DNA from: Sphaerolaimus hirsutus
Lineage: Eukaryota; Nematoda; Chromadorea; Monhysterida; Sphaerolaimidae
Direction: 5' to 3'
NCBI GenBank assembly: GCA_964036195.1
Contig: OZ038458.1
Location: forward strand, 20,225,832 to 20,289,831
Length of the DNA: 64,000 nucleotides
The position numbers and the translations under genes are program-made. Position 1 is the stretch's first letter; every line of letters begins with the position of its first letter. This document shows positions 1-64,000 of the stretch, in pieces. Below the pieces are notes generated by a model. It was given only the letters and a program-made list of their open reading frames with translations. It did not search any database and was not told the DNA's origin.

Positions 1-514
1 GGGCGGGGGGCCCCTTCCCGCGTCGGACACAAAAATAAGCCAGAAATGGCACTTCCGTAAAGCGATTTTGTTGGTAGATCGGAAAAATTTTGCGCGCAGT
101 CGCGCATTTCGTCGCCCTTCAGTATATTTCATTGATACCTATAGTTTGGGACAAAAAGCACACAAAATCTGTCCCGGTCGCAGTATATGTATGTAAAATA
201 CATACATGTACAGCGGTATTTGGCGCCATTGGCGTTGGCATTGGCGCCAAAACAGCTGTATATGCCTGTATCTTACAGGCATATACAGCGACACGGATAG
301 GAATTTAGGGTTTTCTACTGGGTTTGAGGCCGCGGATACTGGTCAACTGAAGACATATGTTGTGTAACGGTAAAATGCGCGCTTGCGCGCAAAATTTTTT
401 CTAACTGCGACAAAATCGTCTTCTGGAAGTGCCATTTCTGGCACATTTTTTGGTCGGGCCCGGGAAGGGGGGGGGGCGGCCGCCCCCCCCGCCCCCCCCC
501 TGGCTACGTCCTTG
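1..514. mobile_element. Right part of a CAGGGMCGTATCCAGG-family hAT-like MITE
   Basis: Shares the GGCGCCATTGGCG / ATGTATGTAAAATACATAC core and the terminal CCTGGCTACGTCCTTG with 21241-22405 and 38261-38638. The left end is outside the window. No gene here; the open frame at 90-308 is transposon DNA. Confidence 0.75.
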
Positions 515-590
515 CTGAGAGCCTCATTATGAGAGCAATTTCATGAATAAAAATAACACATAAATATTTAAAAATACCGTTTGTACTAGA

Positions 591-838
591 ATAATTCCCC
601 CCTGATAGAGCGAGGAAAAAATCCCCCGTCGAATAATTCCCCCACCGATGGAAGAAAAAATACAGCTCATACCTTTAAAAACAACTGACAAACTAGTGTG
701 TTATAAAGCATATTTCATGAAATGAATTGATACAAACATGCTTGAACATTTTGAGTGAAAATTTATCCCCCCTTGAATAGTACCCCCCTCAAAGTCTGAC
801 GAAAAATAATTCCACGGGGGAATTATTCGAGTAAATAC
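591..838. mobile_element. TA-target CCGTAT-family MITE, copies A and B
   Basis: CCGTTTGTACTAGAATAATT ... AATTATTCGAGTAAATACGG. Lies about 35 nt past the exon 17 donor. Copy B homologue is about 14817-15070. Confidence 0.65.
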
Positions 839-872
839 GGTATTAGAAAAATAAGAACAGCAGGGAACGCAC

Positions 873-1114
873 CTGGAGAAGCGCCTGCCGCACACGTGGC
901 ACGGGTAGGGCCGCGCCGCGTCGCCGGCGAGCCGATGCTGCCGCCGGTGCACCGACAGCTTGACGGGGCTGGCGAACGCCTTGCCGCACTCGGGGCAGCC
1001 GAACGCCTTCACGTGCTTCATGTGCACGTGCGAGTGGCCCTGCACGCCCGCCAGCGACGCGAACGACTTGCCGCAGTGAGGGCACCGGTAGCGGCCGTCC
1101 GCGTCCGGACGCAC
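873..1114 (-). CDS. Oaz: Copy A exon 17: fingers 14, 15 and start of finger 16
   Basis: CPHCGKSFASLAGVQGH and CPECGKAF...VHRRQH are complete. CHVCGRRFSR is cut by donor GTGCGT at 872. The remaining exon(s) must lie beyond the left edge. These fingers are extra relative to vertebrate ZNF423/521 and look like generic GKxF fingers. Confidence 0.8.
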
Positions 1115-4100
1115 CTGATCAAGCGACGCGAATGGTTCGTTGAATTGGTATATGTAAAGTTTTTACGATATTCATGCAGAGCTGAATATCTATCGGGTAT
1201 GTTTAGCTCCGAACTGAAGAAATCCCCACATTCGGTGAACCAAATTCCGTAAAACAACTCCGACCAACTTTCCAAATTTCAAACAAAAATAAAAAAATCA
1301 TCCGTGGAATGAGTATTTTTGCATAGAAATTCCAGCCCAAACATTGAATAAATACCACAGTTTTGCATCGAATCAACCAACCCTGAGCACTGCCTTTCTC
1401 TTCGCCGCCTTGTCGCGTTCCCTCTCTTCATACTCAGTGGCGCCCTTCCAGTCCAAGTCGGCGGCGGCGCGCTTCACCCGCAGTCTGCCGGCGGCGTCCA
1501 GCTGGTCGTCGTCGTGCGGCTGCGGCTGCGCGTCGCCGAGGTCGTGCATCATGGCCGGCTCGCCGTTGTCGTGCTCGTTGTCGCTGGCGGCCGTGTGGTT
1601 GGACACGGTCGAGTCGGGCTGCTGATCGGCGTTGGCCGGCGACGCGGCGCTGCGTTCTTGGCTACTGTTCAACGTGCCGTCGGCGTCGGCCTGGCCGCTG
1701 AGCGCGTGCTGCTCCAGCTGCTGCTGCTGAGTGCCGGGGGAGCGCCGTCTGGTGGCCGGCGAGCGTGACGGCCGCTCGGCACGCATCTGGGCCCCGCTGA
1801 GCACGCTGGTCGACCGGCGCCACCTACATAAATTCATGCGGAAGTTATGAATGTATCTGATGGGAATAGGGTTCAAACGATATGACTTTTCGATATCGAT
1901 AATCAATAATTTTCTGAAACTCGATATTCGATATCGATACACTTCACTACTACCCATAACACTACGATATGGTCCCTCGATATTCGATATTAAAAATGGT
2001 CGATATTCAATATTTTTCATAATTTTCGATAGCGATATTCAACATTTTTTCAAAATTTTCGATATCGATATTGGATATAAAAATAGTCAATATTCGACAC
2101 GACATATCGTGTAAACCCTAGATGGGAATCCACAAAACAGTTGATGCACCGACCGCCGGTGCCACGCGGCGTGGTTGTCCAGCTGCGCGGGGAAGTAGAA
2201 GGCCGTGTCGCACTCGTTGCACGCGTACGGCATGTTGGTGGCCACGCCGGGCGCGGGCGCGTGCTGCGCGTGCATGTGCCGCAGCAGCGGCGCGGCCAGC
2301 ACGAACAGCGCGCCGCACAGGTAGCAGCGCAGCTCGGCGCGACCGGCGAACGAATGCGTCACCAGATGCGACTGCAGCTCTTGGTGGCTGTCGAGGGTCT
2401 GCGCGGTCGAGGCAAAGGCGTTGTATCATATTAATGTATCACTGTATGCAAAAACCTTATTCAGGGGGCAGTCCCAAACCGTGCAAAATGTCATGTGTCA
2501 TGTAAAAGACCCTGTAAAATGTCATGTGTCATGTAAAATGCCCTGTAAAATGTCATGTGTCATGTAAAAGACCATGTTAAGTGACATGTGTATACAAATC
2601 TCATCCAAATTCAAATCCTGATACAACAAGATTTGGATACATGACATTTAACAGTGTCTTTTACATGACACAAGACATTTTACAGGGTCCGGGACTGGCA
2701 GCAGTTCGACGAACAAACCACCAACCAGCGAGCACAAGTAGCACTTCGTCTCGTCCGCATACTCGTCGGGCGGCGAGAACAGGAAGCACTTCCCTCGCGT
2801 GAGCTGCCCGCCCTGCAGCTGCGACGGCGGCAGCGGGTGAAGCGGCGGCGGCGGCGAGCCGGACCCCACCGTGCTGGCGGGGCGGCCGTTGGCGCGCTGC
2901 TCGCCGCCCGGCGACGTCTTGTCGTTGTTGGAGCTGAGCACGCTGGCGCTGCGGTCGCCGGCGGCGCCGGCGCTCGCACGGCCGGAGTCGCGACTTGCGC
3001 GCTGCGAATGATGCGGCATGGGAGGTAGAATTGGGCCCACACACGCTAGTTGACATCGACACCAAATGTCAACTGGTGTCGATCCCGATTCGAAGCTTGC
3101 TGACGAGCTGACAAACGACGTTCAAACGCCAGCTTTGAATTGGGAACGGAACCAGTTGGCATTTGGTGTCGATGTCAACTAGCGTGTGGGGGGGCCATTG
3201 TGACTGAGTCCCTTGTAGCTAGGGTTCAAACGATATATCGTATCGAATATCGAATATCGGATATCGACCATTTTTTAATATCGAATATCGAATATCGATA
3301 TCGAAAAATTTGAAAAAATATCGAATATCGATATCGAAAATTTTGAAAAAATATCGAATATCGATATCGAAAATTTTGAAAAAATATCGAATATCGATAT
3401 CGAATATCGACCATATTTTCGATATATCGAACCTGTATAATGTCCTTAATTGAGTTATTATTTTTGTTTTGAGATATTTGTGATTAATTTGATTTGCTTA
3501 TAGTATCTAAGTTGATGAGTAAAAGTAAAGTATTTAATGTTATCTTTGTTGGAGTGCTTACTCCACATTTCTTGTATTTGGTTTGGCCACATACCTACTG
3601 AACTACCTACCTCATATTTGAAGCCAGAAAATGCTGATATGCTGCTTTTTTGCAACATGCCCTTAAACAATTGGGTTATAAGTATGAATTGTTGTATCTA
3701 CCAATTTTTGTTTGTCTGATACAATTTGATTCGTCATGTTTTTTCTTCAGTTTTTTTCATTCTGACCATTGTAAACCTTGTTAAAATCAATTGTACTTTT
3801 CAGTAAAGAGATAATCAACCATGTTTGCAACCATATGACAATACAACATGCTGCTTGAAATATGCCTTGCTATACCAAAAGCTAAATATCGAATATCGAA
3901 AATATCGAAATATCGATATCGAATATCGACCATTTTTTAGTATCGAATATCGAATATCGATATCGAGGGTCCATATCGTATCGAATATCGATATCGAAAA
4001 TTTTGAAAAACTATCGAATATCGAATATCGATATCGAAAATTTTGAAAAAATATCGAATATCGAATATCGATATCGAAAATTTTGAAAAAATATCGAATA

Positions 4101-7100
4101 TCGAATATCGATATCGAAAAGTGATATCGTTTGAACCCTACTTGTAGCGGTGGCATATATTTACCGTATATTCACGAATAAGTCCCGAGGGGAGTTAATT
4201 TTTCGTTAGACTTTTATTTGGTTAGACGTGGGGTTATTTGAAGAATTCAGAAGTCAGAATACAAATTCCATAATTCAATGCTTAAAATCAATATTACTGA
4301 GCATCAGCTGCAAACTACCAATTTACATTTTTACGGAATACTTACAAAAAACATTTTTGTACACGTCACATATTTCCTACCCATCAAAGAAAGAGTTATT
4401 AGGGGATGGAGTTAATCAAGGGAGGATTATTCGAGACGGGAGAATTATTCGAGGGTCTTATTCGAAGGGAAGTAATTCGAAGACTTACTACTGTTGTTTT
4501 ATCACTTTTTAAAACATTGGTAAATTTTTGATATTGCACTAGAAATACTCCTCAAACTCAATATAAATATCTCTTGCGTCGATATCGTTCCAAAATTATC
4601 GACCTATAGACTTATCGACAACCACATAATCACATACAAATAACACACCTGAATTCCCACTTCATTGTGCGCGCCGTCCTCATTGTCGACCAGCTCGGAC
4701 TTGATGGGCTTCTCTGCCGCGCCGACGACCGCCGCCGAGCTGCTCTGCGCCGCCGACGACTCGCTGTTGTCGTGCAGCCGCGCGTCGACCCCCTCCCCGG
4801 ACGCGGGCGGCTTGGGGGTCTGATCGAGGGTTTGGGGTGGAGTTGTGTTTAATTGGTCGTGATGTTGTATTTTATAGAGCTATTAGTGTTGGAAAATTTC
4901 ATTCTCGAATTATCCCCCACCCGAGTTAGCACAGAAGAAAGTCATGCCTCCCATAGTATGAAAATAACCTGATCTAATGTGACTAAATAAATTTAACGAT
5001 GGAAGTGATGATGAAAATATAAAAAATATGAAAAACCTGCAGGGGTATCTTGAATTTTGACCCTCCGAGTGGTTGGATAGATAGCAAATCGCTCCTCCGG
5101 AGGGATAGATAGCTGAAAAATTTTCTGGGGGGGGGTTGGGGGGGGGTTTGGGGGGGGGTTGTGGTGGTTCGATATATAGGCTTTTTCGGGGCATAGAAGG
5201 AAGAAAAGGGAGAAAAATCGCTAAAAGTACGTGTAAAATAGCTCAAAATGGGTATACAAGAGCATATAGTACTTAAAATAGCTGAAAATAGGCAGTTAGA
5301 CGCATGAACCAGTGATTTTGGAGGTGAAAATCTATATATAGGTATGAAAAATAGCGATTTTGAGCGAAAATTGTGGTATAGTTTCTGAAAAATCGCTCCA
5401 GATAGGTAGATAGCTGAGCGATTTGGGGGGGGTTTAGGGGGTAGTAGCCCAAAATTTTGCCTCCGGGATAGATAGATAGCTGAGCGGCCTCCGGGATAGA
5501 TAGATAGCTGGGCGGTTTGGGGGGGGGGTAACCCCCCCCCCCAACCCCCCCCCATTCGAGACCCCTGAAAACCTGGTTTTAATTACCACCCCAACTTTGC
5601 TGGCGAAATATAATCGCTTTTAACCCCGGAGGCATTATGAGGAAATACGCCAAACAGAAAGTCTAATTAAATAATTAATAGCTTAAAAAACTGACCTGAG
5701 CGAGCGTCTTTCCATGGGTGGCCAATTTGTGAGCTGCAAGTGCATCGGCATCTTCGAACTTCCTGTCGCAGATGTTGCAAGTGGGGGCAACGGCGCGACC
5801 GCCAGCCCCACTTGACGACTGCGGGACGTAAGGAACCGACTGCAGTTTGCCGCGACAACAAACTTGATATTTATCATCTGATTTTAAAAAATCATTTGAA
5901 AAATAAACTTTTTTCAATTAAATTTTTTTTTCTTTCAAAATCGTACAAAGTTGTGTAAATATATGTAAATATAGAGCAAAAATATGTGTATTTATTCATG
6001 TTAAGTATCACATAGTGATGGAAAAAAACGTTTTCAACGACCACATTTAAAAAAACACCTTCTTTTTTCAAACACCTTCAAAAACACGAATCAACATAAA
6101 CAGGTATACACACTAGAGCGCACTAAACCAAACACACAACCCCCAAAGTGCCCCACCTGCGCGTGCCTATGCTTCATCTGCAAGTCGCGCTCGTGCATCC
6201 TGCGTCTGTGCGCCGCCAGCTCGCCGCCGGGGTACAACTGCTGCCGCTGCTGCCCCGACAGCTGCTGGTGCGGCGGCACGCCTGCCTGCGAGAACAGCGC
6301 TGCGCGCAGAGCTGGTGTAGTGCTGCGGGGGGTTGGTGGTTTGAGGGGGTGATTTATAGAGCCCACGTACACTAGTTGACATCAAAATCCGTGTCAACTA
6401 AAGTTTGACTTAATGTGTGATTTGATCCTATGTGAGCATAGTTATTTTTATATCGTGACACTTGATTTTCATTGTTTCTGTTAAGTATGATGCTTTTGTG
6501 TTATTTAGTTGACATTCAGTTGACATTTATCTCCGATGTCAACTACTGTGTGTGGCGCCATAAGGACAATCTGTGGGATAGACGATCTGGCGCTTTGTAG
6601 AGATTTTTACCACATTTTGATAATACAGCCGTGATATACGTGAAAAATTGAGCACCGAATTTATAGGAGCCACCAGAAAAAAATAAAAGAATTTAGGTCG
6701 TTATAGACATGGAATATGGTGGAGATCCTTGAGAACTGTCCGATCCGTAAACTATAAGATAGATAAAATATGACTATGCTGCCGCACTGACAATGGTCCG
6801 GCAGAAGCGACGGCGGCCGGCGGGAAGTAAGTTTGCGCGGCAGCGGCACGCGACTGCGCCCCGTGGATCCCATGCGCCATCTGCACGTGCTCAGTCAGCA
6901 GCAGCTCGTGCTCGAACGACCTGCACACAACAAATATAATGCACACAAAATTGTCTCTTGCATTTTGATTTTTTAAATAACGCGCTTTTAAAAACCGTTT
7001 AAAAACTCAAACTTGGATCCTTTTATCCTCGCAGTTTTCGGATACGAAAGTCAACTGTAACTGTACTCACATTCCACAGAAGGTGCAAAACACGACGTGC

Positions 7101-10100
7101 TGCGCGGCGGACGGCGGCGGCCGCACGGGCACTCGCTGCTGCGGGTGCACTGCGCCTGGGCCTGTTCTGGCCGCGGAGGCGGCAGCGGCGCCGCGCAGCG
7201 CTCGCTCCAACTCGCCGCCGTGGTACTGCGGATGCGGGCGGGTGCTTAGGTACTTTAGATGGTGAAGCGGCAAGATCAGGGGCCAATTCCGCAAAAGAAG
7301 TGAAAAGTGAAGTTAAGAGTGAAGTGAAAAGTGAAGTGAAAAGTGATGTGAAAAGCAAAGTGAAATGAGGAGTGAAAAATAATAATAATAAAAACATTTT
7401 TTTTAAACAAAAGTCTGCATACTTGGAAAGCATTGTTAAAATACTGATTAAAATACTGGGAAGTGTGCCGACTTCTCGCTTGCGTAGGAACTCTGGAATT
7501 TAAAATGTACCCCTATTCAAAAAACTATTTCACTTCACTTTTCACTTCTCATTTCACTCCAATTTTCACTTCTCCTTTTGCGGAATTGACACCAGATCAG
7601 TCAAAATGCAGCGGGCACGCGACTCACGGGTACGCCGGGCGCGGTCCTGTGCTCGGGTCTGATGTGCACGGCGAGCACGTGCTGCTTGAACTTGACCGGG
7701 TCGTCGAACAGCGCGTTGCAGCCGGCGCACCGGCACCGACTGTGCGTGACCGCGTGCGACGCGCTGAAGTGCCGCTGCGAAGTGAACAATGCATGAGTTA
7801 TTTTTTCAAACGTTTTTTTTTTTTTGGGGGGGGGGGGATTCAAACGTTTTTTTACAAACGGAAACGGGTTTTTAAAAACGGGTTTTTAAAAACGGGTTCA
7901 TCCCTCAATGTGACAGCCGGAAAAGGTTGGAACTTTTTGTCGAGATTTGAGCATGCTTTCAATCAAACATCTCGCATTTCAAAGTCGCGATCTCGTCCAG
8001 ACCCCGGAGAAGGGCCTAACTATGTCGTGAATTTTTCCAACATGTATTTTTGTCAAAAAAAATTCTTTTTCAAATTGATTTTTTAAATAACCAACTTCCA
8101 AAAAAACCCAAATCCCCTCAAACCACCCCCCCCCCAACCACTCACCATAATATTCTGCATGGTATCAAACAGCTGATAACACAGGTTGCACTGTAGCATA
8201 CGCAGCACGTGCTTGCTAGCGACGTGGTCGGCCAGCTGGTCTCTGGACGTGAAGCTGCCGCCGCGGCCGCCCTCCCCGCAGCGCGAGCAGCACAGCGTTT
8301 GTTCGGTCTGTGGAAAGTGAGTGGTTTTGGAGGTGTAGATTCATAAGGATGGGGAGTAGATCAAATATGTGACATCGTTCTTTTTTTAGTGATATTTTTG
8401 AGAGGATTTTTCATTTTTTAATCCTTTGTTTCGTTTTTTTTCGCTGTACAGCCAAAATCAAAAGACTGTGTGCTATATACCATAAATTCTCGAATAACCC
8501 CCGCCATTATATTTTAATGTATTTCACTTAATATTCTGACGAAAAAACAACTCCTCCCCTAGGGTTCAAACGGGACCACTTTTTCGGACCGGGACCGGGA
8601 CCGGGACCAGAAATTTATCTTATCGGGACCGGGACCGGGACCGGGACTAGGTGGTCGGGACCGGGACCGGGACCGGGACTGGCATTTTTCAATTGTCGGG
8701 ACCGGGACCGGGACCGGGACTGGGGCATCCGGACCGGGACCAGGATTTGCCGAACCAGGTACCAGGACCACAGCCCCCTTTTGAGCCCTATCGGGACCGA
8801 TAACCATTTGAATGCATATTTTCAGAAGTTTCATACGATTTTCACACTTCATTCAATCAAAATTGTCATCAAAAATAAAATAAAAGTCACAAAATTCAAT
8901 TGAGTCACAAAAAAGGACATAACGCACGAAAATTATGACAGTGAGTATTGATACATAAGCTGGCGCAGTGCTTTCTGAAGGAAAATAAAGTTTTCAGCCT
9001 TCTCTGATGTCGAACATGAATGAGAATGCTTGGAACTCACCAAAAAAACGTCAAAAAATCGTCGACGGAATGAGAATGCGCCAACTGGCGCAAATTTTTT
9101 CGAATTTTACAAGTATTTTATCGGCAAAATTTGGTTCCAGTCCAGTTAATTTTTCTTATCGGGACCACTGAAAAATTCCGGGACCGGGACCGGGACCGGG
9201 ACTGGGTGGTCGGGACCGGGACCGGGACCGGGACTGGCCTTTTGCAATTGTCGGGACCGGGACCGGGACCGGGACTGGGGTGTCGGGACCGGGACCGGGA
9301 CCGGGACCGCCCCAGTCCCGACTTTTTGCCGAACCATGTACCGGGACCGCGGTCCCGTTTGAACCCTATCCTCCCCTCGAATTATTTCCCAGTGTAAAAA
9401 GTTTCACGAAAAAATAACTCCCCGGAGACTTATTCAACGATATACGGTATCCACCAAAAGACAACCTGCGCGAGGTGCTGCGCCGTGTGCTGCACGAACG
9501 GCTCGCCCCTGAGCACGGTGGCGCCGCAGATGTCGCAGCCGACCAGCGCCGACGCGGACGGCCCGCTGCCGGCGGCAGACTGCTCGTTGCCGCCCTGCCG
9601 CCCGGCGCCGCCGTTCGACGCCGCACTGCCAGCGCGGATAGACTCGTCGGAGCGGTCGTGCGCCCCGCTGGGTTGCTGCGAGTAAAGTTTTGGATTGAGC
9701 TTGAGTTGAAGTTCAATGAAATTTTTCCTCGAGTATTTACTTCAAACGTGTCGAAAAGTTATTGTCCACCGGCCGCTAACCTTAAACAGGGGTTAAACAA
9801 TAAAATCTACCATATACCATGTGAATAAAAGAACAGACATAGAAAAAATACATCATCACACTTTCCACATTTATTCGTGACCTTATTCATCAAAATATGG
9901 TATCATTCATTGCATAGCGATCTGTCTGTCCAGTTTAGCGCCATCTTAAAATGCAAATCAATTACGGAAGCCACGTGGCGGCGGGACTTCACTCACTCTG
10001 GGCAAGTGTTTGTCCAGCGTGTGCGCCTGCAGCTGGGCGACGCCGTCGAAGCTGTGGCCGCACAGGGCGCACGCGAGCGGGCTGTGGCCGTCGCCGCCGC

Positions 10101-13049
10101 GCTCGCTAGAGGGCGCCCGCTGCGTGTCGCGCCTGGGCACCGACGCCGCGCCGCCGTGCTGCAGCTGGGTGCCGTGCTCCGACTGCACGTGCTCGACCAG
10201 GTCGCGCGACGAGCTGAACTTGGCCGAGCACTTGGTGCACGCCACCGTCGCCGAGGAGCCCTGCGACAGGTTGAGTGTGTGGATGTACAGCGATTGTAGC
10301 GACTGGGGACACGCCCAAACACTGTCAAATGTGAAATGTCATGCAAAGTGTCATATGTCATTTAAAATTCGCTGGAAGATAGCAAACGTACGTCAGGCAG
10401 TGGCACCAGATGCGTCTGTCAAGAGCTCAAGCAGTAAACAATTTTTTTCGGGTTTTCATAACTCTTCCCGACCCCTTGCCGCGGTTGTGAGCCCACACAC
10501 ACTAGTTGACATAAAATTTGTGTCAAATTGAGTCAACTAAAGTTTGGTTAATTATCATGTGATTTCAACTTTCCCATTTTATACAGCATAGTGATTTTAT
10601 ATAGTAACGCATAATTTTCACCGTTTCTGTAAGTGTGATGCTTTAAAAATATTCTCAGTGTTATTGAGTTGACATTCAGTTGACACAAATTCGCGATGTC
10701 AACTAGTGTGTGTGAACCCTGTATTCACACTCACCTGCGCCCTGGCCTCGCTGAGCGTGATGGTCTGCAGCGCGAGTCTGGGCCGGACGGCGGGGCAGCG
10801 GCCTCTCTTCTTGTGTATCTTCAGGTGGGTGTTCAGGTGGTCCGACCGACTGAAGGCCGACTTGCACAGGGGGCACACGTACTTGCGCACGTTCGTGTGC
10901 AGCAGCAAGTGCCGCTGCAGCGCCCGCCGCGAACGGAAGTCCTTCTCGCAGCGCTCGCACCTGAAACAGTCGGGGATGGTTTTTAGCCAGTTGCAACTTG
11001 CAGCCAGCTGCCACTTTCGGACACAAAAAAAGCAACCGGGAAAAATCTCAAATGTCAAATGCCATGCAAGGTGTAAGGATGGCCGGAGTTTTTAAAAAAA
11101 GTTTGTAAAAACAACGTTGTTTTTTTTAAAAATGCAAGCATCGAAATCGTTTGTTAAAAAAGGAACCTCAGTCAAAAATTTCATCGACATTTGAAAAACT
11201 AGTCACAGCAGAATACTTCCTATCTCCTAGAATAAAGATACCTTGAAAACTGTTTTATACGTCGTTCGCTTATAGAAAAACATACGTTGTGCTGTACACG
11301 TATGAAAACGTGCCCACTTTTACATATTCTATGAAGAAAATTAGTCGTTTCTACACTCGCAAGAAAAGTACCCACATTCACGCGTACGTACGAGTAAAAA
11401 AAATACTTTACGTTTACATATACTTTTAAATAAGTTCAGTAATTCTAACAACTCTGCACTCATCACCTTTCACACCATTCCCCACTCAACAACCACTCCA
11501 CCCCCTTGGCAACGAGCCAACACACCTGAACTGCCTGGGAGTGGACGTGGCGCGCGAGGTGTCCCGAGGCGGCGGCGTGCCGTCGTAATCGTCGTCGATG
11601 TCCACCATGCCGATGGCGGACAGGGCGTCGCCGCCGCCGTCCACCTGCTGCTGCCCCGGCGGCGAGTCGTCGTCGGGCAGGGGGAACAGGGCATTCTGAC
11701 CGGGGGAGTGCCCACCGGGGGAGTGCTCGCGCCCGGGGGAGTCTGGGTGGGGGGTTATTGCGTGAGATGCATAGCGCCATAATACACATTTATTTTGGTT
11801 GAAATTGTGGTGCGATGTTTCAATTCCGATGCTTGTCACTGTGGTTGGGTAGCTATGACTTTTCGATATTTTTATCTGAAACTCGATATTCGATCGGACG
11901 CTCGATAGAAATATATTATGGATATGCGATATGAAAAAGTAGTCGTTGTCTTTTCATAATTTTCGTAATCGATATTCGATACGAAAAATCAGTCGATATT
12001 GGATACGATTTATCGTCACTTTCCCACTTGTCACTCGTCAATTTTTTTAATTTGCACATGTCGAAATCTTGGAAGCATGCCAAACATTTATGTAAATTCT
12101 CCGTTGGCAAAAATAAACCGCTTTACCACCCGGAATCACAACACTAACGTATTACGTTCTACAAAACAAATGCAGCCTATAATCACCTCTACCCCGCGGG
12201 CATTCATTAGGCCAGAGCATCGAAAGGTAAGTAAAATATTTATACTATACAAAATATGTCTAATGGACTGATGTCTAGATGCACACAGTAAATAAAAACT
12301 GTAAAAAAGTATCTTGGAACCAGAGAACGTCAAGTTTATGTTTCAAAGTAAATAAACACCAAACCGGCACAATTTCAGTCCTAATCTACAATTCACGGTA
12401 CCTTTCCTAAAATTTGTCCCTTACAACGTATTTACGTTTAATTACAACATATACACCAACCTTCAACTCGGAATGGCTCATTCTGTGGCGGCGCGTCTTC
12501 TACCTCTGCCTTTAGCACTGCAATAAAAAACTTTTTTGTTATTTTATTAGGAAGAAAATGTATACCGTATATCCTCGAATAAGTCCCCCCTCTCGAATAA
12601 CTCCCCTCTCTCGATTAAGTCCCCCCTCTTGTGAGTGTGAGGAAAAAACAACTCCCCCCTCGAATAACTCCCCCCCACAGAAAAATTTCATAACATTTCA
12701 CATTTACAAAAACCATTTTATGTATTTTATATGTATATCTATGTAAAATCTTGCAGCTGGAGTTCACTAACATTGTTTTCACTGCTTGAATTGTGAATAT
12801 TGTATCAAATCATTTATGGTACCAAATTTACCCCATTTGTGCAGTAAATTTATAATGCATTTTACTGGAAACACTTACGAAAAAATAACTCCCCCCTCCC
12901 GAATAACTCCCCCCTCAAAAACTTCTGACAAAAAAATAACTCCCCGGGGGACTTATTCGAGGATATACGGTAAAAAGCTAGACCGTAGACAGCTACGGAC
13001 TTAGACACTTACCTGACGCGTGCTGCGGCCGCACTTTCTTGCGGACCAT
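873..13049 (-). CDS. Oaz: ZNF423/ZNF521 (Oaz)-like multi-C2H2 zinc-finger protein, copy A, 17 exons, 3' end off the window
   Basis: Joined exons (5' to 3' on minus): 13049-13013, 12517-12461, 11742-11526, 10960-10735, 10260-9997, 9675-9466, 8307-8146, 7774-7628, 7225-7071, 6920-6792, 6322-6157, 5839-5696, 4819-4649, 3001-2726, 2398-2154, 1823-1382, 1114-873. Every junction is GT-AG and phase-compatible, giving 3,290 nt (1,096 codons plus 2 nt) without a stop. I see 15 complete C2H2 fingers and the start of a 16th. Finger order and spacing match the vertebrate ZNF423/ZNF521 and fly Oaz family: an early SRSDHL finger; the CNLC/CAGC pair; and a late trio CYLC-CYLC-CNEC with HSF linker, like CKLC-CPVC-CSQC. 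Family members are nuclear transcription cofactors (EBF/Collier, SMAD). Exons after 873 are missing, so length and C-terminus are unknown. Family assignment is from remembered homology, not a search. Confidence 0.8.
1382..1823 (-). CDS. Oaz: Copy A exon 16: long disordered acidic/basic linker
   Basis: 147 codons, no finger. Ser/Gln/Asp-rich (QQQQLEQH; DNEHDNGEPAMMHD), then a charged RDKAAKRK end that could be a nuclear localisation signal. It extends the protein beyond the family's usual last finger. Confidence 0.8.
1867..2120. mobile_element. hAT-like MITE, TATCGA type, shared by both copies
   Basis: TAGGGTTCAAACGATATG ... TGTAAACCCTA with 8-bp TSD GATGGGAA (1859-1866, 2121-2128). Copy B homologue 16078-16338. 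An older insertion than the copy-specific ones. Confidence 0.75.
2154..2398 (-). CDS. Oaz: Copy A exon 15: end of finger 11, fingers 12 and 13
   Basis: Contains LQSHLVTHSF, then CYLCGALF...RHMHAQH and CNECDTAFYF...NHAAWH. This trio with the HSF linker and an aromatic FYFPAQLDNH helix is the best family signature. It aligns with the last three fingers of vertebrate ZNF423/521 (LIEHSF linker, FFFQTELQNH). Confidence 0.88.
2465..2701. mobile_element. CWG-family MITE in copy A intron 14
   Basis: Ends GGGGCAGTCCCAAACCGTG and CAGGGTCCGGGACTGGCAG, CAG duplication at 2462-2464 and 2702-2704. Also present, internally shortened, in copy B at 16678-16839, so it predates the split. Sits inside an intron without setting its splice sites. 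Confidence 0.75.
2726..3001 (-). CDS. Oaz: Copy A exon 14: Ser/Pro linker and first half of finger 11
   Basis: Low-complexity Ser/Ala/Pro segment, then a KCFLFSPPDEYADETK stretch and CYLCSL before donor GTTGGT. Joined to exon 15 (TLDSHQELQSHLVTH) it gives C-x2-C-x12-H-x3-H exactly. A MITE (3033-3197) ends just upstream of the acceptor's pyrimidine tract. Confidence 0.8.
3033..3197. mobile_element. CACTAGTTGACA-family MITE by the exon 14 acceptor
   Basis: Ends GGGCCCACACACGCTAGTTG and CAACTAGCGTGTGGGGGGCC with long palindromic arms. Also in copy B (about 17171-17332). About 30 nt from the exon 14 acceptor. Confidence 0.7.
3220..4140. mobile_element. hAT-like MITE with (TATCGAA)n arrays, copy A only
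   Basis: Ends TAGGGTTCAAACGATAT / ATATCGTTTGAACCCTA, 8-bp TSD CTTGTAGC at 3212-3219 and 4141-4148. Copy B keeps the empty site near 17350. Arms are ATATCGAATATCGA-type repeats; 3434-3884 is a non-repetitive core with no coding capacity seen. Confidence 0.85.
4170..4485. mobile_element. TA-target CCGTAT-family MITE, degraded
   Basis: CCGTATATTCACGAATAAGT near 4170 and GGAGAATTATTCGAGGG / GAAGTAATTCGAAG at the other end. Shared with copy B (about 17373-17690). Right boundary unclear. Confidence 0.5.
4649..4819 (-). CDS. Oaz: Copy A exon 13: linker with sumoylation-type motif
   Basis: 57 codons with no finger. Ser/Ala-rich, then EKPIKSELVDNED: IKSE fits the psi-K-x-E sumoylation consensus and is followed by acidic residues, as in many repressors. 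Acceptor CGATCAG, donor GTGTGT. Protein is unchanged in copy B. Confidence 0.75.
5040..5567. mobile_element. hAT-like element with G/C runs, copy A only
   Basis: Starts CAGGGGTATCTTG, ends GAGACCCCTG, TSD AAAACCTG at 5032-5039 and 5568-5575. Copy B has a single AAAACCGG-like empty site. Carries long G and C runs and AGCTATCTATC words. Confidence 0.8.
5696..5839 (-). CDS. Oaz: Copy A exon 12: zinc finger 10
   Basis: CNICDRKF...AHKLATH, C-x2-C-x12-H-x4-H, ending GKTLAQ at donor GTCAGT. Two in-frame acceptors are possible, giving an exon upper end of 5839 or 5818 (7 residues shorter). Copy B has a better pyrimidine tract at the inner site, so the start is uncertain. Confidence 0.75.
6157..6322 (-). 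CDS. Oaz: Copy A exon 11: Gln-rich linker
   Basis: No finger. Encodes a Gln-rich stretch (HQQLSGQQRQQL) and a basic His/Arg segment ending MKHRHAQ. Phases with exons 10 (2 nt carried) and 12 (phase 0) fit. A CACTAGTTGACA-type MITE begins about 35 nt upstream of the acceptor. Confidence 0.7.
6358..6560. mobile_element. CACTAGTTGACA-family MITE (copy A intron 10)
   Basis: Ends GCCCACGTACACTAGTTGAC and GTCAACTACTGTGTGTGGC. Homologue in copy B at about 19028-19475, interrupted by 19086-19306. Boundaries approximate; TSD not resolved. Confidence 0.65.
6792..6920 (-). CDS. Oaz: Copy A exon 10: second half of finger 9
   Basis: Continues CTFCGM|SFEHELLLTEHVQMAH, giving C-x2-C-x12-H-x4-H over the junction. 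The C-terminal remainder is a Pro/Ala-rich linker, with donor GTCAGT at 6791. The same donor is kept in copy B (19547). Confidence 0.8.
7071..7225 (-). CDS. Oaz: Copy A exon 9: Ala/Pro linker and first half of finger 9
   Basis: An Ala/Arg/Pro-rich linker ends in CTFCG and AT, before donor GTGAGT. The split ATG codon and exon 10 complete the finger. Confidence 0.8.
7628..7774 (-). CDS. Oaz: Copy A exon 8: end of finger 7 and finger 8
   Basis: Starts RHFSASH (His pair of finger 7), then CAGCNALF...KQHVLAVH, a canonical H-x4-H finger. Acceptor TTCGCAG, donor GTGAGT. Between 7280 and 7600 the flanking introns contain GTGAAAAGTGAA-type inverted runs shared by both copies. Confidence 0.85.
8146..8307 (-). 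CDS. Oaz: Copy A exon 7: atypical finger 6 and first half of finger 7
   Basis: Finger 6 is CSRC...DHVASKH with 17 rather than 12 residues between Cys2 and His1; the five extra residues (GRGGS) sit in the beta-turn. Finger 7 starts CNLCYQLFDTMQNIM and is completed by RHFSASH at the start of exon 8, giving C-x2-C-x12-H-x4-H exactly across the splice junction, which supports both sites. It matches the CTLC finger of vertebrate family members. Confidence 0.85.
8484..9449. mobile_element. TA-target CCGTAT element in copy A intron 6, hosting a hAT-like insertion
   Basis: Left end ACCATAAATTCTCGAATAA, right end CGATATACGGTAT. It carries the nested element at 8560-9368. Copy B counterpart runs to 22502 and hosts a different insertion. 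Confidence 0.55.
8560..9368. mobile_element. hAT-like MITE with (GGGACC)n arrays, copy A only
   Basis: Inverted ends TAGGGTTCAAACGGGACC / GGTCCCGTTTGAACCCTA and 8-bp TSD TCCTCCCC at 8552-8559 and 9369-9376. Copy B has the single uninterrupted site. Arms consist of GGGACC hexamers, in the same orientation on both sides of an AT-rich core. Confidence 0.85.
9466..9675 (-). CDS. Oaz: Copy A exon 6: Ser/Gly-rich linker and zinc finger 5
   Basis: A 45-residue Ser/Gly/Ala-rich linker leads into CDICGATVL...HTAQH (C-x2-C-x12-H-x3-H) and ends HLAQ at donor GTTGTC. About 20 nt past the donor lies the end of a TA-target transposon (8484-9449), so intron 6 is largely mobile DNA. Confidence 0.8.
9997..10260 (-). 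CDS. Oaz: Copy A exon 5: zinc fingers 3 and 4
   Basis: Two fingers with H-x4-H ends: CTKCSAKF...EHVQSEH and CALCGHSF...AHTLDKH, joined by a basic/Ser-rich linker. Donor GTGAGT at 9996. Copy B (23083-23343) lacks one linker Ser codon. Confidence 0.85.
10489..10715. mobile_element. CACTAGTTGACA-family MITE by the exon 4 donor
   Basis: GCCCACACACACTAGTTGAC ... GTCAACTAGTGTGTGTG, starting about 20 nt inside intron 4. Copy B homologue about 24948-25171. Confidence 0.7.
10735..10960 (-). CDS. Oaz: Copy A exon 4: zinc fingers 1 and 2
   Basis: Two canonical C2H2 fingers, C-x2-C-x12-H-x3-H each: CERCEKDF...HLLLH and CPLCKSAFSRSDHL...HLKIH, with a TNVRKY linker. The SRSDHL helix of the second finger is the closest match to the corresponding early finger of vertebrate ZNF423/521. 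The exon ends LSEARAQ at a GTGAGT donor. Confidence 0.85.
11526..11742 (-). CDS. Oaz: Copy A exon 3: low-complexity acidic/proline region
   Basis: Encodes a Pro/Gly/Asp-rich segment (SPGREHSPGGHSPG, then PLPDDDSPPGQQQ, then an acidic DIDDDYD run) ending PRQF plus AG. Acceptor CCACCCAG, donor GTGTGT. The split AGG codon with exon 4 puts Arg just before the first finger cysteine. A CAG-repeat length difference (three versus two Gln) separates copy A from copy B. Confidence 0.75.
12461..12517 (-). CDS. Oaz: Copy A exon 2 (57-nt microexon, acidic linker)
   Basis: Acceptor TATTGCAG, donor GTTGGT. Only one frame is open, and it is the one demanded by exons 1 and 3 (2 nt + 18 codons + 1 nt). It encodes LKAEVEDAPPQNEPFRVE, a short acidic linker with no finger. 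The copy B exon at 26872-26928 is identical at protein level. Confidence 0.7.
12565..12970. mobile_element. TA-target MITE (CCGTATATCCTCGAATAAG), copy A only
   Basis: Inverted ends CCGTATATCCTCGAATAAG / CTTATTCGAGGATATACGG flanked by TA. Copy B has the simple TATAAATAGC site. Tc1/mariner-type target; interior of CCCCCTCGAATAACT words, no transposase. Confidence 0.8.
13013..13049 (-). CDS. Oaz: Copy A exon 1: start codon and NuRD-like N-terminal motif
   Basis: ATG at 13049-13047, then 12 codons plus one nt before a strong GTAAGT donor at 13012. The start reads MVRKKVRPQHAS. It resembles the MSRRKQxKPQH repression motif at the N-terminus of SALL, BCL11, FOG and ZNF423/521 proteins, which binds the RBBP4 subunit of NuRD, but is one residue shorter. 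The ATG sits in AAAATTATGG, and the reading frame joins exon 2 exactly (phase 1), so I take it as the true start. Copy B equivalent is 27009-27045. Confidence 0.75.
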
Positions 13050-13167
13050 AATTTTAGTAGTTTTTCAAGACTTTTGTCATCCACAGTTTCTGACGTTTGC
13101 TATGCTGGTCGATCGGAAGTGAAATTCAATCCACGCTGCATTCATGAAATTTTAGCGAACTGTGAAG

Positions 13168-14100
13168 TTAAACAAACATAAATTTAAAATTGGGATAAAA
13201 TAAAAACGTGCCAAAAATGTCACCGCTGCGGCAACGCGTAAATACTTGCCCACGCGCGAACAAGGAAAACACAACTACACAACCGAAAACCCCACGCGAA
13301 CAAGCGACGAAACCCGGCCGCACCAAAGTCTCAGTCGACAACGCGACCGCGCGGCAGCGCACCCTCGACCCTCGACTGCACCCTGCGGCTGCGCGCGGCA
13401 ACAGCGCAGCGGCGGCAGCGTGCAGCGGCGGCGCGGCGGCACTCGCCGCCAATGCGGGCCGCGTCGCCCGACTGCGCGCGCGTGCACCGACGCTCAGAGG
13501 GCCCCTGCAATTGCCAGTCGCCGCCCCCGACCAAAATTGGGGAGGGGGGAAAAATGCCGCCGCGGCAGGCGCGCAATACCTCCAACACGCGGCGCGTATA
13601 CATCTGATGTTTAGTGGTGAACGCGGTGTGCGTGCGACTCCCGAAAACCAAGGCCGCGTACGCGCGCGCGCGCCGGCTCGATCGCGCCAACTGAATAGGG
13701 TGGCGGCGGGGCGGCCGCGCGGCAGAGAGTACACTTCAGGTAGGCGCAAATAGACGGCCGGGGCGGCTGCAGCGTACCGCGCGCGCCGCCGCCCCATTGG
13801 AAAGGGCCCACATGTGGGGCCGCGGTGCCAGCCGGGCCGCACTGACTGGCAGCGCAGCTGCGGGTGTCGTCGCGCCGTATTGCAGTGGGCGGCCGGGCGG
13901 CGCGGCGCCAGGGGCTGCGCGGACCGAGCGGGGCGGCAGTGCGCGCAAACCCCGGGCCGGCACACACCCTGCCGCCATTGACCCCCCCTGCACTAGACGC
14001 GCGCCCGGGCCTGGCGTTGGCCGCGCGCACACAACCAGTGCCGCTCGCGACCGCCCCCAACAGACGCGTACTGATGGGTAAGGCCCCTGTTTCTAGGCAC
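13168..14100. promoter_or_regulatory. CpG-rich island upstream of copy A (probable promoter)
   Basis: About 900 bp very rich in G+C and CpG, starting about 120 bp upstream of the copy A start codon, in an otherwise AT-rich landscape. It is the expected place for promoter and 5' UTR of the zinc-finger gene. Long open frames cross it on both strands (13208-13753 plus; 13965-13168 minus), but GC-rich DNA gives such frames by chance and no domain is visible. No TATA box was recognised. Confidence 0.55.
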
Positions 14101-14520
14101 TGAAAATTTGTGCGTACTTTGACAGGGGGTGTTCTGTTGAAAGTGGTCACAAAACGTATTTTTGGTGAGCAGAGCTCTACTTTTAAGCGTTGTATTTTTC
14201 AGCCCAGATCCAGAGATCAAACCAAAATTACTGAGATGGTGAGCTTTGAAGTTGTTCAATGACTGCAATAATGTTGCATTAACATATTTTTACTTTTCCA
14301 CTAATGCATTGTTTAGTTACAGCACCATTCAAACTCTATGCTAAATCCCAGGATGCGTACCAGTCAAGAAGCGCATGCATACTTTCCTATCAGATTTATG
14401 TGGCCAATACAGCTGACCCTTGCATGATTTATGGCAGCTTTAAATATTTATCTTTCATTGTTAATGTGACACAGATCTGAGGGTTTTCCATTAAGATGAC
14501 AGTTACAGGTTACCTCAGTG

Positions 14521-14720
14521 NNNNNNNNNNNNNNNNNNNNNNNNNNNNNNNNNNNNNNNNNNNNNNNNNNNNNNNNNNNNNNNNNNNNNNNNNNNNNNNN
14601 NNNNNNNNNNNNNNNNNNNNNNNNNNNNNNNNNNNNNNNNNNNNNNNNNNNNNNNNNNNNNNNNNNNNNNNNNNNNNNNNNNNNNNNNNNNNNNNNNNNN
14701 NNNNNNNNNNNNNNNNNNNN
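14521..14720. other. Assembly gap (200 N)
   Basis: Run of exactly 200 N, placed between the two copies of the duplicated segment. Confidence 1.
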
Positions 14721-15102
14721 TACACCTTTAGAAAAATTATGGATCGTCTACCTCATAATGAGAGCCTCATTATGAGAGCAATTTCATGAATAAAAATAAC
14801 ACAAAAATATTAAAAAATATCGTAATTCCCCCCCTGATAGAGCGAGGAAAAAATCCCCCGTCGAATAATTCCCCCACCGATGGAAGAAACAATACAGCTC
14901 ATACCTTTAAAAACAACTGATAAACTAGTGTGTTATAAAGCATATTTCATGAAATGAATTGATACAAACATGCTTGTACATTTTAGTGAACATTTATCCC
15001 CCCTTGAATAGTCCCCCCTCAAAGTCTGACGAAAAATAACTCATCGGGGGAATTATTCGAGTAAATACGGTATTAGAAAAATAAGAACAGCGGGAAACGC
15101 AC

Positions 15103-18100
15103 CTGGAGAAGCGCCTGCCGCACACGTGGCACGGGTAGGGCCGGGCCGCGTCGCCGGCGAGCCGGTGCTGCCGCCGGTGCACCGACAGCTTGACGGGGCT
15201 GGCGAAAGCCTTGCCGCACTCGGGGCAGCCGAACGCCTTCACGTGCTTCATGTGCACGTGCGAGTGGCCCTGCACGCCCGCCAGCGACGCGAACGACTTG
15301 CCGCAGTGAGGGCACCGGTAGCGGCCGTCCGCGTCCGGACGCACCTGATCAAGCGACGCGAATGGTTTTTACGATATTCATGTAGACCTGAAGTTCTGTC
15401 GGGTATGTTTATGTCCGAACAGAAGAAATCCCCACATTCGGTGAACCAAATTCTGTTAAACAACTCCGACCACCTATCCAAATTTCAAACAAAGATCCAA
15501 AAAAATCATCCGTGGAATGTGTATCTTTGCATAGAAATTCCAGTTTTGCAAACATTGAATAAATACCACAGTTTTGCATCGAATCAACCAACCCTGAGCA
15601 CTGCCTTTCTCTTTGCCGCCTTGTCGCGTTCCCTCTCCTCGTACTCAGTGGCGCCCTTCCAGTCCAAGTCGGCGGCGGCGCGCTTCACCCGCAGTCTGCC
15701 GGCGGCGTCCAGCTGGTCGTCGTCGTGCGGCTGCGGCTGCGCGTCGCCGAGGTCGTGCATCATGGCCGGCTCGCCGTTGTCGTGCTCGTTGTCGCTGGCG
15801 GCCGTGTGGTTGGACACGGTCGAATCGGGCTGCTGATCGGCGTTGGCCGGCGACGCGGCGCTGCGTTCTTGGCTACTGTTCAACGTGCCGTCGGCGTCGG
15901 CCTGGCCGCTGAGCGCGTGCTGCTCCAGCTGCTGCTGCTGAGTGCCGGGGGAGCGCCGTCTGGTGGCCGGCGAGCGGGACGGCCGCTCGGCGCGCATCTG
16001 AGCACCGCTGAGCACGCTGGTCGACCGGCGCCACCTACATAAATTCACGCGGAAGTTATGAATGTATCTGATGAGAATAGGGTTCAAACTATATGACTTT
16101 TCGATATCGATAATCGATCTTCTGTAACTCGATATTCCATATCGATACATTACTTTACTACTCAACTAAATGGTCCCTCGATATCGATATTTAAAAAAGT
16201 GGTAGATATTCGATATCGATATTAGCATTTTTTCAAATTTTCCGAAATCGATATTCGATATTTTTGTCAAAATTGTCGACATCGATATTCGATATAGAAA
16301 ATTGTCGATATTCGACACGATATATCCTGTGAACCCTAGATGGGAATTCACAAAATGGCTGATGCGCCGACCGGCGGTGCCACGCGGCGTGGTTGTCCAG
16401 CTGCGCGGGGAAGTAGAAGGCCGTGTCGCACTCGTTGCACGCGTACGGCATGTTGGTGGCCACGCCGGGCGCGGGCGCGTGCTGCGCGTGCATGTGCCGC
16501 AGCAGCGGCGCGGCCAGCACGAACAGCGCGCCGCACAGGTAGCAGCGCAGCTCGGCGCGGCCGGCGAACGAATGCGTCACCAGATGCGACTGCAGCTCCT
16601 GGTGGCTGTCGAGGGTCTGTGCGGTCGGGGCAAAGGCGTTGTATCATATTTACACTGCACACAAAAACCTTATTCAGGGGGTAGTCCCAAACCGTGTAAA
16701 ATGTCATGTGTCACGTAAAAGACCCTGTAAACTGTCATGTAAAAGACCTGACATGTGTATCCAAATCTAATCCAAATTCAAATCCTGATATAATAAGATT
16801 TGGATACACATGACATTTTACAGGGTCTGGAACTGGCAGCAAGTCGACAAACAATCCACCAACCAGCGAACACAAGTAGCACTTTGTCTCGTCCGCATAC
16901 TCGTCTGGCGGCGAGAACAGGAAGCACTTCCCTCGCGTGAGCTGCCCGCCCTGCAGCTGCGACGGCGGCAGCGGGTGAAGCGGTGGCGGCGGCGAGCCGG
17001 ACCCCACCGTGCTGGCGGGGCGGCCGTTGGCGCGCTGCTCGCCGCCCGGCGACGTCTTGTCGTTGTTGGAGCTGAGCACGCTGGCGCTGCGGTCGCCGGC
17101 GGCGCCGGCGCTCGCACGGCCGGAGTCGCGACTTGCGCGCTGCGAATGATGCGGCATGGGAGGTAGAATTGGGCCCACACACGCTAGTTGACATCAACAC
17201 CAAATGTCAACTGGTGCCGATCCCGATTCGAAGCTTGCTGACGAGCTGACGAACGACGTTCAAACGCAAGCTTTGAATTGAGAACGGAACCAGTTGACAT
17301 TTGGTGTCGATGTCAACTAGCGTGTGGGGGGCCATTGTGACTGAGCCCCTTGTAGCGGTGGCATATATTTACCGTATATTCTCGAATAAGTCCCGAGGGG
17401 AGTTAATTTTTCGTTACACTTTTATTTGGTTAGACGTGGGGTTATTTGAAGAATTCAGAAGTCAGAATACAAATTCCATAATTCGAGGCTTAAAATCAAT
17501 ATTACTGAGCATCAGCTGCAAACTATTTACATTTTTACGGAATACTTACATAAAACATTTTTGTACACGTGACATATTTCCTACCCATCAAAGAAAGAGT
17601 GATTAGGGGATGGAGTTAGTCAAGGGAGGATTATTCGAGACGGGAGAATTATTCGAAGGTCTTATTCGAAGGGAAGTAATTCGAAGACTTACTGTTGTTT
17701 TATCACTTTTTAAAACATTGGTAAATTTTTGATATCGCACTAGGAACACTCCTCAAACTCAATATAAATATCTCTTGCGTCGATATCGTTCCAAAATTAT
17801 CGACCTATAGACTTACCGACAACCACATAATCAGATACAAATAACACACCTGAATCCCCACTTCATTGTGCGCGCCGTCCTCATTGTCGACCAGCTCGGA
17901 CTTGATGGGCTTCTCTGCCGCGCCGACGACCGCCGCCGAACTGCTTTGTGCCGCCGACGACTCGCTGTTGTCGTGCAGCCGCGCGTCGACCCCCTCCCCG
18001 GATGCGGGGGGTTTGGGGGTCTGATCGAGGGTTTGGGGTGGAGTTGTGTTTAATTGGTCGTGAGGTTGTATTTTATAGAGCTATTAGTGTTGGAAAATTT

Positions 18101-21100
18101 CATTCTCGAATTATCCCATTAATACAGAATCTCGAATTAGCACAGAAGAAAGTCATGCCTCCCATAATATGAAAATAACCTGATCTAATGTGACAAAATA
18201 AATTTAACGATGGAAGTGATGATGAAATAATAAAAAATATGAAAAACCGGGTTTTAATTACCACCCCAACTTTGCTGGCGAAATATAATCACTTTTAACC
18301 ACGGAGGCATTATGAGGAAATACGCTAAACAGAAAGTCTAATTAAATAATAAATAGCTTAAAAAACTGACCTGAGCGAGCGTTTTTCCATGGGTGGCCAA
18401 TTTGTGAGCTGCAAGTGCATCGGCATCTTCGAACTTCCTGTCGCAGATGTTGCAAGTGGGGGGAACGGCGCGACCGCCAGACCCACTTGACGACTGCGAG
18501 AAGTAAGGAACCGACTGCAGTTTGCCGTGACAACAAACTCGATATGTATTATCTGATTTTAACAAATCATTTGAAAAATAAACTTTTTTCAATTAAATTT
18601 TTTTTCTTCAAAATCGTACAAATTTGTGTAAATATATGTAAATATAGAGCAAAAATATGTGTATGTATTTATGTTAAGTATCACATAGTGATGGAAAAAA
18701 CGTTTTCAACGACCCCATTTAAAAAAACACCGTCTTTTTTCAAACACTTTCAAAAACACGAATCAACATATACAGGTATACGCACTAGAGCGCACTAAAC
18801 CAAACACCCAACCCCCAAAATGCCCTACCTGCGCGTGCCTATGCTTCATCTGCAAGTCGCGCTCGTGCATCCTGCGTCTGTGCGCCGCCAGCTCGCCACC
18901 GGGGTACAACTGCTGCCGCTGCTGCCCCGACAGCTGCTGGTGCGGCGGCACGCCCGCCTGCGAGAACAGCGCCGCGCGCAGAGCTGGTGTAGTGCTGCGG
19001 GGGGTTAGTGGTTTGAGGGGGTGATTTATAGAGCCCACGTACACTAGTTGACATCAAAATCCGTGTCAACTAAATTTTGACTTATTGGCGGCCCACACAC
19101 TAGTTGAAACACGTTTGTCACTTGGTATGTGTCAACTCAGATTTCTGCTTCTAGTCTCGCCGGGCGATCTTCCAATGCCTTGCTGTAACATTTTTGCTTC
19201 AACATTAATGCATGTGCTTTTGGAGATGGCTCTGTGACATGTGAAGCCGAAATCTGAGTTGACACAGACCAGTTGAGACGTGTGTCAACTAGTGTGTGGG
19301 CCGCCATTATGTGATTTCAACTTTACTATGCGATAAAGCATAGTTATTTTTATATCGTGACGCTAGATTTTCATTGTTTCTGTTAAGTGTGGTGCTTGAA
19401 AAAATGTTTCTTGTTATATAGTTGACATTCAGTTGACATTTATTTACGATGTCAACTAGTGTGTGTGGCGCCATAGGGACACAGGCACAACTTAATCTGG
19501 CGCTTCTGGCGTACACTATAAAATATGACTATGCTGCCGCACTGACAATGGGCCGGCAGAAGCGACGGCGGCAGGCGGGAAGTAAGTTTGCGCGGCGGCG
19601 GCACGCGACTGCGCCCCGTGGATTCCATGCGCCATCTGCACGTGCTCAGTCAGCAGCAGCTCGTGCTCGAACGACCTGTGTATTTACAACAAATATAATG
19701 CACACAAAATTGTCTCATGGATTTTCGATTTTTTAAATAACGCGCTTTTAAAAACCGTTTAAAAACTCAAACTTGGATCCTTTTATGGTCGCTTTATTTG
19801 ATATGAAAGTCAACTGTAACTGTACTCACATTCCACAGAAGGTGCAAAACACGACGTGCTGCGCGGTGGACGGCGGCGGCCGCACGGCGACTCGCTGCTG
19901 CGGGTGCACCGCGCCTGGGCCCGTTCTGGCCGCGGAGGCGGCAGCGGCGCCGCGCAGCGCTCGCTCCAACTCGCCGCCGTGGTACTGCGGATGCGGGCGA
20001 GTGCTTAGGTACTTTAGATGGTGAAGCGGCAAGATCAGGGGCCAATACCGCAAAAGGAGAAGTGAAAAGTGAAGTGAAAAGTGAAGTGAAAAGTGATGTG
20101 AAAAGCAAAGTGAAATGAGAAGTGAAAAAATAATAAAAATAAAAACATTTTTATTTTTTTTAAACAAAAGTCTGCATACTTGGAAAGCATTGTTAAAATA
20201 CTGATTAAAATACTGGGAAGTGTGCCGACTTCTCGCTTGCCTAGGAACTCTGGAATTTAAAATGTAACCCTATTCAAAAAACTATTTCACTTCACTTTTC
20301 ACTTCTCATTTCACTCCAATTTTCACTTCTCCTTTTGCTGAATTGGCACCAGATCAGTCAAAATTCAGCGGGCACTCGACTCACGGGTACGCCGGGCGCG
20401 GTCCTGTGCTCGGGTCTGATGTGCACGGCGAGCACGTGCTGCTTGAACTTGACCGGGTCGTCGAACAGCGCGTTGCAGCCGGCGCACCGGCACCGACTGT
20501 GCGTGACCGCGTGCGACGCGCTGAAGTGCCGCTGCGTAATGCACAAGGGAAATTTTGACATTGCTTGAAGATCAAATTTAGATTCAAGTTTATAATGAGA
20601 AAATGTCTAGGATGCAAATGCGACAGCCAAATGGTTGAAACTTTTTGTCGTATCGTGGGCAGAGCTTTGAGCAGGTTTTAAATCAACCGTGCCGCATTTC
20701 AAAGTCGTGATCTCGACTGATTTCAACACTACAAATGATTTTTTTCACTATATCACTACAAACAGACTTTTAAGAAAATCTGATTTTAACGATTCTTTTT
20801 CAAATCGATTTTTAAACAACCAACTTAAAAACCCAAATCCCCCCAAACCACCCCCCCCCCCCACCAACCATAATATTCTGCATGGTATCAAACAGCTGAT
20901 AGCACAGGTTGCACTGTAGCATGCGCAGCACGTGCTTGCTGGCCACGTGGTCGGCCAGCTGGTCTCTGGACGTGAAGCTGCCGCCGCGGCCGCCCTCCCC
21001 GCAGCGCGAGCAGCACAGCGTTTGTTCGGTCTGTGGAAAGTGGGTGGGTTTGGAGATTCATTGATGGGCTTGGAGATTCATTCATAAGGATAGGGGTTGG

Positions 21101-24100
21101 ATTATTGGTGCCCATTCATTTTAGTGATATTTTTGAGGGGAAAAACGTTGTATGGCATAAAAAAACGTTTCTTTGTATGACCAAAATCTAAAGACTATGA
21201 GCTTTTTATCGAATAAGCCCCCAGCCGTAAATATTCTGACCAGGGACGTATCCAGGATTTTTGAGCGGGGGGGCTGCTTGTTTACGGAGACCGGCGAGGG
21301 GGGGGGGGCTCAGCCCCCCCCCCCTAAAATTTTAGCTACATAGTGGCGGAATGGCGCCATGGCGCTGGCGCCATTCGTAGGCGCCACGCCATGGCGCCAT
21401 TGGCGTTGGCGTCAGCGCCATGGAATGCTGTTTATGTATGTAAATATACATACAAAACAGCAAAAAAAAACGCAACATTGGATGTAGGGATGGAAAAAAA
21501 GCGCTTTTTTTTAACGGCCCCGCTTTTTTTTTAAAAAAGCGCTTTTTTTAAAAAAACGCGCTTTTTTCGCTTTTTTCAAAAAATGTTGAGACGTTCCCTA
21601 ATAACCTCCCAAATATGGTTCTGTATCAATATATACAGGTATATCAGACAAGTGGCAGTACTTGTGATGATATATAGCCATATAATGGCTGTGTAGTCAT
21701 TGGATAACATGATCAGTTGTGATTTCTGCAAAAAAAATTACTTTTTATGTTGACTCATTATGTATATCGCAGTTTGTGAATGTTTCCTGACTTCGAATGA
21801 AGTTAGGCATGAAATAGTGCTTATAAATAAGGCTATAAGAGAAGGCTAATACATTGAGACTAATGTTCCCCACTGTTGAAGTATTTGGGAGCACAGTCGC
21901 TGAACATTCTATACTACACTAACATATCACAACTTTTTATTACATGATAGCATGCAGGGATAGAAGCAATGACACCAAAAAATGCCACAAAACCAATGAA
22001 AACAGCCACCAGTGGTAATTTGCATGTGAAATTTTGCGCTTGCGCACAAAAAATAGCAAAATACCTAGTGCATAAGTACAAAACTTTTTGCCAGCGCTTT
22101 TTTTTAAAAAAAAGCGCTGGGACCCTAGCGCTTTTTTTTAAAAAAAAGCGGCGTTTTTTTTAAAAAAAAGCGCTTAAAAAAAAGCGCTTGCCATCCCTAA
22201 TTGGATGTATTTCAAATGATTTGTGGCCACATAAAGCAAATCCGATGATAATACCTTAAGTCTGGTGAAGAATGCGCGCTTGCGCGAAAAAATTTTAACG
22301 CTGACGTTGAAAAAGTCGCATTTTCCGGTCACTTTCTGGTCTCGCCCCGGGAGGGGGGGGCTGCAGCCCCCCCCCCGCCCCCCCCCCCCCCTGGATACGG
22401 CCCTGATTCTGACGAAAAAACAACTCCTCCCCTCGAATTATTTCCCAGTGTAAAAAGTTTCACGAAAAAATAACTCCCCGGAGACTTATTCAACGATATA
22501 CGGTATCCACCAAAAGACAACCTGCGCGAGGTGCTGCGCCGTGTGCTGCACGAACGGCTCGCCCCTGAGCACGGTGGCGCCGCAGATGTCGCAGCCGACC
22601 AGCGCCGACGCAGACGGCCCGCTGCCGGCGGCAGACTGCTCCGTGCCGCCCTGCCGCCCGCCGCCGCCGTTCGACGCCGCACTGCCAGCGCGGATAGACT
22701 CGTCGGAGCGGTCGTGCGCCCCGCTGGGTTGCTGCGAGTGAAGTTTTGGATTGAGCTTGAGTTTAAAGTCCAAATAAATTTTTCCAGGAGTATTTAGTTT
22801 CATGACATCAATGAAAATGAGTCTTTTCTAAAGGGTCGAGTAAGATACACCCGGATATTACTACATATTCAATCAATTTGGGCCATACGAAACAAGTGAG
22901 CAATTTCAATTTCACTCAAATTCGTCTGATGGAAGGGTGAATCGAGCGGAAGGGTAACATTGCACCTAGGGTTGGTAAAATCTGTTTACACTTTGTGATT
23001 TAAAAAAATCAGTTGAAAAAATCAAACAACACCATCTCAAAATGCTATTCAATTACGGAAGCCAATTCAATGCTACACTGACTCTGGGCAAGTGTTTGTC
23101 GAGCGTGTGCGCCTGCAGCTGGGCGACGCCGTCGAAGCTGTGGCCGCACAGGGCGCACGCGAGCGGGCTGTGGCCGTCGCCGCCGCGCTCGCTAGAGGGC
23201 GCCCGCTGCGCGTCGCGCCTGGGCACCGCCGCGCCGCCGTGCTGCAGCTGCGTGCCGTGCTCCGACTGCACGTGCTCGACCAGGTCGCGCGACGAGCTGA
23301 ACTTGGCCGAGCACTTGGTGCACGCCACCGTCGCCGAGGAGCCCTGAGAACGAGTTGGGTGTGTGGATGTACGGCGATTGTAACGACTGGGGACCATAGG
23401 GGATTTTGGGGTTAGCATTTTGGGGGGGGGGGGTTCACCTGCCGGCGCGTGCTAATAACTTGGGAACCGCTTGGCGAAAATTGTTGAAATTTGGATATGA
23501 TATAGTTCTAGGTTGGGGCTACGCACAATTTTGACGATTTTTTTCTACGACCCCCCAGACCGGAGATAGGGGGGTCTATAAAAACACTGTCATTTGCGTT
23601 TTTTTGGGTGTCGCCGAGAACATGCAAACTTTGAACATCAATAGCTCCGTCATTTGTGAACCGATTTTAGTCATTAAAATGTTAAAATGATCACAAATGT
23701 TCGGAGAGGTCATTTCTGAGGTCAAATCGGAGATACACATTTGTTTATATATCGATTTAGCCCGATTTCGAAATGCCAAATTTCCGCAAAAGTTTGCTTT
23801 TTGAACATGCTATCCTATTCTCCTGATTGAGAGAAACTCAATGAAACAACAATGAGATCGATATCTTTTTCCGATCAAAAGTTATGGCGCTTCAAACTTT
23901 TCCCTCCCATCCACATAAATAAGCACATGCATGCAACTTCAAAACTCCATATCTCGGCCATTTCTCAGTCGATTTTCATGGATGAACACTTAAAATGATC
24001 AGAATAACATGGAGATTTCATTTTTAGGACCAGATCATCCCTATATTGCAGCAGATTTCCCATACAAGAAATTAATGCGAACTCTTTAATTAAATTGTCA

Positions 24101-27045
24101 TAATGAAAATGCATACAAATAAACTGTGGATAAAAATGATATCTACATGTCATTCTGATCATTTTAAGTGTTCATCAGTGAAAATCGGCTGAGAAATGGC
24201 CGAGATATGGAGTTTTGAATTTGCATGCATGTGGTTATTATGTGGATGGGAGGGAAAAGTTTGAAGCGCCATAACTTTTGATCGGAAAGAGATATCGATC
24301 TCATTGTTGTTTCATTGAGTTTCTATCGATCAGGAGAATAGGATAGCATGTTCAGAAAGCAAACTTTTGCGGAAATTTTGCATTTCGAAATCGGGCTAAA
24401 TCGATAGATAAACAAATGTGTATCTCCGATTCGAGCTCAGAAATGAACTCTCCGAACATTTGTGATCATTTTAACATTTTAATGACTAAAATCGGTCCAC
24501 AAATGACCGAGCTATTGATGTTCAAAGTTTGCATGTTCTCGGCGCCACCCAAAAAAACGCAAATGACAGTGGTTTTATAGACCCCCCTTATCTCCGGTCT
24601 GGGGGGTCGTAGAAAAAAATCGTCAAAATCGTGCGTAGCCCCAACCTAGAACTATATCATATCCAAATTTCGACATTTTTCGCCAAGCGGTTCCCGAGTT
24701 ATTAGCACGCGCCAGCAGGTTAACCCCCCCCCAAAATGCTAACCCCAAAATCCCCTATGCTGGGGACACGCCCAAACACTGGCAAATGTGAAATGTCATG
24801 CAAAGTGTCAAATGTCATTTAAAATTCGCTGGAAGATGGCAAACGTACGTCAGGCAGTGGCACCAGATGCGTCTGTCAAGAGCTTAAGCAGTAAACAATT
24901 TTTTTCGGGTTTTCGTAACTTGTCCCGACCCCTTGCCGCGGTTGTGAGCCCACACGCACTAGTTGACATAAAATTTGTGTCAAATTAAGTCAACTAAAGT
25001 TTGGTTAATTATCATGTGATTTCAACTTTCCCATTTTATACAGCATAGTGATTTTATATAGTAACGCATAATTTTCACCATTTCTGTAAGTGTGATACTT
25101 AAAAATATTTTCCGTGTTATTGAGTTGACATTCAGTTGACACAAATTCGCGATGTCAACTAGTGTGTGTGAACCCTGTATTCATACTCACCTGCGCCCTG
25201 GCCTCGCTGAGCGTGATGGTCTGCAGCGCGAGTCTGGGCCGGACGGCGGGGCAGCGGCCCCTCTTCTTGTGTATCTTCAGGTGGGTGTTCAGGTGGTCCG
25301 ACCGACTGAAGGCCGACTTGCACAGGGGGCAGACGTACTTGCGCACGTTCGTGTGCAGCAGCAAGTGCCGCTGCAGCGCCCGCCGCGAACGGAAGTCCTT
25401 CTCGCAGCGCTCGCACCTGAAGCGGTCGGGGATGGTTTTTAGCCAGTTGCAACTTGCAGCCAGCTGCCACTTTCAGGCACAAAAAAGCAACCGGGAAAAA
25501 TCTCAAATGTCAAATGCCATGCAGGGTGTAGGGATGGCCGGAGTTTTTAAAAAAAGTTTGTAAAAACAACGTTGTTTTTTTAAAAAATGCAAGCATCGAA
25601 ATCGTTTGTTAAAAAAGGAACCTCAGTCAAAAATTTCATCGACATTTGAAAAACTAGTCACAGCAGAATACTTCCTATCTCCTAGAATAAAGATACCTTG
25701 AAAACTGTTTTATACGTCGTTCGCTTATAGAAAAACATACGTTGTGCTGTACACGTATGAAAACGTGCCCACTTAGTCGTTTCTACACTCGCAAGAAAAG
25801 TACCCACATTCACGCGTACGTACGAGTAAAAAAAATACTTTACGTTTACATATACTTTTAAAAAAGTTCAGTAATTCTAACAACTCTGCACTCATCACCT
25901 TTCACACCATTCCCCACTCAACAACCACTCCACCCCCTTGGCAACGAGCCAACGCACCTGAACTGCCTGGGAGTGGACGTGGCGCGCGAGGTGTCCCGAG
26001 GCGGCGGCGTGCCGTCGTAATCGTCGTCGATGTCCACCATGCCGATGGCGGACAGGGCGTCGCCGCCGCCGTCCACCTGCTGCCCCGGCGGCGAGTCGTC
26101 GTCGGGCAGGGGGAACAGGGCATTCTGACCGGGGGAGTGCCCACCGGGGGAGTGCTCGCGCACGGGGGAGTCTGGGTGGGGGGGGGGGGGGTTGATTGCG
26201 TGAGATGCATAGCGCCATGATAAGTATTTTTTAGTTGAGATTGTGATGCGATGTTTTAATTTCAATGCTTGTCACTATGGTTGGGTCGCTATGACTTTTC
26301 GATATTTTTATCTGAAACTCGACATTCGATTGGACGCTCGATAGAAATATAAGGTGGATATGCGATATGAAAAAGTAGTCGTTGTCTTTTCAAAATTTTC
26401 GTAATCGATATTCGATACGATTTATCGTCCCTTTCCCACTTGTCACTTATCAATTTTTTTAATTTGCACATGTCGAAATCTTGGAAGCATGCCAAACATT
26501 TATGTAAATTCTCCGTTGGCAAAAGTAAACCGCTTCACCACCCGGAATCACAACACTAACGAATTTCGTTTTACAAAACAAATGCAGCCTATAATTACCT
26601 CTACCCCGCGGGCATTCATTAGGCCAGAGCATCAAAAGCTAAGTAAAATATTTATACAATACAAAATATGTCTAATGGACTGATGTCTAGATGCACACAG
26701 TAAATAAAAACTGTAAAAATTATCTTGGAGCCAGAGAACGTTAGGTTTATGTTTCAAAGTAAATAGACAACAAACCGGCACAATTTCAGTCCTAATTTAC
26801 AATTCACGGTACCTTTCCTAAATTTGTCCCTTACAACGTATTTACGTTTCATTACAGCAAATAACACCAACCTTCAACTCGGAATGGCTCATTCTGTGGC
26901 GGCGCATCTTCTACCTCTGCCTTCAGCACTGCAATAAAAACTTTTTTGCTATTTTATTACGAAGAAAGTGTATAAATAGCTAGACATCTAGCGGACTTAT
27001 ACACTTACCTGACGCGTGCTGCGGCCGCACTTTCTTGCGGACCAT
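15103..27045 (-). CDS. Oaz: ZNF423/ZNF521 (Oaz)-like zinc-finger protein, copy B of the same 17-exon gene
   Basis: Exons on minus: 27045-27009, 26928-26872, 26171-25958, 25416-25191, 23343-23083, 22731-22522, 21030-20869, 20531-20385, 19984-19830, 19675-19547, 18994-18829, 18514-18371, 18020-17850, 17139-16864, 16616-16372, 16034-15593, 15344-15103. Fifteen exons have the same length as in copy A. Exon 3 is one codon shorter (QQ for QQQ) and exon 5 one codon shorter (AAVPRR for AASVPRR). All finger cysteines and histidines are conserved. Only scattered replacements are seen, e.g. PVREHS for PGREHS, RVAVRPPPSTA for RVPVRPPPSAA, SVPYFSQ for SVPYVPQ. Two donor sites differ but stay GT: exon 7 uses GTTGGT for GTGAGT, and exon 5 uses GTCAGT for GTGAGT. 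Because both copies are intact and differ like alleles, this is probably the second haplotype; a recent paralogue is possible. Confidence 0.8.
19086..19306. mobile_element. TGGCGGCCCACAC MITE, copy B only, nested in an older relative
   Basis: Inverted ends TGGCGGCCCACACACTAGTT, flanked by TTAT (19082-19085, 19307-19310). Copy A has the uninterrupted site near 6410. Interior has CTGAGTTGACAC inverted words. Confidence 0.75.
21241..22405. mobile_element. hAT-like MITE, copy B only, hosting another MITE
   Basis: Ends CAGGGACGTATCCAGG / CCTGGATACGGCCCTG, TSD ATTCTGAC (21233-21240, 22406-22413). Copy A has the empty site ATTCTGAC at 8533-8540. Nested element at 21485-22199. GGCGCCATGG-type palindromes lie near the left end. 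Confidence 0.85.
21485..22199. mobile_element. hAT-like MITE with (GCGCTTTTTTT) arms, nested
   Basis: Ends TAGGGATGGAAAA / GCCATCCCTA, TSD ATTGGATG (21477-21484, 22200-22207). Inner part is homologous to 35455-36160. Confidence 0.85.
23395..24759. mobile_element. 1.37-kb fold-back element, copy B only
   Basis: Starts CATAGGGGATTTTGGGG and ends with its complement. The two halves are inverted copies of each other for about 640 bp. TSD CTGGGGAC at 23387-23394 and 24760-24767; the empty site in copy A is 10303-10310. No coding capacity seen. Confidence 0.88.
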
Positions 27046-27163
27046 AATTTTAGTAGTTTTTCAAAACTTTTGTCATCCACAGTTTCTGAAGTTTGCTATG
27101 CTGGTCGATCGAAAGTGAAATTCAATCCACGCTGCATTCATGAAATTTTAGCGAACTGTGAAG

Positions 27164-28096
27164 TTAAACAAACATAAATTGAAAATTGGGATAAAATAAA
27201 AACGTGCCAAAAATGTCACCGCTGCGGCAACGCGTAAATACTTGCCCACGCGCGAACGAGGAAAACACAACTACACAACCAAAAACCCCACGCGAACAAG
27301 CGACGAAACCCGGCCGCACCAAAGTCTCAGTCGACAACGCGACCGCGCGGCAGCGCACCCTCGACCCTCGACTGCACCCTGCGGCTGCGCGCGGCAACAG
27401 CGCAGCGGCGGCAGCGTGCAGCGGCGGCGCGGCGGCACTCGCCGCCAATGCGGGCCGCGTCGCCCGACTGCGCGCGCGTGCACCGACGCTCAGAGGGCCC
27501 CTGCAATTGCCAGTCGCCGCCCCCGACCAAAATTGGGGAGGGGGGAAAAATGCCGCCGCGGCTGGCGCGCAATACCTCCAACACGCGGCGCGTATACATC
27601 TGATGTTTAGTGGTGAACGCGGTGTGCGTGCGACTCCCGAAAACCAAGGCCGCGTACGCGCGCGCACGCCGGCTCGATCGCGCCAACTGAATAGGGTGGC
27701 GGCGGGGCGGCCGCGCGGCAGAGAGTACACTTCAGGTAGGCGCAAATAGACGGCCGGGGCGGCTGCAGCGTACCGCGCGCGCCGCCGCCCCATTGGAAAG
27801 GGCCCACATGTGGGGCCGCGGTGCCAGCCGGGCCGCACTGACTGGCAGCGCAGCTGCGGGTGTCGTCGCGCCGTATTGCAGTGGGCGGCCGGGCGGCGCG
27901 GCGCCAGGGGCTGCGCGGAACGAGCGGGGCGGCAGTGCGCGCAAACCCCGGGCCGGCACACACCCTGCTGCCATTGACCCCCCCTGCGCTAGACGCGCGC
28001 CTGGGCCTGGCGTTGGCCGCGCGCACACAACCAGTGCCGCTCGCGACCGCCCCCAACAGACGCGTACTGCGGGGTAAGGCCCCTGTTTCTAGGCAC
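27164..28096. promoter_or_regulatory. CpG-rich island upstream of copy B (probable promoter)
   Basis: Second copy of the GC/CpG island, almost identical to 13168-14100 and in the same place relative to the copy B start codon. It retains the same open frames on both strands. Confidence 0.55.
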
Positions 28097-28514
28097 TGAA
28101 AATTTGTGCGTACTTTGACAGGGGGTGTTCTGTTGAAAGTGGTCACAAAACGTATTTTTGGTGAGCAGAGTGCTCTTTTAAGGGTTGTATTTTTCAGCCC
28201 AGATCCAGAGATCAAACCAAAATTACTGAGATGGTGGGCTTTGAAGTTGTTCAATGACTGCAATGATGTTGCATTAACATATTTTTACTTTTCCACTAAT
28301 GCATTGTTTAGCTACAGCACCATTCAAACTCTATGCTAAATCCCAGGATGCGTAACAGTCAAGAAGCGCATGCATACTTTCCTATCAGATTTATGTGGCC
28401 AATACAGCTGACCCTTGCATGATTTATGGCAGCTTTAAATATTTATCTTTCATTGTTAATGTGACACAGATCTGAGGGCTTTCCATTAAGATGACAGTTA
28501 CAGGTTACCTCAGT

Positions 28515-31500
28515 GGAAATTTTTTCATAAAACGCAAAATCTTTTGGCATGATGTTGTATGATTGCAAATATTACCCACAATAGGTAAAAGTGAAATACT
28601 ATATTGTTTGGCTAGTGACATCTGGTGTTGTCATAAACTGCAGTGGGTCATGGAGCAGTAATCAATTGTGTTCACACAGCTTTATCAAAATTGTCTATCT
28701 ATGTGAAGGTGTTTTGAACATTTCTCTTAGGAATAGTGATCAAATCAGCTTAGAAAACATGTAATTGCTTTGATTTATAATTTTGTGTGAAAATGGAAGA
28801 CAACCTCAAGTTTTGTAAATATGAGTCACAAATAAATTTCACAAGAGATATATTAGCTCACAAAACTCATTGTCCCAGTAATTCTAGATCAGACAGATAA
28901 ATTTACCACTGGCACTGTGATCCTGCAGAGTCACCAAAATGTTCTCAAAGGACACTTTTTGCACCTGAACTTTTGGCCACGTATTTTGAAACATGACTGG
29001 GTTACAGTGTACACACTGAAAATATTTCCACACATACACAAAGTAGTAGGACACACCCTTTGGAGGCCTTGGGTTTGTTCAGTTTGCGGTGTGCATTGCC
29101 TTAGCCCATAAATACAGGGTGGTCTCACATTCTAATGCAAAATCAACCAATCTTTGTTTGGGAGACAGATTGAAAGTGATAAGTTAACAAAATGATACAT
29201 TGCCCGTGACTTGTAAAGAAAACATATATTCTAACTATATTGGATGTAATTGCATAACGCTGAGAAAACTTCATACATATATTACGTCGCTAACTTGGCC
29301 ACCCTGTAATAAACTAAATACCACGTCACGAGGGCCCTCCACTGAATGTGAATAACCGCTGCAAAAAACACCTACACGCCCAACTATGGGATGTGAAAGC
29401 GAAATGTGCGAAAAAGGAAATCTGCCATTATCGAAAGGAAATGGTTTGGACGCGAAAGCGACTGATCAGACGCGAGCCACATCGATAACCGGACAAAATA
29501 AAACAATTTAAAAAAAACACAAAATCATCCGACAGTAGCACTACTCTACCCACGTCCCACACCAAGTGCCTACACACGCGGAATGCATCTCAGCGGGGCA
29601 GACCAAGGTTCAACTAGAGCGAACCAAGGCCAGGCCCCAGGGGTCTGTCTGGTCTTGCCGCGCTGCCGCCGCCGCGCCACGCACAGCCCCCCCCCCCCAT
29701 GCCGCCGCGTCACGCACAGCCCCCCCCCCTGTGCCGCGGCGCGGCAGATCGATGGCGGGCGGCGCGGCAGGGGTCGCCCCGTCCCTTGGTGCGGTGTGGC
29801 CGCGCTCGCAAATGGGGCAGTTTCTGTGTGAGAGACGCACCCGCCTCCAGTTTGTTATCGTGGGTTGGATCGCGGTCCCCCCCCCCCAAGGGGCCAACTG
29901 CGCAGCGGCCGTTAAACGTAATAGTGTATAATTTTGGAGCGACCCGTTTTTTGGATCGATGGTTTTTTGGAATATTTGGGTAATTCGGGTTTCTACGCGC
30001 TCGGGGAATATCGAAATTCGGGAACAAAACAAAATCTAAAAAGTAGCTCAAATTTGACGCTTGAGGGTGAATTTTGAAGTGTCCGGTTGAAAGTACGTTC
30101 GAAAAGTTGCTTCTATCACCGAGCTGGACAAATTTGAATGTCCGCGCTTCTAATGGGGGTCGCTTCCATAAAATTAGATCGGTAAATATTTTGGGGGTGC
30201 GAAAACGCAGGCGCGTGCGTGAGTGCAAAAATGTGGGTGAAAAAATGCGCCCGGCTGAATGAAACGTGCACATGAGAATAATCGGTGTAAATAAAAGCGA
30301 GTTCTACACGCGAAGTTGCGCGCACCAACAAAAATTTCTATTTTTTTGCTAAAATTTACGAAATTGTACCGTTTGGCCCGTTGCCAAGGTTTGCCTGATC
30401 TGCAAGGCGGTCGATTATCTGCGTGAACGGTACAGCATTGCGAAACGCGAAAATCGACACTTCGCTGGTCGATGCTTGTCTAACTTGAACAGTTCTCTTT
30501 TCCAGTTCACTTTGGCTGGTCGACATTGGGACGATAGTTACCACCCCCGCCTTCCGTCAACTAAATTTGGTTAACTGAATTATCATCTTTTTAGTGGGCG
30601 GCGTTTACTTTACGTTCGTCAGTTTTTGTTTTGTTTACGTTCGCTAATTCGTTAATAGGTTGAAATTCTGCTACTTTAGTTTGCGATACATGATTGCGCT
30701 GTCAGCGAATCGCCTAATTATCTTGCAGAATATCTAAATATTTGTGCGCCTTTGCAGGAATGTGACGAATTTTGCACCTTTACCGGGTCAGATGGTCAGC
30801 TGCGGAAAGCCACAAGAAATTTTTTTATTTTTTTTTCTTGGCTATAAGGTAGCGAAAACATACCCTCAGTGTACGGCTGGCAAGCGATTTTTAAAGTGCT
30901 TTTTTAAATCGCAGCACCTGGTCCGATTTTTTTTAAAGAATCGCGGGTAAAAATTGTTGGTACTCAAGCACTGGGTAAGATGCAAACATTTAGCGCACAA
31001 GCGCACAATTCCATTTTAATGAAAAATAGAACTACCTAGACTATAGCGATTTCTTATCAAACTGGTACCGTTTAAAAAATCAATTTTTTTCAACCATACC
31101 TCAGTGTAAATAATATATTTTAAGGGTCTCGTTAAAAAGCATCAAATCCAAAAAAAACTACCTAGTTAAGCCTGGATATTTTGACATCCAGCTTTGCACA
31201 TTTGAGAAAAATAATAAGTGTAATTGTCCATTTCGTTCCGGAGATATGATAGCGTCGATTTGCCGGAAAAACGTGAATTTCATGTGAAAAGTGCTTATCT
31301 CCACCATGAAAACGAGATTATCAACGTCAATTATCATACCAACTTGTCAAATATCATGCAAAATGGCAAATATTCAGTAATAAAATCGTTTATTTTGATA
31401 GATACTTTGCATGACATTTGACAATCGACATGAGGTGTGGGCCTGCTACCTGGGCAGTAATTTTACCAATTTTTTTTTTTAACTCATTTATTCTTGGAAA

Positions 31501-31882
31501 TAGAACAGGGAAACTTTTTTGTTCTTGAAAAGCATCTCACAAAAGTGTTTATGAAAACATAGAATTGATTGAGCTAATACAGAGGAGTCTTGCCAGTAGC
31601 AGAGCACTTTCCATTCCCGCCCTGGGGTCAATTGTAGTATAAATACAATTTACAAGGAAGTGCTCAGTGGTAAGAAAAGTTGCAACTTAGAAGGAAAGTG
31701 ACAAGTAAAATTCTGCAATATAATGCTTGTTTTTCAATTACAAGTTTATTTGCGACTAGAGTTTCCACTTCTAACATTTCAGTTCCTTAATCAACTATTC
31801 AACTACCTTACGTAGGTAGATATTTTTATCGTTAATCCACTGTAATTAGCACTCTGTGCAGTAGCAAATGATGGACCAGCTC
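28515..31882. other. No gene recognised: intergenic, with GC-rich islands
   Basis: 28515-29560 is AT-rich single-copy DNA with one small MITE. 29560-29930 is GC/CpG-rich with C runs and could be a regulatory island. 29930-31882 is AT-rich with no supported coding frame or splice structure. Confidence 0.5.
29115..29306. mobile_element. Short TA-target MITE CAGGGTGGYC
   Basis: CAGGGTGGTC ... GGCCACCCTG with TA at both flanks; about 190 bp, mariner-like size and target. Confidence 0.6.
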
Positions 31883-32326
31883 TGGGGTTCAAACGGGATT
31901 GACGTTTCGGGATCGGGATTGCCTTTGTGAGATTTCGGGATCGAGATCGCCATTTTTTTGGGATCGGGATGGGGACTTTGGATAATGTTCTGGTAGTGAA
32001 GGTATTTCGCTAAATTTGCATAAAAAGGGCCTAAAACACTTATTATTCCAGAGAAGTGGTAAATGATTCTTTCTGGATTCTGGATGTTTCCGTAAATACA
32101 TATATCTCGGTGCTAAAGAGTCTTTTGGCAAATTATCCGGTATCAGGATCGGAATTAGGTCAAGTTTTCGGGGTCCGCGATTGGGCTTTAAAATGTTTCG
32201 GGATCGGGATTGGCTTTTTTTGAAATTTCGGGATCGGGATTGGGGTTTCAAGATCGAGAACGGGACTCCAAAATCCCGAAATTTCTCGTGATTCGAGATC
32301 AGGATCGGGATCCCTTTTGAACCCTA
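31883..32326. mobile_element. hAT-like MITE with (GGGATC)n arrays, older
   Basis: TGGGGTTCAAACGGGATTG ... CCCTTTTGAACCCTA; flanks ACCAGCTC / ACTAGCGC are diverged. Repeats are more degenerate than in 37337-37908. Confidence 0.65.
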
Positions 32327-32370
32327 ACTAGCGCCTGATTTGAAGGGGGATTTGACGCTTGTCTGTCCAG

Positions 32371-32460
32371 GTGCCAGTCCCAAGCCCTGTAAAGGTTCAA
32401 GTCAAGTGTCAAAAATCATGTAAAATGTCATACAAATTGACACTAGTCTTAACACTTTAC
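32371..32460 (+). mobile_element. CWG-family MITE fragment
   Basis: Left end GTGCCAGTCCCAAGCCCTG after CAG (32368-32370). No matching right end recognised. Confidence 0.5.
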
Positions 32461-33510
32461 TGGGCTTGGCGCTGCCCCCAGGGGTGTTTTGTATGCACTG
32501 CACTGGTGGAAATTTCCATAGGTGTTTGATGTCCAGGTATGGCTAATGTGCAATGGTTATTCAATTGACCAATATATTACTATTTAGGGCAAAGCCAACT
32601 TTGTCATGCTTAAAAGGTGAAAAAAGCCTGAAATATTACTATTCGGGCATATTTGTAATTATATGGTGATATTCTGAGGTTTTTCATCATTGAGAGATTT
32701 TGTCAGTTATTTAGTCATATTTTCTTAGATGCACATTTATTAATTATATATATTTATTAGGTTGGAAAGAAAGTTCTTTTCAACTACAACTGAAAGGAAG
32801 TCCTAGAATCGGAAATAACTTTCATTCCAACCATATATAGGTAATTATTGAGATTTAATTATGGTTTCTTTCTAGAGATTATCTGAGATAATATTTAATC
32901 ACATTTTCTCAACTCATTTTTTATTGCTAACTGGGTTCTTTGTAAATGCCATGGCAAATTCATGCCAAAATTCCCCCCTTCCCTCGCTTTTATCATGCCC
33001 TAAAGCAGATGGCGTTTTCACAGCTTTGTTATATTCCTCTGTTATGAACTGTTTCCAGGCTGTAAATATTTTGTTCATATGCCTTCTATTTGTGTACACA
33101 TCTGCCCTCCCCCATGGGATATTGAATCATGCAGTTTTGAGCACGTTATTTCTACACTTTTCATTTCCTAACCCTTTCGAGGCAAGAAAGCCATCAAAAC
33201 TAGGTGAAAAATATCTAAAAATAAGTATATAGGTAAATAAACATAGCTAAATTTAGTTTAAAATAGGCAATAACTTTTGAAGCTATTTTGAAGGTGAGAA
33301 TTGGCCCGAGAAAAGTTATAACATTAGTGATTTTGTATAAAAATTGGCCCGAAATCGTTCAAAATTTCCACCACATATGTAGCTGGAGCGTTTGCTCCCC
33401 AATTTGTTCAGCCCTCGCCCTCACCATTGGTGCCAATTAGGTATTGAAAAAAACGTTTTTTCAACGACCCCGTTTAAAAAAACAGTGAAGGAAACTCCAG
33501 CCACCCATAG
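32461..33510. other. No gene recognised
   Basis: AT-rich; contains TAGTTAATTATA-like words and scattered degraded repeat ends near 33420-33480. The open frame at 32924-33232 lacks any recognisable domain. Confidence 0.5.
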
Positions 33511-33669
33511 TATACTCCAGTGACATTACACCTTACAACGAATTCTACCATATCCCATCTGAATAAAAGAACAAACCAAAAAAATTTTCATCATATCAAA
33601 TTGCTTTGATAAATATAATTAACAAATTTTTTTGTTTCTTCTTTTATTCAGATGGGATATTGTAGATTT

Positions 33670-34058
33670 CGGGCGTGCACTGATACGCACACGTGCCCGA
33701 TACGCACATATGCCCGTTTTTTTCACTTGACACTTTTTCAAGTGATTTTCAGATATGAGTAAAGTGAAAAAAAGTTGCGCAATGACATTAGTAAACTTTT
33801 TTCACTTCACTCATATCTGAAAATCACTTGAAAATGTGTCAAGTGAAAAAAAACAGTGAAAAATAGCCATTTTTCACTGTTTTTCATTTGACACATTTTC
33901 AAGTGATTTTCAGATATGAGTGAAGTGAAAAAGTTCACTAATGTCATTGCGCAACTTTTTTTCACTTTACTCATATCTGAAAATCACTTGAAAAAGTGTC
34001 AAGTGAAAAAAACGGGCATATGTGCGTATCGGGCACGTGTGCGTATCAGGCCTGCCCC
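33670..34058. mobile_element. 389-bp near-perfect palindrome with 8-bp TSD
   Basis: Starts CGGGCGTGCACTGATACGC, ends with the complement; TSD GTAGATTT (33662-33669, 34059-34066). Each arm is itself a hairpin of TCACTTGACA / TGTCAAGTGA and TCAGATATGAG / CTCATATCTGA. Confidence 0.85.
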
Positions 34059-34087
34059 GTAGATTTCATTGTAAGGTGTAATGTTGC

Positions 34088-34488
34088 CAGGGGTCTCCTA
34101 GGGGGGGGGGGCTGCCCCCCCAAATCGCTCAGCTATCTATCTATCTGGAGTGGTTTTTCAGAAATTTTGCCCCAAGTTTCGCTCAAAATCACTAATTTTC
34201 GCACCTTTTTATAGTTTTTCACCTTTAGAATCCTGCTTTCCGGCTATATACATGTTTGTATACCTATTTTTAGCTATTTTAAACCTACTTGGCTACTTTG
34301 GACTGATTATTAGCGATTTTTCCCCTTTCTGCCTTCTTAACCTTGACAAAGCATACATATTGTGCCCCCGCCAGCACCCCCCAAGCCCCCCCGGCCCCCC
34401 CAGAAAAATTTTCAGCTATCTATCCCTCCGGAGGAGCGATTTGCTATCTAACCAGCCCCCGCGAGGGCCAAAATATTGGAGACCCCTG
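34088..34488. mobile_element. hAT-like element, CAGGGGTCTCC family
   Basis: CAGGGGTCTCCTAGG ... TTGGAGACCCCTG; TSD AATGTTGC (34080-34087, 34489-34496). CAGCTATCTATCTATC and CGGAGGAGCGATTT words are typical of the family. Confidence 0.88.
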
Positions 34489-34506
34489 AATGTTGCTGGA
34501 GTATAT

Positions 34507-34784
34507 CTATGGTTTAAAAGTTGCTCAAATGCTTGTAGCATGCTAACGCACCTCGCAGCCCCGCCGCTTTGTTATAATGTCATGCTTTCGTGCATGTGAT
34601 AAGGGGGATCCGATCCCGCATGCACCTGCTGCCAGCGGCACTGCAAAGTCTGGCTGCAACGCAGTGTGCCGCGGGAAGGAAGTATCGATGCGGGGCGCTT
34701 GTAAGCGCTTTGTAGTGCGCTGCCGCGTTGGATGTGCCGTTCGGCCGGTGCGGCGGGTTGCCGTCGGGTCGGTCGCATTTTTTA
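34507..34784. other. GC-rich island of unknown role
   Basis: About 230 bp rich in CpG with several short open frames and no family resemblance. Similar isolated GC-rich patches are at 36470-36660, 38757-39060, 39740-39830 and 40640-40800. They could be 5' exons or regulatory DNA of the NKCC gene; no evidence decides. Confidence 0.4.
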
Positions 34785-35258
34785 CTTTTACTCGATAAAT
34801 ACGTATACTCGAGTACAGTGTAAATACGTTTACGTTTCGTCCAAAAAAGTTCCGGTACTCTCTTTTACGTATACTTTTTGAAACTACTCGAGTACAGAAA
34901 ACGTATTTCGGATCATATTTTATATAGATTTTAAAGGCATACAACGGGAAAAAGGGAGAAAGTTTGCTAAAATATGAGAAACTAATCGAAAATGGGTATA
35001 AAACCAAATATATAGTCAAAAAATTGCGTAAAATAGGCAAAAAGTTACGAAAATGAGTGATTTTGAACGAAAATTTTGGCGACATTTGGTCAAAATTACT
35101 CACGTTTACGTTTTCTGAGTTGAAAAGTACGTTTACTCACGAGTAAAAGTAAAAAATTTACTTAACGTTTCTTTACCCAGGGAGTTAGTAAAAGATAAAT
35201 ATTTACTTTACGTTTACGTATACTTTGAAAAAAGTTCGGTACTTTTAACAACTCTGGT
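34785..35258. mobile_element. AGTTGTTAAAAGTAC-family repeat
   Basis: TACGTTTACGTATACTTT words and an end CTTTTAACAACTCTGG. Same words recur at 11400-11455, 25850-25890, 45549-46215 and 46448-46920, always with ACTCGAGTA and GAGTAAAAGTA. Ends not fixed. Confidence 0.5.
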
Positions 35259-35454
35259 CGGGCGGCCGGCCGTGCAGTGCATGCATCAACTTGTACACCT
35301 TGCTGACCGCTTGCGAGCTGCCGCGTGCGCGTGACAACACGTTATTTTGTAGCCCATCAAACCTGCGCACTTTTGCGTTCCTAGCGAAATATTTCTGGTA
35401 TCTGGACTTCGTGAGCCCTGCGTGAAAAGCCGGTAAGGTAGTAAGGATCCTTAC

Positions 35455-36160
35455 TAGGGATGGAAAAAAGCGCTTTTTTTAACGACCCCGCTTTTTAAAA
35501 AAAAAAGCGCTTTAAAAAAAAACGCGCTTTTTTCGCTTTTTTTCAAAAAATGTCAAGACGGTACCTAAAAAGTTCCCAAATAGGGTTCTGCGTGAATATA
35601 TACAGGTATATCAGACAAGTGGTAGTACTTGTGATGATATATAGCCATAGAATGGCTGTGTAATCATGCGATAGCATTATAAGTCCTTATTTCTGCCACA
35701 AAAGTCCAATTTTCTGTTGACTCATTATGTATATCGCTGTTTGTGTATGTTTCATGACGTCTAGTGAAGTTAGGCATGGAATAGTGCTTAAATAACGTTC
35801 TAGAGAAGGCTAATGCATGACAGTGATGTTACACTCTGTAGAAGTATGTGGGAGCACATTGGCTGGATATAATATACTAGACTGACATATCACAACTTAT
35901 TATTACATGATACCATGCAGGAATAGAAGCAATGGCACTAAAAATGCCACAAAACCAATGAAAACAACCACCAATGGCAATTTGCATGTGAAATTGCGCG
36001 CTCGCGCGCGAAAAAATTGCAAAATACCTAGTGCACAAGCTCAAAATTTTTTGCCAGCGCTTTTTTTAAAAAAAAGCGCTGGGACCCTAGCGCTTTTTTT
36101 AAAAAAAAAGCGGCGTTTTTTTAAAAAAAAGCGCTTGAAAAAAAGCGCTGGCCATCCCTA
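35455..36160. mobile_element. hAT-like MITE with (GCGCTTTTTTT) arms
   Basis: TAGGGATGG...CCATCCCTA, TSD ATCCTTAC (35447-35454, 36161-36168). Same family as 21485-22199. Confidence 0.85.
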
Positions 36161-36171
36161 ATCCTTACCTA

Positions 36172-36437
36172 CCGTATTTACCCTAATAATTCCCCTGGGG
36201 GATTACTTTTCGTCGGACTATTTTTATGTTTATGGGGAAATTATTCAGGGGGTAATATTATTTCATCAACATTTTTAAGCATGTTTCTTTCAACCCATTT
36301 CGGAACGTATGCTTCAATAATATCGTATTTATGTTGAAATTGGACATTGTATAATATTTCCTAAGGGCAGTCTTTCAAGGGGGGATTTATTTGTTCCTCA
36401 CTCGTCTAACAGGGGGGAATTATTCCAGTAAATACGG
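36172..36437. mobile_element. TA-target CCGTATTTAC MITE
   Basis: CCGTATTTACCCTAATAATT ... AATTATTCCAGTAAATACGG with TA on both sides (36170-36171, 36438-36439). It begins two bases after the 8-bp TSD of the neighbouring hAT-like element. Confidence 0.75.
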
Positions 36438-37336
36438 TACTTATATATATATATACACTAGCTGGATTTGACTTGCGTGCAACTGATAAAAGTATCCGAT
36501 AAAATCGGCCGCGCCCCGCGCATGTAAATAATCGCGTCGATTTTGTGACGTTGGAGCTGCAAAGTCGACCATTGCGCTGCGCTGCTCGGAACGCATGCAA
36601 ACTAGTGGAACGTGTTCCAAGGGCCGTCTGGTCCGCTAGCGTTCGCGTTTCTAACTGCATCAATTCGGAGACTGTTCTAGTGGTATTCGATTTCCTTATT
36701 AGCTAGATATTTTGTTTCCGCCAGTCAACTCAAACCATGGAGTGGATAGTTCGATGTGGAGTATTTTTGTTGATGAATAACTTGCTGATCTGTTTTTATT
36801 TCAGTTTTGTCTACTTATTAGTTATTACAGCAAAAAATATTTATATATCTATGTGAAAATTATGCAAATATTTTTTACGCGTTACATGTCTTAAATGCCA
36901 TCAAAAAGACAGGTCAGGAAAGATATCCAGTGTTTCACAACCCTACTCTGAATTGCATACTTGAACGACTTATCCAATGTTGCTGGTTGCCTGGATGCGT
37001 CATGGTATACTCCCGATTTGTCTTGATCATTGTTAACTCGTACTTATCTGCCCAATGCAACGGTGTCACCTGGATGCGTTTCACCAGCAGGCAGCCTGGC
37101 TGAGAGGGTCTTGATTTTGATATCTGTGTGTGTTAAAATGGGGAAAAAGCCAGAATTACCAAACCAGTAGGTACCAAACTTTTTTTTAAGTATACATAAA
37201 TGTAAAGTATTTTTACTCACCCCTGAGTACAGAAAACATGATATAAAGTCTTTTACTTTTACTCATCATAAAATGAGTATTCTAGACTTTTATTTTTGAG
37301 AAAAGAAGAAATTTGAGAATATCCTAAACATCCACA

Positions 37337-37908
37337 TAGGGTTCAAACGGGATTGACTTTTCGGGATCGGGATCGGGATTCACTTTTTGAGATTTTGGGA
37401 TCAGGATCGGGATTGGGGTTTCGGGATCGGGATCGGGATTGGTATTTTGAGATTTCGGGATCGGGATCGGGATTGGCCGGGATTGGGGTCACGGGATTGG
37501 GATCGGGATTGGCATTTTTTCGGGATCAGGATTTGGGTCTAGGGATAGAGATTTTCATCACTGTTCTGGCATTCACAGTTGTTCATAAAGGTATCAAAAC
37601 ACTGTTGGATGCCAGAAAAGTGACATAAAATGGACGCTGGGGGTTTGCGTTCACATTTTTGCACGCAAAAATGTCATTTTTTCACCTTTTATAATTTCCA
37701 CTATTTTTTCCAGGATCGGGATCCCGGACTTGGGAGATTCTCGGGATCGGGATCAGGATTTGAAAGTTTTCGGGATCGGGATCGGGATTGGTATTTTTGG
37801 ATTTCGGGATCGGGATCGGGATTGGGGTTTCGGGATCGGGATCAAGATTGGGACTGCTAAATCCCGGAATTTCACGGGATCCGGGATCGGGATCCCATTT
37901 GAACCTTA
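37337..37908. mobile_element. hAT-like MITE with (GGGATC)n arrays
   Basis: TAGGGTTCAAACGGGATTG ... CCCATTTGAACCTTA; flanks CATCCACA / CGTCCACA. Core CAAAACACTGTTGGATGCCA is shared with 44286-44696, in opposite orientation. Confidence 0.78.
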
Positions 37909-38260
37909 CGTCCACATCAAAACATTTCAAAACATTCAACAATCACATGAACTAATTGTTGCTTCTATTTGACTCCGCCTTCTTTTTTTCTAAATATCTT
38001 TGTTTTTGTGAAAGACTCTTCAAGGAAACACATTGGCACTTGGCATGTTAGCACATAAGATATGAGTATGTGCAGATGTAAACTGTGCTGCCCACAGAAT
38101 AGACCCCATAAAATTATTCTTTTGTAAATGTTTAGAATGTAAGCTATCTAGCAAAACCTTTTATTATTTTCAGTTATCTGATTCTGACTTGCTCTAAACA
38201 TAGGAGTTTCCCCAATTTTTATGCATGTTTTGTGTGGCATACAGACAAGCTAAATTCAGA

Positions 38261-38638
38261 CAGGGCCGTATCCAGGGGGGGGCGGGGGGGGGGGGCTGCA
38301 GCCCCCCCCCTCCCAGGGTGAGACCAGGAAGTGACCAGAAAATGCAACTTTTTCAACGTCAGTGTAAAAAATCTTCACCGGATATAAGTTATTATCATCA
38401 GATTTGCTCCATGTGGCCGCAAATCATTAGAAATGTTGTGCTTTTTGCTGTTTTGTATGTATATTTACATACATATACAGCGTTCCATGGCGCTGACGCC
38501 AACGCCAATGGCGCCATGGCGTGGCGCCTACTAATGGCGCCAGCGCCATGGCGCCATTCCGCCACTATGTAGCTAACCCCTCGCCAGGCTCCATAAACAA
38601 GCAGCCCCCCCCACTCAAAAATGCTGGATACGTCCCTG
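38261..38638. mobile_element. hAT-like MITE, CAGGGMCGTATCCAGG family
   Basis: Ends CAGGGCCGTATCCAGG / GCTGGATACGTCCCTG with TSD AATTCAGA (38253-38260, 38639-38646). Inverted orientation relative to the copy B element at 21241. Confidence 0.88.
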
Positions 38639-39063
38639 AATTCAGATGTTTTTAATGTGAATTTGTAAAATCCATTTAAAAAAACACAACATGCCGTGGA
38701 CAAAAATGCACTGGACAACAATGCACAAGCAAAACTTCCACAGGAAAAATTTGACCGCAGCTGGGCGCTGGTGTGTGTTTCTTGGCTCGGCTGCGCTCCG
38801 GGCACCGCACCCGCGCCCCATGAAGCATTGTCAATGCAGCCGCTTCTGGATTATTCATGCTCTACCCCCGCTTGTGTTTTTGGCTCGCGCGATCCCTTGC
38901 GAACGCGTCGTTTCCCCTCGGATCTTTCCTGCCCCCGCCATATGTAGCCTCAATGCATAAATTTGTACGGATTGATTCATTTGTAAGCGAAGCATGCCTG
39001 TGTGCTGCGCGAGTGAGCTTTGAAGTGCTGCCATGACGCTCGCGCGGCCTGCCCACCTAAGTA

Positions 39064-39649
39064 CCGTATTTCCTCTAATTACCCCCTGGTATTAACCCCC
39101 CCCCCCTCCTCGAAATACCCCCCGGTTTTTTCTAGCTGAGGAAAAACTAAACCCCACCCCCTCGAAAGTCTGGAATAAGGTTCATTGTGTATGCAATGTA
39201 TTTACATGATGTATTAATTCAGTTGCTACCAATTTGCATCGTAGCTACACATACCGTATTTCCTCGAAATACCCCCCCCCCCCCCGAAATACCCCCCCTC
39301 AAAATGAGCACTATGTATTTATGGTCCGGGAAATGCATCACAGACGTTCAAAACACTTATACAAGGCTGTAAAATCTTATAAATGGTGGTTATTGTTCCA
39401 TTTGTCACGTTTTTCTCTCAAAATTGTCACTCTGAAAAAATAAACTCCCCGGGGGGTAATTCGAGGAAATACGGTAGACTAGTTTGTGTGGCCATCTATG
39501 TTTATAAATGGGTGTGTAAAAGCTCATCTTTACTACCATCCGTCTCAAAAATTTCTGGGGAAATGATAAAACCACCCTCGAAAAAGCCCCCCTCAAAATT
39601 CGCACCCCGAAAAAAATAAACCCCCCGGGGGTATCTCGTCGAAATACGG
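39064..39649. mobile_element. TA-target CCGTATTTCC MITE with a second copy nested at 39254-39474
   Basis: Outer CCGTATTTCCTCTAATTACC ... CGTCGAAATACGG; inner CCGTATTTCCTCGAAATACC ... TTCGAGGAAATACGG flanked by TA. Confidence 0.7.
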
Positions 39650-39839
39650 TGAATACTTTGGCCGTATCATAGCACCGCGTCCCGTTGACGTGTCTAGTCA
39701 TTCCTTTCTGACAGTCAGACAGTGCATAATATACGTTTGTGTGTTTTGTGCCGTCGCGCCGCGGCGGCATCTGCCGCATCTGAATGGACCGGCCGCGCGG
39801 CAGCTGTCTGCAGCGCAGCGCGCAGCGAGTAGCGACCTT

Positions 39840-40627
39840 TAGGGTGGCAGAATTTACCGTACCGTACCGTACCGTACCGCATTTTTGGGAAATTTACCGT
39901 ACCGTACCGTACCGTTTACAGCACTTTTGGAAATTTACCGTACCGTACCGCGTACCGCATTTTCCAAAATTTACCGTACCGTACCGTGTACCGCACTCAT
40001 TTACCGCAGTAAATGCGGTAAATTTGACTCAGATTGACCTTAAATATGGCAATTTCTTTATGACAATTAATGTGGTGTTTTGAATTTTTTTGCACGCAAG
40101 CGCGCAAATTTCACAACACTGTTTTCCTGATTTGAAGCCCTTTCATTTCATTGATATAATTCATGATTTACATTGGTATAAAGTGTTTATAAAATCAAGC
40201 CATGTGCTTCAACACGCTCTTTAAGTGTAAATTTCACATACTTTTGGCAATTTTTCACCACTTTTAGCAATTTTTCTTCCTTTTCTTCCTTCTACACCTT
40301 GAATAAACCTATATATTGAGCCCCTACATTGTGCGTAATGGAATTTTATGTCATCATACTGTTATTGTGTTCTTAAGTCCATTTATCAAATTGTGTCATT
40401 GAATTTGGTGTCAATTTATGAAGTAAAAGTTGTCTGTAGTCCTGCATTGATACATTTCTGACAATCGGAAATTTACCGTACCGTACCGCGTACCGCACTT
40501 TTCAGATTTACCGTACCGTACCGTTTACCGCAAAATTGAAGATTTACCGTACCGTACCGTTTACCGCAAAATAGAAAATTTACCGTACCGTACAGTTTAC
40601 CGCAAGGCCGTACCGTCTGCCACCCTA
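39840..40627. mobile_element. hAT-like MITE with (TACCG)n arrays
   Basis: TAGGGTGGCAGAATTTACCG ... CCGTCTGCCACCCTA; TSD GCGACCTT (39832-39839, 40628-40635). Both arms are TACCGTACCG arrays broken by spacers such as CATTTT; about 400 bp core without genes. Confidence 0.88.
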
Positions 40628-40862
40628 GCGACCTTTGCTAATACTTTAAGTAGCCCGGATTTACCTTCGCCGCGGCGACCGCGCGAACGAACGTCATATT
40701 TTTAATCCGTAATCGCTTCGCCGCGATGTTGGCGTTCGCATGCGCTCACTTCATTCGTAAAAATACGGTAGTCGGTGGCCGGTAGCCTCGCGTCGCCCCA
40801 GGATAGTGAAAAAGCGCAAAATTTTGTGAAAATTAATTACCTTCGAATTGGTGCCAAAGGCC

Positions 40863-41107
40863 CTACACACACTAGTTTTCACCGTGATTGATATGAAAAC
40901 TGAAATGGCGACATGACGACATCCAGCCTACTTATATTGTATGCTACCTATATGTGTTTTAGTGCTCAAATTTTCAAATTTTAATTTTCATTAATTTAAA
41001 TTTAAATTTAAATTAGGTAGATTAAATTATTCAACCGTGTTCGTTAATTTAGAGTTGAAAAAATTTCAGTTTTCACATGAAGTCACGGTGAAAACTAGTG
41101 TGTGTAG
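40863..41107. mobile_element. CACACACTAGTTTTCAC palindromic MITE
   Basis: Ends CTACACACACTAGTTTTCAC and GTGAAAACTAGTGTGTGTAG; the core is AT-rich. Related to the CACTAGTTGACA family by its outer bases only. Confidence 0.65.
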
Positions 41108-43794
41108 GCACAAAATTGCTTTTTGGTGTTGTTCAAACGCTGGTGGGGCGAGCTCGTGCTTTTTTTCAAACTTCACTTTTTAAAATCGCTTTTTTTGTCA
41201 GTCGGAATGATTCCTGTAGAGAGGTAACATTTAGTTGATTTTCTTGCATAGAAGTGCTCCTAAAATATTGCCGGTGCCAGTTGTATCGAAGTTGAAATGC
41301 TTCTTGAACCGACTCTGTTTTTATTTCCATTGATGAGCTCCCATGTGGACGACCTGGGGCCAATTCCCCCAGTGAAAAAGTGGCGAGAGAAGTGGTAGTT
41401 GTAGATTAAGTGACCGGTAAAGTGGTGATTTGTAAGTAAATATAGTAAAATTATAAGCGGAAAGTAAATATATACAGGATACTGCTAGTCACTTTAGCTT
41501 ACTTGTCACTTTACTTGCAACTACAACCCACTTACCACTTTACTTGTCACTTGTCCACTTGCGGACTTAGCATCTGGTGTGCTGTTCTGTGGGCGCATTC
41601 ACTGCTGCTTCAATGCGTCTAGTTGGCTAATGTGTTGCTCGCTGCCAACATGCACGGTGCACCCCACTGCTTGCGTATCATCCCTTTTCAAACGGAAATA
41701 TGTATCCTTCCACAGGCTGAATATATCTCATTTTTAATGAGCCATAGGCTGAGTCAGCGATGACTGGCAGTTGTCCTAATTTCTAATTTCCCTCCAAATG
41801 TACCTATTTATGTATTTATGTAGTCATTTTATTTTTTACACCAGTGTATGTGTATTCAATTGTGTGATTCAACCAGCTACATGCCACACTGCCTCACTCA
41901 TATCTAAATATTTTAAATATGGTATTTGGTAGATTTTTCCAAACTTTGGTAAGTGTGTCACCTCTTTTTTCAAAAAGGTGTTTTTCAAAAAGGAATTTCA
42001 AGAATACTGATAGAAGTATTTAGGTACAGCAGCAGTTCAGTATTTTGGGGACAGTGGTTTCTTATCAGCATGTAGCCCACTAAGGTTATATAAAACTTTG
42101 AAATGAATACTTGGGAATAATTGAATAGAGGATTTAAGTGGTGATGAAAATGTACTCAACAAGCATTTTATGTCTCCACAGCCTGTGTAATAAAATTATT
42201 GACTGAGCTTCCTACAAAATATTTTGTATAGGCTAATTTCAGTGCAAATATAAATATGCTGCACTACTTTGCTGGACAGATAAATATTATTATCACCAGA
42301 TGGCCACTTATCCCACGTGTTTTGCATATATTTGAATTGATTGAGTTTTTTTGAATTTTTGAAAGCTTGTTCAGTTGAATATAATTTATGTATTATATGT
42401 TGTATCATCCCATTTCCTTATAATCTGCATAGTTTATTACACTTTTTCAAATTACAATGACTGGCTGCTTGAGAAACGGCACTTTCAAAAACAACAATAA
42501 CTTTGATTTGATAACTTAGATATTCATGTTCAGTTCTTACTACAAATTTTGTTGGCGCAATGCAGCACTTTTCTGCAGCACCACAGTCAGATCACAATTA
42601 AACATCTTCATTATAATATATAGATTGATATTTGCCAAAGGGGTGACATTTGCGAAAACACATGTAAGATTGTGTGGCCTTGAGGTGCGTCTGGGAACTG
42701 ATTAGTGTACAGGGACTATTAGAGTAAATGGTTATCACAGGTCATAGGTGGCAAATGTCATGAAAAATATCAATTGCCACGCAAAGTGTCAAAAGTCATG
42801 TCAAACCTACATTTGCCATTTTCCAAGGCAATTTACATGACTTTTGACACTTTACATGACCCTTGACATTTTACAGGGCATTTCCCAGGGTCTGGGACTG
42901 CTCCCAGGCTGCCAACATGTGAATCGCTGCAGTGCAATGCTTGCGATACAAGTAGCGCTGCACTGCACCAGTGCGGTTTGCGAGCGACCGTGCAAAAACA
43001 ATACTCGGCGCAAATTTCGTTCACAATTTAGTTGCTGTTCACTTCGATTTCGGTCCGCCTGTAACGCTCAGATGCGTTTTCGCCGCTGAAAATGTGGAGT
43101 GTGCGTTGTTTATGAGCTACGCGTGTCTTTGCGGTGCACTGCCGTTTGATGTTTTCCCGACAGAGTGCTTTTTTATGGCTTTTGGGTGAAGTTCGGGCCA
43201 CATATTGTATCGACAATAATTTTTTTAGTTTCCTGTGTATTTTCATGTTTAATATCGGTATCGTTGAATTTTTTTTACCTTTTCAACCCTACTATTTTTT
43301 TTGTTGATATTCCAGCATTTTTAATGACGTTAGCGGCATTAAGCGTCACAAAAAATCTTATTTTACTGCTATTTGTGTATCACTTGCTTTTATTTGTTTC
43401 TTGCTCTGCACCCCGCTCTTTATGAATAAATATTTATTTTGCCGTTTTTATTTGTTTCGAGTTGATAAGACGGCCCCGATATCATCATAACATGCATGGG
43501 TTCGCACGAGTTTTTTAAACAACGTTTTCAAAAACGACGTACAAAACATTTTTAAAGAGTACTTTTACAGTGCTGATTCGCTAGATTATTTTTGCGAAAA
43601 ATTGCACGGAAGCGTACAATTGCGCGTACAAATTACAAAGTTTGTGGAGTTAAATATTTCTCATTGTTTGCGCCATTTTCCTGTATATTAATTCAGCCAT
43701 GTTTTGAAGTATGAGAAATCACTATCTGTGTGTTCACCATCTCTTCTAACCTTATTGTGACTAGAGATGAAAAAATCCCTACCCTACTTGTGAC
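40864..43794. other. No gene recognised
   Basis: Two MITEs (40863-41107, 42725-42892), an inverted GTCACTTTACTTG / AAGTGGTAGTTG repeat (41365-41570), and otherwise AT-rich DNA. A CpG-rich patch at 42900-43000 resembles one at 60870-60990 in base use only. Confidence 0.45.
42725..42892. mobile_element. CWG-family MITE, left end eroded
   Basis: Right end CAGGGTCTGGGACTGCTCC followed by CAG. The interior has the family's CATGACTTTTGACACTTT words in inverted arrangement. The left boundary is approximate. Confidence 0.5.
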
Positions 43795-44953
43795 CAGGGT
43801 TGGCAAAATCTCAGGAAAAAAAATGTAAAATTAATAAAATAAAAATACAATTTTACCAAAATTCAATTTTAGTAAAATTTTACAAAAACTTGAGTGTCTG
43901 TAAAATTCTATAAAGTTTTCTATCCGGTTGCTTAAGATCCTAGCTGCCAATTTGCAGAACTGGTGCCTTTTTGTTGTAGTTATTGCTGTGATTTAAAAAT
44001 ATTTTTGCTCAAAATTGCAAATTTTCACACTTTTTAATATATTTTCACCTTAAAAATCACTAATTTATGTGATTTTTTACCATTTTCTTCATTCCATAAA
44101 GCCATGGAAATTACCTTGATAAAGCCTATATATTGAATGCTGCAATCCCCCCTCCTACCCCCCACCCCCGAAAACTAACAAAATTTTTAGCTATCTTTCC
44201 CTCGGGAGGAGCAATTGGCTACACATCTATCCGGCCCTGTGACGGTCAAAATTCAAGATACCTATGTCGCAACCCGTGTCAAGAGTAGGGTTCAAACGGG
44301 ATCCCGATCCCGATCCCGGATCCCGTGAAATTCCGGGATTTAGCAGTCCCGATCCCGATCCCGAAAATTTTCAAATCCCGATCCCGAGAAACTCCAAAGT
44401 CTGGGATCCCGATCCCGGAAAAAATTAGAGGAAATTATCATAAGTGAAAAAATGACGTTTTTGCATGTAAAAATGTGAACGCAAACCCCCAGCGTTCATT
44501 TTATGCCACTTTTCTGGCATCCAACAGTGTTTTGAGACCTTTATGAACAACTGTGAATGCCAGAACAATGGCCAAATACTCTATCCCAAGACCCCAATCC
44601 CGATGCCGAAAAAATGCCAATCCCAATCCCGATCCCGAAATCTCAAAAAAACAATCCCGATCCCGATCCCGAAAAGTCAATCCCGTTTGAACCCTAGTCA
44701 AGAGTCTACATTAATTTTTTGTATTGATCTGCATGCTTCTAGCGTGCACATTGTTTTACTTCCTTGCATCCAAGATTCTGATTTTTTGTAAAAAATTTGT
44801 AAAATATTTGTAACATTTTAGTAAAATGGTTTCATTTTATTTTATTAATGACATTTCAGAATAAAATAAAATTAAATGAAAGATGAAAAAAATACAATTT
44901 TAATAAACATAAAATACATTTTAGTAAAAATAATTTTACTAGAACCAACCATG
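43795..44953. mobile_element. hAT-like element interrupted by 44286-44696
   Basis: CAGGGTTGGCAAAATCTC ... TAGAACCAACCATG; flanks CTTGTGAC / TTTGTGAC (one mismatch). TTTTACTAAAAT-type arms. Confidence 0.6.
44286..44696. mobile_element. hAT-like MITE with (GGGATC)n arrays, nested
   Basis: TAGGGTTCAAACGGGATCC ... CCCGTTTGAACCCTA, TSD GTCAAGAG (44278-44285, 44697-44704). Lies inside 43795-44953. Confidence 0.88.
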
Positions 44954-45548
44954 TTTGTGACACTCTTCTATTGTTGATGTTCAAATACACTTGCCAAGTT
45001 TGGATGAAAGGCTATACATTTACAGTATGAGGCAACATAAAAGCATATTTTCAGCAGAAATCACCGCTTATCATGTTATTCCATGAATACATTTTTAAGG
45101 AAAAACTTTTTGTTTAAAATACAGTTTTAAAGGAAAAACTTATTGTTTTCAATTTTGTTAAAAATGTCAAAGACCTTTAAAAAACGTTTTCCAACCCTAA
45201 TAATCAATGCAAACATTTGGATGTTCAAATTGACATTAGGTCAGCGGTCCTTTTTACAACGCGTGTCAAAATGTTCACACGGCCTTCACCTCACAACATT
45301 TTAACTTTCATTATTTTAGTTTCATGGACATATTTATATTTTGCACTAAAATTTTAAGTATCGACTACTATTTACTTTGCTGTTGCGCTATTTTCTTCCA
45401 CTCTGTTCGTGTCTGCCTTTGTTAAGCTGAAAGTTGTCGATCATGATTTGAAGGTAAGTCCTGTGGTCCGCACGTTTGTGCAATTTTCCACCAGTGCGTA
45501 CATCTTATCTCATTGTAAAATAGGTATCAAAACAACAACATCAAACCA

Positions 45549-46920
45549 GAGTTGTTAAAAGTACTGAACTTTTTTCAAAGTATACGTAAACGTTAAGTAT
45601 TTATTTTTACTCACACCCTGAGTACAGAAAACGTAAAGTAAATTTTTCTACTTTTACTTATGAGAAAACATGAGTAAAATACTTTTCCGCACAGAAAACG
45701 TAAAAGCAGGGGTCTCCTAGATTTCGGCCCTCCGGGGGGGTTGGATCGATAGCAAATCGGTGGCCTAAAAATAGGTATATAAACACATATATAGCCAAAA
45801 TAGCTGATAACAGGCAATAATGAACATGTGCTAACGATTTTGGAGGTGAAAATTTATAAAAAAGCATGAAAAGTAGGAATTTTGAGCAACAATTTGGGCA
45901 AAATTTCTCAAAAATCGTTCCTGATAGGTAGATTACTGGGTGATTGGGGGGTGCCCCCTAGGAAACCCCTGAGTAAAAGTGAGTATTTTTGAGGAATTTT
46001 GCCCCAATTTTCACTCAAAATCACTAATTTTCATACATTTTTGACCATTTTAATTTTCAAATTGTCTAGTTCATGTGTTAATTGCCATTTTAAGAAATGT
46101 ATACATAAAAGCAATTACGGGTACTTTTTTCAAAGTATACGTAAACGTATGTACTCAGTACTCGAGTATACGTACTTTTTGAGTAAACGTAAATATGTTT
46201 TAACAACTTTGCATCAAACAGTTTAAGGCTAGCAAATTGAAGGCAATAGCTGATGCAGGTGAAATGACAGCACATGGGATAAATAACAAACACTGCACCA
46301 ACCACACAACTGCCACAAGACTTGCGGGACATTTATTTTTTTATTTTGGATACAGATAAAAAATGTAGAAGCCACATACCTAAGAGCCATGGAGCTGGGG
46401 CTTAAAAATACCATAGTGGAAAAATATGAAATACAGATACAGATAAAATCAGAGTTGTTAAAAGTACCAAACTTTTTTCAAAGTATGGGTATGCGTAAAT
46501 TATTCTGTTTTTACTCACCCCCGGTGTACAAAAAGTTAAAAGTAAATTTTTTACTTTTACTTGCGAGTAAATGAGGATAAAATGCCTTTTTTCCTAGAAA
46601 CTATAAATACGAGTATTTTTTCTCAGGAAAGCGTAAAAGTGAGTAAAATTACCATTTCTTTCAGGAAAATGGGGAAAGGACCATGAATGTTTACCCTCGA
46701 CAACAACAAAGTGTTTTCTTACTATTAATAACAATTCTTTATGAAGAGAAGTGTGTCTCGAATGGCAAAAATACACTTTCTAAAAATACACAATAGTTTT
46801 CAGCGAAAATTACTTGCAAAGTACAGACGAATACAGATACTTTTTAAAAGTATGCATAAGCGTATTTACTCGGTACTCGAGTACGCGTACTTTTTGAGTA
46901 AAAGTAAATACAACTGTGAA
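45549..46920. repeat. Cluster of AGTTGTTAAAAGTAC repeats
   Basis: At least three partial copies (45549, 46118-46215 inverted, 46448-46920) around the 45707-45971 insertion. No gene seen. Confidence 0.5.
45707..45971. mobile_element. hAT-like element, CAGGGGTCTCC family, short
   Basis: CAGGGGTCTCCTAG ... CCTAGGAAACCCCTG; flanks CGTAAAAG / AGTAAAAG. It is inserted in an older AGTTGTTAAAAGTAC repeat. Confidence 0.7.
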
Positions 46921-49459
46921 TAAAATACCGATTTTTCACATACATATTTCAATATTTTTCGCGGTAAATAGTAAATACTCCGATTACCAGCGACAATCCG
47001 CTTAGGGACAAAAAAAACTGGTGCGAGCCTGTTCTGCAAGCTGCCACATTCAAGTGCTCTTCTTAAGTTATTGAGTTGACAAACTTGAAAACGCCTAGCT
47101 TGTTTACATATGTCAACATGTAAGCTCAGATGTAAGCTTAGGCGGTTATTGCACGCGGTTGAATTGCTGGATTTAGTTGACTACCTGAGCTACAGAAACT
47201 CGGAAGTCTTCTAGCTATTTTACAGCATTTTATTTATGATTGCACCTTGGATTTGCTTGTGGACTTTTTTACTAACTGATAGAATATTTAAGGTAGATAT
47301 AAATGATATCGAAATTCATGCGCCTGTGAATAAATCCTCACATTTTTACACATAATCTAAAGCACTTGTATCTAACTGAAAATTATTTACGTGTTTAGCT
47401 GCAAAGATTGAGGTCGGCCTCATTTACAGCTCTGCTCTCATGGCTACGCCTGCTTTTGCCACACTAATAAGTATGCATGTGGATCGTATGATCTGAAACT
47501 ATTGAGACAGATAGCGTTCTATTGGTGTATTGTTGGATGTGATCTTGTCCAGTATATTTATGGATGGAAAAAGTTTTTTAAATGACCCTGTTGAAAAAAT
47601 GTTGTTGTTTTTTCTCTCAGTAAAACGTGTTTTTTAAACCTCCCAAATACCTAATGTATGAGTCAACATATTCATATGTAAATGTAAAACAAGTCACATG
47701 ACCTTGTGATGTTTCATATAGCTGTAAATGCAATGGCTGTAAAGCCCTGAGATAGCATTGTTGTGGTGATATCTGCCAAAAAGAAACATTTTCAGAAGCT
47801 CATGTAAATATATAGCCTTTCATCATACAATTGTGACTTTAAGCATGAAAATTGAACATGGGATAGTGTTTAGCGACTTTGAAGAATCTCATTTGAAGAA
47901 GCAAAGCTTATCATTTGCCATTCGCATTTTTATTTTATTGCACATTTATAAAGTTGTACATTGTGTGGTATTAATTCGTTTAATATGTAACATAAATATT
48001 GCAGATAATAACCAAAATAGTGACATATAAAAATACCCCTCAAAATTACCACAAAACCAATGAAAACGTTTGTACTAACATTTTTTAAGGCATGCTATGC
48101 TAATGCGTACTAAATACATCATCTCAAAAAGCTCATGTCCATGTAAATCCGGAACATAGCGATGAGATTTTCATAGACATACTGGGTACACATTTGCATA
48201 ACATGTTAATATTGTAAAATACGTAATGTGCACATTGCACATGGTGCGATGAACATTTCCTAGAAGGAAATTGTTGTGAAGGTTATTTCTTTTGTTTTTC
48301 TATTTTTTTATTGTTGTTTATCAACTGCGGTAGATTCATCAACTGCGAGTTTTAGTGCCGATTTTATAGTGACATGAATAATTTTCCCCCGTCTTAACCA
48401 CCCAGTAAATATGTAATCGATCGTCACTGGCTGGGAGTTTCTGTTTTTATGTGTTTATTCCACTCGCTTCACTTTACAAAAAAAAAGAAATTGATCGTTC
48501 CGCGCGTTTATTAAATCTGGAAAAAAACTTAATGCTCGTTTTTCTAGGTTTGAAAAGCTTTGGATGAAAAAGCTTTTCATCTGTCGTCATTCCATTTTTA
48601 TTTTATCGCACATTTATGAAGTTGTAGATGCGTAAGAAATGTCAATGTCACTATGATGACCGCATAATTAGATCACCGCATCAATTATCGATTCCTTTTC
48701 TCAACTGCTACAGTTTCTTTTCATTCGTCCATCAAAATTCGATTTTAAAACACTGATTGATAATTTTTACCAATGGAGTAGATGCCAGGCGGGGGGGGGG
48801 GGGGGGCTGCCCCCCCCGGTTGGCCAGTCGCCGTATATAATCCCCCCACAGTCAAAAATTTTGGCTAGGTCCATGAAAATACCTTTTCGATTGTAGACAC
48901 ATAAAAAATGCAAAAAAACGGATTTTGGTGCTGCGTCTGGGGCGGACAGACTGATACACAAAACTTTGAGTGTTCATCTTGAGACTACCGCAAACATTTT
49001 GATGTGATATTTGCATCCACCCCTGAGTTGTTAAAAGTACCATACTTTAAAGAAATGCTTATGTTAATTTAAAGTATTTTTATCAAATAACTTCTTGAGT
49101 AAAAACCGAGTTTTTGCCGAGGAAAACATAAAATGCATAAAAAGTACCTTTTTTGCCAGAAAATGTTAATGAAATGAATTTGACTTTATACCGTATACTT
49201 AGTACCGTAAACTCACTTGAGAAAGTTTAGCCATTTTTATGCCGAACAATCCAAAATGGACATTTTTTCGATGCTTCGTAAAGAAACACTTTAAGGTAAA
49301 CACACAAAAAACTTAAGGTTCACCAAACATTCAAGAACACTGGAAATACATGATTTTTATGATTTTTCTCAAAATAAACACCTTCCCGGTCACGTCCGGC
49401 ACCCTATTTTTAATTTTACTTGTGATTTCCTATCTCCAGTTCTAGAGCGCGCCAAAAGC
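46921..49459. other. No gene recognised
   Basis: AT-rich DNA with short degraded repeat pieces (47560-47640, 48260-48780). Open frames are short and unsupported. Confidence 0.5.
48785..48830. repeat. Long G run followed by C run
   Basis: About 16 G, then CTGCCCCCCCC. Marks the end of a degraded element; such runs recur at 5110-5170, 5520-5555, 22355-22392 and 62702-62716. Confidence 0.6.
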
Positions 49460-49651
49460 TGAAACTTGGGGGAGATATTGCCGCAACCCCCCTCTACTTT
49501 TCATGAATTGGGGGGGGGGTCGCGGCGACCCCTCTCAGGGTGGGTCACCTTAAGTACAAAAATTTTATTGGCTTTTTTTGGAGTCCCGCACAGGTCAGGA
49601 CCCCACTTACTTCTGAGCTGTGGAAAGCGTATAAATCTAAAATTTTGGGGA

Positions 49652-50070
49652 TGTGTTACCAACGGGCGTGGGTCGGTGCACAAGTAAACCCGGTGCACAA
49701 GTAGCAAAAGTAGTATAAGGGCGCCATGTTGTGGCGTACTTTGGCGCGCTCAAATGGCGGCATTCCATCACCAATCATGTGTATAGTTGTTGTTTTTGGA
49801 GGTGGGGGTCGAAGGGGTTCAAAATTATGGGGTTTTTCAAGCTTTAGAAGGAAAAAAGGGAGAAAAATCGCTAGATACATATGTAGATAGCTGGAGCGTT
49901 TGGGGGGTACCCCAACCCCCTCCAACCCTCCATACTGAACACCTGCAATGCCCATGAAGACCCAGTGCTCAAGTATGGGGGCCGTACCTAAGCACCGTCT
50001 ACATTGGTACCGGACATTGTTACTTGTGCACCGGGTTTACTTGTGCACCGGTGCTGCGCCGTTACCAACA
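49652..50070. repeat. Inverted repeat with GTGCACAAGTAAACCCGG arms
   Basis: CGGTGCACAAGTAAACCCGG on the left and CCGGGTTTACTTGTGCACCG on the right, each beside another GTGCACAAGTA copy. It is embedded in a larger G/C-run element starting near 49460. Confidence 0.6.
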
Positions 50071-53000
50071 ACCCCCCCCCCCCTACTACTATACGCTATT
50101 CAATAATGTGAGATTAATGTGAAAAATTTCTAAAAAATTCTCTTATTCTCTAAAAACACCACCCCCTTAAGTGATGAATGACAAAAAATACACTTTTTGT
50201 AACTTTTTTATTAGACATTTGAAAAGCTGGTTTACGATACTTTAAAGGGAATGGTTTGATTTTTAAAGTTGAGTAAAGAACCTTACCTCTAAAATGCCTG
50301 CATTGCAAAATTTACTTGGGGCAAATTCAAAGTGTACAGTTTTTTAAATTTTTGTTCCTGCGATGATGTCATTATGATGTCATAAAATTCCCCCCAAGTA
50401 AATTCGGCGCTCTTCTATCAGAAGAAATACGGTATATATTGTTTTCGAGTAAACGTAATGACGTTTTCTCTAACTGTGAACCTGACCTCGAATCCATTGA
50501 CTGAATTTTTCGTTTTCACGCGTGTCTGTCTTTTTCGGAAAGTTAAATATTTACGTGTCTGTCTGTCATTTTATGCCTACAAACGTCAATTGACGCCGCG
50601 TCAATTAAAGTGTGTAGGCATGATAAATACTTTTACTCGGCGGACATCACACTTAATCACATATCCCATCTGAATAATGAACCAAAAATTTTACAGTTTT
50701 TTCATCCAAATATATGCTTTTTACTATGGAATGATTGATTACGAAATTTATCCCAAGATTTTATTCATAAAATTATGGTAAGATTCTGTGAAAAGTATGC
50801 TCTCCACTCGGTATAGCCATTGAAACCTTTGCGTAAGCGTCGTTTTGCAACAAACTTCCGCATAAATCTTCGAGTAATGGTTTTTGTTCCAGCATCACGC
50901 TGCACTCCCAGTAACGGTTTGTCAACATTTCCATTTTTAGAGTATGAAAAAAACAGTCTATTATCTATCTATGTATTTATTAAAATATTTTCTTATGTTT
51001 TATCCAATAATTCATTCTATATGTTAATCCGGCGCGGGGTCGCCTAGACAGCGTTCCATTTTTCATTCCAAATGTATCGCCTAACAGTTCCTCATCTAGA
51101 GTCTATGGCAGGGGTCTCCTAGGGGGGGGGGGCTGGGGGGGGCTGCCCCCCCCCAAATCCGCCAGCTATCTATCTATCCCGGAGGCCGCTCAGCTATCTA
51201 TCTATCGCGAGGCAAAATTTTTGGCTACTACCCCCAAAGACCCCCCCAAATCGCTCAGCTATCTATCTATCTGGAGTGGTTTTTGAGAAATTTTGCCCCA
51301 ATTTTTGCTAAAAATCACTAATTTTCACACCTTTCAAGTTTTTCACCTTCAAAATCGTGCTCTCCGGCTAAATACATGGTTATATGCCTGTGTTTAGCCA
51401 TTTTAAACCTACTTTTGGCCACTTTTAACCGATTATTAGCGATTTTTTCCCCTTTCGGAATTCTATGGACTGAAAAAGCCTATATATTTTGCCCCCGCGA
51501 GCCCCCCCCCAGAAAATTTTTTCAGCTATCTATCCCTCCGGAGGAGCGATTTGCTATCTATCCAGCCCCCGCGAGGGCCAAAATCTTGGAGACCCCTGGT
51601 CTATGGCTTGTAAACCGCATTGCACACTACGGCATGCAGACCTGGGGCTTGTATTTAATGCCATGTTTTCACAGATTTTAAAGTTTTAAACCCAACTTTG
51701 AGCTATTTTTAAACCCATTTTGGGATATTTTCCCCTTTCTGCTTCTGTAAATACCTTGAAAAAAGCTATATATTGTACCCCCATCACCCCAGTAAATTTT
51801 ACAGTTACTTATCCCTCTGGAGAACCGATTTACTATCTTGGAGTTCCCCGCAGGGGCCAAATCAGTACCTCTGTGTTATAGGTAGTTTGAGTGCTAGGGG
51901 TAGGTAGGTAGCCTGATATTTTAGGGAGGGTTACCTACAACCGACCAAACGTAACCAAAATATTCGAAAATTCCGGAAAATAAAAACTTTTGCCAGCGAT
52001 TTTTAAAAAAGTGCTGGGACTCTTCTTTTTAAAAACGACTTTTAAAAAAAGCAGTTTAAAAAGCACTGGCCACACCCACAAATTCACTTGTCTTTTTCCA
52101 AGGTATACTCCGATTACTTTACACCCTGCACGCGTGGTTCCCGCTGGAAGTGTGCCAACAATGGTTAGCGCGTGCTAGTTTCATAAAAAGATGACAAAAT
52201 TGATTGTTGTTATAATGTTATTCATTAACATATTCACATCGATGAATTTTTTCAATTTTTTACGGAAATCGCATGACTTAACAATCATTGGCACGCTTCC
52301 AACACGAGACATAAATCAGTGCGACGGCAGAGTATCATGTACGCCGAGTATACCTGTTGTGTCCCCATGCCGTGGGCTCAGGTGTGCTCTCAGCTGTGTT
52401 AATTGCAAGCATGCGTAGCACAGGTTTGGCTTGCTATACTGACTAGTGCAGCCGTGACTTCAGCTGGTTAGCTGTTAGCTGTTATGAAATGAGATTGATT
52501 TTTAGATGTTCTGTATATGTATTTTTTTGGAAGATCTTGGAAATTCAGAATTTGTTCATTTTCAAAATTTCTTCATGTTTTTTTGGCTGCTTATTGGTGT
52601 AAAATGTGAAATTCACTCGGATCGCTGTATCCGAGAATAAATGTTTTGCTGAAGATCTCATATTATTGATCGGAAATAGCATTTCTGAACAGAGGTGTAA
52701 CGATTGAATTGGTAAAAAAATTTGACATCTACAAAAATTCAATGTGTAGAAAGGACGACCATACGCATGTAAAACGTAAAAAAACATCAAAAAATGCTGT
52801 CAAATCGCCATTGAATTTCGTTCACTTCAGTGACCTTGAATAGATTGTAGCCTTTTGGAACATCGTTTTCCCTTACGTGAGGTAAAAAAGCCTCGCTCAA
52901 AGGTCCCTTGTGGTTTTAGAAGTGACATTCGAATTCAATATATTTATTGAAATATAATTCACGTTAGTCTGAATTTGCAGTGACTATTTCTGTATTAATT

Positions 53001-53253
53001 AATACCTATATGTATGTATTTATGCTCATATGCTTACGTGTTTATTGTCAAATGAATTTACCACATGTGCAAAATTCAAATATGTCTTTTAATATTGTAT
53101 TCAATATACCTACATAGGTAATTTGAATTTGCATTTTTTTTATTTTGTGCCATCTGCTTAGATATTTATGATAACAATTTTCATTGACCGTTCACCGGTT
53201 TTTTCCGGTTACTATAATATCAGCTTGTACTCTGTCAATATTTATAATGGGTA
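50071..53253. other. No gene recognised
   Basis: Apart from the element at 51109-51598 and a decayed relative at 51653-51880, only AT-rich DNA and short unsupported frames. Confidence 0.5.
51109..51598. mobile_element. hAT-like element, CAGGGGTCTCC family
   Basis: CAGGGGTCTCCTAGG ... GGAGACCCCTG; TSD GTCTATGG (51101-51108, 51599-51606). Confidence 0.88.
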
Positions 53254-54426
53254 CCGTAAGTCCTTGAATAAGTCCCCTTGAAAATCTCCCCCTTTTTGAT
53301 GCAACAGAAGAAAAAGCTACGCCTTGGGGCAGTCCAAAACCCTGTGAAATACCCTGTCATGCATAGTGTTGGCCGATGTTTTTTTTTAAACGTTTTTTTA
53401 TTAAAAAAAACGTTTTTTTTATTAAAAAAACATGACCTCCGAAATGTTTTGTTTTTTTAAAAAAAACATCGGCTGAAATTTTTAGTACTAAGCACTAGGT
53501 ATTTTGCAAAATTTTTGTGTGCAATTTCACACACAAATTGACATTGGTGGTTGTTTTCATTGGTTTTGTTGCATTTTTAGTATCAAAACATCCATTTCTA
53601 TGTGCTACCATGGGTGAATAAGCCGACATATGTTGCTGTAATATAAAATATTGAGGTAATGTGCTTCCATGTACCTCCACAGTGTGTAACTTCACTCCCA
53701 AAGTAACAACCTCCTTTTATAACCTTGTTTGATCACCATTCCGTGCCAAACTTTACCTGAAGTCACGAACATTCGACTATAAGGCAATATACGAACGATA
53801 TGTCAACGAAAAATGGATATTTTTGACACAAATCACCACTTATAATGCTATCCCATGGCTCCACAGCCATTATATGGTCATATTTAACATCACAGAGTAT
53901 TGCCAGTGTCTGATATACCTATATATGTTGACACTAGGTCATATCTGGGAGCTTTAAAAAAAAACGTTTAAAAAAAAAAAAAACATCGAGTTAAAAAAAA
54001 CGTTTTTTTTTCCAACCCTAGTCATGCAAAATGTCTAAAGTCATGGAAAATGGCGCTATTTTGCAGGGCATTTTACATGAATTTTGGCACTTTGCCCACC
54101 ATTTGACATTTCACAGGGCATTTTACAGAGTCTGTGGGTGGCACCTGATCTGATTCATTGGATGCAAATGCTTTGCCAAATGTGCAACAGTAAAAAGGAA
54201 TGTTGCGCTCACAGCAATGTGTAGTAGTTGATTGAACTTACTACATTTTGTCTGCAGCGCAGTTTCATATCTACGCGTTGTGTAGCTCCATAAATACATA
54301 CCTGCATTTTCCTAATAATCCATAATCCTCCTGAAATCTCAGACGAAAAAAACCTGTCCTTGAATACCCCCTTAAAAGGTCCGACCAAAAAATAGCCCCC
54401 CTGGGGACTTATTCGAAAAATTACGG
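53254..54426. mobile_element. TA-target MITE hosting a CWG MITE that hosts a hAT-like MITE
   Basis: Outer CCGTAAGTCCTTGAATAAGT ... ACTTATTCGAAAAATTACGG with TA. Inside it lie CWG-family ends near 53323 (GGGGCAGTCC) and 54141 (TCTGTGGGTGGCACC). Innermost is 53364-54020, with TSD GTCATGCA. Confidence 0.7.
53364..54020. mobile_element. hAT-like MITE with (AAAAAACGTTTTTT) arms
   Basis: TAGTGTTGGCCGATG ... TTTCCAACCCTA; TSD GTCATGCA at 53356-53363 and 54021-54028. Core resembles those of the 21485 and 35455 elements. Confidence 0.8.
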
Positions 54427-54878
54427 TACTCTATTTTATGGCTCGACTTTCTCACACTATTCATTTTGAATTCCAAAAGCGGCGGCAACAATGTTTGCAA
54501 ATGACAAATGTCTCATGTTTGCACTGGTGTATTTTGTGCCATTGCGCCGGTGCGTCACAGATGTGATTAGGTGTTTGAAGGCAAATATTTTTCTAGTTTT
54601 GACCGCATGCGACGCTCGCACTGACTTGCATAAGCTGCACTGTTTATTTAAGTGTTTTGAGTATAAAAGATAAATAGCATTGAGACTGAGATGCACTGGT
54701 TTACGATATTTGCTTGCAGTCGAGACTTGCGTTGGTGAAACTTTGACAATGTGGTTTTCAAGTTGAATTTCTCACCTGTAACTTACCAAAAGCAAAATTT
54801 ACCTTCGGTGCCAATCAAGCGACAAGTATTGTGAATTGTGATAAGCGCTCATAATGAAGTTATAAGGTGGCAAGTCTG

Positions 54879-55043
54879 GTGCCAATCCCAGACCCTGAAA
54901 AGTGTTTAGTGTCAAATGTCATGTACAATGTCATGCAAAGTGTCAATTGTCATGACAAATGTAAAGTAAAGTGTCATTTGTCATGCAAAGTGCAAAGACA
55001 TTTGTCACTTTACTTTACACTTTACACGGTCTGGAACTGCCCT
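54879..55043 (+). mobile_element. CWG-family MITE upstream of NKCC exon a
   Basis: Ends GTGCCAATCCCAGACCCTG and GGTCTGGAACTGCCCT; CTG duplication at 54876-54878 and 55044-55046. The interior is made of TGTCATGCAAAG-like words. Confidence 0.75.
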
Positions 55044-55281
55044 CTGGTGACTTATAAGTGATACTTGGATATTTCAAATCAAAATTCTTGTCAGGTGTCT
55101 TCGCAGTTGCCATTCGTCATCCCACTTTTTGCATCGCAGAGTCAACCCCTCTGCCGCACAAACCCACCGTCACTTTACTTGTCTCCTCACTCGCAGTCTC
55201 TTCCCAATCCCACTGCTCCACTCGCAGCTGCAACAACCAAATCCAATCCAATGCACTACTAATCACCCGGCCGTCGAGCAG

Positions 55282-55372
55282 CATGAGGCCGTCGCCGGAG
55301 CGGGTGGCGGCGGTGCGCAGCGCGCCCTCGGCCAGCCGCTTCCAGGTCGACAAGGTGGAGAGTCCCACCAAG
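55282..55372 (+). CDS. NKCC exon a: first SPAK/OSR1 docking motif
   Basis: ATG at 55283, then 30 codons to donor [14 protein letters not shown] is a perfect [S/G/V]RFx[V/I]xx[V/I/T/S] kinase-docking motif. ATG could be the initiator (first coding exon), or this exon could follow a CTAAT branch site and AGCAG acceptor; I cannot tell. The frame stays open upstream to 55058. Confidence 0.65.
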
Positions 55373-58300
55373 GTGAGCGGCGGGGGTAAGGGAATGCACG
55401 TTGCACTGGGGGTAGTTCGAGACCCTGTAAAAATCCTGTCAATTGTGAAATGTCATGTAAAGTGTGAAAAGTCGTGTAAAATGCCCGGGGAAATGGCAAA
55501 CGCTCTTTTGCTATTTTGCAGGGCTTTTTCTATGACTTTTGACACTTTGCATGACATTTGACATTTGACATTTTACAGGGCTTTTTACAGGGTCTGGGAC
55601 TGCCCCCTGGGATTAGTTCGAGACCCTGTGAAGGTTTCCTGTATGTCATGTAAAATGTCATGTGAAGTGTCAAAAGTCATTGAAAATGCCCTGCTAAATC
55701 GCAAACATACGCTTGCCATTTTGCAGGGCATTTTCTATGACTTTCCCCATTTGCTTGAAGTGTAAATATGTAACAGTCTATAAATTGCCCTTATTGGTAC
55801 CGGGAACAAAAATTTTGTCGCGTGCAAGCAGCCGATATATTCACTCGTTTTTTATACACTGGAAAATATACAATTATCGGTGTAGTTTTTTTAATCATTT
55901 CTACCGCACACTTAATATTTTACCTGACATTCTACGCGGTGCATAAAGGGCCCAGAACGACCACTTTATCAACAAAAAACGTCACTTTATCCACCCTCGA
56001 TCACTACCCACAATAGCAGGCCGCCGCGGTCGACGGCGACAATGTCGCAACTGTATCGGCGCCTGTTATTGACGCGCCATCGTCCAGCGCGGCGGTTGGT
56101 GCAGTCGGCGTGCTGGTGCCACTCCCGGACCCTGTAAAATGCCATATAAAGTGTCAAGTGTCATGCAAAGTGTCCAATGTCATGAAAAAAATGCCAAAAA
56201 GTGTCAAAATGCTCTGCAAAAGGGCGAATCCATGGCATTTAGTTCAAAAACATACTTTACGCTATAAAATGTTTTTTACGCCGTTTTACATGACTTTAGA
56301 CATTTTCCAGAGCATTTGACAGGGTCCGGGACTGCTCCCTGGGCAGCCAGACGGCAGAGTCTGTGGCGGCGGGCAACAAGTCTAACGGGGATGTGAGCGT
56401 GGGCAGATTCGCGGTCGAGGCCTCCGTGAAGCCGTCCAATGTGCACAAGTTGGACGACTGTGCGTTGGTGGAAACACTTACCGTATTCATTCTAATTGAA
56501 GAGCGCCGCTTTTTTGCATATACTTTTTCACCTGCCGTTCTACTGGAGGCTGCCGTTCTATTTGTATTGTTTTTACATATTTTTTCATTTTCATTCATTT
56601 CATTTCATTCATTTGTGTATGGCAAAGGTCCCCCACCCTTCCAAATCGGTTTTTCTGTAAACTCGTTTTTTCAAAACACATTTGAGTTCTAACTACTCTT
56701 ATAATTTGGGTTTTATCACGAAACTTGTGTATAATAATAGTCTCAATTTGTGTGCGCCGCTATACCGAAACAGTGCATTTTACCGGGAAGGCAACATCGA
56801 CTGCTAGAGTTTATATACTTTGAATAAACTAAAAATTATCTAAATGAAAACAAAATTTGATACACGGTCTGCGATTTTTATTTTTCAAATCTAAAAAGTG
56901 TACCAGTATAACCCGACCACATTAACGACCAAAATCAGAGCCACAATATTCCGCAACAGATTTGAGCACACTCGCAGATCGGCCGTCCGGGGCCAGTGCA
57001 GTGGCATCTAAAGCTGGTGTCGGCAAGTCGGTTCACTTCGAGATGGGCGACATGGAAAGTCCGGGCGAGCGCGACCCGCTCAGGTGACAGTCCCAGACCC
57101 TGTAGAATGCCATGTAAAATGTTGAATGTCATGAAAAGTATCAAACGTCATGTAAAATGCCCTGGAAAGAGCTACATATTTTGCGGGGCATTTTTCATGA
57201 TTTTAGACACTTTTCATTACGTTTGACATGTTTCAGGGCATTTTACAGGGTCTGGGACTGCCCCCAGGGAGAGACGAGAGTCGGAAACCTACAATACCTC
57301 GAACTTGAAGAGCTTCCGGTCAGTGCCGCCGCTTTATGATTTCGTCAGAAATTTTCGTGAAGGATCATAGCAAAGAATAGGCTCATTCATACTCAAAACT
57401 GGTAATAAATGTGACAAAACTGGATAAAATATTAGGACATATTCCTATACGTATTTATTTATACAAACTTGTCTTTGTGTAGCTGCGATGCAAATTGGCA
57501 GCAATTCATACAGGGTGCGGCAATTTAGACGGACCCCATAAAGTTTTGAATAACTTGTCACTGGGTAGTCGGATTAACGTCAAATTTTAGGTCAACATAA
57601 ACAACCAAATAGGAAAGGAGCCCTGAAAATATGGCTGCGATAGTTCCACTTGTTCACAAGTTATTCATGCGAACGCGTAATTGTCACTTTTTCACCACCT
57701 TGTGATATCGTTCAAACGGAATTGACTTCTCGGGACCGGGATCGGGATCGGATTGTTTTTTTTCAGGGGTTTTTTCTGATTTTATTTTCGCAGCTGCATG
57801 CCTAAATGCGTGCACGTGCACCACCAATTCGCTATGCCAATAAGGAAATCGGCGGGCGCTTGCGTAATTGGTCGAAAAGCTAGGTGGTGGAAAAGTGACA
57901 ATTACACGTTTCCATGAATAACTTGAGAATGAGTGGAGCTATCGCAGCCATATTTTTAGGGATCCTTTCCTATTTAGTTGTTAATGTTGACCTAAAATTT
58001 GACGTTAATCCGACTACCCAGTGACAAGTTATTCAAAACTTTATGGGGTCCGTCTAAATTGCCGCACCCTGTACATCATGTTACAATGCATACATGATGT
58101 ATCTTATTCCAGATGGGGGTATTTCGAGGGGGGTATATTTTTTCCACAGCTCGCTCAGTCCTGGGGGTACCAGCAGCATTGTACCTACAAACACAAAATC
58201 GCACCGAAACCTCCCAAATTTCTCCCCAACCCCCCAACCCCCCCCCAACCCCAGCAACGTGGAAACATTAGAACGAGTGCCGCACCTGGACCACTACCGG

Positions 58301-61300
58301 AACATGATGAGCATCGAGGGGGCGCTGGTGGCAACCCGGCCCACGTTGGCGCAGCTGCACGAGGACCAGACCGAGCTCGATTTGGAGGACGTCCATCCGG
58401 AGGTTGGTGCTGGGATTATTCAAAGCTGCCGCTTGTGCAGGATACGGGAGTGTTAGACATTAAGAATAGATTTTAAGTGTCTGAGAGTTATGTATCACTT
58501 TTAACGGACATATTCCGGACATTATGGAAGTTTTTTGGTATTTGCGAGTGATTTCATGACCAATTGGGCTACGATAGTTTGGCTCAAGTACCAAGCAACA
58601 CCCATAATGTCCGGAATATGTTCGTTGAAGGTGGTACATAACTCTCCGATACTAAGAGTTTATTTGTAATGTCAAAGGCTCATGTATTCTGCTCACTTGA
58701 CTGAGAGCGCGTTCCCGACTACTTTCAAAAGTCGATAACTCCAAAAAGTCGATTTCGAGAAAATGGCATTTTAAGTTTTATTTCCAATTCTCTGCCGGTC
58801 ATGCGTGTCCAATGGGTGCGCTCGCTGTCTTTCGTAAAGTTCCAGATTTTGATTATGAAGTTAAACATTTTTCGCCTCTGCACTTACCATATATTTCCAC
58901 AAAATGCATTTGGAAAGGAACTCCATAAGCGACTTTTAGAAGCTGACACCTCACGGGATTTCCACCTCTGTACGCTCCTCCTACTTAATACTGCTGGGCG
59001 TTTTGCCAAAAGCGACTATTTTGCACGTTTTATCTAAAAGACAAAACGCGCAACCACTGTCGCAATCATGTGACCAAAAAATTGGACACACGACCACGAC
59101 AACCCCCCATCCTATGCACCGGGGGCCACTGGTCGGGAACACCCCCTACCCTACATAAAAATACAATCCCAATATAGGAGGTAGAACCCTATATTGAGTC
59201 TAGGTGCAGACCCAAGTGGGTCTGACTTGAGCTCTGGCTGTCTAGGGAGCTGGTTTTATACTGGGTGGGTGACAGAGGTTAGAGCAGTTACACTAACACA
59301 GTGGGCGGAGCCTGCATGCAAGCTCTGCAAGAAAGCTGCTTTCAGGGGGCAGTCCCAGATTCTGTTAACTGCAAAGTAAGATGTCAAATGTCATGCAGTG
59401 TCAATTATAATGACAAATGCAAAGTAAAGTGTCAATTGTCACGCAAATTTAAGTAATAAAATATTCTTTTATTGATTGACATGACATTTGTCATTTGAGA
59501 TTTGACATTTTACTTAACACTGTACATGGTCTGGAATTGGCACCAGCTGGCTCTGTTTGGACATGTTTGCTGTGGTCTGGAATTGGCACCAGCTGGCTCT
59601 GTTTGGACATGTTTGCTGTGGTCTAGAATTGGCACCAGCTGGCTCTGTTTGGACATTTCAAATGCAAAGTCAAATGTGTAATGTAAAGTAAAGAGTAAAG
59701 TGTCAAATGTAAAGTAAAATGTGAAATGTAAAGAAAAGTAAACAATGTAAAGTCAAATGCAAAGTCAAATGTCAAATGTCAATTTAAATGACATTTTACA
59801 GGGTGCGTGACTGATTCTAGGGGTTCTCAGTCATCTGGGTTTTTTTCTGGGACCGAGCGTTCGCCGCGTATTCTTCCTTGTTGCGAGCTGCATTGAAATC
59901 CTTTTTTCCAAGCTCAAACTTCAACTGTTTTGTGTACGTCCGTGTTTATAAACGATAAGTTTTTCTATATATATATATTAGAAAAACTTGTAAACTCCTA
60001 GAAAACCCCATATAGTGAAAATGACACACAGACACAGTATTCATTTAGGTCACTACCCATATCCTATCACGCTGCATGCAGCCGTTTTACGTGCGTAAGC
60101 TATTGGCGATTTTCCTGTGGTCGTTTGGCAAAATCCCTTTTTGTATTTAATTTGCGTTGCCTCACTTCCATTGTTATGTTTTGGCTACCTGCCAACCCGC
60201 TGTTTTGACTATACTGGTGGCTGGCGCGAATATTGTTTTCGTTTGTTTGTTTATTTTTGGCACCTGTAGTAAATTTGAAAAGTGTTTTTGGAAAATTTAT
60301 GTATACAAGTTGAAAGCCCAAAAAATTTTGTCTTCACAATTGGCAGTGTAATATTAGGTATTATTTTGTCACTTGACTATCATTTACCATTTTTATTGTC
60401 ATTGTTTGTAATATTTACTTGTGAAGTTGAGACCGGCGAAATATAAACTTATGGCGAGATTGAAGTGAAATTTTGTGTGGCACGATTTTGTTCGTTGCGG
60501 TTCGACATTGCTGCTTTTCGTTACCGGGGTTCGCGGGGGTTCAGCTTTCAAGGTGTAGAATGCAGAAAAGGGGGTAAATTGCTATAAAAATGGTACATAT
60601 GGCCAAAATTAGCTGAAAACATGCTTTAAGACACGTGAAGAAACAAGAAACTTGAAAATGAAAATGGGTAAAAAGTCAGGTAAACTTTCTCCAAGATCGC
60701 TCTGGATAGCTAGATAGTGTAAGAGCGTTTTTACGATGGGAAAGACACCACCCCACAAAATTTTAGACAACCAAATGCAATAATAATTCACAGAATGTGA
60801 ACTGTTATGTGTTTTGTAAACTAAATTTAAATAAATCATCTCAGGTATTTTGGCGGTTTTTTGTAGCCTACGGGGCCTGTGCGGCACGCGCGGCCATGCA
60901 GTGGGCTGCGCAGTACCCCAACAGAGCACTGCATTGCAAGATCGACGCCACTACACTGGCAGACCGAGTTTTCCATGTTTATAGCGGTTGTAGTGCCCTG
61001 CACAATTTCGTTCCCTTATCCCCCATTTAATTGCTATTTCTGTGCGCCAATTCTATTTAAGTAAAGTTAGCTAAGTTATGTCTAGCTCAAATGTAAACTA
61101 CATTCCACGTGGCACAAGGTGAGAGGGGAATTTCACATTTTTCACTTTAAAATGCCGCGGCGCGACGTGCGGACACCTTTGAGGTCGCCGGCACACTGTT
61201 GTGACTTTCTGGGCGGTCTAATGCACATTCCACCCTCTACTTATCTTTGGGCAGAGGCGGAGACTGACGACTGATAGGTAGGTGGCCACCGGAAGCCAGG

Positions 61301-63381
61301 AACAATGAATTTCACTCAAAAAATACCAAAACAAATACTGTTCCGCGTTCCTCCCCATGTTGACTAGATTGTCGTGCGTCGTCTAGTACCGGTGGGTGGT
61401 AGGAACAGCTTCTGATAACGCCCCAAGTGACAAGTCGCAGTCTAAAAAAAATACTTTTCCGCCGCCCCAGCATAAATATCCCATTGCGCTCGGAAGGGTG
61501 TGGCCATCGGGCTGAAACCTTTCTCACGGGCGCTAGCTGACCGGATACTCACAATAGTGGGTCGTGAGGTTGGAGGTGATAAGCATTTTCACGCTCGCGA
61601 GCATTCTGCTAGCTACTGTAATTTATGAATACAAGCCCCCGCGCAAAGTTTCCACATGACATGTAGAAAATATTGTACATATTGCTTCATGCCAGTGTCT
61701 TTCATTTCTATGAGCTTAATTAATTGCCTTTGTATTCTAATTAATTAGCATTAGTTGTAAGCTTAGGTTAATTGTTTAATTACTTGTTAGCTTGATTTCC
61801 TATGATAATTTATGACGTCGTATTCACCTTTAGCCGTATTTCTTTCATTCCCATCTTTGGTAAATATGCATTGCACTGCGTTGTTAATTGTGTCAGATTG
61901 TATTGGATTAGGTAGGGAGCTGTAGGTAATTATGGAAGTAAGTAATTATGTACCAAGTAAGCCAGTAATTAACACACTAAGCCCCATGTCGCATGAAGCC
62001 TTTTTTATTGTTGCTGTTAGCTATTCTTAATTATTACCGCCCATTTTATTAGCTTAATTAATTACGCTTTTTATGAATAATCGTATGCTATGATTTTACT
62101 AAGTATTTAAATCAGAGCTTATGTGATTTGGAAGTAATTCTGTACCTTCCTAATATTATGCCTTTTTTTAGCTTTTTATTCACGTCGATTATGGTAGTTT
62201 CATTTGCCTTATAAGTAGCTGAAATTGTTGTTTTTCACCCAATTCTTCGACTTAGCGAAAATTGACTTTGCTTCTACTCTGCCGCTAGTGTTCTTCCATC
62301 GCCCAAAAAAACAATAAACTCTCTTCTCAACCCAACTTGGACCCCCTTTTGTATTAGCACTAAGTACTAACTGTTTTTCCCTAAGTTGCTTATTAACCAC
62401 CGCTCTAATTACTGCGCTGCTTGTGCTAAGTGTAGGCGCTTGTGCGTGCTGCGGGGAACGGAACAGCGTGAACCCCGAGTGGTTCACTGCAAGTTCTGCA
62501 AAACCTACCATCTTTGGACACGTTTCTTTAAAATTTACACACACATTTATAACCTGGACCTCCGGGCCCAGTGCAGTGCACACCAGCAGCAAGCGGCCGG
62601 TGAAGTGGAGTTAGAGGGAAAATAGTGTGGTAAAAACGCTCTGAATCGTGTAGCCAAAAAACAGCTGAATACACGGATTCATGACAATAGCTCGGCTCTG
62701 TGGGGGGGGGGGGGGTTCACGGGATAGTAGAAAACAATTTTGCATCCGGGATAGATAGATAGCTGGGCAATCTGTAGAGGGGGTAGCCCCCCCCCCCAAT
62801 CCCCCATTGGAGACCTCTGCTCTTATGGTTAAACATTATCGGGCATGTTACAAGTTTACCTGAGCTGCCGCAACTTCCTCACTCATTTTACACTGTCACT
62901 GTGCTTGGTGTCCTTCCGCTCGTGTGTCCACGCACACTGGGTGTCAACTGGTTTCCATGCCAATTCAAATTTTAGTTGACATTTCGTAGCGGGACAACTT
63001 TCAAGTGCACATGCCGCAATGTGGGAAAAGGATTTTTATTGGAAAAATGTGCACTCGACATCCTTCCGAGATCTGTCAACTAAAATCTCAATTAGTCAAT
63101 TAAAACCAGCCCAGTTGACACCCAATATTATTGTCAACTAGTGCCGCTGTAAACTCAACCACCTTCCACACCGCCTCAGGAGGAGCCGAGCGAGGACAGC
63201 AGCAAGCAGGTGGGCCTGCAGAAGTTCGCCGAGCTCGCCCTGGAGGAGGACGTGGACCCGGGCGCGCCTGTGCGAGTCAAGTTCGGCTGGATCAAGGGAG
63301 TCTTCATGCGATGCGTCCTCAATATACTCGGCGTCATGTTGTACCTGCGCATCAGCTGGGTGACTGGACAGGCTGGCATTG
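55282..63381 (+). CDS. Na-K-2Cl cotransporter (SLC12A, NKCC type), N-terminal exons; rest off the window
   Basis: Joined exons: 55282-55372, 56020-56115, 56351-56459, 56978-57083, 57268-57318, 58255-58402, 63180-63381. Phases agree at every junction. The product is the cytosolic regulatory tail and entry into membrane helix 1 of a cation-chloride cotransporter. VPHLDHYRN...[10 protein letters not shown] matches vertebrate VPRIDHYRH...LRPSLAELHD, and [19 protein letters not shown] with GQAGIG matches NKCC1 [19 protein letters not shown]. Two SPAK/OSR1 docking motifs and the phosphorylated Thr/Ser segment support the NKCC rather than KCC branch. The start codon may be 55283 or lie in an unseen upstream exon. 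Eleven further helices and the C-terminal domain lie right of 64000. Confidence 0.85.
55409..55606 (+). mobile_element. CWG-family MITE in NKCC intron a-b
   Basis: Ends GGGGTAGTTCGAGACCCTG and CAGGGTCTGGGACTGCCCC; CTG duplications at 55406-55408 and 55607-55609. A second, truncated copy follows directly (55610 to about 55740). Confidence 0.75.
56020..56115 (+). CDS. NKCC exon b: Ala/Val-rich linker, ends at a transposon boundary
   Basis: Acceptor ATAGCAG at 56019. 32 codons rich in Ala/Val/Ser ([15 protein letters not shown]), ending GAVGVL at CTG. The next base starts a CWG-family element, whose first bases GTGCCA would be the donor. Other donors (GTTGGT at 56095) are also in phase 0. It has little conservation, as is usual for this tail. 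Confidence 0.5.
56116..56338 (+). mobile_element. CWG-family MITE splitting an NKCC exon
   Basis: 223-bp element with ends GTGCCACTCCCGGACCCTG and CAGGGTCCGGGACTGCTCC. CTG duplication at 56113-56115 and 56339-56341. Reading on both sides is in the same frame across the empty site. Confidence 0.8.
56351..56459 (+). CDS. NKCC exon c: second SPAK/OSR1 docking motif
   Basis: GRFAVEAS is a second perfect docking motif. The frame is also open from 56342 (GSQ) directly after the transposon, meaning exons b and c were once one exon. Acceptor CCAG at 56350 keeps phase 0. Donor GTGCGT at 56460 leaves one nt, matching the next exon. Confidence 0.6.
56978..57083 (+). CDS. NKCC exon d
   Basis: Acceptor CACTCGCAG. 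34 codons ([18 protein letters not shown], then ESPGERDPL) plus AG of a split Arg codon. The exon stops at a CAG that is the left target duplication of a CWG-family element. Confidence 0.6.
57084..57264 (+). mobile_element. CWG-family MITE forming a complete intron (introner-like)
   Basis: 181-bp element with inverted ends GTGACAGTCCCAGACCCTG and CAGGGTCTGGGACTGCCCC, flanked by the 3-bp target duplication CAG (57081-57083, 57265-57267). Its first two bases are the intron donor GT, and the right CAG copy is the acceptor. The whole intron is therefore element plus one target duplication. Confidence 0.85.
57268..57318 (+). CDS. NKCC exon e: phospho-switch segment
   Basis: 51-nt microexon: [16 protein letters not shown], split Arg codons at both ends. 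[10 protein letters not shown] lines up with TNTYYLRTF of vertebrate NKCC1, where SPAK/OSR1 phosphorylates the threonines. Here the LRT position is Ser. Acceptor CCCCCAG, donor GTCAGT. Confidence 0.65.
57511..58071. mobile_element. Fold-back TA-target element in NKCC intron e-f
   Basis: CAGGGTGCGGCAATTTAGAC and its complement, TA at 57509-57510 and 58072-58073. Arms of about 180 bp inverted; the middle holds a fragment of the TTCAAACGG/GGGATC family (57712-57760). Confidence 0.8.
58255..58402 (+). CDS. NKCC exon f: conserved LDHYR / RPTLAQLHE block
   Basis: Acceptor CAACCCCAG after a long C-rich tract, donor [22 protein letters not shown] aligns with NTMDAVPRIDHYRH, with the regulatory Thr kept, and [11 protein letters not shown] with the family signature LRPSLAELHD. 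Confidence 0.85.
58473..58665. repeat. Inverted repeat in NKCC intron f-g
   Basis: GAGAGTTATGTATCAC and GGACATATTCCGGACATTAT on the left are mirrored at 58603-58660. Arms about 60 bp. Confidence 0.6.
59346..59543 (+). mobile_element. CWG-family MITE in NKCC intron f-g
   Basis: Ends GGGGCAGTCCCAGATTCTG and GGTCTGGAATTGGCAC; CAG duplication at 59343-59345 and 59544-59546. Its right end is copied into a 46-bp tandem repeat. Confidence 0.7.
59528..59658 (+). repeat. 46-bp tandem repeat, nearly three units
   Basis: Units start at 59528, 59574 and 59620 (GGTCTGGAATTGGCACCAGC...). The second is identical to the first; the third has one change (GGTCTAGAATT). It starts inside the right end of the adjacent MITE. 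Confidence 0.85.
62930..63152. mobile_element. CACTAGTTGACA-type MITE just before NKCC exon g
   Basis: CACTGGGTGTCAACTGG and CCAGTTGACACCCAATATT are inverted, with CAACTAGTGCC at the end. It ends about 30 nt before the exon g acceptor. Boundaries approximate. Confidence 0.5.
63180..63381 (+). CDS. NKCC exon g: start of transmembrane helix 1
   Basis: Acceptor GCCTCAG, donor GTGGGT after the first nt of a Gly codon. Acidic linker then [30 protein letters not shown] and VTGQAGIG, the ion-binding helix region of SLC12 carriers. This is the strongest homology in the window. Confidence 0.92.
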
Positions 63382-64000
63382 GTGGGTTTTGTAGCTACCT
63401 TTAGTTGTGTTTTTGTGCTCTTTTGACGATGGCGAACGAAATAATCGGGATTTTTTTCGCGTTTTTGGAGAATTGATACTTTACGATAAAACCGATGGGT
63501 TTTTTTTTACAAAAAGAAACCAGGAACATTTTGACAATCGTTTTCGAACGCTGTGAATGCACAATAAATGGGAATCTATAATTACACACTGGTTTCGAAT
63601 GGGGTACCCCCAAATCGCCAGACTATCTGGAGCGATTTTTGAGAATTTGTGCCCAAACTTTTGCTCAAAATCGGTCGTTTTTGCCAATTTTCACCGTTCA
63701 AAATAACTAGTCCATGTGCCCTTTTGCCGCCATTTTTGGCTTCTGACACCTCGACGCTCCATAGGGGTCACTATCCTACGTATATAAATGAGGCGTCTAA
63801 TTCTAAAAGTCGACAAGTCCACAAAATGCGATTTTGAGTAAATCGCATTTTAAGTTTCAGACCCAATTCAAGGCCCGTGGTGCGTGTCCAATTTGGCTCT
63901 CTCATGCTTTCCATTAAGTTCCATATGTTGCCATATGGGCATGTGAGGTCAAAAAATTTATGGAAAATTATGAAAAATGTGCAGAAGTAGCCCCAGATGA

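Follow-up and report, generated by a model that had tools for sequence, protein, structure and literature searches.

The intron at positions 57084-57267 of the window (the whole stretch of DNA that was analysed, 64,000 nucleotides of the Sphaerolaimus hirsutus genome) raises the question of whether a coding exon can acquire a complete intron in one transposition event. How new introns originate has long been asked, and the introner systems reported from animals are few (PMC9860276, in the portion available to us). A first-pass annotation had read the whole intron as a single transposon inserted into an NKCC gene. We find it very likely, from the sequence, that this is a new intron produced by a non-autonomous PIF/Harbinger-related (NuwaI-like) MITE that inserted at a CAG in a coding exon. 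It is very probably an introner.

The coordinates of the junction bear out the arrangement first described: exon d ends in CTCAG (...GACCCGCTCAG), the element follows, and after a second CAG exon e begins GGAGAGACGAG (Table 1). Removal of the element plus one CAG joins CTC AGG GAG AGA (DPLRERRES) and restores the NKCC frame, as had also been proposed. Read without splicing, the frame meets a stop 1 codon past the junction, and the nearest alternative in-frame GT-AG choice would lose 2 residues. The element plus its duplications is spanned by inverted arms of 97 nt that are 77% complementary. Exon e runs on in frame into the next NKCC exon, and residues 32-129 of the peptide joined from these two exons align with solved NKCC-type transporters in the PDB. 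Pfam AA_permease_N matches residues 24-69 of the NKCC joined peptide, in which the junction is residue 14; no Pfam or PDB match crosses the junction. The earlier statement that the intron separates two conserved parts of the NKCC tail therefore holds from exon e onward but not for exon d, an open frame for which comparison with PDB and Pfam found no homologue. Exon a contains an RFQV motif, which we take to be a mark of NKCC N-termini. The copy at 56116-56338 has 76% identity to the family consensus and sits between two NKCC open stretches (...GVL^GSQTAES...); it is possibly a second introner intron in this gene.

Table 1. Exons of the NKCC gene and copies of the element family in the window.
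Feature	Positions	Strand	Detail	Basis
Family copy outside the coding exons seen	54879..55043	+	CTG..CTG duplication	End-pair reading
NKCC exon a	55284..55372	+	Donor AAG/GTGAGC	Read from sequence
Family copy 3' of the exon a donor, in NKCC intron 1	55409..55606	+	CTG..CTG	End-pair reading
Second family copy in the NKCC gene	56116..56338	+	CTG..CTG duplication at 56113-56115 / 56339-56341	
Open frame containing exon d	56926..57083	+		Sequence reading
Left target-site duplication	57081..57083	+	CAG, final 3 exon bases	Sequence
MITE, 181 bp	57084..57264	+	Tips GTGACAGTCCC / GGGACTGCCCC	86% identity to 189-bp family consensus
Putative intron GT...CAG, 184 nt	57084..57267	+	Phase 2	Seamless in-frame GT-AG
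Right target-site duplication	57265..57267	+	CAG, putative 3' splice site	Sequence
NKCC exon e	57268..57318	+	Donor CCG/GTCAGT	Sequence, homology
Next NKCC exon (...LEDVHPE)	58255..58402 (provisional end)	+	Starts after CAG at 58252-58254	

Among 2019 candidates from a first look at the genome, 40 were scored for similarity, namely the NKCC copy and 39 others, with 79-85% identity in the better orientation. A genome-wide search for duplication-plus-tip boundaries returned 881 exact matches to CAG/GTG, 743 to CTG/GTG and 1698 to CWG/GGGG; reversed-pattern controls gave 0 matches genome-wide. When both ends were required and read on the GT strand (left duplication..right duplication), there were 567 CAG..CAG, 373 CTG..CTG, 174 CTG..CAG and 69 CAG..CTG copies, counts that include duplicated units. 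The same CWG thus stands on both sides in 567 + 373 copies, and the middle base differs in 243. In the loci that were read, identical CAG or CTG flanks were found for 56 of 86 candidate end pairs, some of these pairs being mis-joined ends. The family target is CWG, CAG being one form; the claim that the element targets CAG fits the NKCC copy and the CAG..CAG class but is too narrow for the family, which also uses CTG. Short, non-coding and present in high copy number, with inverted repeats and a short duplication, this is a MITE family.

A second MITE subfamily, with rows starting GTGGCAGTCCCAAGCCCTGTAAAGTG, shares target and tips and differs in its interior, and some of its rows resemble parts of larger duplicated units. 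It should also be noted that one gene-like stretch is present in five copies (L060-L063 and L071), each with a CTG..CTG element; the seeds of L060 and L062 lie 28,874 bases apart and those of L061 and L063 likewise, a segmental duplication.

A consensus built from 64 copies has a length of 189 bp, with arms of 94 bp (TIR sequence GGGGCAGTCCC), and is identical to its reverse complement apart from positions 2 (T vs G) and 4 (C vs G). The left tip is GTGCC in 59 of the 64 copies and the right tip GGGGC in 46, with orientation assigned by the tips themselves. However, among 67 copies of the GT and GG classes, GT stands at both tips in just 5 and GG at both tips in just 2, so the asymmetry is more than a product of orientation assignment. 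Median identity of copies to the consensus is 92%, and the group medians are close (0.916 for CTG copies, 0.921 for CAG copies).

To ask what the copies interrupt, the flanks of each were joined as though the element and one duplication had been removed. After removal of near-duplicates, 87 loci plus the window gave 42 CAG..CAG, 27 CTG..CTG and 3 CTG..CAG copies with usable flanks; since GT at both ends places L035/L068 and L082 in both CAG..CAG and CTG..CTG, these 72 peptides represent 70 insertions. Peptides were chosen by hand, 58 of the 72 being tested on the GT strand (7 CAG..CAG and 7 CTG..CTG were left out) along with a selection of 20 from the other strand. A match was counted as spanning at E <= 0.005 with >= 4 residues on either side of the junction. 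Of the 58 GT-strand peptides, 13 had such a match (12 in Pfam, 1 in PDB), compared to 0 of the 20 chosen opposite-strand peptides, which gave one non-spanning GDT1 match (Fisher p 0.03 for these hand-chosen sets). Spanning matches were obtained for 7 of 35 tested CAG..CAG peptides (ZP-N, cuticlin/ZP-C, laminin EGF, OSCP1, BCKDHA-like E1, Na/K-ATPase and PhzF), for 5 of 20 CTG..CTG peptides (guanylate-cyclase receptor kinase domain, OSCP1, GPCR, BCKDHA-like E1 and SVCT) and for 1 of 3 CTG..CAG peptides (cyclin Y). The PhzF match scores below its Pfam cut-off, and for laminin the Pfam table gave another stretch only, the junction being spanned in a gapless PDB alignment. Candidates that fell short of the threshold were a zinc finger (L045, E 0.007), L010 (E 0.01) and L073 (two matches at E 0.04). 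The 13 cases fall in 11 genes and involve one family, tip to tip, at what would be its splice boundaries.

PDB alignments run without a gap across the junctions of Na/K-ATPase, SVCT, cyclin Y, laminin, the guanylate-cyclase receptor and the BCKDHA-like CTG site; at the BCKDHA-like CAG junction one gap follows three residues after. Nine CAG..CAG cases were examined in detail (NKCC, ZP-N, ZP-C, laminin, OSCP1, Na/K-ATPase, BCKDHA-like, PhzF and cadherin), with frames fixed by the known peptide. In all nine a GT-AG intron can be drawn that rejoins the reading frame seamlessly, and reading through the element meets a stop 1-45 codons in. Codon periodicity around 44 GT/CAG copies was stronger on the sense than on the antisense strand (p 7e-5); around 23 copies of the CTG..CTG class neither strand was clearly favoured (p 0.15). 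The length of the spanning open reading frame did not differ between strands (p 0.22 and 0.95) and is uninformative as a coding test because both strands are open.

The mixed classes offer a further view of the would-be acceptor. If the target base were neutral, CTG..CAG and CAG..CTG copies should be equally frequent, whereas the former exceed the latter 2.5-fold (174 vs 69, p 1e-11). Of the 44 CTG..CAG rows printed with their sequence, 6 are one repeated unit, 2 are another and about 1/3 belong to the second subfamily; the CAG..CAG listing also contains duplicate pairs. Scaling the 174 to 150 for repeated units, with the 69 left unscaled, gives p 5e-8. Over all copies the right duplication has A as its middle base in 741 cases and T in 442, compared to 636 and 547 on the left, and an excess of A on the right is what one would predict if selection favoured an AG ending in a spliced element. 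The excess of CTG..CAG suggests later repair to AG. Together with the nine seamless cases and the GT-strand matches, this skew upholds the earlier proposal that one insertion can supply both donor and acceptor, on the understanding that splicing itself is deduced. The wider proposal of intron birth by a DNA transposon is supported at the level of the family, but the phenomenon is of a known kind (introners) and CTG targets give no AG.

Several other histories could produce parts of this pattern. The MITE may have entered an old NKCC intron later, replacing or filling it. Nested insertion does occur, as seen for the copy within NKCC intron 1 (55409-55606), and at one LGIC locus (L014) the Pfam match starts one residue before the junction, which was not counted as spanning and would fit insertion at an old acceptor too. 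However, each of the NKCC duplications lies at a splice site, with no other intron remnant present, and the same coincidence recurs in all nine detailed CAG..CAG cases, making a late arrival very unlikely. Alternatively, the exonic copies could be recent, unspliced insertions that break genes in the one assembled haplotype. The copies do look young by their identity to the consensus, and the BCKDHA-like gene (on C1) counts for less as evidence, since the exon of a paralogue with 46% identity is uninterrupted at the CTG site (G000:C2:16744934-16745137). Gene breakage is nevertheless hard to reconcile with spanning matches confined to the GT strand or with an acceptor-base skew that persists after scaling. 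Furthermore, the Pfam matches to OSCP1 in this genome comprise three exons, all at one locus, and this gene carries two copies, one CAG and one CTG. A pair of GPCR genes also has a CTG..CTG copy in common, with nearly identical open exons on each side (two substitutions in 300 bases upstream, none in the first 120 downstream) and elements of 96% identity outside gaps. We therefore consider it very unlikely that these copies simply disrupt genes. Harbinger-type excision can be precise, and precise somatic removal of the DNA, in place of RNA splicing, would account for seamless CTG junctions that lack AG. Nothing about DNA excision would favour the GT strand, though, or lead to a preference for A within the right duplication, and we give this explanation almost no weight.

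Copies at CTG targets are harder to interpret. In OSCP1, the guanylate-cyclase receptor, SVCT, the BCKDHA-like gene and the GPCR they lie in conserved exons, with 91-96% identity to the consensus. The CTG..CTG copies rejoin these exons perfectly only as GTG...CTG, i.e. GT-TG. They may instead be spliced at ordinary GT-AG sites nearby, with a few residues added or lost. Suitable sites exist in some genes: OSCP1 would lose six residues, a farther option in the guanylate-cyclase receptor would net +5 (44 element bases kept, 29 exon bases dropped), and the NKCC copy at 56116, which could be a GT-TG intron, could also be a GT-AG intron with its acceptor 9 nt further on, losing 3 residues. On the other hand, 17-21 residues would be added within conserved stretches of the guanylate-cyclase receptor, SVCT and both GPCR copies by the nearest GT-AG pair that keeps the frame free of stops, and no such pair was found for the BCKDHA-like site among donors at -30 to +60 and acceptors at -80 to +30, counted from the seamless positions. 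Read-through at these sites meets a stop 7-23 codons in. Shifted splicing thus seems to us a possible but rather doubtful account. We consider it about as likely as not that one element makes two kinds of intron, GT-AG at CAG targets and GT-TG at CTG targets, the latter removed by the spliceosome with the aid of the hairpin and representing a stage toward GT-AG. A right CTG that had become intronic would be free to mutate to CAG, turning GT-TG into GT-AG. Cyclin Y has a left CTG that is a leucine codon and a right, intronic CAG, the result expected of repair by a single T-to-A change. In the series we propose, cyclin Y would already have undergone this change, whereas OSCP1, SVCT and the guanylate-cyclase receptor would not.

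RNA folding gave mean energies of -116.8 (44 copies) and -115.8 kcal/mol (23 copies), with median z of -21.5 and -18.7 (20 copies per class, 40 shuffles). The NKCC element with its right CAG folds as a single hairpin (-98.9 kcal/mol, z -13.8). At the median, the outermost pair of the hairpin begins 4 bases in at each end. The donors GTGCCA and GTGACA deviate from GTRAGT at +5 and +6, and GTGCCA also at +4; no clear polypyrimidine tract is found in the element. In 61 of 65 folded copies the AG of an upstream ACAG takes part in base pairing. This ACAG lies 19 nt upstream of the seamless junction and was rejected as an alternative acceptor since the frame is lost with element donors at +0, +6 and +18.

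We propose that staggered cutting would duplicate the CAG at the insertion site, leaving the left CAG exonic (CAG/GT) and making the right one the 3' splice site (CAG/), with the GT donor supplied by the element. If GGGGC is the older tip, two substitutions to GTGCC would create the GT and leave four bases per end unpaired. The RNA hairpin would then present donor and acceptor side by side, with the competing upstream ACAG paired away. For a GT-TG intron, the near-perfect hairpin would likewise hold the ends together and hide upstream AGs.

A non-autonomous family presumably has an autonomous source. Of 163 DDE_Tnp_4 matches in the genome, the one locus read (L090) was rejected as a partner, its TIRs being unlike those of the MITE, and no transposase bearing the TIRs of the MITE was found there. 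L090 and the 162 further PIF/Harbinger-type copies include many of nearly equal score that have four in-frame TGA codons in common inside the matched region, which may mark an intron that went unrecognised. A separate observation concerns the mitochondrial contig (L089), in which ATP6 directly follows COX1 and blocks of ~200-300 bases are repeated after ATP6 (3600-4335). The best COX1 matches have 89% and 79% identity, and the named sequences among the 120 matches listed are insects at roughly 64-67%.

The family is useful for the study of intron origin: its copies are many, the contigs of the assembly are long, and there are built-in controls, namely CAG against CTG targets and the GT strand against the other. 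The two tip bases are a visible minimum change, one by which an ordinary hairpin MITE would become able to make introns. Should the CTG copies prove to be spliced as GT-TG, acceptor identity can relax, perhaps through RNA structure, and then be repaired.

Intron-generating elements were reportedly described by Huff et al. in 2016 under the names introners and introner-like elements. Judged by its sequence, the present family is an introner family. As described in the accessible parts of a 2022 survey, introners are mobile DNA with TIRs and TSDs that make whole introns in exons, with one splice site on the element and the other co-opted from the target duplication, so that mRNA length is unchanged; they were reported in two animal groups only (Gozashti et al. 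2022, PMC9860276). Our family resembles them, so far as those parts describe them, in TIRs, TSDs, whole-intron creation and the pairing of an element splice site with one from the duplication. Compared to the surveyed introners, again as those parts present them, it differs in that the duplication itself would be the acceptor, that CTG targets give no AG and that the consensus is a near-perfect palindrome. Neither 'Harbinger' nor 'MITE' occurs in the main text of the survey (PMC9860276, available part). In the mostly open-access introner literature searched, including that on copepods and crustaceans, we found no CWG/NuwaI-like type, no palindrome with a two-base asymmetry and no GT-TG class, and the term 'GT-TG introns' was not met in the literature searched for it, also mostly open-access.

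The closest transposons are those of the NuwaI group of PHIS (PIF/Harbinger-ISL2EU-Spy), which, in the available text of Han et al. (2015, PMC4482050), have a 3-bp CWG TSD, TIRs of 12-61 bp that usually begin GGG, animal hosts and autonomous members encoding a DDE transposase and a Myb/SANT protein. Going by that text, the CWG duplication and the animal host are shared with our family, which may also share the GGG start at one tip (GGGGC in 46 of 64 copies); its non-autonomous nature, 94-bp consensus arms and GTG at the other tip are not shared. For unusual introns in animals, the copepod Eurytemora affinis has non-canonical, apparently recently gained introns with GA or GG donors (Robertson 2017, PMC5714493, in part). 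The likeness, within that part, lies in apparently recent animal introns with unusual splice dinucleotides; the difference is that the donor here is GT and the odd site would be the acceptor (TG). On the GG strand of a CTG..CTG copy at L080 / L084, an open frame (...NTVTYQ^TPPLNPSYPS...CPYCHSACF...) has no Pfam match; were this frame coding, the copy would amount to a GG-AG intron of the Eurytemora kind. In euglenids, non-conventional introns have non-canonical borders and ends brought close by RNA secondary structure (PMC4770533 and PMC11170887, in the sections available). Unlike these, the introns proposed here keep GT and apparently prefer AG, which points to removal by the spliceosome.
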